From Tachypleus tridentatus (Eukaryota; Arthropoda; Merostomata; Xiphosura; Limulidae), in assembly GCF_004210375.1 (NCBI RefSeq), contig NC_134835.1, positions 67,176,447 to 67,240,446 on the forward strand: a DNA stretch of 64,000 bases, in the 5' to 3' direction. Within the stretch, counting starts at the first letter, position 1. Every line of letters starts with the position of its first letter. The notes below the pieces were generated by a model. The model was not told the origin of the DNA and did no database searches. It saw only the letters and a program-made list of their open reading frames with translations. Below are positions 1 to 64,000 of the stretch, one piece after another. Both the position numbers and the translations under genes were made by a program.

Positions 1-81
1 CAGTGGTTCACAGCTCTGACCATGCGTGCTAGAAAGGAAGGTCGAATAAAAGATGATATCCTTCTGAGTAACCTATTGAAT
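1..81 (+). CDS. Bestrophin exon a (cut by window edge)
   Basis: Reads [19 protein letters not shown] and on to LLN, then a strong donor GTAAGT at 82. It ends in phase 0. The upstream part of the exon is outside the window. Confidence 0.9.
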
Positions 82-3000
82 GTAAGTTTTCAGTGTTGTG
101 TACCATTTACAAACATTTTAAAACTTGCAATGTACTTTTCAGATCCATACATTTTACATACATGATTAATGTTTTTATCATTATGATTTTAACAAAGTAG
201 TTAGAAAATCCCCGTTCACATTAATGGTCTAAAAAAACAAATGCTCTGATCTCATTGACCATCAACTTCAAGTTCCCCATTTTAGAATTACTGGGATGGA
301 TATGGTATAGTATTTAGCATGTAACTGAGGGTTTGTGGTTTGCTTCACACTTTTATTCTGCAGGTACACTGTAAGAATGAAAGTCAAATCCCACTATGTT
401 ATTAAATAAGAGTATTTCAAGAACTGTCAGTGGGTGTTATTGAATATTTGCCCTTCTACCTAATCTGTCAATTCAAAATTAGAGATCACTTTGTGCAGAT
501 AGTTTTGAAGAATTAACCTTTCCATGAAAAGCTTAAAATAAATGAATTAAAATATTTTACTAGCCTACAAATCTAGTAACAGTTTTACTATGGAGCTTAA
601 AGAACTATTTAAGAAAAGTCAGATTTCTACAAAGAAATTGCAAATTTAAAACATTATATAGGCATTTTATAGTAAATAAACAACCTTAAACACCAGTTTA
701 TGGATAATGAAGTATTAATGAAACCTTATATTTATTTTTAGGTTTATTTTGTAATTTACAAATATAATACATTTTCAGGAAATGCATACATTTCGTGGGA
801 ATTGTGGAATGCTGTTCAGTTATGACTGGATTAGTATTCCTCTTGTGTACACACAGGTGAGTGTCAGCTTTCAAATATTTCAAATACTTATCAACATTTT
901 CTGACATCAAATGTTTTGACTTTTATGTTTGTTTAAATTTTCTGCACTTACCTACAGAATAGATCTTTCAAATATGAGATGTCTTGAAAATTTAGGGAAA
1001 GTATTTTGAAAAACATATGAACCCAGGACTGAAAACAAGCTATATTCTAACTTCTGTGGATAAAATATAGTTAATTATCATTTGTAATAAGATGTGTTTC
1101 TTTCTCTGAATGAAATAAGCTTTAGTGTGATAAGACATGTAAAATTAATGTAATAAAATTCGTGTATGTCATTTGAAAAAATATGAGGTGAGTCTAAGTA
1201 GTTGATTTTTACTATAATTTACCCTTTTAGCAATAGTTCTAAGATTTTAACAGTTTTCAAAGTGTGCGAGTAGGGTCTTTTAGTGATTATATAGGAAGGT
1301 TAACATCTGATTATGAGAAGGCTGGGCTATTATTGTACTTTTTTCTTCAGCTTTTTTTTTAATTTTAAGTTATTTCTCATCTTGAACATGTGCTAGATGA
1401 AAACAAGATCAAATAAAATGATCACATTAATTCTGAGCTTATTAATAAAACAGTTTGGAAGCTTAAAGAATAATAGTTCCAAATACTTCTAGGTTTGGAA
1501 GAAAAGGAAGGCTTGGATGAGTGAGCCACATGATAGTATTTTTTTGTTTGTGTAAGACTTTTCATTTTTTGTGCTTTACCTGACATAAATGAAGGAATCT
1601 ATATAAATATAATAGTACTGTCTGTTGTATGTCAATATAACTACTTTTACAAACTGTGGATGTATCTTTTCCAAAATTGGTACAAATGTTCATTAGCTCA
1701 ATTTGATGCATACAAATTTTGAACTTTACCTTTGGTAGTTTTTATGGCTGTTTTTGCATTTTTTTACCACTTCATTCCTTGTTGATGGATCTTCCAGATT
1801 TGGCAAGAAGGTTTGTTGGGTCTACGCAGAGATACATGCAAACTTGTGGTTTTACATTCAGTTTTTATTCCCTCCAAAATTTTCTGAGCTCTTCTGTTTG
1901 ACAAATTGATGGAAATCCATGTAAATATAACAAGCTACATTTGTTTCTGTCTGTCAGGTTGGTTTAAAGCTAGAATGAACAAAAACGTACAATTAAAAAT
2001 GAAAATTGCCATCAGTTCAACAATTTTCCATCTTCATAATTGATTTATGTAGTATATGTGGCTCAGTTCTGCTACATCTGTTGTGTTGGTTTCCATGAAA
2101 TCTTCATTTCCTTCCAAAGTTCTTCACACTTGCCATTGATCTTCAGTATGGAATGAAAGGAAAATTCATCCAACTGTTGAAATTTTTGGCCACAAATAAA
2201 ACCTTACAGTGAGTGAATTAACTTATAAAGGAGAAAGGATTGGATGTAGTTTCCAGAGAAGTATCTCGTGGAGTTAAACATTGTTCACTGTAAACTTTCT
2301 TAGCTCTACCATAGTAAGTTAGCAAACAGTTTCAGTGTTGTAAGGGTTTTTTTAGACCACCTATATTCATTATGCAATGAGATTTGTGTCACGAAAACTG
2401 AAACAAATTACCATCAAAGAGATTATGAATTGTCATGAATTCTATTGCTAGGGTGGTTGCTGTATGGGGAATAATTTAATTTTCAGTCCAGGATTTTCAT
2501 TTTTAATAGTTTTTTTTTTTTTTTTTGATAGATATCTCTAGGTGTTTTGACAAAACATTGAAGAAACTGAAAGTAGACATTTTAAAGTATCAAATATATA
2601 TTTTTCAAAAAAAAGCTGAAAATTAAACAATTGGGCTAGAAATACCTTAATAGTCTTATGGAGGAAAAATACATTGTGTTCTAGTTAATCAGATTCTTAA
2701 GCCGTCCAAACCATGCACTGTTGTCTGTGGCATGGCAACTAGAATGTTAGGTTGTATCTACATAAATGCAAGTCTAAAGAAGTTATTTCTTTGTTTAGAC
2801 CACATTTAGTGTTGTGTTCCATAATGGTCTCTTCGTCTTAGGAAGAACGTTAGTTTGTTGAAAAGGGTTTAGTAAAGAAATGAGGACAATATCTAAGATG
2901 GATAGGTTGTCATATAAGTACAAATGGAAATCTGTGAAATTGACTTCTCATAGACTTAGAGCAAGTGTGAGAGTTTTAACTTCCAGGATATAGATAGTGT

Positions 3001-4445
3001 TGGTGATTCATCTTTTTCATAGTTATTGGTGAAAGTCATAGGGCTAGGGGATATAAAATATAGATTAGGACCTGGTTGAAATAAGATAGCTTAATTTTTT
3101 TCTAACAAGGTGGTTGAATTCTGAAATGTGTTGCCTTCAGATGTGAGTGAAGTTTAAGGGAAGGCTTTGTAAGTAATTGAATAATTGACTTTGAATGTTT
3201 TATTTTTAAAGTTTAGTTTAATGGATGGAATAGTCTAGATAAATCTAAAAGTCTCTTATTTGTAAATTGTGTTTGAGTCAGGCCTAGTGGTTAGCATGTC
3301 TAGATTCAAACTGAGATTTCAATGTTTACAACTTACCATCACAATAATATGCTCATGCTTTGAGGCCATGTACATACTATAAGAATGACAATCAGATCTC
3401 AGTATTTAATCATGTTGGAGTAGTGTAAGAGTTTGGAATGGTTTCTGTTAACTAGCTGTCTTTCCTATAATTTGTTAATTCTGAATTATGGATGTATAAT
3501 ATAACCTTTGTGTAAAAATTATTTTTATCATGAATATTGTGTTAAGTCTTTTGTTAATATACTCAATCAAACTTTTGGACTTGAAGTTTTGGTAGAAAAG
3601 AAGAAACTGTACAATTTGTAGATGTGCATTTTCAGTAAAAACTGAGACTTCTTTGAGGGAGTTCTTACTACCTTTTTATTCTTTTTAAATGTTTTCATAT
3701 GTTTAGAAAACTTGTTTTTGTTGGTAATTTAAGAAGAAACTGCATTCATGTTTTATGGTACTTTCATTTAAAGATCAAAATTAAATATGTACTTTCAAAA
3801 GTAAAATGTGTATTACCTGCTCTACACCTTAATTTAAACTTGTTAACACATTCACAAATCTGTTGTAAGGAGATGGGACTAAAGGTCAGCATTTTACACT
3901 TTCAGTATACACTAAAACATTGGTTTAACAAACAATACAGCTGTCTGTTATAAGCAAGTGCCAATATTTAAAAGTAGTGTGAACATTGTGTTGTACCCAT
4001 GATGATCTAATGCACTAGTGCTATAAGAGTGATTGATATGTGAACAAAGTCAGTCATTTTCTCTGTTTTTTACATTTAATAAACAAGACATAGAATATGC
4101 ATCTTAGGTTTACCCTGAGGGAGTTTATACTGAGAGTGAAATTTGGGCTTTAGATGGTTTATTATAGTTGACTTGTACATTATGCATAGATATCTTTTTG
4201 GAATAACATTCCTTTTCGCTTTACGTAAACTGACATTGTGGTATGTGGTCCTGTTAATGTTTAATGTAGTAATCTAAGTTTTTAGAAAAGATAGCTTAGC
4301 ATTTTATATTTTCATATTTACTTGCAAATACTTGCAAAGATTTTTGTTAAAGTATATTAATTTACCTCATTATATAACATATATAAATGTCTCTATCACA
4401 GCAGTACTACTTTCTCAAGTCTAACTACTTGTTCAGATTGGTGCG

Positions 4446-4482
<37 letters not shown>

Positions 4483-7053
4483 TTCAGAAATTATGTAAAA
4501 CAATAAAGCTAATGAAGTACAGTAATTGTTTGCAAAGAGTGTTTATAAGAGCACATGGAAATATGCTGGTGATGAACCATAAATTATTTTCTTTCATAGG
4601 TTGTGACTTTAGCAATTTACACATACTTCATTGCATCTGTTATGGGGAGACAGTATTTAGATCCAGACAAAGGATATCCTGGATACGAAGTAGATCTTTA
4701 TATTCCCATATTTACAATTCTGCAATTTTTCTTCTATATGGGTTGGTTAAAGGTGAGTAAAATGTCTTTTATTATAAATAAGGAGTCTGACACTCGACTG
4801 TAGTTGTAAGAATTATTAATACCCTCATTTGTTAAGTTGCCATTTTTTTGTTAATTTACTGACAAGTTTTTGTTGATTATACAGATTTTAGCTATGAATG
4901 GGGAGCTATTCCATGACAGTTTTTGATTGTTTATTAACTATCTAAAAATAATTATGTAAGCATGACCAAAAGCTTTCAAAAAATTATATTACTATAAAAA
5001 TAATCTGAAATATTTATGAATTATAGATTTTATTCAAATGTCACTTTATAATGTTCCCCGTAGTTAATGTCGGTGAATTTATTATTTGTCCTTTTTTGCA
5101 CTTTAACATTAGCTTGATATTGGAAAGTAGTGTTTAAAACTGTTAACCAATTTTTAAAGCATAAAAAAATATTTGTTTATGATTAATAGGTAGCAGAACA
5201 GTTAATTAATCCTTTTGGGGAAGATGATGATGACTTTGAGTTGAACTGGTGCTTGGACAGAAACCTTGTGGTGTGTATGCTTTCTTACAATAAAGTAATT
5301 ATAGTGTGTATGTCATATTTCTTTTGATAATGAAATATTTATGCATACATGCAGTATTTGTAATGTATCAAATTTTCTTTGCACAATTTATAGAAACATG
5401 TCGTGTGATATTAAAGAACCACAAGTGACTGATATTCATTATTTATATTCAAATCCCTTTTTATGTAATTATTGATCCCTTTTTGTTGATTGCAAAAACT
5501 TGAATTTTCTGTTTCTTTTGTTTTTACTTTTTGTTTACATTCTCTTGTTTCTTAGAACTAAAAAAAGCTGTTTAAGTGACTGTAATAACAAAATTAAAGT
5601 ACAATTGTGCATTGGGTATTGCTTTCAGTTAATAACCTTGTTTTTGCTCTTGTCTTAGTTATATTTAATGACTTAGTCACAGTATAAGTTTACTATCAAA
5701 CAAGTACCATGTGTTGTGTTTAGCAACTTTTGATGTGAATTTTCTTTCCATTTAGATATCATTTCTGATAGTAGATGAGATGTGTCAACGGCACCCTCGC
5801 CTCATCAAGGATCAGTACTGGGATGAACTGGAGCCTCAGCTTCCATACACAAAATCATCATTTGCTCTTCGTACTCAACCTCACTTAGGTTCTGCTGTCA
5901 ACTTAGAGTAAGTTAAGCAGACGATGTTGAATATTTCTTTTGTTTCATTTTGATTATACTATGTCTTATGGAAACGTTTTGTGAATTATCCTTGAAAATC
6001 CACTTTCATATAATTTTCCATGATAAACATCTCTTGGTGAAATCAAGAAACTGTAGTTTTGACTAAGAAAAAAATTGTCAGGTGTTAAAACATCAACATT
6101 CAGAAAACTTAATAGCATTACATGTGTATACATATTCATTTTGGTATTGTTACTAAGATGTGTTTTTAGACATAACTATTTTTTGTTTCTAGTATTACAT
6201 TTTCTATACTTTGTGGAAATTATGACAATCTAAAAAAAAATCAACTGTTGTAATTTTTTTAAATTTTAGTATTAATCCAGAGGAAGCTGAATTTGTTCCC
6301 ATGGAAACCATCTTAGAAGAGGATTGTGGACAAGGAAACATCTACAATAGTCCTCCAGTCAGCCCCAGCACAGAGTTGCTTTATCCAGGTTTCCCTCAAC
6401 CAGAGAAGCCCACCACTCCAAACATTGATGAAACAGGATCTCAATCAGGCATGAAAGTTTTCCCAGATTTTCCTGGAAGCAGGATTTTAAATATGTTGAT
6501 TGGTCACAATAGTTCTGAGAATGTTGCACAAACTCCTAAAAAAGAAGGAAATTTGATGCCCACTTTCACGCTAAAAACACCGTGTCGAAAATTACGTTCT
6601 AGTTCCATGAATGAGAGCTTAAAGAATCATCAGAATGAAGTAAATTGTGATCAGCAGTTAGGTGTAGGACAACAAAAGTCCCAAGGGGATTCAAAATGGG
6701 ATGCTGCAGGGACAACCGAGGAACGAACTTCACTCATTATAGATATTCCTGCTGAAACAAATCCTCCAGATGGCCCTACTACTTTCTCTGAATATTTATA
6801 CACAAAGGTAGAGGGCATTGAACCAATCAAAACTGAAGAAAATACTGTAGATGAAGAGAAAAAATTGGTTGTACTTGAAGGACAAAACGATTGGTCTAAA
6901 GATACAATTGTAGATGTTTGCTCTGATCCTGACACTCCAACAGAAGTGCGATCACCGTATGAACCATTATCTTCAAGAGAGAGTCTTACTACCTATGTTG
7001 AAAGTAACCAAAGCACTGTCAGTAGTTACACTCAACTCTTAGGGAAACAGTAA
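1..7053 (+). CDS. Bestrophin-family chloride channel, 3' part (6 exons)
   Basis: Calcium-activated anion channel of the plasma membrane; only the C-terminal part of the gene lies here. Six exons (1-81, 779-856, 4600-4752, 5190-5270, 5756-5907, 6270-7053) join in frame across GT-AG introns into about 442 residues. Hallmarks seen: [20 protein letters not shown], the transmembrane stretch ending [20 protein letters not shown], the acidic calcium clasp GEDDDDFE, then [14 protein letters not shown] and [12 protein letters not shown]. These align residue for residue with the vertebrate bestrophin core as I remember it, starting near residue 194 of human BEST1. The last exon carries about 260 residues of Ser/Thr/Pro/Glu-rich tail without a recognisable domain; such tails vary widely in this family. 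The pore neck and start codon lie upstream of the window. Which paralogue it is cannot be decided here. Confidence 0.95.
318..490 (+). repeat. Very old SINE-C/A-like relic in bestrophin intron
   Basis: A decayed stretch in intron 82-778. It follows the SINE central domain: a run like 'gtaagaatgaaagtcaaatc', then 'agtgggtgttattgaatatt', then an 'attcaaaattagagat' end. Heavily diverged, and the head is not recognisable. Confidence 0.4.
779..856 (+). CDS. Bestrophin exon b
   Basis: 26 codons, EMHTFRGNC...[10 protein letters not shown]. Acceptor is TTTTCAG at 772-778 and donor GTGAGT at 857. Phase 0 at both ends. Confidence 0.95.
2690..3190 (+). mobile_element. Decayed non-LTR (LINE) retrotransposon 3' end
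   Basis: This lies in bestrophin intron 857-4599. Conceptual translation in drifting frames shows the end of a LINE reverse-transcriptase ORF: an 'ATRMLGCIY' segment near 2740, a decayed '[21 protein letters not shown]' section, and near 3105 'NKVVEFWNVLPSDV'-like residues, a typical CR1/Jockey-type terminus. Many stops and shifts mark an ancient dead copy. The clade was not resolved. Confidence 0.6.
3281..3490 (+). repeat. Diverged SINE, family C
   Basis: Starts with a tRNA-like 'ggcctagtggttagcatg' (A-box-like). Continues with a degraded central domain ('gaatgacaatcagatctcag', 'gagtagtgtaagagtttgg', 'taactagctgtctttcct') and an 'aattctgaatta' end. Same layout as the copy at 42983. No clear target duplication. 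Confidence 0.55.
4449..4480. repeat. (AC)n microsatellite
   Basis: About 16 uninterrupted AC units, 119 bp before a bestrophin exon. Confidence 0.97.
4600..4752 (+). CDS. Bestrophin exon c
   Basis: 51 codons from [10 protein letters not shown] to FFFYMGWLK, covering the last transmembrane region. Acceptor is TTTCATAG, donor GTGAGT at 4753. Phase 0 at both ends. Confidence 0.96.
5190..5270 (+). CDS. Bestrophin exon d (calcium clasp)
   Basis: 27 codons, [20 protein letters not shown]...DRNLV. The acidic run matches the family's Ca2+-binding clasp. Donor is GTGTGT, a non-optimal but accepted sequence. Confidence 0.95.
5756..5907 (+). CDS. Bestrophin exon e
   Basis: [15 protein letters not shown]...LGSAVNL plus two bases of a split codon. 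Acceptor TTTAG, donor GTAAGT at 5908. The GA|T codon is completed by the next exon to give Asp. Confidence 0.95.
6270..7053 (+). CDS. Bestrophin last coding exon with C-terminal tail
   Basis: Begins [14 protein letters not shown], the equivalent of the vertebrate 'DITL..EDMQF' segment, and runs open to TAA at 7051-7053. About 260 residues of low-complexity polar tail with Pro-rich patches (for example [20 protein letters not shown]) and acidic stretches; no domain recognised. An ATG at 6301 is internal, not a start. Confidence 0.93.
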
Positions 7054-8508
7054 TTATTTTGTTCCCTTCTAATTGTTTAATGTGATGATTTGAGAATCTT
7101 GTTTATATGTTTATGCTTTCCCTATGATGTTCTTATACAAGCTGTATTATTTAAATCCTGTTGCTAAATTATGGCTTATAAATTATTAGTAGCTAAGTCT
7201 GGGTATCATTTTGTCAGAGTATTTTCTCTTGGAATGTAATACCATAGCAAGTTTATGTAATTTAGTTTCTTGTCTAATGGTACTTGTCAGTACATGCTAT
7301 ATCAATTTATAATTTATGTAGTTGAGATATATGTATAAAGCTTAACGATTTTGGTAACAGTTGAAGTTTATTTTCCTTGTAACTTATGTGAAAGCTAGTT
7401 ATTTTCTTGGTAACTTCTTGAACTAATTAATATGTTTGTAACTATGTATATTACAACCTAATATAGGGTTCTTTTCCACCATGTGATTATCAGCATAATA
7501 TGCTTTGATTGTGAACTTTATATATATTGTGAAAATATCGTAACAAACATACTAATTACTACTTGTTAAATACCAAAGCTACAGTTTTTTACAACAAAAT
7601 TGAAACTGAGAAAATTTTAATGAGCAGTCAGCTTAGCAGACATTTCATAAGATATACTTTATTCTCTTTAATATTACTTTCATTAGAAGTATTGATTAGA
7701 ATATTTAATACATATGTTTTATTATTATTTCTTTATTTTTGTTATGGTTTTACTGTAGTTTATTTTGCATATTTGTATAGTATATGGATCTAAGATTAGC
7801 TTATAACGTTTTTTAAGTTGGCAGAACCTTGTGAAATATTGTTTTCAGCTACAAAATATTTTTAAAGTGAGGGTACCCAAGTGATAGTACCAATTTTTAT
7901 GGGTCATTTCTTAAAGGTACTCTTGGAGAATTATTATTGTAGTATTAGAATCATTATTGTAGTTATGGCTTTGGAGAGTATTCCTATAGAATCATTTTTG
8001 TGGTGACTGGTGTTTTTTTGTATTAAGTTGGTTACTTAATATTTAGTAGCTAACAAATATTTCAGTGATCAGTGTTTGCTGTGAAAACTGTTATTGTGAT
8101 GACAGTGTGAATTAGCATTAGTATAAAACTGTTAGAGTAGTGAGCATACCATATGACTGCTTTAGAACTTTAAGATATCTTTGTTTTTCTTATGACTTTA
8201 TAATGGTGTAATTATTTTTTCATTTCATGAAGTGGAATTTTATGTGTAGTTGCTGTTTACAAATAACTGTTATAAACTATTTAGATAGTGTGATAACAAA
8301 GGTTGCATTTTCAGGGTTATCAGTATTAATAACTAAGTTATTTTATCTTAAATGTGTGTTGTTTAAGTGATTGACTGTTCTAACCAACATTGAACATATT
8401 AATATATTCTCTCCTGATTAGTAAAAAATTTGCCATAATTCATTTAAAAGAAAAAAAAACGAATTTGTTAATTAATGTTGGATTAATGATATAGTTCTTC
8501 AAAGTGAA

Positions 8509-8514
8509 AATAAA
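8509..8514 (+). terminator. Candidate polyadenylation signal AATAAA
   Basis: First canonical hexamer I found after the bestrophin stop codon, 1456 bp downstream; another lies at 8846-8851. Position is compatible with a 3' UTR end, but A+T-rich DNA yields many chance hits. Confidence 0.25.
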
Positions 8515-8643
8515 TGTTTAGTTATCATACCAATCAATTTGAATTTTGAAAAGAAAACAACAAGGAGTTATCAACAGCCATGGCTGTAATTAGATGTCAA
8601 ATCATTCAAGAGATGGAGCTATGAGCTGAAAGTTTGTACTTGG

Positions 8644-8745
8644 GGGAAAAAGAACTCATGCTATGTATGATCTGGTATACCAAGTTTCTGAACATATTTT
8701 TAAGTGTGGTATACCAGATCATACATAGCATGAGTTCTTTTTCCC
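8644..8745. repeat. Perfect 39-bp inverted repeat, 24-nt loop
   Basis: Left arm 8644-8682 (begins gggaaaaagaactcatgc, ends ggtatacca) is exactly complementary to right arm 8707-8745. If transcribed it would form a long unbroken hairpin. It lies 1.6 kb past the bestrophin stop. Either a MITE/fold-back relic or a small-RNA-type hairpin; the sequence alone does not decide. Confidence 0.9.
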
Positions 8746-10279
8746 AATTAAAGATATCTTTAATTTTTGTCTTCCAGAATATATATTTACCGCAAGTTAC
8801 TTTGTGGAAATCTACTTCTAACATAGTTTATTCTGTCAATATTCAAATAAATCCCCATAATGGTAGAGAAACTTGGGGTAAAGTACTAAGTATGATTAAA
8901 AGCTTCCATTTTCTATTATTCACTATTATGTTGTTATTATTTACTGAAAGTTTATTATTTCAGAGTCAGCAAGGAATTTGTTTTTCTGCAACTGAATTCT
9001 TATTACAAAGATTTTTGTAAAAATACATTTAAAATAATCCCGGAAATGTTAGTGAAAATTGAAGGAAGTGCAAGTTTTTGACAAAATATATGAACTTAAC
9101 TGCTTTGCATCAGTTCCAGTTTAATTCTCTTGCTCATTCTTTGGTAGAATCAATGGATTTTTACATGCTATCAGTTATTTGAAAGATGGGTGTCATGAAT
9201 TTGGGTTCATGCTGTTTTACTGAATTTTAGAAAAAATCTTTGAAAGGCTATGCTTAATTGCAACTAAAATAATGGTTATAGTTTCATTTAACGTAAGAGT
9301 CAAATACAAGACATAAAACTGTGAAAGTTGCTATTAGGAAAGAGTTAATATGCTTGAGGTGATGTATTTGTTACAGTGACTTGTATATAAATAGTAAAAA
9401 TAGGTGTGTGAAACCAAAATGAAATATGTATAGTTAATTTTTTGTGAAAGTGTGTGTATGTGTATATATAATAGGTTAACCTTCCTTAGGTATATACAAA
9501 AATGTATGGTTAAAAATCTTATTTTAGCATTTACTTATTATTGTATACAAAAAGTGTAATTATATAGAAAATAGCAGAGTATTAAGCCATCAAAAGTCGT
9601 TCTTTATATTGGCTTTGAACATGTGCATAATGCATGCTATTCCTCTCTACAATATTCATGTAATAAGCTCTTGCAGCTTGTATTTGTCTTGTACCAAAAG
9701 GTCAGAGTATAAGTTTCATTATGTTATGATGAAAAATTGCAAAGAGTAAGTTTAATTTATTGGATAAATACCTCTCTTGTTTGTTTGTGAGTGCTTATTA
9801 CAACTTCAAACATCTTTGTGTGAAGAAAAGTCTGAATTGGTGTATTTCTTTCATTTCCAGGAAAATGATTAGAAAGATGGGTGTATCCATATGATTCTTT
9901 AGTAAAATTTATTCAAGTAATTTGTATTTTTACACTAATGTATAATTGAATTTTCAAATTTAATTGTTTATTATAGAAGCATTTGTTTTCATATATAAAC
10001 TGTTATCATGATTTATTGTGTTTGAAGGTTTAATTGGTATTACGTGCCTTCCTGTTAAAAACCGTAATACTATTTATGTGTATATACATAGTTATGTAAT
10101 ATAACTAGCTTCTGTTTCAATTTTCTGATGTCTTATTTTATACTGTATTGTAATGTGGTAGTCTTGTGAAGTTACTGGTGCACATTCACTATTCATTAAC
10201 CTCCTTATGTAGATCAGGATTATCTCACTGGGTTTTTCTGTAACTCAGTGTTCATATACATCTGATAAATTAGATATTT

Positions 10280-10303
10280 ACACACACACACACACACACA
10301 CAC
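10280..10303. repeat. (CA)n microsatellite
   Basis: Twelve uninterrupted AC repeats. Confidence 0.95.
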
Positions 10304-11381
10304 TTGGTTTGCATAGTTGGTTTTTCCAGTTCAGTTTTCCCAAAATTTTAAAGATTTGTTGCAGAATGAACTTAAGAAGTAATAAATATCCTAAGAAAGA
10401 CATTATTAAAAGTTGTATAAATATTAAGGTAGATAATTCAGTGAATTTTGTATTAAATGTCACATCCCTCTTAAATTGTTTTTGTCTTACCTATTTAAAA
10501 TCAGACACACAGTTAAAGGAACAGTTTAGGAGTGGGTATTTTAAGCTAAATTTATGCTCAGGGAATAGTTCATATGGAAAACAATAGTTAATCAGTGAAA
10601 ATAATTAGAATTTTCCATGTTGCTGTAGAATCTTAAATTATTGTTGGTTGCTGTACTAATTAATAGACACAGCCATTTGTACATAATGTTTTATGAAAAA
10701 AACTTTTAAAGTATAAAGGTTATAGATCTGTTTGTTATTAAATTAAACTTGTAAGATATTACACTGTAGAAAATTTTTTTGCCACCATTTCTTGTAACAG
10801 TTTTGAGGAGATGGTAACCTTTGATGTTAAATAATGTTAACATTAGTTGATTTCATTAAAAGATTCTGTGGATGGTTCAACTATAAAGAAAGATGGATAA
10901 GATTAATGTCCACTCTACTCTGTAAATGACCATGTTGTTTTCCTTGTGTGATGAAAGTTCAATTTAATAACAAGTTTGATTAGTTGTGCTGATGTGTTCC
11001 CAAACTTCAGTATTTAACTGATCATGCTACTTTCTCTGTTGTCCTTAATTGGATATGTTTCATTTTTCAATGTATACTAAAGTGAATAAAATTCAATTGC
11101 TAAATCTGGTTATAAAGCAAAATAATTTTAGAACAAAAGTATCTAGAAGTAAATTCAACACCAGACTGCTCTTCAACATCCATATATTTTGTATTTGTTT
11201 GCTATTTTCTGTAGAGCACATTTCCTCTGAGACACATTGTATTTCTGTGATTGTATTTAGTTTAAAATAAGTTTTAATGCAGTTGTTTACAATTGATGGA
11301 ACTTAAAATGGTCATAAAGTGAAATTATTTGTGATGTTAACCATGTTTAGCACCAAGAAGCTTCTTAGTTTTACTGAAAGC

Positions 11382-11500
11382 CTCTCCAGGAGCACAGTAG
11401 TATGTCTGCGGACTTTCAATGCTAAAAAAACTGACTTTTGATAGCAGTGGTGGGCAGAGTTGCCCTTTGTGTAGCTTTGTGTGTAATTATAAACAATAAG
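11382..11500 (+). repeat. SINE family B copy
   Basis: Diverged head 'ggagcacagtagtatgtctg', then 'gtggtgggcagag' and tail 'gtgtagctttgtg'. Family B is about 125 bp with a tRNA-like (Val-type) head. Confidence 0.75.
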
Positions 11501-12872
11501 TTTTTAGTAAAAAAAAAAATTCTTGCAAGCTGCGAGGACTTAATATTTTCCTTATAGTTAATTCATATAAATTTATGCATTTTCCCTCATAATTGTAGAA
11601 ATTTGTTATTACAATTTTTTTTTCTGCTCTTACAGTTCTTGAATTAATTTTTGTGTATGCAGACACTGGCTAATGATAGATTTATTGTAAAATCGTATGT
11701 GAGTGTATATTATACACTTAAGTTTGTGTTATATTTCAGAGTCCATCTAAATGTATTGGAAAAATAAAATGTTTAATAAAGGTATATCAGTCAGTAATTC
11801 AATGCTAGTATAGTTGAACACAGCTTTTTACACAATGTTCTTGATGGATAAGTGTATTCTTCTCGTATTTTGAATTAAAACTTTGATAGAACAATTTCCT
11901 TTCACTTACTATTGTAGTACTGCTTTTGTTTTTTTCTCAATAGTCTTGTTGAAAGTTTACAATGGCATATTTTTAAATATTTATGAAATGATCTCCATAC
12001 ACAAGAATAACCAGTACAAATCTATTTAGGCTTGTTTTTTTCTTTAAGCTGTTTGTGTTATAAGCAAATGAAAGAAGAAATAATCTGTTCCTTGTTATGT
12101 TTCTATCAAAAAATTTCTTTATATCTCAAATTATTTTACTTAGTGTCAACAAACGACATAATTGTTTCTTGCCTTTATTTAGAAAATATATCATTCATGT
12201 GGTTTATTGTCTGTTATCAGCAAATACTGCTTCTCACCAGATACAGTTTTGTATCTCACAAAAGGAATATTTTCTGTCTTGTTAGGTATATTTCCTTTCC
12301 GTTATTAGATTACATTTTTCTTAAATTGTTTTTTCCTTTTCTCTGTAACCAGGAAATATCATTTCTCTTCAACAAATAAGTTATTCTCTAGCATCAGGGA
12401 ATACCATCGTTTTGTTTTTTAAAACTGATCCTCTGATACACTTGTCCATGCTGAAGCAGTTTATATAAATCAAATATTTGATCAGACATGTGATACAAAA
12501 TACAAGTGGCTGTCTATTTATCTTGGTTTATAATGGTCTCACATGCTTTGTTTTATTTTTTGATATTTTATAGTGAATTGTAGAGCTTAAAGCTAACTTT
12601 ATTTATTCATAAGCCATGGTTAGGCATGAAAAAATACATTTAGGTATTTCATTCATGTGAAGAGAGATTGGATGAATGGAAGCTGACAAGTATGCTGTTG
12701 AAAATTAGCCACAAGTGTTTGAGCATTATGAACATAATGAATTATTCTCGAATCAATAGTATAGTTGTTAAGACAGCTAGCTGGTGGATGAATCAGTTCT
12801 TGGTCCACATCATGAGATATCTGGTTCATTGCAATCATAAGGTGTATTGTCTGAGATTAAATCAGATATTAC

Positions 12873-12904
12873 CTTTAGACTGTGAATGCCATCACAGTCT
12901 AAAG
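12873..12904. repeat. 13-bp perfect hairpin
   Basis: Arms ctttagactgtga and tcacagtctaaag are separated by six bases. No tRNA or known RNA fold is evident around it. Confidence 0.7.
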
Positions 12905-13520
12905 AAAATGGTACCTCTGAGACACTCTTGTATGACCTGTTGCATCTTTGTTAGGTTAAGCACTAAAGCACTTGGAAATAGTTCTTCCATGACACTGAAC
13001 TATAGTAATTCAAGACTTTTCTTTTAGCATTCAGCATTGATTCTGTTAAACTTGCTACAAATACTGAAGAGAAATGCCATGAATAAAAAATGATATAAAG
13101 CCATATCCGTTAAATGTTTATTTACAAGCACAGATTGAATGGCCAATTATTTGTATTTTCAATCACATGCTTTTTTTGTAGATAAAATGTTATGCATTTC
13201 AATTAATTTCTGTAATTATTTTGTACAGTATATTTAAAGAAACAACTAGGTTTCAGGTTTGTTAATTTCAAATATATATTGTTTTTATAAGGAGTAGACG
13301 TAACAATATGATATTTGACGTGATATTTTCTATTAAATATAATTTCTTTTCTAACACGAACATATTTATTTCTCATTAGATTTTATTTTCTTATTTTCAA
13401 CAGAAAAATCGTTTGTTTTTACAATGAATGGCTTATTGGCTGCAATCGGAAAATGTCTTCTTTGTTAAACATATCACAACTTGTTCTGTGTTGCAGAAAA
13501 TATATTTTTTTCTTTGTTCT

Positions 13521-13622
13521 GTCCCCTGTTGTTACAGCGGTAAGTCTGTGGACTTACAACATTAAAATAAGATTCGATTCTCTTCAGTGGACTTGACAGA
13601 TGTGGCTTTGCTATGAGAAACA
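13521..13622 (+). repeat. SINE family B, 'b' tail variant
   Basis: 'gttacagcggtaagtctgtg', 'gacttacaacattaaaa', 'gattcgattctcttcagtgg', tail 'atgtggctttgctatgagaa'. The b variant differs from the a variant in its 3' end. Confidence 0.8.
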
Positions 13623-14164
13623 GTGTTTTAGTTCTTGAAACATTCCCTGATTGTTAATATTTTTTTTTTATGTTACTTGAACAATTTTTGGTATCTTGGT
13701 ATATTCTATTTCTGGACTGACAAAAAAAGTAATTCCCTGTCCTTTACTATGATTTATTTTTATAATTTGAAAATATTCGACCTTATTCATATATATTTTT
13801 TTACCAATAAATACTTCCATTTGTCACTAATTAAACCTCTTGGTATTAATTGACAAAGTAATATACACAACATTAAAAAGAAAAACAAATTACTTTATCA
13901 AATACCTTAAATATTTATTTTTCTTCACCAATTTCTTTATAAAATGTTGGGTAGGTTTCTTATAGGACTGCATTAATATTTGATATTTTCAATATATTCT
14001 ATCTTCGAACTGGAGCGTGTAGTCAATTGATCTTTGATTGGTATTCTTTCACTTGGAGTCGATATAGAAACACGATGGCAGTTTTTTATTTTGTATAGAA
14101 CCGTTTGACAAATAACACGGTGATAACTGAAAGTGTAATTGCAAATATATTTGTTAATTTCCAA

Positions 14165-14620
14165 AACGAATATGCTGGTAGTGAATATGTAACAGATTTC
14201 ATTGTATGTGAATAAATGTAATCCGATTATATTGATAACTTATTTATAATGTATTCTACTTTATTTGTATTAATCCTACATGAATGTTTTGATTGTTGAA
14301 TGTTGATATATTTCACTTTAATTAAATTAGTTCACACGATATGTTGTAGTTGAACTTCCATAGATTGTTTTATTTGTATAAATCTAATAAGCATGTGTTG
14401 ATAGTTGATTTTTAATAAATTACAATATAATTAAATCAGTCCACACGAATGTGCTGAGTGTTGATAAATTTAATTTTAAGGTGTGTTAATAGTTAAATTT
14501 TGAAATATTCTATTTTATTTGGTGTCAGTTTAAAAGGAATGCGTTGATAGTTGATTTCTAATAGATTCCACTTTATCGCGCAATAATGAATGTGCTGATT
14601 AATTAACATGAACATTTCTA
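14165..14620. repeat. Degenerate tandem repeat
   Basis: Loosely repeated units of roughly 60-70 bp with 'gaatgtgctgatagttgat', 'taataaattacaatat' and 'ttcacacgaatgtg'. Divergence between units is high, so this is an old array. The rest of 13.85-15.4 kb shows nothing else. Confidence 0.55.
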
Positions 14621-15426
14621 CTAGGCAGTTTTTACTTGACCTAGGTTTTTAGTTGAACATCACACATTGAATGTTTTTCATAGCATAATGAATCACTGTA
14701 AGGGGAGGGTATAGGGAAGCTAACGGTAAAATTCAGTTTCAACATAGGAATTATTTTGTATTTCAGTTTTAAAATAATTTCTTTTTACCTTCCTATCCAC
14801 AATATAGAACTGAAAGCACATGACAATGAGGAAACATCTATGTAGTTAATGTCCTACATGACGAAAGTGTTTTAAAAGTTCCAAAGATTTCAAATTTGGA
14901 AACTTTTATTTCTCTTCATGTGGGGATGACTTTCAAGAGTAGCATTAACCACATTTAAAAGTTTCTTTCAAGGCTTTCCAGACAAAAAGAAAAAAACGGT
15001 TAAGACAAGTCAGTCTGTTCCATCACAGCAATTTTTTTTATCTACCGCAAGTGTTTGATACAAGATGAGAAATAATCATAATCACATGTTGACAACTATC
15101 TGCATAGAGGAAAGATACCTGGTTCGTTTTTGGGTTTCACGTTTGAACTATATATTTCCTTTACTAGAGTGAACTTTCCGCGACATTTCCAGATTAAGTT
15201 ATAATTGCCTTGAAACAAGTTTCGTGACCTCCTTTAAAGCGACATATTCATAAGTTTGTCGCTGTTTATGGATAACGTTAATTGGCTTTTCGCCCAAAGC
15301 CTTTAGGGTAAGTTTCAAATTTTCTTTGACACATCCTGCAGGTTCGATATTACTCGTCACTGAGAATTCAGAATTAGAACACCACACTTCCGGACAAACA
15401 CATCTGCAGCAGTTTCTCTGTTGAGG

Positions 15427-15508
15427 ACAGGGGTTCGATTCCCCTCGGTGGGCTGAGCAGATAGCCCTTTGTGGCTTTGCTATAAGAAAAACACACACAA
15501 ACACACTG
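15427..15508 (+). repeat. SINE family B (b variant), head lost
   Basis: Intact from 'caggggttcgattcccctc' (B box) through 'ggtgggctgagcagatagcc' to 'tggctttgctataagaaaa' and an ACACAC tail. The A-box half has been replaced by unrelated sequence. Confidence 0.8.
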
Positions 15509-15689
15509 TTGAGGGACGAGAGAACTGATTTTATTCAGTTGAAAGTCCTCATTACATTTTGTTCAGAACTGCCTGATTAATTGTTTGGTAGGGATGAGGT
15601 TAGGTCTAAATGTACTTCTCTATGATCCTTACCCAGATTCTAATGACGCGAATAAGAATTGACACAACTTTACGTGTTTGTTTTATTAT

Positions 15690-15925
15690 GTTTTAAATTT
15701 TACGCAAGATTAGTGGAGAACTATCCGAGCTAGCCGTCCTTAATTTTCGAATGATAAACTAGATGTAATGCAGTTTGTAAAACCGAATAGCCTTCAACTC
15801 TTGAGCTACTCCTGTTTTATTTAGAAAGATTTACCATTCTATTATATCGCGCCTCACGGCTGAAAGAACGGGCAGGCTTCTATCCCACAACATTCAAATC
15901 GTCCTCCTAGCTAGGCCCTTTACGT
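15690..15925 (-). repeat. Strongly diverged SINE family A
   Basis: Antisense order of the A family is recognisable: 'aaattttacgcaag', 'gagctagccgtccttaattt', 'caactcttgagctactcctg', 'attatatcgcgcctcacggc', 'gggcaggctt'. An old copy. The rest of 15.5-16.9 kb shows no gene. Confidence 0.6.
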
Positions 15926-16911
15926 GTGAATGACGTACCAACGAAATATTTTCAGTGTAGATATATATTTTATCCGACCAATATCAACTTTCATCTCGGT
16001 TAGCTCTTAAATGATTAACTGCATTATAAAGTGAATTGAGCATGGTTGTACACGATCGATAGTAGTTGATGATATGAAAAATATTCACGAGTGAGAAACG
16101 TTCGGCTAATGCCAGTAAATTATATTTTGCAAGTAAAGCCTTGGAACAACCTCTAAAGCAATACATTTTTTGTAAGTTATCTCCACACAAAAGGTCACAT
16201 AATCGGGGGCTTTACCATCTTTCTAGATGCATTTTTACCGAGCAGGGCGTGCATCAGGAAGATTTTCTTACGCATGCACATTCTTCAACCAGAGCATAAT
16301 TTTGTCATTCGCATATGGTTCGTGTCTCATGAACCATAATGTAGAATAAGGGGCTGAACTGGATTTTTTTTCTTTCAAATTTGGAAAATAAAAAATACAA
16401 AAAATAGTTCACAGTATCAAATTGGAAAATTCATTCGGAATTTTTCTTCGACTTTAATTTGGACCATAGTTCGTGTATAAATAAGTTTGTCAGGTTGACT
16501 CTTCACGGAGTTTCTGGCTTGTTTCTGCTATGTCAACACGATTTGAGCCAGTTCGGGTAGAATGACCATTTGTAAACACGACATGATAAAACAACAATAG
16601 ACATTAAATTTGATGAAATATAAATTGACTCATTTGCAACGTTTTTGTTATTTCTTTACTTTTAATTGCAGTGTATTCTAGCATTCTTTTAATCATAGTG
16701 ATAGCTAGTTGAAACGATGAATAGTTAAATATGTTGTTTTAAGCTGCTTTTAAAGCTTGTTTATTTTTATTTATCGGGCGCATCAGTTATTTACTTAAAT
16801 TTTGTCATCAAATTAGTCTGTACCATATATACTATCTTCTTAGCGTTTCGGAATATCATGCATTGGATATGTAAAATAAACTTTCACTAATTTTGACTTC
16901 CTTAACTAAAA

Positions 16912-17167
16912 TGCTCGACACTCAACTCGTAATCTGCGGGTCTCGGGTTCGAATTCCGTCCCACCATCAAACATGCTCGCCCTTTCAGCCGTGGGGGCGT
17001 TATAATGTGATAATCAATCCCACTATTCGGTTGTAAAAGCGTAGCCAAAGAGTTGGCGGTGGGTGATGATGACTAGCTGCCTTCCCTTTTGTCTTACATT
17101 GCTAAATTAGAGACGGCTAGCGCAAATAGCTCTCGTGTAGCTTTGCGCGAAATTCAAAACAAACCAA
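16912..17167 (+). repeat. SINE family A copy
   Basis: Head 'actcgtaatctgcgggtctc' and 'gggttcgaattccgtcccac' (B box), then 'gctcgccctttcagccgtgg', 'ggtgatgatgactagctgcc' and tail 'tagctttgcgcgaaattc'. The first part of the head is damaged. Confidence 0.9.
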
Positions 17168-19030
17168 TCCTTTACTAAAATGGTTTGTGCGTTCATGTTA
17201 TTATGTAATGTTGAAAAAACAACAACAAAAAACGTTGCGTCGTGGTTTTTTTTCATTATAATTGAGCTTCCATATAATTTCACCGAACTTTTGTGCAGGT
17301 TACAACATATTCACAAGAACATCATGAGAGATATAAACTTTTCCTATTTAGAATGTACTAAGCCCCTCGTTTTTTTTAGTTCATTCCATACTTAATATTT
17401 AGTAACTAATTTACATAGTAAACATTATATTCACTACATTTATGTTAAGAATGTGTTATACTTAAAAACAAGGCACGTTTCACACGTGCTTTGTGAAAGC
17501 TATGCACGTGATGTTTAACAGATGTAATCAACAAACGTCTACTGCTACATTACAATGATAATTAAGGAAAGCAGAGAAAATACGATATAAAATATTTAGT
17601 TTTATTAAAAAATATATTATGAAATTATTCAGCGGCTTTTTTATTTTTGCTAAACACTAGAAACACTGGGATTTTCATACAAAATGTATAAAGTGAATTA
17701 TAAATTTCTGTAAATTTAATCCACTCCTAATAATTAAAAAAGTAATTATTACTTTTGGATATTTTCCTATTAATTACATTTTTCAGGTAATATTGTCTAA
17801 CATATTTAATTAAGATGTTGTACAACGTATTTTGAATAAAAATATTCCAGTTCAGGTCATTTAAAGTCTTTTTTTTTAATTAACAGTTAATTAATTATCA
17901 ATAATAATTTGTTGATCATCTGGGTTCGAAGTGAACCCATTTTTTGAATGAATCATCTCTGAGTTATTTTTACAGTTGAATAACAGTAAAGATTTTAATT
18001 TTTACTCGTCAACTTTGGCGGACTGCTTAGTTTTTGCCACCGAATTTAGTAAGCGATGAGAAGTACAAGTGGGAGAAATTTTCTCTACGATGTATGACAG
18101 GTATTCAAGACTGGACAAGGGCGTCACTTGTTCGTCAAAACCTGTTAAATAATTATGTATATAACAATGAAAAAACTGTAGCACGTGCAAAACATATGAC
18201 AGAAAATCTAGATACAGCAGAAAACGGAAAATAAATTAATACATTTTTTTTCTTCAATACTGATTTCTAATATTGTTTTCATTTGTTTCAGAGTCATTAA
18301 GTTGACATTGTCCAAAGCGAATATTGCGTGCTTAAGATTTTCCTTGCTCAAATGAAGCGTCATTGACAAAACTACAGTATGTTCCAATAAACGGACTTGA
18401 GGTTGATTTTATAGACACAGAAGATAGTCCTACTGAAAAGTTGAATTATGAAACACAAATTATATCATGTAGATTGGTGTCCTTGTCCTTGACCAAGGTG
18501 ATGTGCCCTCTAAGTTTTAAAGTACTGATATCCAAACATAAATTGCAAACACATTAAATTTTTATAAACTGTTTCATTTACTTCAGTCAATAATAATATA
18601 CGAAAATGAAATAAAGATTAGTTTTTGTTGTCGATTTTGAGTAAAGAGAGTTGCAATGTTGACGTTGAAACATTAAATAAAATAGCATAAAAAAGTGAAG
18701 TTATTAACAAAAGTTATTGGCATTACATTTGAATCATAGCCACATATAAAGAAGCACTACCTAATTAATATTCCACGTGGTCATTAGTAGACAGATATTT
18801 TGTTCATTATCAGTCAGTGACTTCGTACGTTTGTGATGAATCGTTGAGTGTATGTGAACAGGTGTTGTGATCTATTTTATAGACTTGCAAATCAAAAGCT
18901 TTAATAAATAAGTAAATTTAAAAGGTTAACGCTCATAAATTTCAATCCAGAAGTGTCTAAAGTATTATAAATCTTTCTACAAACACTTTTAAACAAAATA
19001 TCCCGATAATACTGAGGTTAATTTCACTTT
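17168..19030. other. No gene recognised
   Basis: A+T-rich. Short open stretches at 18034-18234 and 18363-18557 have no similarity I recognise and lack convincing splice context. A small palindrome (tgggttc/gaaccca) lies near 17921-17939. Confidence 0.4.
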
Positions 19031-19031
19031 T

Positions 19032-19790
19032 ATGAGAATGATATTCAAAGTTCTCGCACTATTCTTGGAACTACTTACATTGCAGTTTCTTAAGAACGAT
19101 GCTTTAAGTTCTGAACTATTTTTAGAACTACTTACATTGCAGTTTTATAAGAACGATGTTGAAAGTTCTGAACTATTTTTAGAACTACTTACTTTGAAGT
19201 TTTATAAGAACGATGTTGAAAGTTCTGAACTTTTTTTAGAACTACCTACATTGCTGTTTTATAAGAATGATGTTGAAAGTTCTTAACTATTTTTAGAACT
19301 ATTTACATTGCAGTTTTATAAGAACGATGTTGAAAGTTCTGAACTTTTTTTAGAACTACCTACATTGCTGTTTTATAAGAACGATGTTGAAAGCTCTGAA
19401 CTTTTTTTAGAACTACCTACATTGCTGTTTTATAAGAACGATGTTGAAAGTTCTTAACTATTTTTAGAACTATTTAAATTGCTATTTTATAAGAACGATG
19501 TTGAAAGTTCTTAACTATTTTTAGAACTACTTACATTGCTATTTTATAAGAACGATGTTGAAAGTTCTTAACTATTTTTAGAACTATTTAAATTGCTATT
19601 TTATAAGAACGATGTTGAAAGTTCTTAACTATTTTTAGAACTACTTACATTGCTATTTTATAAAGGAATGATGTTGAAAGGTCTTCCACTATTCCTGGAA
19701 CTATTTACATTGTCGTTTTATAAGAATAATATTCAAAGTTCTGCACTATTTTTGGAAGTTCTTACATATTCTGTTGTGCTCAGTTTGATA
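19032..19790. repeat. 57-bp minisatellite, about 13 units
   Basis: Unit 'gaacgatgttgaaagttctg' + 'aactatttttagaactactt' + 'acattgcagttttataa'. 57 is a multiple of three, so the first four units stay open as a 19-residue repeat (YKNDVESSELFLELLTLQF) over 19032-19286; later units carry TAA in the same frame. Each unit is rich in mirrored GTTC/GAAC motifs. Central units are nearly identical and edge units diverged, typical of array turnover. A protein product is unlikely. Confidence 0.93.
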
Positions 19791-20595
19791 TAATTTTAAT
19801 AGCAACAAGCTTCTGTGAAGGACACTTTAGGCGAATCTTAAACCTTAAATGTTAACAAACATTCTACAAGCCCTTTTCTGTATGTGGACGTCGGCTTCCA
19901 AAATCATGTTCAAAGCAATCAAAGATCCAAGATTCTACACTGGAGTTGATGCTTTGTGAAACTTGACAGATATGTAGTTAAATGGAATGGTGCAATGCCG
20001 CTTTCTTTGCTATATTTCTCATGAAAACAACTATTGATTTCGAGGTGTGCTGCCTCTAACTTCAAATATTTAAACTCGTCTATGGAAGTATGTTATATTA
20101 ATACGATACTAAAAAAATATTACAAAATATGGTCTGCCATTTCCAAATATTTTCTAGATAAAATAATTTTCATTATGCTTATAAGTCCTTGTTTCTCAAG
20201 TTAATATTAAAATACGTGTTATTATTCTGTTGACTGTACCAGGAGATAGTTTCATCAATGGCTTTCTGTCTCGGAACGTTCTCTTTTATAACCCTAGTCT
20301 TCACTTTGCGGATGTATAGTTTTGGGGCTCATTGTATCCTTAACAATTTTCTGTGCGAGTTATTCTGTTTTTATGTTCACTGTAAAGTTCTACATCGTTT
20401 AGGCATTTTACAATACGAATATCCTTCTTTCAAAAGGCCGAGATAGCCGTAAGCCACTCGTTGCAATAATACACTGTCAAGTGCCAAATAATTCATTAGT
20501 TAACTGAGTATACTGATGTGAAAAGTGTAACACCGTTTATACCTGCGGCGACACGCCACTGTGTTAAGATCTTAAACGTATTTAAATAAAGTCCG
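19791..20595. other. No gene recognised
   Basis: Unique-looking sequence with no coding, RNA or repeat signature that I could support. Confidence 0.35.
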
Positions 20596-20597
20596 AT

Positions 20598-20856
20598 TGT
20601 TTGTTTGTTTTGAATTTCGCGCAAAGTTACACGAGCTTTATTTGCGCTAACCGTCCCTAATTTAACAGTAATAGACTAAATAAAGGGATGTAAGTTAATT
20701 CAACGCCATACACCGACAACTCTTGGGTTATTCTTTTACCAACGAACAGTGGGACTGACTGTCGTGTTATAAGTTATCCACGGCTGAAAAGGTGAACATG
20801 CCGGCGACAGGAAATTCGAGTCCGCGACCTCCAGATTGCGAGTCGAGCGCCCTAAC
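20598..20856 (-). repeat. SINE family A, interrupted by a hAT element
   Basis: Antisense copy: 'gaatttcgcgcaaagttaca', 'caactcttgggttattcttt', 'ccacggctgaaaagg', ending in the head at 'gattgcgagtcgagcgccct'. The hAT element begins 9 bp further on, so its insertion post-dates this SINE. Confidence 0.85.
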
Positions 20857-20864
20857 CTCTAGAT

Positions 20865-23521
20865 CAGGGGTCACCAAACTACGGCCCTCGAGGTCATTTT
20901 GTTCGGCCCGCCAGCAGCTAACCGCTTGGAAATAAAAAGTGACATTTCATCAAATGTCCGACTGTTATAACAAAATAAATCACACTGATGGTCGCTTTCA
21001 GCTGCCAAACACAAAAGTTATTGTAAAAAAAACAAGGCTGTCACGCGCATTTTTAACCAATAGGAAAATTCTTCTTTCGTCCTTGCTGCCCGTATATTCA
21101 TATCGAGGCACGTATTTATGAAAGCATTAGGATTTCGAAAACAAGTACAGACTTAACCCTCGTCCTATTGACTCGTCTTGTAAATTCAGCGGCCTAGGGT
21201 TACCTATTCAGCAAGCTCATTTCTCTTATTAGTCGGGTTATACGCTTTTCGTAACTCGTTCTTAGGTAAGTGTCGTGGTAAACGTACGTTTCAATATATT
21301 TTGTTTGTGCGTTCTTGGACCATCACAATACTTTTCTCACAGCGTTCTGTGTTTTTCATTTTCAGATCCTGTTTTTTTCATCCATTGTTATGACTGCCTT
21401 CAAAAGAAGAAAAGTGGACTCTGAGTGTCGTGCTTTCAATGAAGAATGGGGAGAAAAGTACTTCTCTGTGGAAACAAAAAAAAACCAGAAAGCTACTTGT
21501 GTGATATGCATCGAAAGTGTTGCCGTTTTAAAAGAGTACAATTTTCGGCGTCACTATGAAACAAAACATCTATCAACATATTTGAAATTTTTAGTAAAGT
21601 GTCGTTCTGAGAAATTTGAATCCATGAAACGTGTTTTTGAATCTCAAAAGAATCTCTTCACCAGAAAGTTTGCTGAAAATGAATCTGTTACTCGTACAAG
21701 TTACAAAATAGTGCATAGGATGGCAGAGCGAGGAAAACCTTTTACTGACGGCAACTTCATCAAAGAGTGTATGATGGAAGCAGCAAATGAGCTGTGTCCT
21801 GAAAAGCCAATTTTTTTGAAAGTATCAGCCTTTCAGCAACTTCAGTTGTACGGAGAGCAGAAGAACTTGGAGAGAACATCGCATTACAGATATGCCAAAA
21901 TGCTAGAAACTTCCTATGGTATTTTCTGGCTGGCTCTGGATGAGTCTACTGATCTCTCGAGTACGTCACAACGTCTCGTGTTCATTCATGGAGTTAATTT
22001 GAACTTTCAGATCACGGAAGAGTTGGCATCAGTTTGCAGCATGCACGGAAGAACACCTGGAGAAGACATTTTCATGGAAGTGCATAAAACTTTGCAAGAC
22101 TATAACCTTCAGTGGAATCAGCTTAGAGGTGTAACAGTTGATGGGGAAAAAACATGACTGGTGTAAAGAAGGGTCTGGTGGGGCTGATCAGGAAACAGTT
22201 GGAAGATCTTCAACTCCCAGGCGCTCTGTTCATACACTGCATCATACATCAGCAAGCACTATGTGGAAAAGACTTAGATATTTCTTGCGTACTGAAACCA
22301 GTCATGACTGCAGTGAACTTCATTCGGGGTCATAAACTTAATTATCGCCAGTTCAAGATATTTCTTGAAGAAACTGATTCGGATTTCTGTGACTTGCCTA
22401 TCATACGGCGGTGAGGTGGCTCAGTTGTGGTAAAGTCTTGTCTCGTTTTCATAAGCTGAGAAGAGAAATAGATATATTTCTTATCGAAAAATATAGAGCC
22501 GATTCACTTCTGTCGGATCCAACCTGGTTGTCAAAGTTGTCATTTTTGGTTGACATCACATCCCACAAGAATGAATTGAACTTGAAACTTCAGGGAAAGA
22601 ATAACCTTGTCTGTGATCTCTATAGAATCATTAAAGGATTTCGGAGAAAGCTGTCATTGTTTGAAGCACATTTGGAACGAGGAAACCTCTCTCATTTGCA
22701 GTGTTTCAATGAGTTTTATGCTGGAATCACAGAAGAAGAAGATGTCAACCTGGAGTTTCAGAAAAAGATTATTGGTGATTTTAATAAGCATTTTTAGAGA
22801 GATTTTCGGATCTCGTCAGAATCGAAAGTGACATTCTCCTTCTTCTGAATCCTTTTGATTGTGTCATTGATGACGTGCCAGTGGAACTTCAGCTGAGGTC
22901 ATCGATTTGCAAGGAAATGACTTGTTGAAAGCAAAACACAGAGAGGGGCAACTTATTGAATTTTACAGCTGCATACCTGAAGATGATTTTCCAAAGCTGA
23001 AGCAGTTCGCATCTGGTATGGCATCAGTGTTCGGAACAACTTATGTCTGTGGACAAGCATTTTCAAAAATGAAATATGTGAAGTCGGTACATTAATCAAG
23101 GTTGACTGATGAACATTTGAAAGCAATTCTAACGATTGGATGCAGCAATTCCAAACCGAACATTGAAGATATTTTGAAAGTCAAACGCCAATTTCATAAA
23201 TCTCACTAACTTTTTTGATGCTTAGTGAAATTCAGATATGTCCTCACGATGTGCGATGTGAGAATTGTTTTTGCTAATGTCATCTTCTTTGATAACCTTT
23301 TGGTAAATAAAAATGTTGGTTGTATTTCTGTTTGTTTTTTATTATATGGGTGTATTGCATGCTACTCCCACATGGCTAATATGTCATCCTAAACTTAGTG
23401 TTAAGTCTTTTACAGAAACTTTCGTTCTAACTTATGAATATTGAACATAATGATCATGTGGCCCGCACTTCTCATTACCCAAGTAATCTGGCCCTCTGTG
23501 AAAAAAGTTTGGTCACCCCTG
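20865..23521 (+). mobile_element. hAT (Charlie-type) DNA transposon, full length
   Basis: Ends are inverted: caggggtcaccaaact at 20865-20880 and its complement at 23506-23521, 15 of 16 bases matching. Flanks are an 8-bp target duplication, CTCTAGAT (20857-20864) and GTCTAGAT (23522-23529), 7 of 8 matching. 8 bp is the hallmark of hAT insertion. Total 2657 bp, with one degenerate transposase gene in between. Confidence 0.95.
21390..23209 (+). pseudogene. hAT transposase (Charlie/GTF2IRD2-like), broken
   Basis: Starts at ATG 21390 (MTAFKRRKVDSECRAFNEEW). A BED-like zinc-binding N-terminus is visible as CVICIESVAVLKEYN...RRHYETKH, then the RNase-H-like part (LALDESTDLSST, SMHGRTPGEDIF, LQWNQLRGVTVDG), then the C-terminal hAT dimerisation region (GQAFSKMKYVKS, RLTDEHLKAIL) ending in TAA at 23207. 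Reading is broken by single-base shifts near 22145, 22393, 22795 and 22895, and by an in-frame TAA at about 23093. Transposases of this type move the element by cut and paste; this copy cannot encode an active enzyme. Confidence 0.93.
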
Positions 23522-23692
23522 GTCTAGATCAAAGTACGATTAACCTTCAGTTTTATATAATATTTCCATTACATGTATCGTTGATCTTCATATTACTTGC
23601 AATATTTTATGACATTTCCAGCAACGCTTTACTCTAAACATCCTTAAAATTGTTGTCCATAAGAGAACTCAGTTATAATGTATACCCTAATC

Positions 23693-23883
23693 CAGGAGTT
23701 GGCAACCCCGCAAAGAAGAGGATCTTTTCTCTTTGTCTCAGACCTAAAAATTTCGAAAGCCGCAACATGACTTAACGATCTAACCTAAACAAAAAACGAA
23801 GGTCCTCTGGTGGGACAGCGGTAAAATCAGGGGTTTGATTCATTTCGGTGGACACACCATATAGTCCGAGAGCCGCAGTCCTG
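23693..23883. mobile_element. Non-autonomous hAT-like MITE
   Basis: Begins 'caggagttggcaaccccgc' and ends 'gagagccgcagtcctg', a typical Charlie-type pair. Flanked by CCCTAATC (23685-23692) and CTCTAATA (23884-23891), 6 of 8 matching. No coding capacity. Confidence 0.65.
23801..23875 (+). repeat. SINE family B fragment inside the MITE
   Basis: 'ctctggtgggacagcggtaa', then 'aatcaggggtttgattcatt' and 'tcggtggacac'; an internal part of the head is deleted. Confidence 0.55.
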
Positions 23884-23891
23884 CTCTAATA

Positions 23892-24585
23892 CCACCATTC
23901 TTAGCTTCTTTTCAAATTTTTTATAAAAAAACTGCCCAAATGATAAGCTAATGGGAAGGTAGCTAATCAAGAGTGGCCAGAGCCAATTTTTGTCTAACCA
24001 AATAGTGGGATTCCACCGTTATAGCAATACGAAGTGCAAAGTGCGTTCTCACGGCAACGAAACGTGAACCACAAATAGATTGATTTGAAGTCAACTCACG
24101 CTCGTGTTTTTTTAGTTCAAAAGGTAAAACTATACAATAAGTATCCGCTCTATGCCATCTGCAGGGATCAAACCTTTAAATTTAGAGTTATAAATCAACA
24201 GTAATACCAAAACTAGAGCCAACTACGGTGACTAAAGTTTCAAGTCACTAAAAATGTATTAAATTGTGTCAAGTAAAACCGACATCATTGAAGAAAACTT
24301 TCTGATTTAAAAAACGTTACGTCAAAGGAAACAATTTTTTTATAATCTTATTTTAGTTCATTAACAATTGAGAATTCTTTTGTTTAAGTTTAACGTTTGT
24401 TAGTGTTAGCAAAAACATTTCTGTTAAATTCTGCTTGGTGATATATTTAATGTTAATTCAGAAAAAAATGTCTAATTGTCTCTAGCAAGTCTTTGGGCTT
24501 ATAACGCTAAAATTCCAGTTTTAATACCCACAGTCAGCAGAACACTGATAGCCAATTCTGTGGCATTTTGCTTAACAAAAATACT
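23892..24585. other. No gene recognised
   Basis: Plain A+T-rich sequence between transposon relics; no coding or structural signal. Confidence 0.35.
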
Positions 24586-24864
24586 TTGTTTGTTTGTTTT
24601 TTTTATTTCGCGCAGAGCTACACGAGGACTACCTGCACTAGCCATCCTTAATTTAGCAGTACAAGACTAGAGGGAAGACAGCTAGTCATCACCACCCACC
24701 GCCAACTCTTGGGCTACTCTTTTACCAACGAATAGTGGGATGGACCGTCACGTTATAACGCTCCCACGGCTGAAAAGGCGAGCCTGTTTGGTGCGATGGG
24801 GATGCGAACCCGCGACCTTCAGATTACGAGTCGCACGCCTTAATCCACCTGGCCATGCCGGGCA
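24586..24864 (-). repeat. SINE family A copy, near full length
   Basis: Begins with a GTTT-rich tail, 'tatttcgcgcagagctacac', and ends in the head 'ccacctggccatgccgggc', which on the minus strand supplies the A box; B box is 'gatgcgaacccgcgacc'. Confidence 0.93.
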
Positions 24865-24920
24865 GACAAAAACACCCACGACAATTTGTTTCAGAGTGAA
24901 ACTACATGGAGCTATTTGCT

Positions 24921-25201
24921 ACCCGGCATGGCCACGTAGTTAAGGCACTCGACTAGTAATTTGAGGGTCGCGGGTTCGAATCTCCCTCATTATCAAACAT
25001 GCTAGCCCTTTCAGCCCTGGGGTGTTATAATGTAACGATCAATCTCACTATTTGTTAGCAAAAGGGTAGCCCAAGACTTGGGCTACCCAAGCGGTGGGTG
25101 GTGATGACTAGCTGCCTTCCCTCTATGTTTACACTGCTAAATTAGGGACGGCTAGCACAGATAGCCGTCGTGTAGCTTTGCACGACATTAAAAATGAAAC
25201 A
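24921..25201 (+). repeat. SINE family A copy with 11-bp target duplication
   Basis: Head 'acccggcatggccacgtagt', B box 'cgggttcgaatctccctc'. AGCTATTTGCT flanks it exactly (24910-24920 and 25202-25212). It contains an internal mirror duplication ('agcccaagacttgggctacc'). It lies head to head with the copy ending at 24864. Confidence 0.95.
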
Positions 25202-25212
25202 AGCTATTTGCT

Positions 25213-28200
25213 GTGTTTACCGCGGGGAAATCGCGCCCCGCATTCTGGTGTTTTCAGTATGTAGACTTGCCGCTCACTCATCAGAGGGCCAAACAAGACA
25301 GCAAAATTCAGGAATATATGAATAGCTAAAATTCAGTTACCAACGAAATTGTTAGAGTAGACTACAGTAAGCAGTATTCATAATAAGCAGCTAAAAATAA
25401 CACTATATACATATATACACGTCGAAAATAAAATATAATTTGAGATAAGAGAGAAAAACATCGGTAGACTCTAGTTCGTGTTATGATACTTCATAATGTT
25501 AATGAATAATTGACTTAAAAGATCAGTAAAAGAAAATACGAGCTAATTAAACACTTAACTCACATCAAGAGCTAATGACGTTATCTTTGTAATCTTATCT
25601 GTAAATTCCTTTCTTGGAGACGCTAGGAATACTGTAATTAAGACAATGTTACTTTATCTCTTCCTAGAGAGAGAGCTGAATGCCTAGCGTGAACGTTAGA
25701 GGAAAACTGCAGATAAAGTTACAGAAGACATCAATCTGAATGGCCTTAATTAGATGCGTTTTTAAAGCACTTAAAATTTGTATTATTTTATAGTCCAGTG
25801 TTTTCTATCACGTTCATGCACCAAACATAATTACTATACATTTTTATCTTTATTGAACTGTTACACCTCTAATCACGTGTACATGCAAAATTAACTGTTG
25901 TGAAAATGAAAGTCAGAAAAAATGGAAAATATTCAGTCTCAAAGAGAGATTTCTTTTGTACAACCATCTTATTACTCTTTAATATATTAGTTAAAGACAG
26001 TTTTCATAATGACCAAATAAACTGACCAGTTCAGAGTTACACTGGAGGACATAGTTTTGGAGAACTTATCTATCAATGTAACTGAAGTGTAAAATTACGT
26101 TTCGAAAAACATCCGACAAAAGGTGTTAATCGCAAAGCATATAGAAACAGACACTAATGTTTTCTAAGTGTTGTTGAAGTAGAGATAAATGAAGACTTTA
26201 ATATATGTATATTGCACATGAGAAATGACCCAATGTCTTGGACTCAGAACCTAACAGAAGTTTCTAAGCACACAAACTAATAAATAAGAATTGACATGAA
26301 GTAATAACAGGCACACATTATAGTAGAATGTTCAGAGAAAAAAATAGGATAAGTTAAATTAATCTATGATCGAATAGTTGTATATATGTATATTGCTATA
26401 TGTTAATCTGGACCTATGCTACTAAGTAAGTATAGTGCAAATTCCATACGCACTATCTTGTTTGTATTGTTTTTGAAGAATTCATATTAGCCATCCCTAT
26501 ATTTACTTCATTTTCTAAAAAGTTTTTCTTAACTTGTTTGCTTGCTGTTGTTTTGTAATGTAGTGAAATGTTTCAATAGTCATAGGAAGGTTATATTTAT
26601 AACCAAGTTCTAAATACAGTAAAGTTCCAACTGTGATATTTATTGCTGATTTATTATTGGCTGGTAATTCCTGTTTCACTATATACTTAAGTGTTTTTTA
26701 TAGGGACATCAAATGCTTATGAGAAGGCTACCTTCAAGGGGTAATAATAACAACGTTATGATTTGTTGTACATCACTACTAGTTTAAAATACCTGTAAAA
26801 GCGGATACATCGTTTAAATCCGTGTTACTTCATACTTCAGTGAAATTGGTTGACACCATTGTTTTGGTTTTGAATTATTATGTAATAGAAAATAAGCAGA
26901 CTTAACAGATATTCCATGTACTTATTACTCAATCATTATATAGATATTGCCATGAAAAAAAAACATTGTATAGTATTGTAAAATTTTGATGACCTATTAA
27001 TGAGATATTACAAGTACCATTTCGAACAATCCGAGCTATCCCTACATAAACAATGCTATTGCCTACCTCATAAAAACAAGATTATATCTTGAACACAATT
27101 TAATAGACAGGAGCCGACAGGAAATAATAAAAACAAGCTTGTGTCTTTAATCTAATAAATAGAAATTGAGAAGTAAGCAAGTGACATATTTAGAAAGAAT
27201 AAAACGAAATAGATAATAACTAAAAACAACTGATAAACGCATTAGCTTCTAGTGTACTTAAAATATATAAGAATTAACAGAATATAAGAAATCAAACGGT
27301 ATCTTAGAAACACATCTAAGAGAAATAAAATGACAGCGAATAAGATAATCGATCAGTGGTATTAGACCTAGTAATATGTAAGGTATAGGAACTCATTTAA
27401 TTAGGATGTAATGGTTGTCTAAAAAGTATTTTTATCCGTATTTAGTTGTATTTTGATTCCTGTTTGGGTGCCAACTAACAGAAAATTAACCTCAGTTTTA
27501 CTCAATAGACTTTGTTACAGAGGCGATATAAAGTTGAAATTATTGAAAGAAGCTGGATTCAATTACCTGCACTAAATGCTACATGCGCAGTTTAGTGAGG
27601 TTTCCCGCGTTATATATCATTACAAAAGTTATATGACACTAATATATCTTAAAATATCAGAAGACTTTCAATTACCACATTGTTACATTGTTATTTCAAC
27701 CAAACAAACTGGAAGAACTTCAAGTGTAGTTTTACTGTGATTTGGCGAGAAGCTTGGGGTTTTATTCTCATGGTAAATACAACGCCGATAGTTCCTCGTG
27801 CGATTTTGCGTTAAAAAAACGAACTAAATATAGTCTTAATGAATCTGTGTTTTTACGTTGTATAAAGTTGTCTGATTTATGACTAGAGCATGACACAAGA
27901 TATAAAACTTTAGATGGTTTGAGCTCAGTTTATTTTTTAACTTATAAAAATTTAAGGTATGCAAATAAATGAATCTTGTCACGCACTTCTTGACATCGGA
28001 TATAGTGTGTGTATACAATACTGCCAGATTTGTTTTCGGAAGACCTAAAGAGAGAATATGATGGATGTAGCAAATATTTCAAAAGCTACAGAATAATGAT
28101 GTTTTATACTTGTAAACTATAAATAAGGTGGTTAAGAATTACGTATGTTACTTGACAGGATAAAAATGGATCTCTTTCATCCTTAACCATACTTACAAAA

Positions 28201-29405
28201 TATTTAATATACTGTGCAATAACTTATTTTTTGTCTCAATAAAAAGACGTCCTCAGAAATAGCTTTCTGTGTAATGTCGTGACGTATCACACAAATTTGT
28301 CTCTGTCTAGGTCATCAGTGTACTTTTGAGGGCTGACACCAGATTTCAGTACAGCTCTGCCAACATAAGAGTGTGGCTTAAACTCCCTATAGACTCTATA
28401 TCAGGTGCTGGAATTGACGTAGCATGGTTTCGTCGTGACACACGTGCTCTATCGCAAGTGACACTTAAATATATATAAAAAAGGTTCCAGCAAAAATTAA
28501 ATTATTTACTCTTGATTCATTTATGGGTGTTTCACGTGCTACTGCTTTCTTTAGGCATATCTTAGCCTTGTAGTCAAAGTTGTTTTAGAAACGTTGATTC
28601 TCGTAAAGTCAGTTTCCGAAAAGTTGAGTAAAAAGCAATTACAAAGAAACTAATTATTTAGAAAATTTCGTGTTGCACTATTAGTATTTTTTCATGGTTT
28701 AAAGTTTGCGGTTAAGATGTAGCTATCTGTAAATAGATATTACAGCTTTACACTAGGGTAATGTACGGCATTGTTGAATGTTATTGTGTTGAAATATTTT
28801 CTTTTGTTGCGTGAAATTATAAATGGAGCAATTGAGTACGTTTTCTTTTTCGTTTCTTTTAAGCACAACAAATTAAAATATAACAAAATGTTGTTACAAG
28901 GAAAAAATAAAGTTAAATTTAAAAAACTGAACTGTTCAGTAGTAGGATTAAATTTCCTGCATTTAGGTTTTTGGCGACATGATCAAAACTGATAACAAAA
29001 AGTCAATAATTGATAAACAAATGATAAATAAAAAAAAATCAGTAAATATAAGAAAGGACGAAAAGAACGAAATATATTTTTGTCTTTCGTTATATCGAAT
29101 GTTTGGTTTCCGGATCTTTACAGAAAGATACAGTATTGATCACTAAACAATATATGAATACTTAACTTTAACAGCTTGAGATTTGTTGCCTTGAAGAAAG
29201 TAGTAGGTGTTGATGTCAAACTGTGTAAAATATACAGAACAACAAATTAACATTTTATTAAACAACAAAATACTTTAACAGTAAACTGCTAGTACGTGAA
29301 ATATATTTAATTATTTGTTTAAGTTTTGAGAGATGGAGTAGTGAAATAGGCATAAAGCATTGCTTTTGTTTTTTGATATACATCAAGTAAGAATAAAGAC
29401 AAGTA
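25213..29405. other. 4.2-kb stretch without a supported gene
   Basis: Mostly A+T-rich, probably unique intergenic or intronic DNA. The only coding-like spot is 28305-28475, an open frame of about 55 codons preceded by a pyrimidine-rich acceptor-like sequence (listed under findings). No similarity was recognised elsewhere. Confidence 0.4.
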
Positions 29406-29413
29406 AAAATTAG

Positions 29414-29674
29414 ATTTGTTTGTTTTTTGAATTTCGCGCAAAGTTACTCGAGGGCTATCCGTCCTTAATTTAGCAGTGTAAGGCAGCTAGTCATCACCAC
29501 CCACCGCCAACTCTTCGGCTACTCTTTCACCAACGAATAGGGGGATTGACCGTAACATTATAACACCCCAACGGCTGAAAAGGCGAGTATGTTTGATGCG
29601 ACCGGGATTCGAACCTGCGAACCTCGGATTACGAGCCGCACGCCTTAACACGCTTGGCGATGCCAGGCCTAGCG
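29414..29674 (-). repeat. SINE family A, 8-bp target duplication
   Basis: Antisense copy; AAAATTAG occurs at 29406-29413 and 29675-29682. An internal deletion removes part of the segment between 'gagggctat' and 'gccgtcc' and the 'gactagaggga' part. Confidence 0.92.
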
Positions 29675-29980
29675 AAAATTAGAATAATATCTATAACATA
29701 AGTTTCCGAAGCAATGAGTTTATGAGAATAGTGTGCAAGAAACCATTAGTTTTATTATGAAACAAGAAGTAGTAACAAATATCCAGTCAGATGTAAAATA
29801 CATCAAATGTTTCTTTTCTTTTTTTTTGACGAAATAAAATAGAATACTAATCAGAAATGAACACAAAGGAGATACAGGTTGCTTGTTGTTTGCCAAAATA
29901 GAAACTTCAAAAATATCCTGGCAAACTTCGATCGATTTAAATCTTTTGGATCTTATAGTTAAATTACTATTTTATTTATC

Positions 29981-30092
29981 CGATGGTGGGGCCGCAGTAA
30001 GTTTACAGATTTAACACTAAAGCCCGAGGTTCGATTCTCCACGGTGGACACAGAAGACTGTCCAAATGAAGCTCTGCTCTAAAAACAAAGAA
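29981..30092 (+). repeat. SINE family B (b variant), diverged
   Basis: 'gtggggccgcagtaagttta', 'aacactaaagcccgaggttc', 'gattctccacggtggacaca', ending in an A-rich tail. Confidence 0.7.
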
Positions 30093-30708
30093 ACAGTGTT
30101 ATTTCGATGTTCTGTTATTTAATGTTTAAATACATATATTCCACTAACGCTTGTATAAGAAAAAGAGAACCGTGGAACTTGAACATAATTCACATTTATC
30201 AATAACTTAAAGCAAAGTAAAATGTTGTTCATTTTGGATAACAACATATCGAGTTGTATGCTCGTCCAAACATTTCATGTTTCTGCTTATTAGTTCACTT
30301 TTCTAGCTATTTATCTACTTGAAGTTGTTTTACACAGAGAGATATTTTTGTAAAAGACTGTACCGTATCTTAAAATTAAATAAATAATTAATATACACAC
30401 TTACACAATTAAACTTTTAATTTATTTATTTAATATTAAACAATACGCCGGTAACGATCAATCATACTCTTACCATATCTTATTTAGATACAGCTGTTAA
30501 TCTGTCTTCACGTTGAATTGTTTTTGTGTAAAACTTACAGGCTTAGCTGCGTCTTGAAAAAAGTATAAATTTAATAACGTTTTGAAATATCCAACCTTGA
30601 GTGTGTGTTGAACGTAATCAGATAATAATACATAGTCCTGTTAAACCGAAACTGTCAGACGAGTTTTTTTTCCGTTAAATTTTGTTTTGGTCAAGTGGCA
30701 GCATAAGA

Positions 30709-30985
30709 TTGTTGTTTTTTTTAATTCGCGCAAAGCTACACGAGGACTATCTGCGCTAGTTGTCCCTAATTTAGCAGTGTAAGACTAGAAGGAAGGCAAC
30801 TAGTCATCACTAACCACCGCCAACTCTTGGGCTACTCTTTTGCCAACGAATAATGGGGTTGACGGTCACATTATAACGCCTCTACGGCTGAAAAGGCGAC
30901 CATGTTTGGTGCAACGGGGATGCGAACCCTCGATCCTCAGATTACGAGTCGCACGCCTTAACCCACCTGGCCATGCTGGGCCAGA
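30709..30985 (-). repeat. SINE family A, 10-bp target duplication
   Basis: CAGCATAAGA at 30699-30708 and 30986-30995. Antisense copy, full length, with head 'cacctggccatgctgggcc'. Confidence 0.95.
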
Positions 30986-31819
30986 CAGCATAAGAGGGAT
31001 TTAGTGGCTATTTTCTGTTGATGTTGAGTTTGAGATTGTTGCGTTAATGAACTCAATGAGCTTAATAATCCGAAACGTTGGTTAAATTGAGTTTGATATA
31101 CCTAATAACGCATAACTTTTGTATTTTTAGAGGTTCATTTCGCAGTGGTGGTTTTTATAATCGAGACCAACGTGGGAAACGCTGGAAGTCGTAATTCTTG
31201 GCGTAGACATTTATCAGAATGTTCTCTTGATTTTTTTTTAGTCGTCACAGATATGCAGGTCAGCTTGTAAGTGACGTTGCTAAACAAACATATGGTAGCA
31301 GGAAAGCTGTGTGAGTACACGTCTAGAATTTTGAAGGAAATCAAAACGCTTTTGATTTCACACTTTTGAACAGAAATAAAAATGATCAACATTACGTTGA
31401 TGAAGAATCCTTGACCAAAAGACAGATAGGATTTTAGAGACTAAGATATAACAAAGACTTACACATGTCCACGTCTTTAAATGTTTGTAACTTTAATTAA
31501 TATCTTGCGAACTAATTATGTGACATTTTGAGTGAACAACTCGAGTTGATTTAACAACAACAAGAACTATAGAATCTGAGAAGTCAACATCTACGTATAT
31601 TTATTCTGAAAAACTTCGATAGCAATAAAATGTATCAAAGAAATAATCTAGGTTTTGGTTTCTTTTTTTTGTTGTTCGTTTTATGAAAACAAGAGAACAA
31701 TTCGCAAACTGAAATTCATGCATGCATACAAGATATAAAAAAAGGAAGAAATAAAACATTTATTAAACTATTTTAACTAATTAAATAGCTTATTTGTTAA
31801 CAGCGAGAGTTTCTGTCGT

Positions 31820-32020
31820 TTTTTTTTCTGGAGGAAGAAGCCGTCCTCCGAAGCTTCTGTGCAACTGTTGTGTGTGGAAGGATGTCATTAAGCTGCTAGC
31901 TAGCTACGCTTGAAGTGCAGGTTCATTACTGCTGGCTATCATAATGCACAGTGCGGGACGTCACATCTCACAATCTCGTGGCGTCCCTGGCAAACTGACA
32001 ACCCCTTGTTTTTAATCTTT
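31820..32020. other. Locally G+C-richer segment of unknown role
   Basis: About 200 bp with clearly higher G+C than its surroundings, including a CRE-like gacgtcac at 31969-31976 and a gctagctagcta run at 31895. No convincing ORF or splice pair. It could be a regulatory or conserved non-coding element, or an untranslated exon. Confidence 0.25.
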
Positions 32021-32102
32021 ATGTGATAACTTACAGCACCTCGGTGAAAGGTTGTACACTAATGACAAGAGAAAGTTGAGGAAAAATGTATAAGACGCCT
32101 TC

Positions 32103-32124
32103 TATATATATATATATATATATA
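32103..32124. repeat. (TA)n microsatellite
   Basis: Eleven uninterrupted TA units. Confidence 0.9.
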
Positions 32125-32419
32125 CATCTATCTATTAATTTTCTCTCTGTGTGTATACATATGTATATATATTAATTAAATGGCACTGCATAACGTAAAG
32201 AATATACAGATAAACCAAGATACGAATACAGAGTGGGAAATGTGGAGCGTATTCTGATAGACGTAATTTTTGTTGAAATAGCGATAAGTGTTAGCAGATT
32301 TAACCTTATTTTGCAAACTTATCTTTATATAGGTAATTTACAATTAACAGTTACTGTTTTGGATACTCTTACCTTAATGACATGTACTTAATCTATTACT
32401 CACTATCTACACTTATTGC

Positions 32420-32705
32420 TAGGAATAAAATTGACCTTAAAGAAACAGAAATGAAATATATTTTATAAATATACTACTAGTGGTGATAGAAATATCTTAA
32501 CGAAATAGATTCTTAAATACAATCTATTTGAGACGGTAAAAATATTATTTTAATGAAACACATTCTTAAAGACACGACACTAGCGGTAATAAAATCATCT
32601 TAAAGAAACATATTTCTATAAACGCTACACTAGAGGTGGTAAAAGTAATATCTTAATAAAATAAATTATTAAAGACTTAAAGCGATAAAAATCATATTGA
32701 AAGCA
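32420..32705. repeat. Degenerate tandem repeat, about 58-60 bp unit
   Basis: Four to five units built on 'actagcggtaataaaatcat' followed by 'cttaaagaaacata'. Old array with substantial drift. Confidence 0.65.
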
Positions 32706-32909
32706 CAAATTATTTTACTGAAGTTAACATCTTGAGAAACCAATATCAACAGTTAGGGCCAAAAGTATGTAATGATGAGGTAAACTAAATATGTGTTTGT
32801 GTGGCGCCTTTCGCTGCAAACACACCATAACTTCTGTCCATTGCCATTGAAAACGTCTTACTTTAACATTTTTCACTTTGAAATTCAACATATAAATGTT
32901 ATTGGAAGT

Positions 32910-33020
32910 TTGTTTGCTGTTGAGCGCGAAACTACACAAAGATTATCGCTTCTCTACTAAGAGCAGATATTAAAACTCGTTTTTTAGAGTTATAAGCCTT
33001 AGACTCACCACTGAGTCACG
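32910..33020 (-). repeat. Diverged SINE family B
   Basis: Antisense order 'gcgcgaaactacacaaagat', then 'agcagatattaaaactcg', then a degraded head near 'agactcaccactgag'. Confidence 0.5.
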
Positions 33021-33149
33021 TGTTTAAATATATCTTACCATCACACATAAATAAATAAAACTGGCACATTATTATAGTTATTTTGACTAGACATATTTTT
33101 CGTTATTATAAAACATAGAAAAATATATTTTTAATATCATCGAATTTTC

Positions 33150-33600
33150 ATTGGCTGCAAAACATATTGATGTGGATTTGGTTGTTTATGTTTATTCAAT
33201 ACCGTGTTTATATTAATGTAATTAAGATACAAACCGTACAGTTAAAAGTCACTGATGTTGGTTTAATTGTTTATTTTTATTCAGTACCATCATATATTAA
33301 TGCAATTTGGATACAGACCGTCAGTCAAAAGTCATTGATGTGGGTTTGATTGTTTATATTTATCCAGTACCATTAGATATTAATGTAATTAAGATATAGA
33401 CCGTCAGTTAAAAGCTATTGATATACGTTTGGTTGTTTATGTTTATCCAAAACCATTATATATTAATGTAATTAAGACACAAACCGTCAATTAAAAGTCA
33501 ATGATATCGGTTTGGTTGTCTATGTTTATTCGGTACCGTTAGATATTAATGCAATTAAGACACAGACAGTTAAACAAATGCCATTGATGTGGGTATAGTT
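33150..33600. repeat. 82-85-bp tandem repeat, about 5 units
   Basis: Units start at 33169, 33254, 33338, 33420, 33503 and 33586 (spacings 85, 84, 82, 83, 83). Each contains 'ttggttgtttatgtttatt', 'atattaatgtaattaaga' and 'accgtcagttaaaagtca'. Confidence 0.9.
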
Positions 33601-33863
33601 GGCATTTTTTTTATTCAATTTGATATCTTCTACTAAATATTGTGTGTTATTTCATGACATGTCAGTGAACTTCTGTTACCCTTATGTGGTTGTGACAGAT
33701 GGCATACGAGCCAGCTTACTTTTACTTTCAAGCTGTCAGGTATGGGCGGGATTCTTTACAATATATTTATGTGACTTGCCGGCAGTGAATTTCAACAAAA
33801 AACGGACAGCACACAATCCACTTGTTTTGAAACAACATATTCAAAATATATTCTTTACTTGTC

Positions 33864-34860
33864 TTATATCAGAACAATTTTTGTAGGTAGTTCCAGCTGC
33901 TTTGCGTTGAATTTTCTGTTGCTTCTTGTTGACATCAGACTTGCACCCTCTCGCAATGTATAGTATGTATTCTCCCTTCTATCTGTTGATTTCATGTCAC
34001 CTTTAGGGGCACCATGCTTCTTATCTGACGCTCCTCGTTTCGACTTTAACTGGATATTCTTGGACTTGCCAGTTAATCTCCTTCCATGGGCTTCCATAAA
34101 CTGTTCTGCTAGCTTAATCATCTTGTACACGTCTTTTGGCACTCTCTTCTTTAAGAACAGTGACATGTAAGTTGAGTACACATAAGTTCACGTATAAGTA
34201 AATCTGCTTGTCCCTCAAAACTATTCTTATACTTGGCCATGTCAGTTCATCTTGTCAAGTATCACTGTAGACATGTCACAAACTGAAATACAGTTTCTTC
34301 GGTGTCAAGTTTGACTTCTCTTAAATTCCGACAAACACCTTCTTCGGTAAGTTCATAGCGTTTCTACAAAACCGTTATTAGCATGTCATAATCCCTGGTA
34401 TTTTCTGATGTCATCTTGCATACACTTGTAGGCCGTTTTCTGCACGAAGTGGACTGAAACAGACAACCCAATCACTTTTGTCCTAGTTCTGCCTTTAGGC
34501 CAATTTTTCACATCCCTCCAAGAAAGCATCCACGTCGTCTTTCTCTTCATCAGGTTTGGGCAACTTTGTTATTCTTGGGGGTCTTTCCTCTTTCTGTCGA
34601 GTGAGTTTAGTGATCTCAGTTTATACTGTTATTTTTTTCTGTTTCCAGTCTCTCTTCTTTTTTTATCTTCTTTGTCTCTCATTTTCTTCTTTCAGTCTTT
34701 GTTTCTCTCTTCCCCTCTCTTCTGTTGCTACTGTTCTCTTTATAGCTCTTGTTGTTATTTAACAAATTCTAGTAGTTCGCCATCTTTGAGCCCAAGTCGC
34801 CCCCCTCTGTCTATTCGTTTATCAAAGTCAATCAACGTGGTTAAAGAGTGTAGTTTCTAA
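33864..34860 (-). pseudogene. LTR-retrotransposon gag-like relic
   Basis: Capsid-precursor-like gene. Read from 34860 downward: an N-terminal 'KDGELLEFV'-like start, a long Gln/Glu/Arg/Lys-rich coiled-coil region (about 34600-34780), a 'PKPDEEKDDVDAFLE'-like segment (about 34530-34560), and a SCAN/capsid-like helix region with 'AEQFMEAHGRRLTGKSKN'. Only the last part, 33864-34181, is still open; several frameshifts and stops disrupt the rest. Confidence 0.7.
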
Positions 34861-35029
34861 CTCTTTGATATTTTGGCCACCACTACAGCTGTGTGTACAT
34901 AGGAATATTTCTGTTGTCGCTCACATTTTATTCTACCGCTACTTACCACTGAATATTCCTGGCTGGCTCGCCATTTGTTAGGCTTTATAGCATGTGTATA
35001 AGCAGGAGTTTTTACAGTATGTGTCTGTG

Positions 35030-35144
35030 TGTTTTCTTATAGCAAAGTCACATCGGGCTATCTGTTGAGCCCATCGAGGGGAATCGAACCCCTGATTTTA
35101 GCGTTGTAAATCCGTGGACATACCGCTGTACTAGCGGGGGGCAG
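35030..35144 (-). repeat. SINE family B (b variant) inside the right LTR
   Basis: Antisense, starting 'gttttcttatagcaaagtca', then 'gggaatcgaacccctgattt' and 'taccgctgtactagcgggg'. GTGTCTGTG flanks it at 35021-35029 and 35145-35153. It inserted into the retrotransposon LTR and is therefore younger. Confidence 0.92.
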
Positions 35145-35669
35145 GTGTCTGTGACTTGTTGGCAATAACTTACAAGAAGAAACAAACAGCACAGTACACA
35201 ATCCACTTGTTCTAAAATAATATCTTAAAAAGAAGTTAATCGTATGTACAAAAGCTCCTTACACTATTGGATGTATCCATAGTTTTATACAATTGTCTTT
35301 TTTCAATTAAAGTCAACAAAGGTGGGTTCAGTTGCTTTAGAACATGCTTCGACCAGACTAATTATTATCCTCTATTTTTGTTATTACAATACGTTTTGTG
35401 AAACTAACTGGAAATTACCAATTACAGCGAAACTTGCACATAGTCTGACTTAGCTTTTTTCACTTTTACCTCCACTTTCACTAACGTGGTCGCATATATA
35501 TATATAAATATATATTGTTCGACACTTAAGCCTAGGACTTTATACAAACTATGAGATGTTATAATGTAACAATACTAGCTTAAAGCAACGAGAAAAATTT
35601 GAAAGGTTTCAGTAAAATGATGTTAGTTCACAACACAAAAAATGATTCGTAAAAGGTTACATAAGTAAG

Positions 35670-35802
35670 GGCCCCCAGTGGCACAGTGGTATGTCTGCGG
35701 ACTTACACATTAAAAAAAATCGGGTTTCGATACCCGTGGTGGGAAGAGCACAGATAGCCCATTGTGTAGCTTTGTGCTTAATTCTAAACAAACTAAACAA
35801 AA
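35670..35802 (+). repeat. SINE family B (a variant), 12-bp target duplication
   Basis: 'gcccccagtggcacagtggt', 'atgtctgcggacttacac', 'cgggtttcgatacccgtgg', tail 'tgtgtagctttgtgcttaat'. TACATAAGTAAG at 35658-35669 and 35803-35814. Confidence 0.95.
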
Positions 35803-36078
35803 TACATAAGTAAGCTTGCGACAAACTATCGCTTCCAAAAATATTAAAATTAATACTTCCGTTTCAAGACTATCTAAAACATAAATATTGTATTAAATTT
35901 AAGCGAAACAGTCATGTACATATAACAAAAACTTTGCAGCATGTACAATTCAATATCACGACAGATTAATTCCAGATTCGAAAAGTATCAGTTCTCATTT
36001 GGCCTACTACGTTCCTAGCAGGGAGTTCCTCCTATCTCTAGAAAGTTGTGTTTGATTGTTATCTTCTTATACAAAGCT

Positions 36079-36350
36079 AAGCATGGCTAGGTGGGTTTAG
36101 GCGTTTGACTCGTAATCTAAGGGTTGCGGGTTCGAATCCCCGTCGCACCAAACATGCTCGCCCTTTCAGCCGTGGAGGTGTTATAATGTTACGGTCAATC
36201 CCACTATTCACTGGTAAAGAGTAGCCTAAGAATTGGAAGTGGGTGTTTTTCACTAATTACTTTCCTTAAAGTCTATTACTTTAATGTTATACAGCTAACG
36301 CAAACAGCTCTCTAATAACTTTGCGCAAAATTCAGCAACAATCAAACAAA
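36079..36350 (+). repeat. SINE family A copy
   Basis: Well-kept head 'gcatggctaggtgggtttag' and 'gcgggttcgaatccccgtcg'; the 3' half is diverged ('gggtgtttttcactaattac'). Confidence 0.9.
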
Positions 36351-37496
36351 TATTTTTGTGTATTATTGACTTTTGAGATGTCGTTAGTCTTATAAGAACG
36401 TGAAGAAACGATGCTTCTGTGATGCTGTATCATTATATCAACAGTACACATTTCAAACATCTGTAATTACGTAGGCCATGGATTAGCAACATCATGTGAT
36501 GCGCAAATTTCTCATCGTATCCTATACAGTCTATTATGATTTTACACCTTCAATGGATGCTCTTCTATATTATGTATACAAAAACACAACCACGTTTTCC
36601 ACAATCTATAAAAAATCACAGAAATGGTCAGAAATCATAAAGCCAATTTTGTTTTATTAGTTTTCTTTTATAGTAGAATGTTTCGAGTTTATGTATTTCA
36701 AACATGTAAAACCTTCACTCTTTTTTAAACCAATTATACATTTCATATTTTTTATTATTTTATTTCTGTAATTTTGTGCATGTGAAAACTTACATAAGGT
36801 TTGATTTCTCTAATTCTCTCAGAATGTTAATTTTCAGCAAGAAAACCACGTTGTTGATAATTACATAGTACGTGTCACTCAAGCGCTAGGTGAGAAAGCA
36901 CTTTCTGAATTTCCTACGTATTTTTGTGTCAGAAAACGTCTTCGAAACGTTTGGTCTCAAGCGTAAGTTTAAAATCCTATCTTGCTCTTACTCGAATATA
37001 CCCTTAGTAAAGAATTAAACGGACAGAAAACTATTTAGACAAGTCATAACAGTGAAAACAGGCCATAAACGTTGTCTAGCAAGCTGATAATATGAAGTAA
37101 GAGTCGTAATGTAGTATGTGAAAACAATACGAGTTTCATCAGAAAAAATATTATAGCACCAATTTACAAACATAACACAATTATGAATTATTTGTGTTTA
37201 CGGCGATTGAAATACATCAAATTAGGATTATCAACATATAATTTCAAATGATTAGTATTAAGTTAAAACGTAAGTTAACACGCTAAAGTAATTTTAGTTG
37301 TTCTATTGGAGTAATTTGATTACTGTATAAACTATTAGTACTATATATTTAATAGTTCAACGAAATATCTCATTAATTAATAATGTTTTAGAATAGTTTA
37401 AGAAAGAGAATTATGCTAGTAGGACATGCTGAAATAGAATGTTTAATGATCAGTTTTAAAATCTCTTGGAAACAGTCTTGTATTGATGTTGTATTA
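36351..37496. other. Intron side of the MyoD-family gene, nothing recognised
   Basis: A+T-rich DNA below the splice donor at 37497-37502. A second myogenic-factor exon was looked for on the minus strand here and down to about 35.8 kb without success. Confidence 0.4.
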
Positions 37497-37502
37497 ACTT
37501 AC

Positions 37503-38153
37503 ATTGTCGGTTTTGAGTTCACCTTCAGACTCAGGGTCACATCTGGTACAGAAGGAATTACATCCGTCCCAAGAGCTGTGCTTACTCTGAAGAATCCATT
37601 TAAGAGATTCAATGTAAACAATCGCATTGCGGAGTATTTCTACTTTAGGAAGTTTCTGGTTTGGGTTAAGGCAAGTCCGCTTCTTTAAAACCTCGAATGC
37701 TTCGTTCACTTTCCGGAGTCTTCGTCTTTCCCGTAAAGTCGCTGCTTTCCGTCGGTTAACTGTTGTGTTCTTTCTCTGACAAGCTTTACAGGCCCATACG
37801 AGACATGTTCTTTGGGTCTGGTCAAGAGGCGCTGGAGCTAGAAAGTGACCAGAACGTTCTGTTTTCATGTTTACTCCTGATGACGCTATAGGAGAAGCTG
37901 TACCCAAGACTGGGCCAAAACATTTCGTGACGTTTTCGGGTTTGAGTGATGAAACAAATGTCGTAGCTGACACAATTTTCGTATTTCTAGAACCGTTAAA
38001 GATGTTCGAGTCTTGAATTGGGATGTTTTGAAAACCCACAGTATTTGATAATTTGAGAGACGCTGCATTCATTTCAACTATTCTCTCAAACTTAGTCCTA
38101 GCTTCAAGGTTAACTAAACCACAAAAGATATTGTTAACTATGAGAATTATCAA
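37503..38153 (-). CDS. nau: MyoD-family myogenic bHLH factor, first coding exon
   Basis: Nuclear transcription factor that drives muscle fate by binding E-boxes as a heterodimer with E-proteins. Counted from ATG 38153, residues 117-125 (TCLVWACKA) form the Cys/His segment before the DNA-binding domain. Residues 133-152 hold the basic region with the myogenic Ala-Thr pair ([17 protein letters not shown]), and helix-loop-helix follows to about 189 ([31 protein letters not shown]). This is diagnostic for the MRF class rather than other bHLH proteins. Coding ends at 37503 before a GTAAGT donor (37502-37497), so at least one more exon lies further along the minus strand. The first 27 residues are hydrophobic and atypical; ATG 38072 (MNAASLKLS) may be the true start. 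Confidence 0.93.
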
Positions 38154-38450
38154 GTGCTTCCTATTTGCCTTAAAACAGCATCGCAGCTAAGAAATACAAA
38201 AGTCAAAATGCACGTAAGTTTCTCTTTCATTAGCCCTAGTGAGTGACAGAGACATGAGATAAAGGATAACTGACACACCCACTAAACCGGAGACTGGTTA
38301 GAAGAAAGTGACATGCTCAGTGGCGACACAGGTCTGGAGGGGAAACACGTTTGAAACTAAGACCACGTGAAGTCGAGACTTTATTTCCAGAGTATGTTTT
38401 CATCTAATTACCGCAGAAGCTTCTTACGTGTTTTTTACATCTGATGCACG
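38154..38450 (-). promoter_or_regulatory. Upstream region of MyoD-family gene with E-boxes
   Basis: CANNTG motifs lie at 38150-38155 (caagtg), 38364-38369 (cacgtg) and 38438-38443 (catctg). MRF genes are commonly auto- and cross-regulated through E-boxes, but such hexamers are frequent by chance and no TATA box or initiator was identified. Confidence 0.25.
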
Positions 38451-38582
38451 TAACTCTGAGTTTATTTACTTGAATGTTGTATTCTTAAGGAAGAATGAAG
38501 CTGTTCTCAACAGATATGTTAGGATAAATTTATTAAACTGAAAAAATTGGAAGATGATTTCGTTTGTTTGTCGGTTGGTTAT

Positions 38583-38650
38583 TTATTGAATACAAAACTA
38601 CACAATGGGCTATCTGTGCTATACCCACCATGAGTATCGAAAAATCAGCA
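38583..38650 (-). repeat. SINE family B, 3' fragment
   Basis: 'aaaactacacaatgggctat' to 'ccaccatgagtatcga'; the head is missing. Confidence 0.7.
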
Positions 38651-38682
38651 TATAAGAGAGAGAGCGAGAGTGAGTTTGTGTG

Positions 38683-38802
38683 TGTGTGTTTTCGTTTAGC
38701 AAAGCCACATCGGACTATCTGCTGAATCCACTGATGGGAATTGAGCCCTTGATTTTAGCGTCATAAATCTGTAGACTCACCGCTGTACCAGCGGGAGACA
38801 GG
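38683..38802 (-). repeat. SINE family B (b variant)
   Basis: Preceded by a GA/GT-rich simple run. 'cgtttagcaaagccacatcg', 'gggaattgagcccttgattt', 'caccgctgtaccagcggg'. Confidence 0.85.
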
Positions 38803-38809
38803 GAGAGAG

Positions 38810-40480
38810 AAGAAGGCCAATAGCTTGATCCCTCTAGAGTTATATAAAAATATTATTTCTATGAACAGGAAAGGGCATGCACAGTTTTATTTTGGCAGAA
38901 GGTTTTTGCACTGTGTCACACCCGTCTACAACTGTTGGCCCACCAGTACTGAACATTTTTCTACTTTAATGACATCATTGTAGTTAAATGTACACTATAC
39001 ATTGAAACAAGATAAAAAAAGTTTCTAAATCAAATAGAAGGTATTCATTAAGAAGGCGTTTACTAAGTATACTCAGATAAGATCTTTTTACAGTATTGTT
39101 GAATGATGGTAGAGATTAATAACGTATCGTGATGGGCGTAACTTAAAGTCAGGAACTTTATCCAATGTTTTAAAACACTTAGGTCAGTAATAAATGCAAG
39201 TTAGGCTAGGGTAAATGATAATTTATTTTTTATTCAGTTAGAATATATTGATGATTGCTGAGTTAGCGAGTCTGTTAGTCAATTTGTCAGTTAGTTGAGG
39301 ATTTTATCCAAGAGGAAGGAGTATGGCGGTTGATAGTTTTGTATCTGGGAAAGTTGAATGTCGGAGACGTGGAAAAGGATTGCTATGGAAAGGGATGTCA
39401 GTACATTTTTACACATTTAGAATCGCTAGAAGACAATAAAAATAAATTATTTTTGATTAATTTACATTCTAAAATCTTAATTACTTAGGCGCTACAGAAT
39501 GTCAGCTTAATACGAAAAACGTTTCTTCTGTCATCCAGGCACATCAGAAGAAACATAAGTTTTTGGAACAAAGACTACTTCATCAAATCCACATAATCAG
39601 ATCAACTATATGTAGGATAGTCAATTATTTTTTTCACTTTCAATGAATTACAGTGCTCTTCATTTTATCTCGGAATGCAAGAAACACACTTTCGGAAGTG
39701 AGCGGCTTAACATGTACCCAGTGTCTGAAAGAAACACACACACACAACACAGTTACACTGTGCGGATAAAAACAAATATTTGAAAACTTGTTTTATTTCT
39801 TACTTTTGCAGAATTGTACGACGAAATCAACTCTTTTCCGAGTGCTATAAAAATCATATATATTCCATCTGCGTCTGTCTATGGATAAGTACCACAGATA
39901 TGAATAGCACGCTTTTAGCATTATTTCTGTAGTTAGGCCAATCGTTTGGTGAACGTAAGGTTAGTACGTCGAACGTGTAGAGCCTTAAGTGTACTAGAAA
40001 TTGGATTCTCATTTTTACTGAATAATTTAAAAGAACTCTTCCAACGGTATAAACAATTACAACAGTATAGAAGTTATGAGTAAAGACATTTACGAATAAA
40101 TACATTGTGAAGCCATTTGCCAAGGGCATACATCGTGATGAGGTTCCCAAATGATACACATAGTAACAGGTTTAACAATATACTCATCAAAAATATTTTA
40201 CAACGTGTATGCTATACGAAGACATTTAAAAATGAGACACATGATGAAGGTGTTTCCACAGTATAAACATTATGAAGGCGTTCATAAAGTATACACAATA
40301 TTAAGTCTTTAGTGTATGACTCCCGGTAGAGGGCTTAAAAGGGAAAAGAGGTCTGACAGAGATTAACATTTTCTGTTTTAAATTTACTGATTATTTCACG
40401 AATAAATAATTGAAAATAGAAGAAAAATACTTTAAAGTTTCACATAATAATAAAAGCTAATTAATGTGGATGAGAAAAAC
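38810..40480. other. No gene; scattered low-grade repeats
   Basis: 39252-39290 shares 'gctgagttagcgagtctgtt' with 52110-52135. 39940-39975 ('gttaggccaatcgtttggtg') resembles 52213-52235. 40035-40315 has loose units of about 30-36 bp ('gaaggcgttcataaagtata'). These point to an unclassified dispersed repeat. No coding signal. Confidence 0.4.
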
Positions 40481-40483
40481 ATT

Positions 40484-40672
40484 TTGAAATAGAACCACTA
40501 AAGTAACTCGTGAAGAACACATAGGTGTACAGATATTGACAGTAATTTGAAATAGAACCACTAAAGTAACTCGTGAAGAACACATAGGTGTACAGATATT
40601 GACAGTAATTTGAAATAGAACCACTAAAGTAACTCGTGAAGAACACATAGGTGTACAGATATTGACAGTAAT
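40484..40672. repeat. 63-bp direct repeat, three identical units
   Basis: Units start at 40484, 40547 and 40610 and look identical: 'ttgaaatagaaccactaaag' ... 'gtgtacagatattgacagta'. 63 bp keeps frame, producing an accidental 21-residue repeat on the minus strand. Lack of divergence indicates recent expansion. Confidence 0.97.
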
Positions 40673-40832
40673 TTCAACACAATTCAACAGTCTATTTTCT
40701 TTCCTCATACAGTAAGAAGAAAGAAAGGTTACCCCTTAGCGAAACTTGAATATTTATTACACACTATACTTCCTGACGATGAACTCTATGTCGCATTGTC
40801 AACACACTTTTGTTTAAGTATGATTAAAAGTG

Positions 40833-40960
40833 CATGCCTTCCAGTGGCACAGCGACATGTCTGCCACCTTACAATGTCAGATGCCGGGTTAAAATACTTC
40901 TGGTGAGCAGAGCACAGATAGTTCATTGGGTAGCTTTGGATTTAACTTAAAAAAAAAAAC
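40833..40960 (+). repeat. SINE family B (a variant)
   Basis: 'ccttccagtggcacagcgac', 'atgtctgccaccttacaat', 'ggtgagcagagcacagatag', ending in a poly-A run of 11. Confidence 0.85.
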
Positions 40961-40969
40961 AGTAAAATT

Positions 40970-41550
40970 ACATATGAAATTTACATAGAGTTTCTGTATA
41001 GATATCGAACAAGAATAATTATGATATTTCATTCTATTAGATGTTGAGCCACTCACTGTTGGAATAGCAGCAGAGGTCTATGTTGCGGAGATGCGGATCC
41101 GTTATAAAATTGCCAGTCAATATCTTAATGTAGATATTGAGCGGTAGGGCGCTGCTCATTGGCTGCATCCCTTTTACTTAACAGCTCATAGTTAGGAACG
41201 ACAGCAGAGAGACACACCAGCTCTGTCAGAATTAGATAAAAAAGTACATATCTAAAGTTATTCTAAATAACTTATCATTAACTTCTAATCCGCTTTTAAC
41301 AAATAAAACGAACCTTTTTATACCTCTTCTTTTAATTCTAAAATTTATTGTTAAGGTACTGTAAAAGTTCCTTGAATATTAATTGCTACAGTGACAGAAA
41401 AACTTAAGTCACGTAACTCGTAAGATTTTTTTTTATTATTTTACTAATAAACATCTGTAGAGTTAATGTTAATGTTCTTTATGCGTCACTTTTAAAATTA
41501 ATATTCATGTGTCACGGTTTATTGGACTAAGAAGTTATTTTTAACAATGA
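40970..41550. other. No gene recognised; one mixed-composition patch
   Basis: 41090-41220 is less A+T-rich than its surroundings ('gagcggtagggcgctgctca', 'cgacagcagagagacacacc'). It could be an untranslated exon or promoter, but nothing ties it to a gene. Confidence 0.3.
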
Positions 41551-41557
41551 TATTTTT

Positions 41558-41933
41558 GTAAGTCAGCTTCTCATAACTTGTATTAACACAGAAAAATCAT
41601 TGGATCCGTTCGTAAGTTAGCTTCTCATAACTTGTATTAACATAGAAAAATTATTTGATTTGTTCGTACATCAGCTTTTCATAACTTGTATGAACATAGA
41701 AAATTCATTTGATCTGTTCGTAAATCAGCTTTTCATAACTTGTATTAGCATAAGAAAATCGTTTGATTTGTTCGTGTATCAGCTTCTCATAACTTGTAGT
41801 AGCATAAGAAAATCATTTGATTTGTTCGTAAATTAGCTTCCTATAAGTTTAATTAATATAGAGAAAAGTGATTTGTTTTTTCGTACATTAGCTTCTCATA
41901 ATTTGTATTAATATAGAAAAATCATTTTTTTTC
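41558..41933. repeat. 54-bp minisatellite, about 7 units
   Basis: Units start at 41558, 41612, 41666 and onward at the same spacing, each with 'gtaaatcagcttctcataac', 'ttgtattaacatagaaaaat' and 'catttgatttgttc'. The last units are more diverged. Confidence 0.92.
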
Positions 41934-42159
41934 TATTCCAAAATGAAAAGGATACATTATATGTAAGTGAATATTAAAGTAGGAAAAGTGCAGGTGATGA
42001 ATTAATTTTGTCAACGAACAGTTTAATAAAGATATTATCACGTGTTTTTATTTATATTTTCACTAACGTGCGTTAGACACGAAAGAGAATGAACTTACGT
42101 TTAAATCCACCGATTTTTGAAGTTGGAAATTCTTGAAAAAAAAATGATTTAGATAATTC

Positions 42160-42370
42160 AAATTCCCGTCGCGCCAAACATGCTCGGCCTTTCAACCTTG
42201 GGAGCGTTATAATTTACGGTCAATCCCACTATTCGTTGGTAAAAGAGTAGCCCAAGAGTTGGTGGTGGGTGGTGATGACTAGCTGCCTTCTCTCTTGTCT
42301 TACACTGCTAAATTCGGAACGGCTAGCGCAGATAGCTCTCGTGTACCTTTACGCGAAATTCAAAAACAAA
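42160..42370 (+). repeat. SINE family A, 5' truncated
   Basis: Starts inside the B box ('aaattcccgtcgcgccaaac'), then a complete body and tail ('tacgcgaaattcaaaaacaa'). Most of the tRNA head is absent, as expected from incomplete reverse transcription. Confidence 0.92.
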
Positions 42371-42982
42371 CCCTTATTTCTTTTCATTGCTGCTGCTTTC
42401 TGCCCTCTATTGTCAAATGAGTGAAATAAGTACAATTGACTTTGTACTGTTTTTATTTTGAATTTCACGCAAAGCCGATAGTGGGTGTCGAGATTTTTAG
42501 CATTATAATCACTAAAATTAACTGCCTAGCCATAAGCTGGCTACTCTATATAAATATTATGTAAAAACGTTTAACCAAACTTACAGAATGCGGACGAGAT
42601 ATTTTTTTCTTTAAAACGTCGACGTTTTGTGCTGTTTGACTTTTATTTAAAACAAAACACTAATGTATGTTATTCTAAGAATACTTGTCTTTTTGTATAA
42701 GATTTTTTTAAATTTTAATGTTTTTATTTTATTTTTTACTGTGAATAGTACTGTTGAAGTTTTCTTTTATTTTTAAACATGTTTCACCTTTACGTCATAC
42801 AACTCATAAGCTGCAAATACAATTCAGTTCTCATTGATGTTTTTTATTTCCGTTTTTGTGCGACATCTGCTTAACGACTTTAAACTAAAAAAAATGGAAT
42901 TTTATTATTACTGGTGGGCAGATGAAATATGATTCATTTTCGCATAGCGTTTGCGAATGACGCCACTAAGTTTAATTTACGA

Positions 42983-43520
42983 CCCGGGCGTGATCTAACG
43001 GTTAGCATGATTGTATGGTGAATTATAAGATTCGTTGTTCGTGGACCGCTGTCGTAAAAATACGCTCTGCACTTCTGGACTATGGGTAGACTATGAGAGT
43101 GACTATTAAATCTTACATTTTGGTTAGGTAAGATTATATAGTCTAAGAGTAAATGGTGGGTGTTGTTGATTAACAGCTTTACCTCTAAACCACTGGTTCT
43201 CATTCTTTTATAACAAGCCCCTTTTCGCACTGTTTGTATTTTCTGTGATATCTATTCATAAAATACACAGATACATAGCTGCAGAAATAAACTAATATGC
43301 CACTGTCACGAAAGCTTCAAACGTAGTGCGCCATCTATTAAGATAAACAAACATGTAAATATACAGAAAAGAAAATGTTATCTAAAATACGACTTAAATA
43401 CTAAGAAATGTGTGTATGGACATTCCACGCCTTCTCTCGGTGTGGGCGTGTACCACCCAGTTTGAAAACTACTGCTCTTGTCTATTGATTTAAACTTAGA
43501 GAAGGTTATAACCCTATTTA
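42983..43520 (+). repeat. SINE family C, split by a hAT MITE
   Basis: tRNA-like head 'gacccgggcgtgatctaacg' and 'gttagcatgattgtatgg', central part 'gtaaatggtgggtgttgttg' and 'attaacagctttacctct'. It resumes after the MITE with 'tctattgatttaaacttaga'. The two halves join at exactly the MITE target duplication. Confidence 0.7.
43191..43474. mobile_element. Non-autonomous hAT MITE
   Basis: Left end 'cactggttctcattctttta'; right end, complemented, 'cagtagttttcaaactggg'. Target duplication CTCTAAAC (43183-43190) and CTCTTGTC (43475-43482), 5 of 8 matching, with the right copy fitting the uninterrupted SINE better. 284 bp, no ORF. Confidence 0.65.
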
Positions 43521-43960
43521 TTACAGAGTAACAGAAAATTAAAATCGCTGATTTTTTCTAAGGAAAGGTTATACTGTATGAAGGAACTGTTCAAACTATA
43601 TTAAGGCAAGTCATATTATGTGGCAATTTTGTAAATGAATTATGACTTTGATCTAGGATTTATGCCCTTCACCCAGCAAGGAGCATGGCTTCCGGTTATT
43701 CACGCAATGACTAGTATAGGGGGTTTCCAACGATAGGACTCTTTTTACAGTATAAAAAACAAATAAAAAAAGCGTGTTGGAATTTTGTTTCTCAGTTTGT
43801 AAAACTATAAAATAATCAGTAGCTATTATATTCTAATAGTTAAAACTTACTTATATAGTTGTTATATTTACTAAGAACCTAAAAACCATAAGATCTCAGT
43901 GCAGATATCGTGTATCTTAGACAATGAGCCTTGTATTTTGTTTGGATGACTATCCTGATG

Positions 43961-44240
43961 TCTTGTTTGTTTGTTTTGAATTTCGCGCAAAGCTACACGA
44001 GGGCTATCTGCGATAGCCGTCCATAATTTAACAGTGTAAGACTGGAGAAAAGGCAGCTAGTCATCACCACCCACCGCCAACTCTTGAGATACTTTTTTAC
44101 CAACGAATAGTGGGGTTAACCATAACGTTATAACGCCCCCACGGCTAAAAGGGCGAGCATGTTTGGCATGACGGGGATTGAAATCCACAACCCTCAGATT
44201 ACAAGTCGAACGCCTTAACCCACCTGGTCATACCGGGTTC
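43961..44240 (-). repeat. SINE family A, 8-bp target duplication
   Basis: TCCTGATG at 43953-43960 and 44241-44248. Full-length antisense copy with head 'cacctggtcataccgggtt'. Confidence 0.95.
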
Positions 44241-44248
44241 TCCTGATG

Positions 44249-45129
44249 ACTTATGGATGGAATAAAAACGTCAAGAATAATTCTCATATAAAATTCACTG
44301 TTTTCCATTTTGAGTATATTTAGAAGATTTAACGTAATATAGTCTTTGACAATATTATAAAAGTTAATTTTAAATAAGAGTCAAACTAAATGCTTAGCAG
44401 CTGGACTTGTTAATAATATTAGTAATTTTCTGAAGGAGTGACGTCTCTCTTAACGAGAGGTTGTTTATTTATATTTTTAGTAACGTTTACCATACCACTG
44501 TTGGCCCTCTGTACATGGAGTTTAGTATTCTAACTTTGAACGGATCAGAAACCCCAATTTTCAGGAGGAGCCAGCTCTCATTTAGAACTACTAATAAGAG
44601 GGAGATTAAGGAGTCAGCTACAAGGCTACTTTTATAATATGCGCATTGCTAAAAGTGCGAAGAGTGTTTAGCTTCTTACTAGTACTCGAACCCTGGATTT
44701 TCTCATCCACAGCGTGGTACAATTAACGAGGTTGCACTCACTTGTTCCTTTACAAAGATAGAAATACAGAACTAGGAACAATGAAATCAACTAACCACAT
44801 AGCAGCAGGGCTAAGTTAATAATATGAAAATAATTTTCAATATCGAGCGATACTTTTTATCTCCAACACATTTATTTACAAACTTACAAATATAGCACTG
44901 TATAAACATCTATTAGGTCTCTCTAAAAACATAGACACCAACATACAAACAGTGTAGATATGCAGTATATTTCGATCAATATTGTGCCATTGTTTTATAT
45001 TATCAAACTCCTTAGTTATTTTCTGTGCACGCTTATTGGTTAACTGCTTTGTCCTCGTTTGAGCTATTAACGAACAACAACCAATAAGATTCTCTCGTTC
45101 AAAGAAACTAGACTCACTAGAGTGTTAAG
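44249..45129. other. Upstream region of the lectin gene, no other gene
   Basis: No coding or repeat signature recognised. Confidence 0.35.
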
Positions 45130-45136
45130 TATAAAA
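45130..45136 (+). promoter_or_regulatory. Candidate TATA box of the PAN-EGF-lectin gene
   Basis: TATAAAA, 127 bp before the ATG at 45263. A start about 30 bp downstream would give a 5' leader of roughly 100 nt. The initiator element is not clear. Confidence 0.35.
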
Positions 45137-45262
45137 CTCTAATCAAAACGTGCGTTTTCAAATAAACTGCCAGGGGTAAATACTACTGAATTTAGAAGCG
45201 TTAGATGAACACGTAAGAAAAATTCATTTAGAATAGAATAATTTTCATATCTACAAAACGTT

Positions 45263-45565
45263 ATGTTAGCTGAGAAGATTTATTGGATCTTCACCGTTGT
45301 TTTACAACTGGTTGTTGATTCCACAGGGACTTATGAGAAGTTGTATTATAAGCTGTTGACCGGTAGCCGGCAGACGAACAACATCTTGGAAGTTCTGGAC
45401 ACTGTCCAAACCATTGAAGAGTGTACCTTAGTTTGTAGTTACAGGACCACAGCTTGTCGGGCTGTTAATTTCAGCTACAAGAGTAAAGTTTGCGAGCTTT
45501 TAACATTCGTGGGAGAAACGGCCAATATTACGAATGAGCCCTTATTTTCCGTCTGGTCTCAAATG
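45263..45565 (+). CDS. Lectin gene exon 1: signal peptide + PAN domain
   Basis: 101 codons from ATG to SVWSQM, then donor GTAAGG at 45566. Phase 0. The ORF runs on to 45652, but those codons are intronic. Confidence 0.88.
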
Positions 45566-48500
45566 GTAAGGAAAAAAAAAAGGATTTCACTTCCAAAATG
45601 GCGTTTATCAAACTTGACGAAGTTCAGTATTTATGTAGAAACTACAAATTGAAGCATGTTAGTTTACTTTTAGATAATTACACAACTTCTTAATTGGATT
45701 TTATTTATTATAGATCAAACATTCACTTTAAAATTGTTAATTACTTCTTGTTATCTTTGTGGCTTAAAATAAACTTAGAAACTAGGTGAAAAAGTTGAAG
45801 AATATTACAGTTATATTCATTAAATGTAAGAGGTCAACATTTGAATTACTTTGAGAGAATCCAAATACAACTAACCTTGAAATGAAACAACCTTTTGCAT
45901 AAAATTATCAAATATTAATATGAAGCAAATGCATTTTACTTTGCTATTATAGAAACAAAACTGCAAATTTTAAAAGTAAATATTTCTTAGATTTCAAGAT
46001 ATTTTGAAGTTGCAACATAGCATAAACACAATTTATATTTTTTAATGAAAATATTAATGAACATTAAGTTTTCTCTCAAATTTTAAATGTACATGAAATA
46101 CACGATATTTGGCCTTCCAGAGTATAATCTTGATTTTGTATTGTAGCTTATTAACTTTAACGGACACCCAGAAGACAATTCTAAAGTTATTCTAAAATCT
46201 TCCAATGAATAAGCAGTAAGTTTTCGAACCTCCAACGCTAAAGTCCGTAGTTCGATTCTCCGAGGTTGGTAAAGTAAAGATGGCCCAATGTGCAGTTTTC
46301 CTCTGGGAACAAAACAGGAAATATAAAGAGGTTATTCTAAAACAATGTAAGAAGCGCAAATTTCTTGATGACTCTAGGAACAAACGTGTCCATTTCATAA
46401 TACAAATATTTGTAATGCCCCCCACCCACAGTGGTATGTCTTCCGATTTGTACTGCTGTAAATCAAGTTTTGTTGTGAGTAGCGCACATATATCCCCTGT
46501 TTTCTTTCCCCTGACGTTCACGTACTTGTTTTTGTCTTTCAATTTGAGACGTAGTTTGTCTTTCACTTATCGTAAGCAACTGTTTCGGGAATTTGAAATG
46601 GAAAAGACGAAATTCGAGGAAATATAGCGTAACGCAAGCAGCGAGCTAAGACTAATAGTTTTCCATGTATAATCAGGGTTTAGGGTTCTGTATGTTACCA
46701 GATCCATTCTTTATCGTTTTCACTCAGTGCTGGACTCAGTGCTAGGTATTCCAATTTCTATCACTCATTTTTTTTAGCCAAACAATATTTTTTTTTGTTT
46801 AAAAACATTGTCAAATATTATATTTCAAAGTTCAATTTTATAAAGTTTACCTCTGAAGAAGAAACGGCTCAGGTTATAGGTTTCTTATGATTTTGTATTG
46901 TTTGTTTTTGAATTTCACGCAAAGCTACACGAGGGCTATCTGCGCTAGCCGTTCTCAATTTTGCAGTGTAAGACTAGAGGGAAGGCAGCTAGTCATCACC
47001 ACCCACCGCTAACTCTTGGGCTACTCTTTTACCAACGAATAGTGGGATTGACCATCACATTATAACGTTCCCATGGCTGAAAGGGCGAGCATGTTTGGTA
47101 TGACGGGGATTCGATTAATCTTATGTGATTATTTAACATTTAAGATGGGGGCACATCGACTTTTTAAACACATCTTTATTTTTCTGAGCTATTTATGCAC
47201 AAGACTGTTTATGGGTCATGAATTTGTTAGTTACATGTCCTTAATAATATTAGGAGTTACACGAAACTATAATACAAAAATTCTATCAGTATTACAGTTT
47301 ACCTTAGTAATTACTACTGGAGTGTTCTACATATTTCACACAGGAAATCAGTTATTTCACCAGAAAGTTTTGTCCATTCTTTACATTGAATGTTGTAACA
47401 AGCTAAAACGTAAAATAGTTCAGTATGATGCGATGTGTGGAATTCACCGGCAAAGAAGCCAATCGAGTAAGAGTTAACATGGTACGTACGATAATTGTGG
47501 ATGCAAAGTGATGTGGTTTTCTTTCTACGAAAGTTTTAAATCACAAAATGTGTAAGAAATTAAAAACTAGAGACTCAAGCAGAGTTTTTACTGTTACTAG
47601 AAGACAAAACTAGTAAACATAATTCACAATCAGGAAGACCTAATAAATCAAATGTTCGGAGATGTTAGACGTTATAACCTTATAAACTATGTTATTTGAA
47701 CGACTTTATTCCGTGATGAAATGCGTTAATCATACGCTTACGCCTTCCCGTGGCCTAACTTAGAAATGACTCGCGATAATTCAACGGAATATTTTGCGAG
47801 TAAGAAGGACAGTGTAAACTTTTAGTTATGGTCAGACTGGAGAAAAAAATCCACTTAGAGCTGAAAGTTAAAAGCCAAGGCCAGTGTCGTTATCAACTGG
47901 TGTTTTCACGAATGAAGGCACCCTCTATCTTTCTAAACCTTGGACTCAGTTTGTCATGATTAATTTAGCTTTGCAGTGACATTATCCATTGATTTTGCTT
48001 TACTTTCCTAGTCCTTTGTCCGTGCCCCTCGCTAGTACAGTGGTGTGTCTACGGATTTACAACGCTAAAATCAGGGGTTCGATTCCCTCGGTGGGCTCAG
48101 CAGATAGCCCAATGTGGCTTTGCTATAAGAAAACACACACACACACCCTTTGCCCGTATGAAGAGATATAGGAGTAGGTACGTGGAAAAAAAGGTCCTAT
48201 GAAATATTTGTGTTTAATAACGTAGTTAGCACAAGCTGAACATTCAAGTTAATATTATTTTCGTTTATTAAGTTTTATACATGTTGTCGGAAATAATTAC
48301 TAAGACAAATTAAGATAATGAGAAATGTGTTTAGTGACGTCATCTAAATGCTTCTCTTCCTTCTTCTAGTTTTTGCGTTTACAGAAAACTTCAAGAATAT
48401 TTTAAACTTGTTTTTCTACGGAATCTACAGCAAACTAAATACAATGTATACCACAGTTATTATATACATGTATAAAGACACTATAAACTATTAGACTTAT

Positions 48501-51500
48501 TACTAATATACAAAAAATGGGCCAAACATGATTTATAAGAAATGATAACACGGAAGGTTGTTTCGTACAATTCATCAGTGATGCCTATCGTTAGTACTTT
48601 CGCAGAAATGTAGATTTATTTCTTTATTAAAGTATTGACTTCCTGTTGGGTTCCAGAAAGATTTGGAATATAATGTGCATAGTCATGACATTAATGGAGT
48701 TCTTGGACTACCCCATCGTTTCTGACCAAATAAGAATTCTGAAATATTTATAACGGAAACCCCAAGTTTTTCTGTTCTTTACTATAAGAACTCCACCCTA
48801 GTAAATTCAGGTCAACGACTCGAAGTTTCTGAAATATTAACTTGAGTTGACAGTCCATAATAGCTTTATGGCTAAGTTAATGACTGAAAATTATCACGCA
48901 AGGACTATTGATTCACCAAGTCTATTTGTTAACAACGTAAACAACTTAGGATCAGAGAAATATATATATAACTTTTTTCTCATAAAATTCTACACTTTAT
49001 TATTTTATAAAATACATTTCAAAGTCGATATTTTGATAACAAAAACTTCCGTAACAACCTATCTACTCAAACCAAAACACAATCTGGCAATAAACACAGG
49101 TAACTATATATGCCATTTTTACGCTACTACTTGTGGAATTAATAATACAGTAGTGCCTCGGTTCTCAAACTTAATCAGTTCCAGAAGGCTGATCGAAAAC
49201 CGATTTGTTCGAAAACCGAATCAATTTTTCCCATAAGAAACACTGTAAATTAAATTAGTCCGTTACAGACCTTCAAAAATTACGCATTATGAAGCATTTT
49301 AAGTAAAAATATTGCTTATTTATATCTGTATAATAATACTTATATGCATAAAGTCAACCACAAAAACTATAAACACAATTAAAAAGCAATAAATGAAAAT
49401 TTAACTTCACTTTACCTGTGCTGAGGAGAGTGATGGCGTAAGTGAAAGGTGGTGAGGAACGAGGAGAGTAGGAGGGTTATTATTGTTTAGAAGGGGAGTC
49501 ACCTTCCATAAAAACGTCAGGTAACTCTCCTTCTGGGGTTCTTTCTCATTTCTGTCTCTTCGCGCCATTACAACCTGCTTGAGACTCACTGGACCTATTT
49601 CTCACTGAAAACTTGTCTCATGAGGTTTGTTTCTACCTGCATTTTAAAATGTTTCTGATGTAAGACATGGCATTGTCATTGAAAAGGTTTATGCTGCGGT
49701 TTGCTACAGCTTTATCAGGGTGAAATTTTCCACAAAACTTTGTAACTCTCCCCATTTTCCACACATTCCTTGATCAGTGAACTAGAAGTATCCTCCCTTC
49801 CCTCCTCCTCATCTGAATACACTTCCTCAGTTGCCTTTTGTTGCTGCTCCTTCTGAAGGTCTTGGAGTTCTTCCGTGGTGAGCTCAGTGTTGTGGTCTTC
49901 CACCAACTTTTCCACATCATCATCACTCACATTTAAGCCCATACACTTGCCTAGTGAGACAATATCCTTGACAACAGGCTCAGCCTCAAAACCTTCAAAG
50001 TCTCTATTTGCTACTGAATCTGGCCACAATTTCTTCCAGGCTGAGTTCATGGTCCTCAAAGACACTTTCCTCTAGGCTTTGTCTATGATCCTCAAGCAAT
50101 GGAGGGTATTAAAGTGATTTTTCCAGAACTCTCTGAGGGTTAACTCTGTGTCAGAGGTCACTTCAAAGCACCTTTGAAACAGTGCTTTGGTGTAAAGTTT
50201 CTTAAAGTTCGTAATGACCTGCTGGTCCATAGGCTGAATGAGAGGAGTTATGTTAGGGGGCAAGAGCTTCATCGTAATGAAACTGTACTCCTCCACCAAC
50301 CCGTCCTCCAAGCCTGGTGGGTGAGTAGATGCATTGTCCATCACAAGAAGGGCCTTGAGTGGCGACTGTTTTTCCATGAGGTAATTCTTTACACTTGGAG
50401 CAAACACTTCATGGACCCACTCCATAAAAAAATCACTATTAGCCCTCCATATGGCATTTAGTTTACTTTTCAGGACATTATTTTTCTTAAAACCCTCGGG
50501 TTCTCAGAATGGTACACAAGCAAAAAGCTTAAGTTTTAAGTCCCCACTTGCATTACTACATAACAATAGAGTTAGCCTGTCCTTCATTGGCTTGTATCCT
50601 AGCAGTGACTTCTTCTCCTTGGTGATGTAAGTCCTCTTTGGCATTTTCTTTCAATAGAGGCCTGTCTCATCACAGTTGAACACTTGTTGGAGAATAAAAC
50701 CCTCAGCTTCTACATAGTCCTTAATTTCCCTAACAAATTTATCAGCAGCGTCTTTATTAGAACTGGCACCCTCCCCATATCTCACCACACTATGTATGCC
50801 ACTTCTCTTCCTAAATTTTTCAAACCACCCCCTACTAGCCTTAAAGGCATCACTTGTATAAGCACTCGTTTAAGGGTGTTTTTCAGGAGATCAGCATGCA
50901 ACTGCTTTGCTTTCTCACAAATGGTGGTCTCGGAAATACTATCACCAGCTAATTGTTTTTCGTTTACCCAAATCAACAACAGTTTTTCTACCTCTTCCAT
51001 TGTTTGTGATCTTTGTTTCGTAAGCACAGTCACTCCTTTTGTAACATCAGCTCCTTTGATGACCTCTTTATTTTTCAGTATGGTGCAGACTGTAGACTTC
51101 ACCATACCAAACTGTGTAGTAAGGTCAGACACGCGAACACCACTCTCATACTTCGCAATGAGATCTTTTTTCCCCTCTATTGTGGCTCTAACAACTTTTC
51201 TTTTTGGTTTACTGCTTTCATTATCCTTCTTTGACCCCATGGTGGCTTATTTAATCAGAATATTTAGAAAAACAAAAAAACAAAAAGAAAAACGAGAACG
51301 TTCACAGCAGATTTTAGCGGAGGTGTGAACTGAGTGACAGGACAGGTGCGGGTAAAATGTTTTGGGCAAGCTTGGCGTGGGCTGAAAATGGTCGAAGGGT
51401 CGTTCGGGTCATCAGTCGGATTATTTCGGGGGTTCGGGCCACGACAGCTTGATTCGGGAACCGAGTTTATGTTCGACAACCGAGACATTTTTTTCTCAAA

Positions 51501-54500
51501 CAATATGTTCGAAAACCAAATTTTTCGAGAAGGAGGTCGTTCGAGAACCGAGGTACCATTGTACATTGTTTTATGACTTGGGTTCATTCAATGCTAAAGA
51601 CATATGTGGAAATAAACCCAATAATGTCTCACGAGGTTGGGCTGTTTTGGAGAAATAGGTTTTCTTAAATTAATATTATAAGCTACCGATGAAAAATCAT
51701 ATGTATAATAACAAATAAAAGTTAATACAAATATATATATATCAATCATTGCAACAAATACTATCAACGAAAGTAAACGCTAAAAATATAAAGTAATTCT
51801 TACTTTTGGATCAAGTAAATTACAGTTTTTTAATACTATAAACTAATCCCACAGTCCATAGATAATCTTTTTAATAGAAATACTATTAGAGTTTATGATT
51901 TAGTGTTCTGATTTAAACGTTCTGTACTAGTTACTAGAGGGAGTTTTGATATCACGTAGTGATGTGTGACGACTAGAGCACTGTATATGTGTATCTGACA
52001 GGATGTCTCGAATATTTCTTAGGCTTTGACAAGAGTAATGCGATAACATAAAAACATCAGAGAGAGTTGTTTTTTAGAAAGTTAGTGAGTCGTTTACGTT
52101 GTTAACTATCGATTGCTAAGTTAGCGAGTCTGTTCGCCAACCAGTGTTTTGTTTGTGTCATTGATACTGAAATAAATTTAACAAGTAACTGACTATTTAG
52201 TTTTATGTGTACGTTAGGCCTATCGCTCGGTGAGGTTGGAGAGCCTTGCTTGTCGTGGACTAAAGTTTCCATTATTTTTTACCATTCAATTAAAATAAAC
52301 TTTATAAGAGGACAAACGTATCTTTAAAAGTAAAAAATTCAGTCATGATATTACACTTTTCATGTAACAAAAATTTTGACTAAAAGTTTTATTTTAATAT
52401 GTTTAACTTAGACAAATGTCCTTGAAAAACAACTTCGTGTTGTATGAAAATACAGAATGAAATAACTTATCCACATTTCTTAAAAAAGACATTATTTCAA
52501 ACACAAAGTAAAGAACACGATAGTTATAAATATTTCTGACCACCTGTCTATCCTGTATTACCAGTAGTGGTTTAGCGGTAAGTCTAAAAGTTTATCATGC
52601 TAAAAAACCGAATTTCGATACCTGGGGTGGGTACAGCACAGACAAACCAATGTGTAGTTTTGTGTTTCAAAACAAAGAAACAGGATAATCTATTCTATAT
52701 TAAAAAAATTTCATAAACCGAGTATGGAGTTGGGATCATTCGTAGTTAACTTTCTTAGGTGTCTGACAGTCTTCCAGTGGGATAGCGGTAAGTCGTTGGA
52801 TTCACAACACAAAAATCAAGGGTTCGATTTCCCTCGTTGGACAAAGAAGATAGCCAGATGTGGCTTTACTATAAGAAAGCACGTGCACACACATACACGT
52901 ATTCGACGAAAGTGAAAGCATAGTGTTTAATGTAGTTATATATAAATATCTGATAAGACAGTGTATCTGTACAGAAACAAACAAATAAAATAGGAGTAAT
53001 AATATATTTTCACCTGATACTAGGGATCGTACGTTATGATGAACTCTTAGGTTTATGCTATAAATGAATCATTTAATTACAGATAGGAATGTAAAGTCCA
53101 TTTTCTGTCATTAAGCGGAAAGGATACACAATAGGCTAATTGTGCTGTGCCATCCACGTGTATCGAAGCCCAGTTTATATCGTTATAGGCCTTCAGACTT
53201 ACCGCTAAGCTACTAGGAAACTATATATATATTAAGAGCAGCCTTTTTTCAAGAAATAAAAGATGTATAATATTGGAATAAAATTGGTTAGCAGAAAAAT
53301 AATTTCTTTAGGCATATTTGTTGCTAAACGTAGTTAACTGATCTCTAGGAAACTTGTAAGGACAGGCCATGCCATCATGGAGGCCACTGTATTGAGAAAA
53401 TGCCTGATCTACGTGACTCTAATTGGTTTAAATGTGATTGCGGGTTCTGGTTCAGTGGACTCACATGTGAAATGCGTAAGTTTATTATCCATTACGATAG
53501 TGATTAATCTATATATTGAAATGTAGTAAGAAAATAAAAACATTTTGTTTAAAGAAATAAAAAACAGAATTATGTGAACTAATATGATGTACATATCTTT
53601 CGATTATATTAATAATTAACGTTGTGGTTCACACCCAGGAGCTTCTCTTGAAAGTAACAATATACATTTAGTGGAATGATGCTCACAATAATTGAAGCAA
53701 AGTTCTTTTAATAGGTCTAACCTATTCCGCGTTGAGGAAGCTGATAAAAAGCACGTGTATTTTATGTATATGTAACAACAAGATGCAGCATTATGCAAAG
53801 TTTCTACTAAACCCAGAAAAGATTAAACGGTTTTTTCATTAAGAATTTTTTTCTCTCATTTAAAACGTTTTGGTGCTCAAACGTTTCGACGAATCAATCT
53901 TTTTAATTTCAACACTTTAGAACATTGTCACTTTTTTCTTGATGTTGTTGTTTTCTGCCAGGAAAGTTTGATGTGGAAATTTCTTATTGATGAAATGTTG
54001 CTTCGTCCATTTATCTGTTTGGCTTTTTTTTTTGATAAAACTAAGGTGAAAGGACGACAACTTTAATTTGAAAAACTAGAAAATATAACTATGAAGTTTA
54101 TGTGTTCTGATAAATGTAACTAACCAGTAGGGACTCGAGAGAATAAGTGTTTCAGCTTTAACATTAAGAGCATGATGTTTGTTCGTACGCCATCAAACGA
54201 AGTATTACAAACTTATGTCTTGCAGCCGTTCCACCTTATGTGCCATTCAGAAACTCTTTCTTCAAGCTGTCCGACTCTAGAATGATGTGGAATCAGTCAA
54301 AAACAGCGTGTGAAGAAGTAGGAGCTAAGTTGGCTGTGGTTCCTGACTCCGCCACCAATGACTTCCTGAAAAACCTAATCAACACCACGTACCAGGGTTT
54401 TCCAGCGAGCCACTGGATCGACGTTAGACGTTTGAAAGAGTGCAACTATACGACAATACATGGGTTTACTGATTGGGCCCCTGGCCAACCTCTCTGTAAC

Positions 54501-54647
54501 TACGACTGTGTCCACTTATGGTCGGCCTCGAACTTGATGTGGGACGACACTGACTGCAAGCATCTGTTCAACTATATTTGTGAAATCACATTTTTTAACC
54601 ATCAAGCTGGTTGTTCTATCATTTTAAAAATGTATGGTCGTTCTTAA
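45263..54647 (+). CDS. Secreted PAN-EGF-C-type lectin protein (3 exons)
   Basis: Exons 45263-45565, 53349-53475 and 54226-54647 join into about 283 residues. Exon 1: signal peptide (YWIFTVVLQLVV) and a PAN/apple domain with Cys in IEECTLVCSYRTTACRA and SKVCELL. Exon 2: EGF-like domain with six Cys spaced C-x4-C-x5-C-x14-C-x-C-x8-C. Exon 3: C-type lectin fold (MMWNQSKTACEEVGAKLAVV, HWIDV, FTDWAPGQP, MWDDTDC, YICEI) and stop TAA. No membrane segment follows, so it is probably secreted and could bind glycans or proteins in haemolymph or matrix. The usual sugar/Ca2+ triplet (EPN or QPD) reads QPL, so classical sugar binding is doubtful, although WDD is near the WND position. Intron 1 (7.8 kb) holds SINEs and a Tigger element. 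Function is inferred from the domains only. Confidence 0.85.
46213..46318 (+). repeat. SINE family B, diverged
   Basis: 'gcagtaagttttcgaacctc', 'caacgctaaagtccgtag', 'ttcgattctccgaggttgg', then 'gatggcccaatgtgcag'. In lectin intron 1. Confidence 0.65.
46418..46502 (+). repeat. SINE family B, strongly diverged
   Basis: 'cccacccacagtggtatgtc' and 'ttgtgagtagcgcacatat' resemble the head and middle of the a variant. Confidence 0.45.
46897..47114 (-). repeat. SINE family A, 5' truncated
   Basis: Antisense from 'gtttgtttttgaatttcacg' to the B box 'gacggggattcga', where homology stops; the A-box half of the head is missing. An ORF running from here to 47477 is a chance fusion. Confidence 0.92.
47115..48012. 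other. Lectin intron 1 sequence, nothing recognised
   Basis: No exon, RNA or repeat supported. Confidence 0.35.
48024..48146 (+). repeat. SINE family B (b variant), 11-bp target duplication
   Basis: 'gcccctcgctagtacagtgg', 'ctacggatttacaacgcta', 'tcaggggttcgattccctcg', tail with ACACAC. CCTTTGTCCGT (48013-48023) and CCTTTGCCCGT (48147-48157) differ at one base. Confidence 0.95.
48158..49145. other. Lectin intron 1 sequence, nothing recognised
   Basis: A+T-rich; the 48847-49236 open frame ends inside the Tigger terminus and has no protein likeness. Confidence 0.35.
49148..51561 (-). mobile_element. Tigger (pogo/Tc1-mariner superfamily) DNA transposon
   Basis: Ends: 'cagtagtgcctcggttctc' at 49148 and, complemented from 51561, 'caatggtacctcggttctc'. 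Both are flanked by TA (49146-49147, 51562-51563), the canonical pogo/mariner target duplication. Subterminal 'gttcgaaaaccga' motifs repeat at both ends. 2414 bp, antisense to the lectin gene whose intron 1 it occupies. Confidence 0.95.
49715..51240 (-). pseudogene. Tigger transposase (TIGD-like), lightly broken
   Basis: From ATG 51240: MGSKKDNESSKPKRKVVR, then a pipsqueak/CENP-B-type helix-turn-helix (GKKDLIAKYESGVRVSDLTT), a second CENP-B domain (SISETTICEKAKQLHADLL), and the DDE/D endonuclease: CDETG (about 50670), LLVMDNASTH (about 50330) and PLIQPMDQQVI (about 50235). It ends in an acidic C-terminus with stop near 49715. Damage seen: a one-base shift near 50820, TGG to TGA at 50651-50653, and shifts near 50520-50460 and 50070. 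Few lesions over 1.5 kb suggest a fairly recent death. Confidence 0.92.
51570..52555. other. Lectin intron 1 sequence
   Basis: Contains 52107-52260, which shares blocks with 39250-39290 and 39940-39975 (see findings). Otherwise nothing recognised. Confidence 0.4.
52560..52683 (+). repeat. SINE family B (a variant), diverged
   Basis: 'gtagtggtttagcggtaagt', 'gaatttcgatacctggggtg', 'ggtacagcacagac', A-rich tail. Confidence 0.8.
52769..52897 (+). repeat. SINE family B (b variant)
   Basis: 'cttccagtgggatagcggta', 'aagggttcgatttccctcgt', 'tggctttactataagaaagc', tail with alternating CA. Confidence 0.88.
53119..53217 (-). repeat. SINE family B (a variant), diverged
   Basis: 'tacacaataggctaattgtg', 'acgtgtatcgaagcccagtt', 'agacttaccgctaagctact'. 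It ends about 130 bp before lectin exon 2. Confidence 0.75.
53349..53475 (+). CDS. Lectin gene exon 2: EGF-like domain
   Basis: 42 codons plus one base: ETCKDRPCHHGGHCIEK...WFKCDCGFWFSGLTCEM. Acceptor CTCTAG at 53343-53348, donor GTAAGT at 53476. Entry phase 0 matches exon 1 and exit phase 1 matches exon 3; the split codon reads CCC (Pro). It lacks an ATG-initiated ORF of its own and is easy to miss. Confidence 0.85.
54226..54647 (+). CDS. Lectin gene exon 3: C-type lectin domain and stop
   Basis: Acceptor TCTTGCAG at 54218-54225. VPPYVPFRNSFFKLSDSRMM leads into the lectin fold, about 120 residues, then a short tail HQAGCSIILKMYGRS and TAA. Extra cysteines in CNYDC are unusual. Confidence 0.9.
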
Positions 54648-54665
54648 CTAAAAAGAAACAGATAG

Positions 54666-54671
54666 ATTAAA
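54666..54671 (+). terminator. Candidate polyadenylation signal ATTAAA
   Basis: Common variant hexamer 18 bp after the lectin stop codon, which would give a very short 3' UTR; chance occurrence is possible. Confidence 0.25.
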
Positions 54672-55735
54672 AACTAAAGAACTTGTAAGTTTGCTGGTTA
54701 TTTTTCTAGCAGGTTTTAATATTAGAAAAATAGAGATGGACATTGAAAACATCACTGCTTCGCGTCTACTACTAATATGTAAATTTTATTACGTTTATAT
54801 AATGTTAAAATATAACTCTAACGGAACATTTTCCAGTAAAATAATGTAATATATATATTAAATTTACTTTTTAGGGTGCTTCAATAATAATATAATACAC
54901 TTTAACACCTCTGTTATTGTTTCACACCTTGTCACTGGTTATTTATTCTGTGTTATTGTTTCATACATAGTAACTAATTATTCTGTGTTATTGTTTCATA
55001 CCTAGTCACTAATTATTCCGTGTTATTGTTTCATATCTTCTGACTAATTATTCCGTGTTATTCTTTCATATCTTCTCACTAATTATTCTGCGTATTGTTT
55101 TATACCTTGTCACTAATTTTTCTGTGTTATTGTTTCATACCCTGTTACTTATTATTCTGTTTTATTGTTTTACACTTAGTCACTAACTATTCTGTGTTAT
55201 TGTTTTATACCCTGTTATTGATTATTCTGTTTTATTGTTTCATATCTAGTTACTAACTACTCTGTGTTATTGTTTCATATTATATCACTAGTTATTATGT
55301 TTTATTGTTTTATACCGTACCACTGGTTATTCTGTGTTATTGTTTATATCGTGTCAGTGGTTATTTCGTGTTATTCTTTCATAACTTGTCAATGGTTATT
55401 CTGTGTTATTGTTCTATAATATATATGAATGATGCCATGTTGTTGTTTTATTCTATTACTGTTAGTGTACGTTACTGGTTTAAATAATTTTACTGGTTAT
55501 TCTATGTTACAGTTTTATGCTGTGTCACTAGTGATTCTACATTACTATGTTTTACTGTGTAACTTGTTTTTCTGTGTTACTGTACTATATCGTGTCGATG
55601 GTAGTTCTCTATTCTTGCTTTATGGCATATCGTAAACTTGCTTATACCGTGTCGATGGTAGTTTTGTATTTGTATTCTTGTTTAATGTCTGGTGATAGTA
55701 CTTCTGTGTTCTTGTTTTGTATTGTGTTTATAGTA

Positions 55736-56974
55736 CCAAGCTGTTGCATATGAAATGTCGGATTTTCAGACGCAAATTTGAAACTCGATTTTTATTGTCT
55801 GAAAGAGAAGCATAATCGTAAATTTGTCAGAATAATGTAGTGTATTACGTGGTTAATTTCAATCTCACTTTATTTTTCAGAAACTAAGGCATATTAATAA
55901 AACGGATAGAATTAATATTTGTGTAATTTTCTTGTGCGAGTTTCAAATTTGGTCACAATGCGGCGACAGCAGCTCCTAATATTATCACGCATTCGGTGAT
56001 GGCACAGCTTATGAGCACAAAGCACAGCGTTAGTTTAGAAGAATTCTCTCTGGTAACACAAGCCTTTAAAATGAGCCTCACGGTCGCCCTCATGCGGTCA
56101 TTAATGAGGAAGAATTGAAGGCCTTATATGAATTAGAGACCTACAAAACCGTGAGAAAACTTCCGAAAAACTTCTTGTCCATCATTCAACAGTTTCCCGA
56201 CATCTTGAATTAACTGGTAAGGTGAAAAAGTTCGGTAAATGGGTGCCTCACGAATTGACTAAAAACTATCCAAAAAGACAAGTTGAAATTTATTCTTCAC
56301 TCCTTACTCGCAGCAAAAATGACCCGTTACTCAGTAGAATTGTCATTTGTGGTAAAAAATGGATTACTTACGATAAACGACGACGATCCTGATAGAGGCT
56401 TCACTATGAGAAAGCATCAAAACTAGCTTTTCACCCTAAAAACATATGGTGGTCATCGGCAGGTGTGACCCACTATTCATTTTTAAACACAAAAGAAACA
56501 ATCACAATAGAGAAATATTGTTGCGAACTTGAAACTATGCATTGAAACGTGTCACGATAACATCCAGGAACAGTCAATCGCTGTGGACCCATACTTCTTC
56601 GTAACAATGCTCGACCTCATGTCTTACTTGTCACTATCCAGAAACTAAACGAACTACAGAATAAAACTTTACCTTATAAACCAGGTTCACCAGATCTGTC
56701 TACTACAAATGATAGCTATTTTAAACATTTAGGCATTTTTAAAGAAAAAAAAACCGTTTGCAAACCAAAGGTCAATTAAAAGTGCTTTCGAAGAATCATT
56801 TGCATCAAAGGACACCCAGTTCTAGAAAGATGGCATTGATAAACTAAACAACATGTTGTTAGGAATGTATTTAGTCTAAAGGAGCTTATTTTGGTTAAAT
56901 AAATTAAACAACAAAAGGATGTACTTGTTTCACATCGTCTTTAAAAATTTGATATTTTATATGCAACAGTCTCA
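55736..56974 (+). mobile_element. mariner-type DNA transposon
   Basis: Ends, both read inward: 'ccaagctgttgcatatgaaa' and 'tgagactgttgcatataaaa', about 30 bp each, flanked by TA (55734-55735, 56975-56976). 1239 bp, the usual mariner length. It sits inside the minisatellite. Confidence 0.88.
55958..56880 (+). pseudogene. mariner transposase, heavily mutated
   Basis: Fragments in shifting frames: GDGTAYEHKAQR and FRRILSGNTSLNEPHGRP-like near 56000-56090, KWVPHELTKNYPKRQVEIY and WITYD near 56237-56380 (including the catalytic Asp position), WWSSAGVTHYSFL near 56450, a decayed 'HNARPHV' region near 56610, and KDTQF near 56815. Numerous stops mark it as older than the Tigger copy. Confidence 0.85.
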
Positions 56975-57454
56975 TAGGTCTGTATCCTTGTTTTATACCA
57001 TGTAGGTGACAGTTCTGTATTTTTATTTTATACTGTGTCGATAGTAGTTCTGTATTCATGTTTTATACCGTGTAGGTGGTAGCTCTGTATTATTGTTTTA
57101 TACTGTGTCGATATTCATTCCGCATTATTGTTTTATACTGTGTCGATAGCACTTATGTATTGCAGTTTTATACCTTGTAAGTGATGGCTCTGTATTATTG
57201 TTTGATACTGTGTCGATATTAGTTCTGTGTTCTTGTTTTATACCGTGTAGGTTGGAGCTCTGTATATTTGTTTTATTTTGTGTAATTAGTAATTGTGTCG
57301 TTCTTGGTTGGTCTCTCTATATTTTCTCTGATGTTTCATAATACAAATAAATGTAAATGTTTTACTCGTTAAGTTTATCTAACTTGAACACCTACTTAAT
57401 TAATTCCCATTGTAAATTTTTCAATAATTGTTTTCAAGTTAGAGAAAAACTATG

Positions 57455-57729
57455 TTTGTTTGTTTTTGGATTTAGCGCAAAGCTACTCGAGGGCTATCTG
57501 CGCTAGCCGTCCCTAATTTAGCAGTGTAAGACTAGAGGAAAGACAGGTAGTCATCACCACCCACCGCCAATTCTTGGGCTACTCTTTTACTAATGAATAG
57601 TTGGATTGACTGTATCTTTATAACGCCCCCACGGCTGAAAGGGCGAGCATGTTTGGCGCGACGTGGATGCAAACCCGCAACCCTCAGATTACGAGTCGCT
57701 CGCCTTAACCCACCTGGCCATGCCGAGCC
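57455..57729 (-). repeat. SINE family A, 12-bp target duplication
   Basis: AGAAAAACTATG at 57443-57454 and 57730-57741. Full-length antisense copy with head 'cacctggccatgccgagcc'. Confidence 0.96.
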
Positions 57730-57861
57730 AGAAAAACTATGAAGGTACTGGATGATTCACGGCCACTCATGCCCTGCTTTTGTTGTTGTTTTAACCAACG
57801 AAAATCATGCAACAAGCATTATCTTACCATCAGATATATAGGCATAAATACCAAAATCTTT

Positions 57862-58120
57862 TAGTTATGGGCGTTCGACTTGTAATGTTAGGTTCTTGGG
57901 TTCGAATCCATGTCATGCCAAATATGCTCACCCTTTCTGCCGTGGTGACGTTATAAAGTCACGGTCAATTCCACTATTCTTTGGTTATAGAGTAGCCCAA
58001 GAATTGATGATGGGCGGTAAGGACTAATTGTCTTTTCACTAATATTACACTGCTAAATTAGGAACGGCTATAGCAGATAGCCCTGCTATAGTTTTACGCG
58101 AGATTCAAACCAAAACTCTT
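57862..58120 (+). repeat. SINE family A, diverged
   Basis: 'gttcgacttgtaatgttagg', 'cttgggttcgaatccatgtc', 'gggcggtaaggactaattgt', tail 'tacgcgagattcaaac'. Confidence 0.85.
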
Positions 58121-58129
58121 GCTATCTTA

Positions 58130-59220
58130 ATTTTTGAAATTTTGATCACTTTCTTTTTCAAAATTCTAGCTATCACCCTCTTTCTCCGTTACAATGGTTC
58201 TAACCTGTCGTTGATGTTTGAGCCACATTCTCCGAAAGTGAATCAAATAGTTTTGTGAGCACTTAATCTTTATATCAATTTATGAAAACATTTCGAGTAA
58301 CATACATGACCCCCACACTTCACTTTACACGCGCAAAGAGATGTGAAGACAATCCCCCGCTGTCTGGAGTGGATAAAAATAAATACTTATTGAGTGAATA
58401 GTAATACTAATTTTGTCCAATTATGTTTACATATCTTGCTAAACAATTTCATTACATGTACAAAAATTTTCCATGCTACAGCAGACGACAAACACCAATA
58501 GAAAAACACTACGCCCAACCTGGACTTTAGGCTATTTGAAATTATGTAGATAAAAAAGATTTATATTTATTAATGTGATATCTAAATTAAAAGTGCCGTT
58601 TTTATAAGAGTTTAAAATATTGAACGGACATGCAATTAAAAGACTGTAAATATATCTGAAGCTTTGATAGATGGCAGCACATATCCTAACTTGAACGTGA
58701 TCGCCACTGCAAATTAATCTTTGAGTGATGAATTAAAATCTTGTAATTTTCGAACTGACGTACTAAAGTTAACCACAACAAATAAAACGAGTTTTTGATT
58801 AGTTCAGTTTTAACAACATTATGAAACCAAATGCAATATTAATACGAAGCTGAAACTGTGGCTACAGAACATTTACGGATCTTCCTTCTCGAGGTTTTAA
58901 TTCACCACAAACTACTTCCTCCAGGACTCTTTGTACATGATTTTCAAGCATTAGTAGTATATATAACGTGTATTCAGTTTAGTGAATGTTTTAAAATACT
59001 TACATCTAAACAGTTCATCAAAAATCATGTTATTATTAAATATTGTTCATTCACGATAAGAAAATCAAGTTTTGATTAACATATCAAAATACATGGTGCA
59101 CGAATCAGAGAAAATACAAAAACACATAATATTTTGACAAAGGCTACTGGTTATTATATAGGACTACTTTCACAATGTAAATATTGAGATGGAACATTTT
59201 CATGTCCAACAATGGTAATT
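58130..59220. other. No gene recognised
   Basis: A+T-rich, no coding or repeat signature supported. Confidence 0.35.
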
Positions 59221-59225
59221 TTACA

Positions 59226-59307
59226 TATTTACAACTTTGAATTTCGAGATTCAATTCCCTCGGTGGACACAGCAGTTAGCCTAATGTGGCTTTGCAAGTA
59301 AACAAAT
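59226..59307 (+). repeat. SINE family B (b variant), head lost
   Basis: Starts at the B box ('cgagattcaattccctcggt') and continues 'ggacacagcagttagcctaa', 'tgtggctttgcaagtaaac'. Confidence 0.75.
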
Positions 59308-59329
59308 AACAGATCGATTCATTTCAAGT

Positions 59330-59452
59330 GACCCGTTGGCTCAGTAATAATTCTAATGGCTTATATGCTAAAGATCAGGTTTCGATACTCGTGATGGGTA
59401 CAGAACAAATAGTTCATTGTATAGCTTTAATTTTAATGACAAAAGAAAAAGA
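59330..59452 (+). repeat. SINE family B (a variant), diverged
   Basis: 'acccgttggctcagtaataa', 'aggtttcgatactcgtgatg', 'ggtacagaacaaatagttca', A-rich tail. Confidence 0.8.
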
Positions 59453-59898
59453 AAATTATTGGTGAACATTACTCCTGCACATACAACAGAAGTTGTTTGG
59501 TCGAATTCCGGGTAACTTTTATCGTTTATTTGTCGCCGTATTTGACCATTAGAGATGGTTTTCTAACTGAGAAACACAGCCACACTCTAACATCTCCAGG
59601 AAACTTGAGTCTTAAATATATTTTATAACCTTCCTAAGAACTGTTTCACTCACCGTGATACACCAGAAAGTATAACTTATACAAATTAAATTTAAAACAC
59701 TAATTTTACATCAAGTAGATGTGAAATATGTGTGATATGTTTAGCACTGCCACCTGGAGTTTTGTTTGATTTATTTTGTTAATCGCCGGACCACTCGTTT
59801 CGTTTAAAAGAACCTCGTGCAGGATAAAAAAAATTAAAACTTGCGTTTATCAGGCTGATATGTTCAAAAAGTTTATTATATGCGCCTTCATATCAGTT

Positions 59899-60033
59899 TG
59901 CCCTCCAGTGGCTCAGCGGTATGTCTGCGGACTTACAACGCTAAAAACCGGGTTTCGATACCCGTGGTGGGCAAAGCACAGATAGCTCATTGTGTAGCTT
60001 TGTGCTTAATTCAAAACAGCAGCAAAACAACAA
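59899..60033 (+). repeat. SINE family B (a variant), 10-bp target duplication
   Basis: Cleanest B copy: 'ccagtggctcagcggtatgt', 'ctgcggacttacaacgctaa', 'ccgggtttcgatacccgtgg'. CATATCAGTT at 59889-59898 and 60034-60043. The A-box-like and B-box motifs are intact. Confidence 0.96.
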
Positions 60034-60043
60034 CATATCAGTT

Positions 60044-60660
60044 GATACTTTGACCATCAAAATCAACACTTCTGTTATATCTCTTAGTACGAGTTCTTCG
60101 CAGAACGTTAGCGGGAAATGAAACGCTAACACTGACGTTAGAGAAACGGTTTTCAAACTGCACGCACTTAAAGCGTATTGCATGTTCTCGCTGCATCAGC
60201 TGTTACATTTCGGAATAATTAGCGTTAATTTTATTTATGTGTTGTGTACAACATAAATACTTCAGGAAGTTCACTTAAACCTAAATGATTACTGCACACT
60301 GCGCGAAGTGTTGAATTATCAATCATCCGCGTGTAATCAGCTGTGAAGTTAGACACCCTAAAGTGTGATCCATTGAGTAAGCTAAGTAACATCAGTGCTC
60401 AGCAGCTTCCTTTCGAGAAAATCAATCTCTCTTTCTAACTTTGTCGATTAAATATTGGGTTTTAATTTAACGCCGTTAATAGTTCCAAATAATAAGCCTT
60501 TTTAGTTGACATAAAACGAACTCAATTCTAGGTTAATAAAAATTAACAAATAGTGTAGAAGTTAGTAAAAGTTTGCATTTTATTTAAATACTTTGAACTA
60601 ACTTAGATACAGTTATATATTTTATACTCAGAAGGGCTAAAATCTTAACGCTATGTCTTA
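60044..60660. other. No gene recognised
   Basis: No supported feature. Confidence 0.35.
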
Positions 60661-60667
60661 CTTTATG

Positions 60668-61050
60668 GTTTGAATTTGGCGTTATCTGCGCTAGCCGTCC
60701 CTAATTCATCAGTGCAAGACTAGAAGGATTTTTTGTTTGTTTAGAATTAAGCACAAAGCTACACAATGGGCTATCTGTGCTCTGCCCACCACGGGGTTCC
60801 AATACCCGGTTTTTAGTGTTAAGTCCGCGGACATACCGCTGAGCCACTAGGTCAAGACTAGAAGAAAGACAAGTAGTCATCACCATCCACCACCAACTCT
60901 TTGGCTCTTCCTTTACCAAAGAATAGGGCTTGACCGTCACATTATAATGCCCCCACGGTAAAATGGCAAACATGTTTGGTGTGACGGGGATTCGAACTCG
61001 TGACCTCGGATTACGAGTCGAGTGTCTTAACCACCTGGCCATGCCGGGTC
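60668..61050 (-). repeat. SINE family A, interrupted by a B copy
   Basis: Antisense copy split at 60727-60852: first part 'gcgctagccgtccctaattc', second part from 'caagactagaagaaagacaa' to head 'cacctggccatgccgggtc'. Confidence 0.95.
60727..60852 (-). repeat. SINE family B nested in SINE A
   Basis: 126 bp between two copies of CAAGACTAGAAG (60715-60726 and 60853-60864), a sequence that belongs to the host SINE A body. Shows B activity after insertion of that A copy. Confidence 0.96.
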
Positions 61051-61141
61051 ATGTTTCTCACCAGGTAATAATACTCATTTTATTTACTCGGTAAAAAGAC
61101 CAACAAAAAACACAACAACAACAAAGATTTGTTAAATTTAC

Positions 61142-61395
61142 GGCCCGGCATAGCTTAGCGTGTTAAGGCGTTCGACTCGCGGGTTCACACCAAACATGCT
61201 CGTCCTCCCAGCCGTGGGAGCGTTATAATGTTACGGTCAATCCCACTATTCGTTGGTAAAAGAGAAGCCCAAGAGTTGGTGGTGGGTGGTGATGACTAGC
61301 TGCCTTCTCTCTAGTCTTACACTGCTAAATTAGGACGGCTAGCACAGATAGCTCTCGTGTAGCTTTGCGCGAAATTCAAAAACAAAAAACAAACA
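61142..61395 (+). repeat. SINE family A, 13-bp target duplication, head deletion
   Basis: TTGTTAAATTTAC at 61129-61141 and 61396-61408. The head reads 'ggcccggcatagcttagcg', then jumps from 'cgactcg' directly to 'cgggttcacacc', deleting the anticodon-arm part. Confidence 0.96.
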
Positions 61396-61894
61396 TTGTT
61401 AAATTTACACCACTTCCGTGACATCACACATACAATACTTAACTTGTGTAGAAAAACAAAGTCTATGTTTCGCTATATCTCTTTTAAGTTATCATTATGT
61501 CACTACTATAACTTGTTTAAGTGTAATAGAGTATAATAGAGCTGCCTTTGAGGATTTTAGAGGCTTATCTGGAAAGAGAAACGTCAAAATAGATTCTACT
61601 TTATTGAAAACAAGAATATATTCTATTTTAACACAACCTTATAGAGCATCGAAAAAACCTTTCACAGAAAATATTGTTATCTTCTAGTTGGGGTGTGCCT
61701 TTTAAACTATTTGAAAAGGCGATGATAAATATTAATAAAATTTTTACTATAACTTTATGTTGAAGAAAATTTGAAAAAGTGTGAGACTTTGTCAAGTGTT
61801 GAGATAAATTAAATACTACCTGCTCCCCAGATTTCAAGGTTTTTCTTTATTTCCAAGGTAATGACTTTATAACTTCTATGAATTCAGAATAACT

Positions 61895-62795
61895 CAGAGT
61901 ATGAACAATCATGGGTCGACAAACAAGAAGAGCTGAGTGTATGGTTTGTTCGCTTATTTGTAAATAAGCAAAGAGCTACATAAAAAAGTATCTGTGCTCT
62001 TCCCACCATGGGTATCGAAAACCGGTTTCTAGTGTTGTAAATTCACAGGCATATCGCTGTGCCACTGGTTGGGGGTCTCAGTGTATGGACGATCATGGGT
62101 CGACAAACAAGTATCAAGAAGAGCTCAGTGTATGGATAATAGTGGGTTTACAAACAAGTATTAAGAAGAGCTCAGTGTATGGATAATAGTGGGTTTACAA
62201 ACAAGTATTAAGAATAGCTCAGTGTATGGATAATAGTGGGTTTACAAACAAGTATTAAGAAGAGCTCAGTGTATGTACAGTAGTGGGTTAACAAACAAGT
62301 ATCAAGAAGAGCTAGTGTATGGACAATAGTGGGTTTACAAACAAGTATTAAGAAGAGCTCAGTGTATGGATAATAGTGGGTTTACAAACAAGTATTAAGA
62401 AGAGCTCAGTGTATGTACAGTAGTGGGTTAACAAACAAGTATCAAGAAGAGCTCAGTGTATTAGTGGGTTTACAAACAAGTATTAAGAAGAGCTCAGTGT
62501 ATGGACAGTAATAGTATCAAGAAGAGCTCAGTGTATGGACAATAGTGGGTTTACAAACAAGTATTAAGAATAGCTCAGTGTATGGATAATAGTGGGTTTA
62601 CAAACAAGTATCAAGAAGAGCTCAGTGTATGGATAATAGTGGGTTTACAAACAAGTATTAAGAAGAGCTCAGTGTATGGACAGTAGTGGGTTAACAAACA
62701 AGTATCAAGAAGAGCTCAGTGTATGGACGATCGCGGAATCACAAACAAGTATTAAGAAAAGCTCAGAGTAGAACTAATCACGGGTTGTGAAAACA
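61895..62795. repeat. 47-bp minisatellite, about 17 units, split by a SINE
   Basis: Unit 'aagaagagctcagtgtatgg' + 'ataatagtgggtttacaaac' + 'aagtatt'. Variants (cagtagtgggttaac; tattaag or tatcaag) recur in blocks. One truncated unit lies near 62455 and one near 62505. Confidence 0.95.
61945..62079 (-). repeat. SINE family B (a variant) inside the 47-bp array
   Basis: Antisense copy; AGTGTATGG at 61936-61944 and 62080-62088 is both the target duplication and part of the array unit. Confidence 0.88.
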
Positions 62796-62799
62796 GTAA

Positions 62800-64000
62800 A
62801 AAGAACATACATGTCACCAATAAGGAGACACTTTTATTGATATTATTAAACACTCTAATGTATATTTTTAATCTTTACCTTTTATCAATAAATCATAGAT
62901 TTACGTTTATGTCAAATATTACTGTTCACGTAAATAGCATGCTTGCAGTTGCAAATTTTAACTTAATGAAACGTGAACACGGAACCACATTTCCTGGAAC
63001 ATGAATTACATCTACACAGGCCTGCGAATTTTAACTTGTTTTGGTTTCCATAACTGATTATCCATAATTCAGCTACGTAGATTTCGATAATATTATTCTT
63101 TTTTTGTACCACGTAAGGATTTTTTGTTTCGCAAATCTGAAAATAAAAAACCCTCTTACTTAGATAAAATTATTATTTTGTTTACCACAATTAAATTTTT
63201 TATTATTATGTTTGGGTTATAGAACGATCTATAAGATTCTCACATCGCGAATGGCCTAAAGAAATCTATAGCCAGTGGTTCTCAACATTTTAAGCATAAC
63301 AAAATGTGATCTGATTTCTATGAAAATAATTAACTTATATAAAAGCACATATTATGATGTTTGGGAAAATTTGTATGTGATGGTGAAAAATACATATCAT
63401 TTTAACATGTTTTATAGAAATTATTGTAAAACATGGAAAAAGTTCAAGACAACAACACTATCGCAGGCATGAGTCACTACACATTTTCATGCGTAGAATT
63501 TAATGTGCTGTTTGATAAAGAAGATAAATAAATAAAACATCTAAAAACGAGGTCAAAATAGAATTAAGACCATACATAACATTTTGCCAAGAAGCATAAT
63601 CATGTGTACATGACAACATATAAACATCAACTACTGATGTTAGAGTTACAAAACTATAGTAAATAGCCTAATTCCTGAAGTTTTGTTCATCAAAGTTTCT
63701 TTGTTTTATTAAAGCTGTTCCTTCACTTTTCAACTCTTTTGTGTTCTCATAACATTCTCATAACAATCAGTTGTGATATTTTTATTTTGCTTTCATATCC
63801 TGTGATTTTAAGTTATGATAGGTGTTTTCCATTTCCTTATAAATATTTTAAACGCGTGATACCTCAAAAATATATGTATGTTCTCATGACATTTGATGTG
63901 ACATAATAAATAACATAAAGGTATAAGAATAAGACAAATGTGGTGTAGATGTATTTAATAACAAAGAAGTTTATGATTTATCTGTTGTTGTTGTTGCTAT
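62800..64000. other. No gene; a lone hAT-like end at 63273
   Basis: 'cagtggttctcaacatttt' at 63273-63291 has the form of a hAT terminus, but no matching right end was found before 64000. A short (GTT)n lies at 63983-63997. Confidence 0.35.

Follow-up and report, generated by a model that had tools for sequence, protein, structure and literature searches.

The window, a stretch of 64,000 nt taken from one contig, carries a three-exon gene that very probably codes for a protein and belongs, as a divergent copy, to a dispersed family; the nine modelled genes of this family would encode soluble, secreted mosaic proteins. A PAN domain, an EGF-like module and a C-type lectin domain (CTLD) come in this order in the window gene and in eight further open genes of one genome. 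The sequence-only reading had not recognised this domain order. A singular combination is not supported, as nine modelled genes and one disrupted relative are found in the same genome: the PAN-EGF-CTLD order is recurrent. All paralogue searches covered one assembly (2.17 Gb, 205 contigs). The suggestion that the DNA belongs to a horseshoe-crab-type genome agrees with 19 coagulin-family matches in this assembly; coagulin is the clotting protein of horseshoe crabs and a marker of such genomes.

The three exons of the window likely constitute a gene for a secreted protein made of three common extracellular modules (Table 1). All of its splice sites are canonical, and the joined coding sequence of 852 nt gives 283 residues with no internal stops, which bears out the exon joins, ends and phases (0 and then 1) proposed earlier. 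The chance of 283 open codons was estimated from composition as ~4e-10; the value is rough because the frames and the splice sites were picked after looking. The proposed signal peptide corresponds to a hydrophobic N-terminus (about residues 1-20), with an inferred cleavage site. Minus-strand transposase pieces lie inside intron 1, at about positions 49715-51246.

Table 1. Features of the window gene (window positions) and locations of the modelled paralogues (contig and position)
Feature	Location	Strand	Details
Window (64,000 nt)	C11:67176447-67240446		contig NC_134835.1
Coding exon 1	45263..45565	+	303 nt; ATG, signal peptide, PAN domain; end phase 0; donor GTAAGG
PAN_1	45347..45535	+	residues 29-91; cysteines 54, 58, 65, 77; Pfam 35.8 bits (cut-off 21.4), E 7e-9
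Intron 1	45566..53348	+	7783 nt
Coding exon 2	53349..53475	+	127 nt; phase 0 to 1; EGF-like module; acceptor ctctag, donor GTAAGT
Six-Cys EGF-like module	53355..53468	+	residues 104-141; identified by Cys spacing
Intron 2	53476..54225	+	750 nt
Coding exon 3	54226..54647	+	CTLD, C-terminal tail, stop TAA; acceptor cttgcag
Lectin_C	54279..54584	+	residues 162-263; Pfam 51.4 bits (cut-off 22.6), E 2e-13
C-terminal tail	54588..54644	+	residues 265-283; 19 residues past the final CEI, with Cys273
ATTAAA, possible poly(A) signal	54666..54671	+	19 nt past the stop codon; consensus match only
Paralogue models	C1:34.82M, C12:51.97M, C5:7.00M, C13:181.85M, C7:19.59M, C5:20.19M, C11:49.41M, C9:72.46M		

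The domain order proposed for the protein (signal peptide, PAN, EGF, CTLD) is supported by Pfam together with the six-cysteine spacing of the second module, the EGF being below its Pfam cut-off: it scores 14.7 bits in the whole protein and 20.2 bits in exon 2 alone, with a cut-off of 21.5. The six-cysteine EGF pattern occurs once in the window; a single occurrence was obtained in 2 of 20 Markov shuffles and none in the other 18. The CTLD core pattern also occurs once in the window, and the four core cysteines of the CTLD are present. At an E-value of 10, Pfam reports Lectin_C, PAN_1, EGF and a weak FERM_N on the whole protein; link, sushi, protease and kringle domains were not found by Pfam. 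In NCBIfam, the sole match is a weak one of the CTLD to polycystin. A sequence search of PDB with the first 143 residues returned 19 weak matches up to E 1, the best with 0.0057; nearly all of them are EGF modules, and none is named as a PAN protein. Single-sequence structure predictions were too poor for use, with a mean pLDDT of 32.9 for exon 3 and 41.4 for exon 1.

Independent support for the window gene is provided by paralogues with the same exon structure. A search of the genome with the joined window protein gave 37 matches, which comprise the three window exons, other CTLD exons and some adjoining EGF exons. The CTLD exons of the eight modelled paralogues have 26-42% identity in this search; one of the eight genes is located on the contig of the window and seven are on other contigs. 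The genome contains at least 150 PAN_1 matches. We compared 106 CTLD matches with the 150 PAN matches listed, counting clusters once for the expectation. Among the matches listed, six CTLD exons, including that of the window, have a same-strand PAN exon upstream within 15 kb, while ~0.009 are expected if the two are independent; the distance of 15 kb was fixed after the pairs had been inspected. Two further PAN-CTLD pairs among the matches listed are on contig C9, at distances of 29.5 and 43.7 kb. Within 60 kb of a CTLD exon, no PAN exon among the matches listed is found downstream or on the other strand.

A profile of four PAN exons (window, C1, C12 and C5) detected three more with E-values from 7e-23 to 4.5e-18, the next match having 1.5e-4. 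An eight-row PAN profile detected two others, C5:20.19M and C11:49.41M, with E-values of 1.7e-24 and 1.4e-23, and the next independent match had 1.4e-3. The PAN of C9:72.46M is weakly supported: with the four-exon profile its E-value is 0.13, and it ranks under eight unrelated or related matches. This piece was added to the eight-row profile by hand, so its own score there is circular.

The sequence examined for gene models comprised ten loci and six further stretches; EGF patterns were found in nine of the ten loci. Three coding exons are present in all nine models, with phase 0 at the end of exon 1 and phase 1 at the end of exon 2. The agreement in phase was not obtained blindly: we placed the paralogue splice sites by hand, at positions homologous to those of the window gene, and only phase-0 exon-1 donors were listed at five loci. 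The EGF exon is 127 nt long in five genes (window, C1, C12, C9 and C11:49.41M, below C11b) and 112 nt long in four. The family would be most simply accounted for if the three-exon layout arose once and was then duplicated.

Several candidates were not counted. The locus C13:238.4M was dropped as having no PAN, EGF or CTLD pattern. Two of the six PAN-CTLD pairs are not in the family count: the one at C3:75.9M shows no EGF pattern in 6.9 kb, and the middle stretch of the one at C7:48.37M is outside the examined sequence. CTLD-like matches on C9 that contain stops were not counted either. C12:94.67M is a disrupted relative with PAN and EGF exons and a frame-broken CTLD exon; no ATG was found in its PAN frame.

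The nine-row alignment has 22 invariant columns, which include the first methionine and 14 cysteines distributed across the three modules. In particular, the four PAN cysteines are invariant in all nine members. Identity among the eight paralogues (C9 apart) is 32-55%. The third codon position differs most between the window gene and every paralogue, and the second differs no more than the first. Lectin_C is above the Pfam cut-off in all nine members, barely so in C9 (23.7 versus 22.6 bits). PAN_1 is above the cut-off in five members, the window score being the highest of the nine, and no PAN_1 match was found by Pfam at E 0.1 in C13 and C9. EGF exceeds its cut-off in two members. Apart from the N-terminus, the proteins contain no strongly hydrophobic segment: after residue 45, the mean hydropathy of every 19-residue stretch is at most 1.25 in all nine. 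In the tree of nine, the group of C1, C12 and C11b is well supported; the window gene and C9 form long branches of unsure placement.

The window copy differs from its relatives in several respects. It has 23-32% identity to the other eight members over the aligned region and is among the two most divergent. In the eight paralogues, 2-4 residues follow the CEI, CEL or CEF at the close of the CTLD; the tail of the window protein is longer. Three cysteines (Cys216, Cys234 and Cys273) are found only in the window copy among the nine. After the signal peptide, the window protein has 17 cysteines, and C13 and C5b have 15 each. The number 17 is odd, therefore at least one cysteine of the window protein is free or intermolecular. 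An additional disulphide in a loop might join Cys216 to Cys234, and Cys273 might participate in an intermolecular bond. The window branch is 3.41 changes per column long, versus a median of 0.65, and is the second longest in the tree. With a branch as long as this, the function of the window copy may differ from that of its relatives, or the copy may be recently decaying.

Two explanations deny a working gene at this place. That unrelated exons of neighbouring genes had been joined by eye is suggested by the size of intron 1 (7.8 kb); it is highly improbable given that the paralogues repeat the same exon types in the same order and on the same strand, with the PAN supported by a profile or by Pfam in seven of eight. 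In the second explanation, the family is functional but the window copy is a duplicate that is decaying or has gone silent. The long branch, the longer tail and the altered motif of its CTLD are in line with such decay, and broken relatives do exist in the genome (C12:94.67M and the C9 copies). However, the three frames are open, the splice sites are intact, the PAN_1 score is the highest of nine, and 14 of 14 family cysteines are kept despite the low identity, so we consider decay of this copy improbable.

The window protein would most likely be soluble and serve in adhesion or recognition, with a CTLD of non-classical type. PAN and EGF may form a docking stalk, stiffened by disulphides, for a partner protein; the CTLD may present a ligand-binding face lacking the classical calcium/sugar motif. 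Its place of action might perhaps be outside the cell, in the haemolymph or the matrix, with a part in adhesion or recognition. A clotting or immune role, as hinted at by the sequence-only reading, is a possibility that the sequence speaks neither for nor against. Canonical calcium-dependent C-type lectins have an EPN or QPD motif plus WND, and work on mannose-binding protein has established what these positions do in ligand binding. The window CTLD is without the canonical motif set and has QPL and WDD instead. In a phmmer alignment to 3vyj, QPL is opposite EPN and WDD is opposite WND, and the glutamate before the core cysteine is aligned with an aspartate of 3vyj across a one-residue gap. 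Neither EPN nor QPD occurs in any of the nine members: the motif at this place is QPL in the window copy and EPS, QPS, EPR, EPH, EPP, EPY, EPS and QPS in the others.

Two more specific roles can be considered. The window protein may be an adhesion protein of the extracellular matrix or cuticle whose CTLD binds protein rather than sugar, as the CTLDs of lecticans do; this is a reasonable possibility at less than even chances. The EGF adjoining the CTLD and the replacement of the classical motifs by QPL and WDD are consistent with such a role. On the other hand, Pfam found no link or sushi module, and the PDB sequence matches are not lectican-specific, the best being CLEC4A4 and mannose-receptor CTLDs. 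The other role, slightly less likely, is that of a haemolymph pattern-recognition lectin, in which the CTLD would bind microbial sugars and the PAN would recruit partners. It is compatible with the secreted soluble layout and with a divergent multi-copy family. The glutamate of EP is retained in six of nine members and WND in three (C1, C5 and C5b), so some members may keep part of the calcium site. Furthermore, a mite genome paper treats CTLD proteins as putatively immune and refers to a shrimp lectin whose motif is the unusual QAP (PMC6275457). The absence of EPN and QPD from the whole family argues against this role. A bolder scheme, to which we give little chance, is a lineage-specific, exon-shuffled family of secreted recognition proteins in which the third module on a PAN-EGF stalk can be exchanged (here a CTLD, at a C8 locus perhaps another PAN). 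The window copy would then evolve fast; its disulphides would be rewired, and the cysteine in its tail would make covalent dimers, as in a host-microbe or self-recognition arms race. We still prefer a soluble protein for adhesion or recognition.

The modules are commonplace, and so is the type of protein in general. CLEC4A4 (PDB 3vyj; also called DCIR2) and mannose-receptor CTLDs are like the window protein in the domain match and the four core cysteines, but CLEC4A4 has EPN and WND where the window protein has QPL and WDD. The lecticans (aggrecan, versican, neurocan and brevican) contain link modules, plus a sushi module after the CTLD. They resemble the window protein in having the EGF directly before the CTLD, and ligands of the protein type are possible in both cases; the window protein differs by its N-terminal PAN and in that no link or sushi module was found. 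PAN/apple proteins include HGF, plasminogen, factor XI and prekallikrein. The window protein shares with them the PAN_1 match with four cysteines, but it has a single PAN, and neither protease nor kringle was found. Horseshoe crab tachylectins and clotting factors come from the same kind of animal and share the idea of secreted recognition; the likeness noted here is one of setting.

Shuffling of PAN/apple with other modules is described in cnidarian Polydom proteins, whose order is Pentraxin-PAN-FA58C-sushi (PMC12549020, a sea-anemone matrisome study). The shuffling is alike, but the order differs, and a C-type lectin domain is unnamed in the accessible portion of that study (PMC12549020). 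The T. tridentatus genome paper places C-type lectins among six recognition families; the word PAN is absent from its main text as far as that text was available (PMC7011531). In a partial coverage of the literature, by title or abstract start, no description of the PAN-EGF-CTLD order was found. The window protein would be of a common modular extracellular type, with an arrangement that is apparently unstudied.

What began as a single odd reading is now a defined family, in which nine modelled genes share an exon structure, and invertebrate immunologists and matrix biologists obtain a list of loci for expression checks. The blood of horseshoe crabs serves in endotoxin tests and contains well-studied lectins; therefore an uncharacterised secreted lectin-like family in such an animal would be worth placing.

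Beyond the nine modelled PAN-EGF-CTLD genes, related domains are found elsewhere in the same genome. On contigs C3 (stretch L056, C3:75.91M) and C7 (stretches L055/L005, C7:48.37M), an exon of the C-type lectin-like domain (CTLD) has a PAN exon upstream on the same strand. A search for the EGF pattern across the 6.9 kb of L056 (C3:75.91M) returned none. On contig C9, seven CTLD-like matches contain internal stops (C9:111.26M, 111.32M, 111.51M, 117.38M, 145.54M, 145.58M and 147.42M); they are apparently decayed relatives.

Several features accompany the lectin-like gene in the window (see the table). The myogenic frame, which probably represents an exon of a MyoD/nautilus-type factor, is separated from the beginning of the lectin-like gene by ~7 kb, and the repeat-like stretch lies a short way downstream of this gene. 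The transposase pieces are presumably of the pogo/Tigger type, and the frames that begin with the Spin-doc match are perhaps transposon-derived.

Features of the window around the lectin-like gene
Feature	Position	Strand	Evidence
Frames, first one matching Spin-doc zinc finger	21282-22797	+	zf-C2H2_12 1.9e-8
Open frame, myogenic basic domain and helix-loop-helix	37494-38186	minus	Pfam Basic 1.5e-6, HLH 4.6e-13
Transposase pieces, within intron 1 of the lectin-like gene	49715-51246	minus	DDE_1 1.5e-15, Tc5-type HTH 1.1e-4, CENP-B_N 0.0012
Repeat-like stretch, unit roughly 50 nt, tgtgttattgtttcatac...	about 54910-55400	+	by eye

On contig C8, the stretch L031 (C8:114267558-114270716) carries an EGF exon of the family type and, after it, a PAN domain (PAN_1 3.9e-5). 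Another PAN match lies upstream, at C8:114272362. Together, L031 and the upstream match may constitute a PAN-EGF-PAN relative, in a region (C8:114.17-114.33M) that has at least nine PAN matches.
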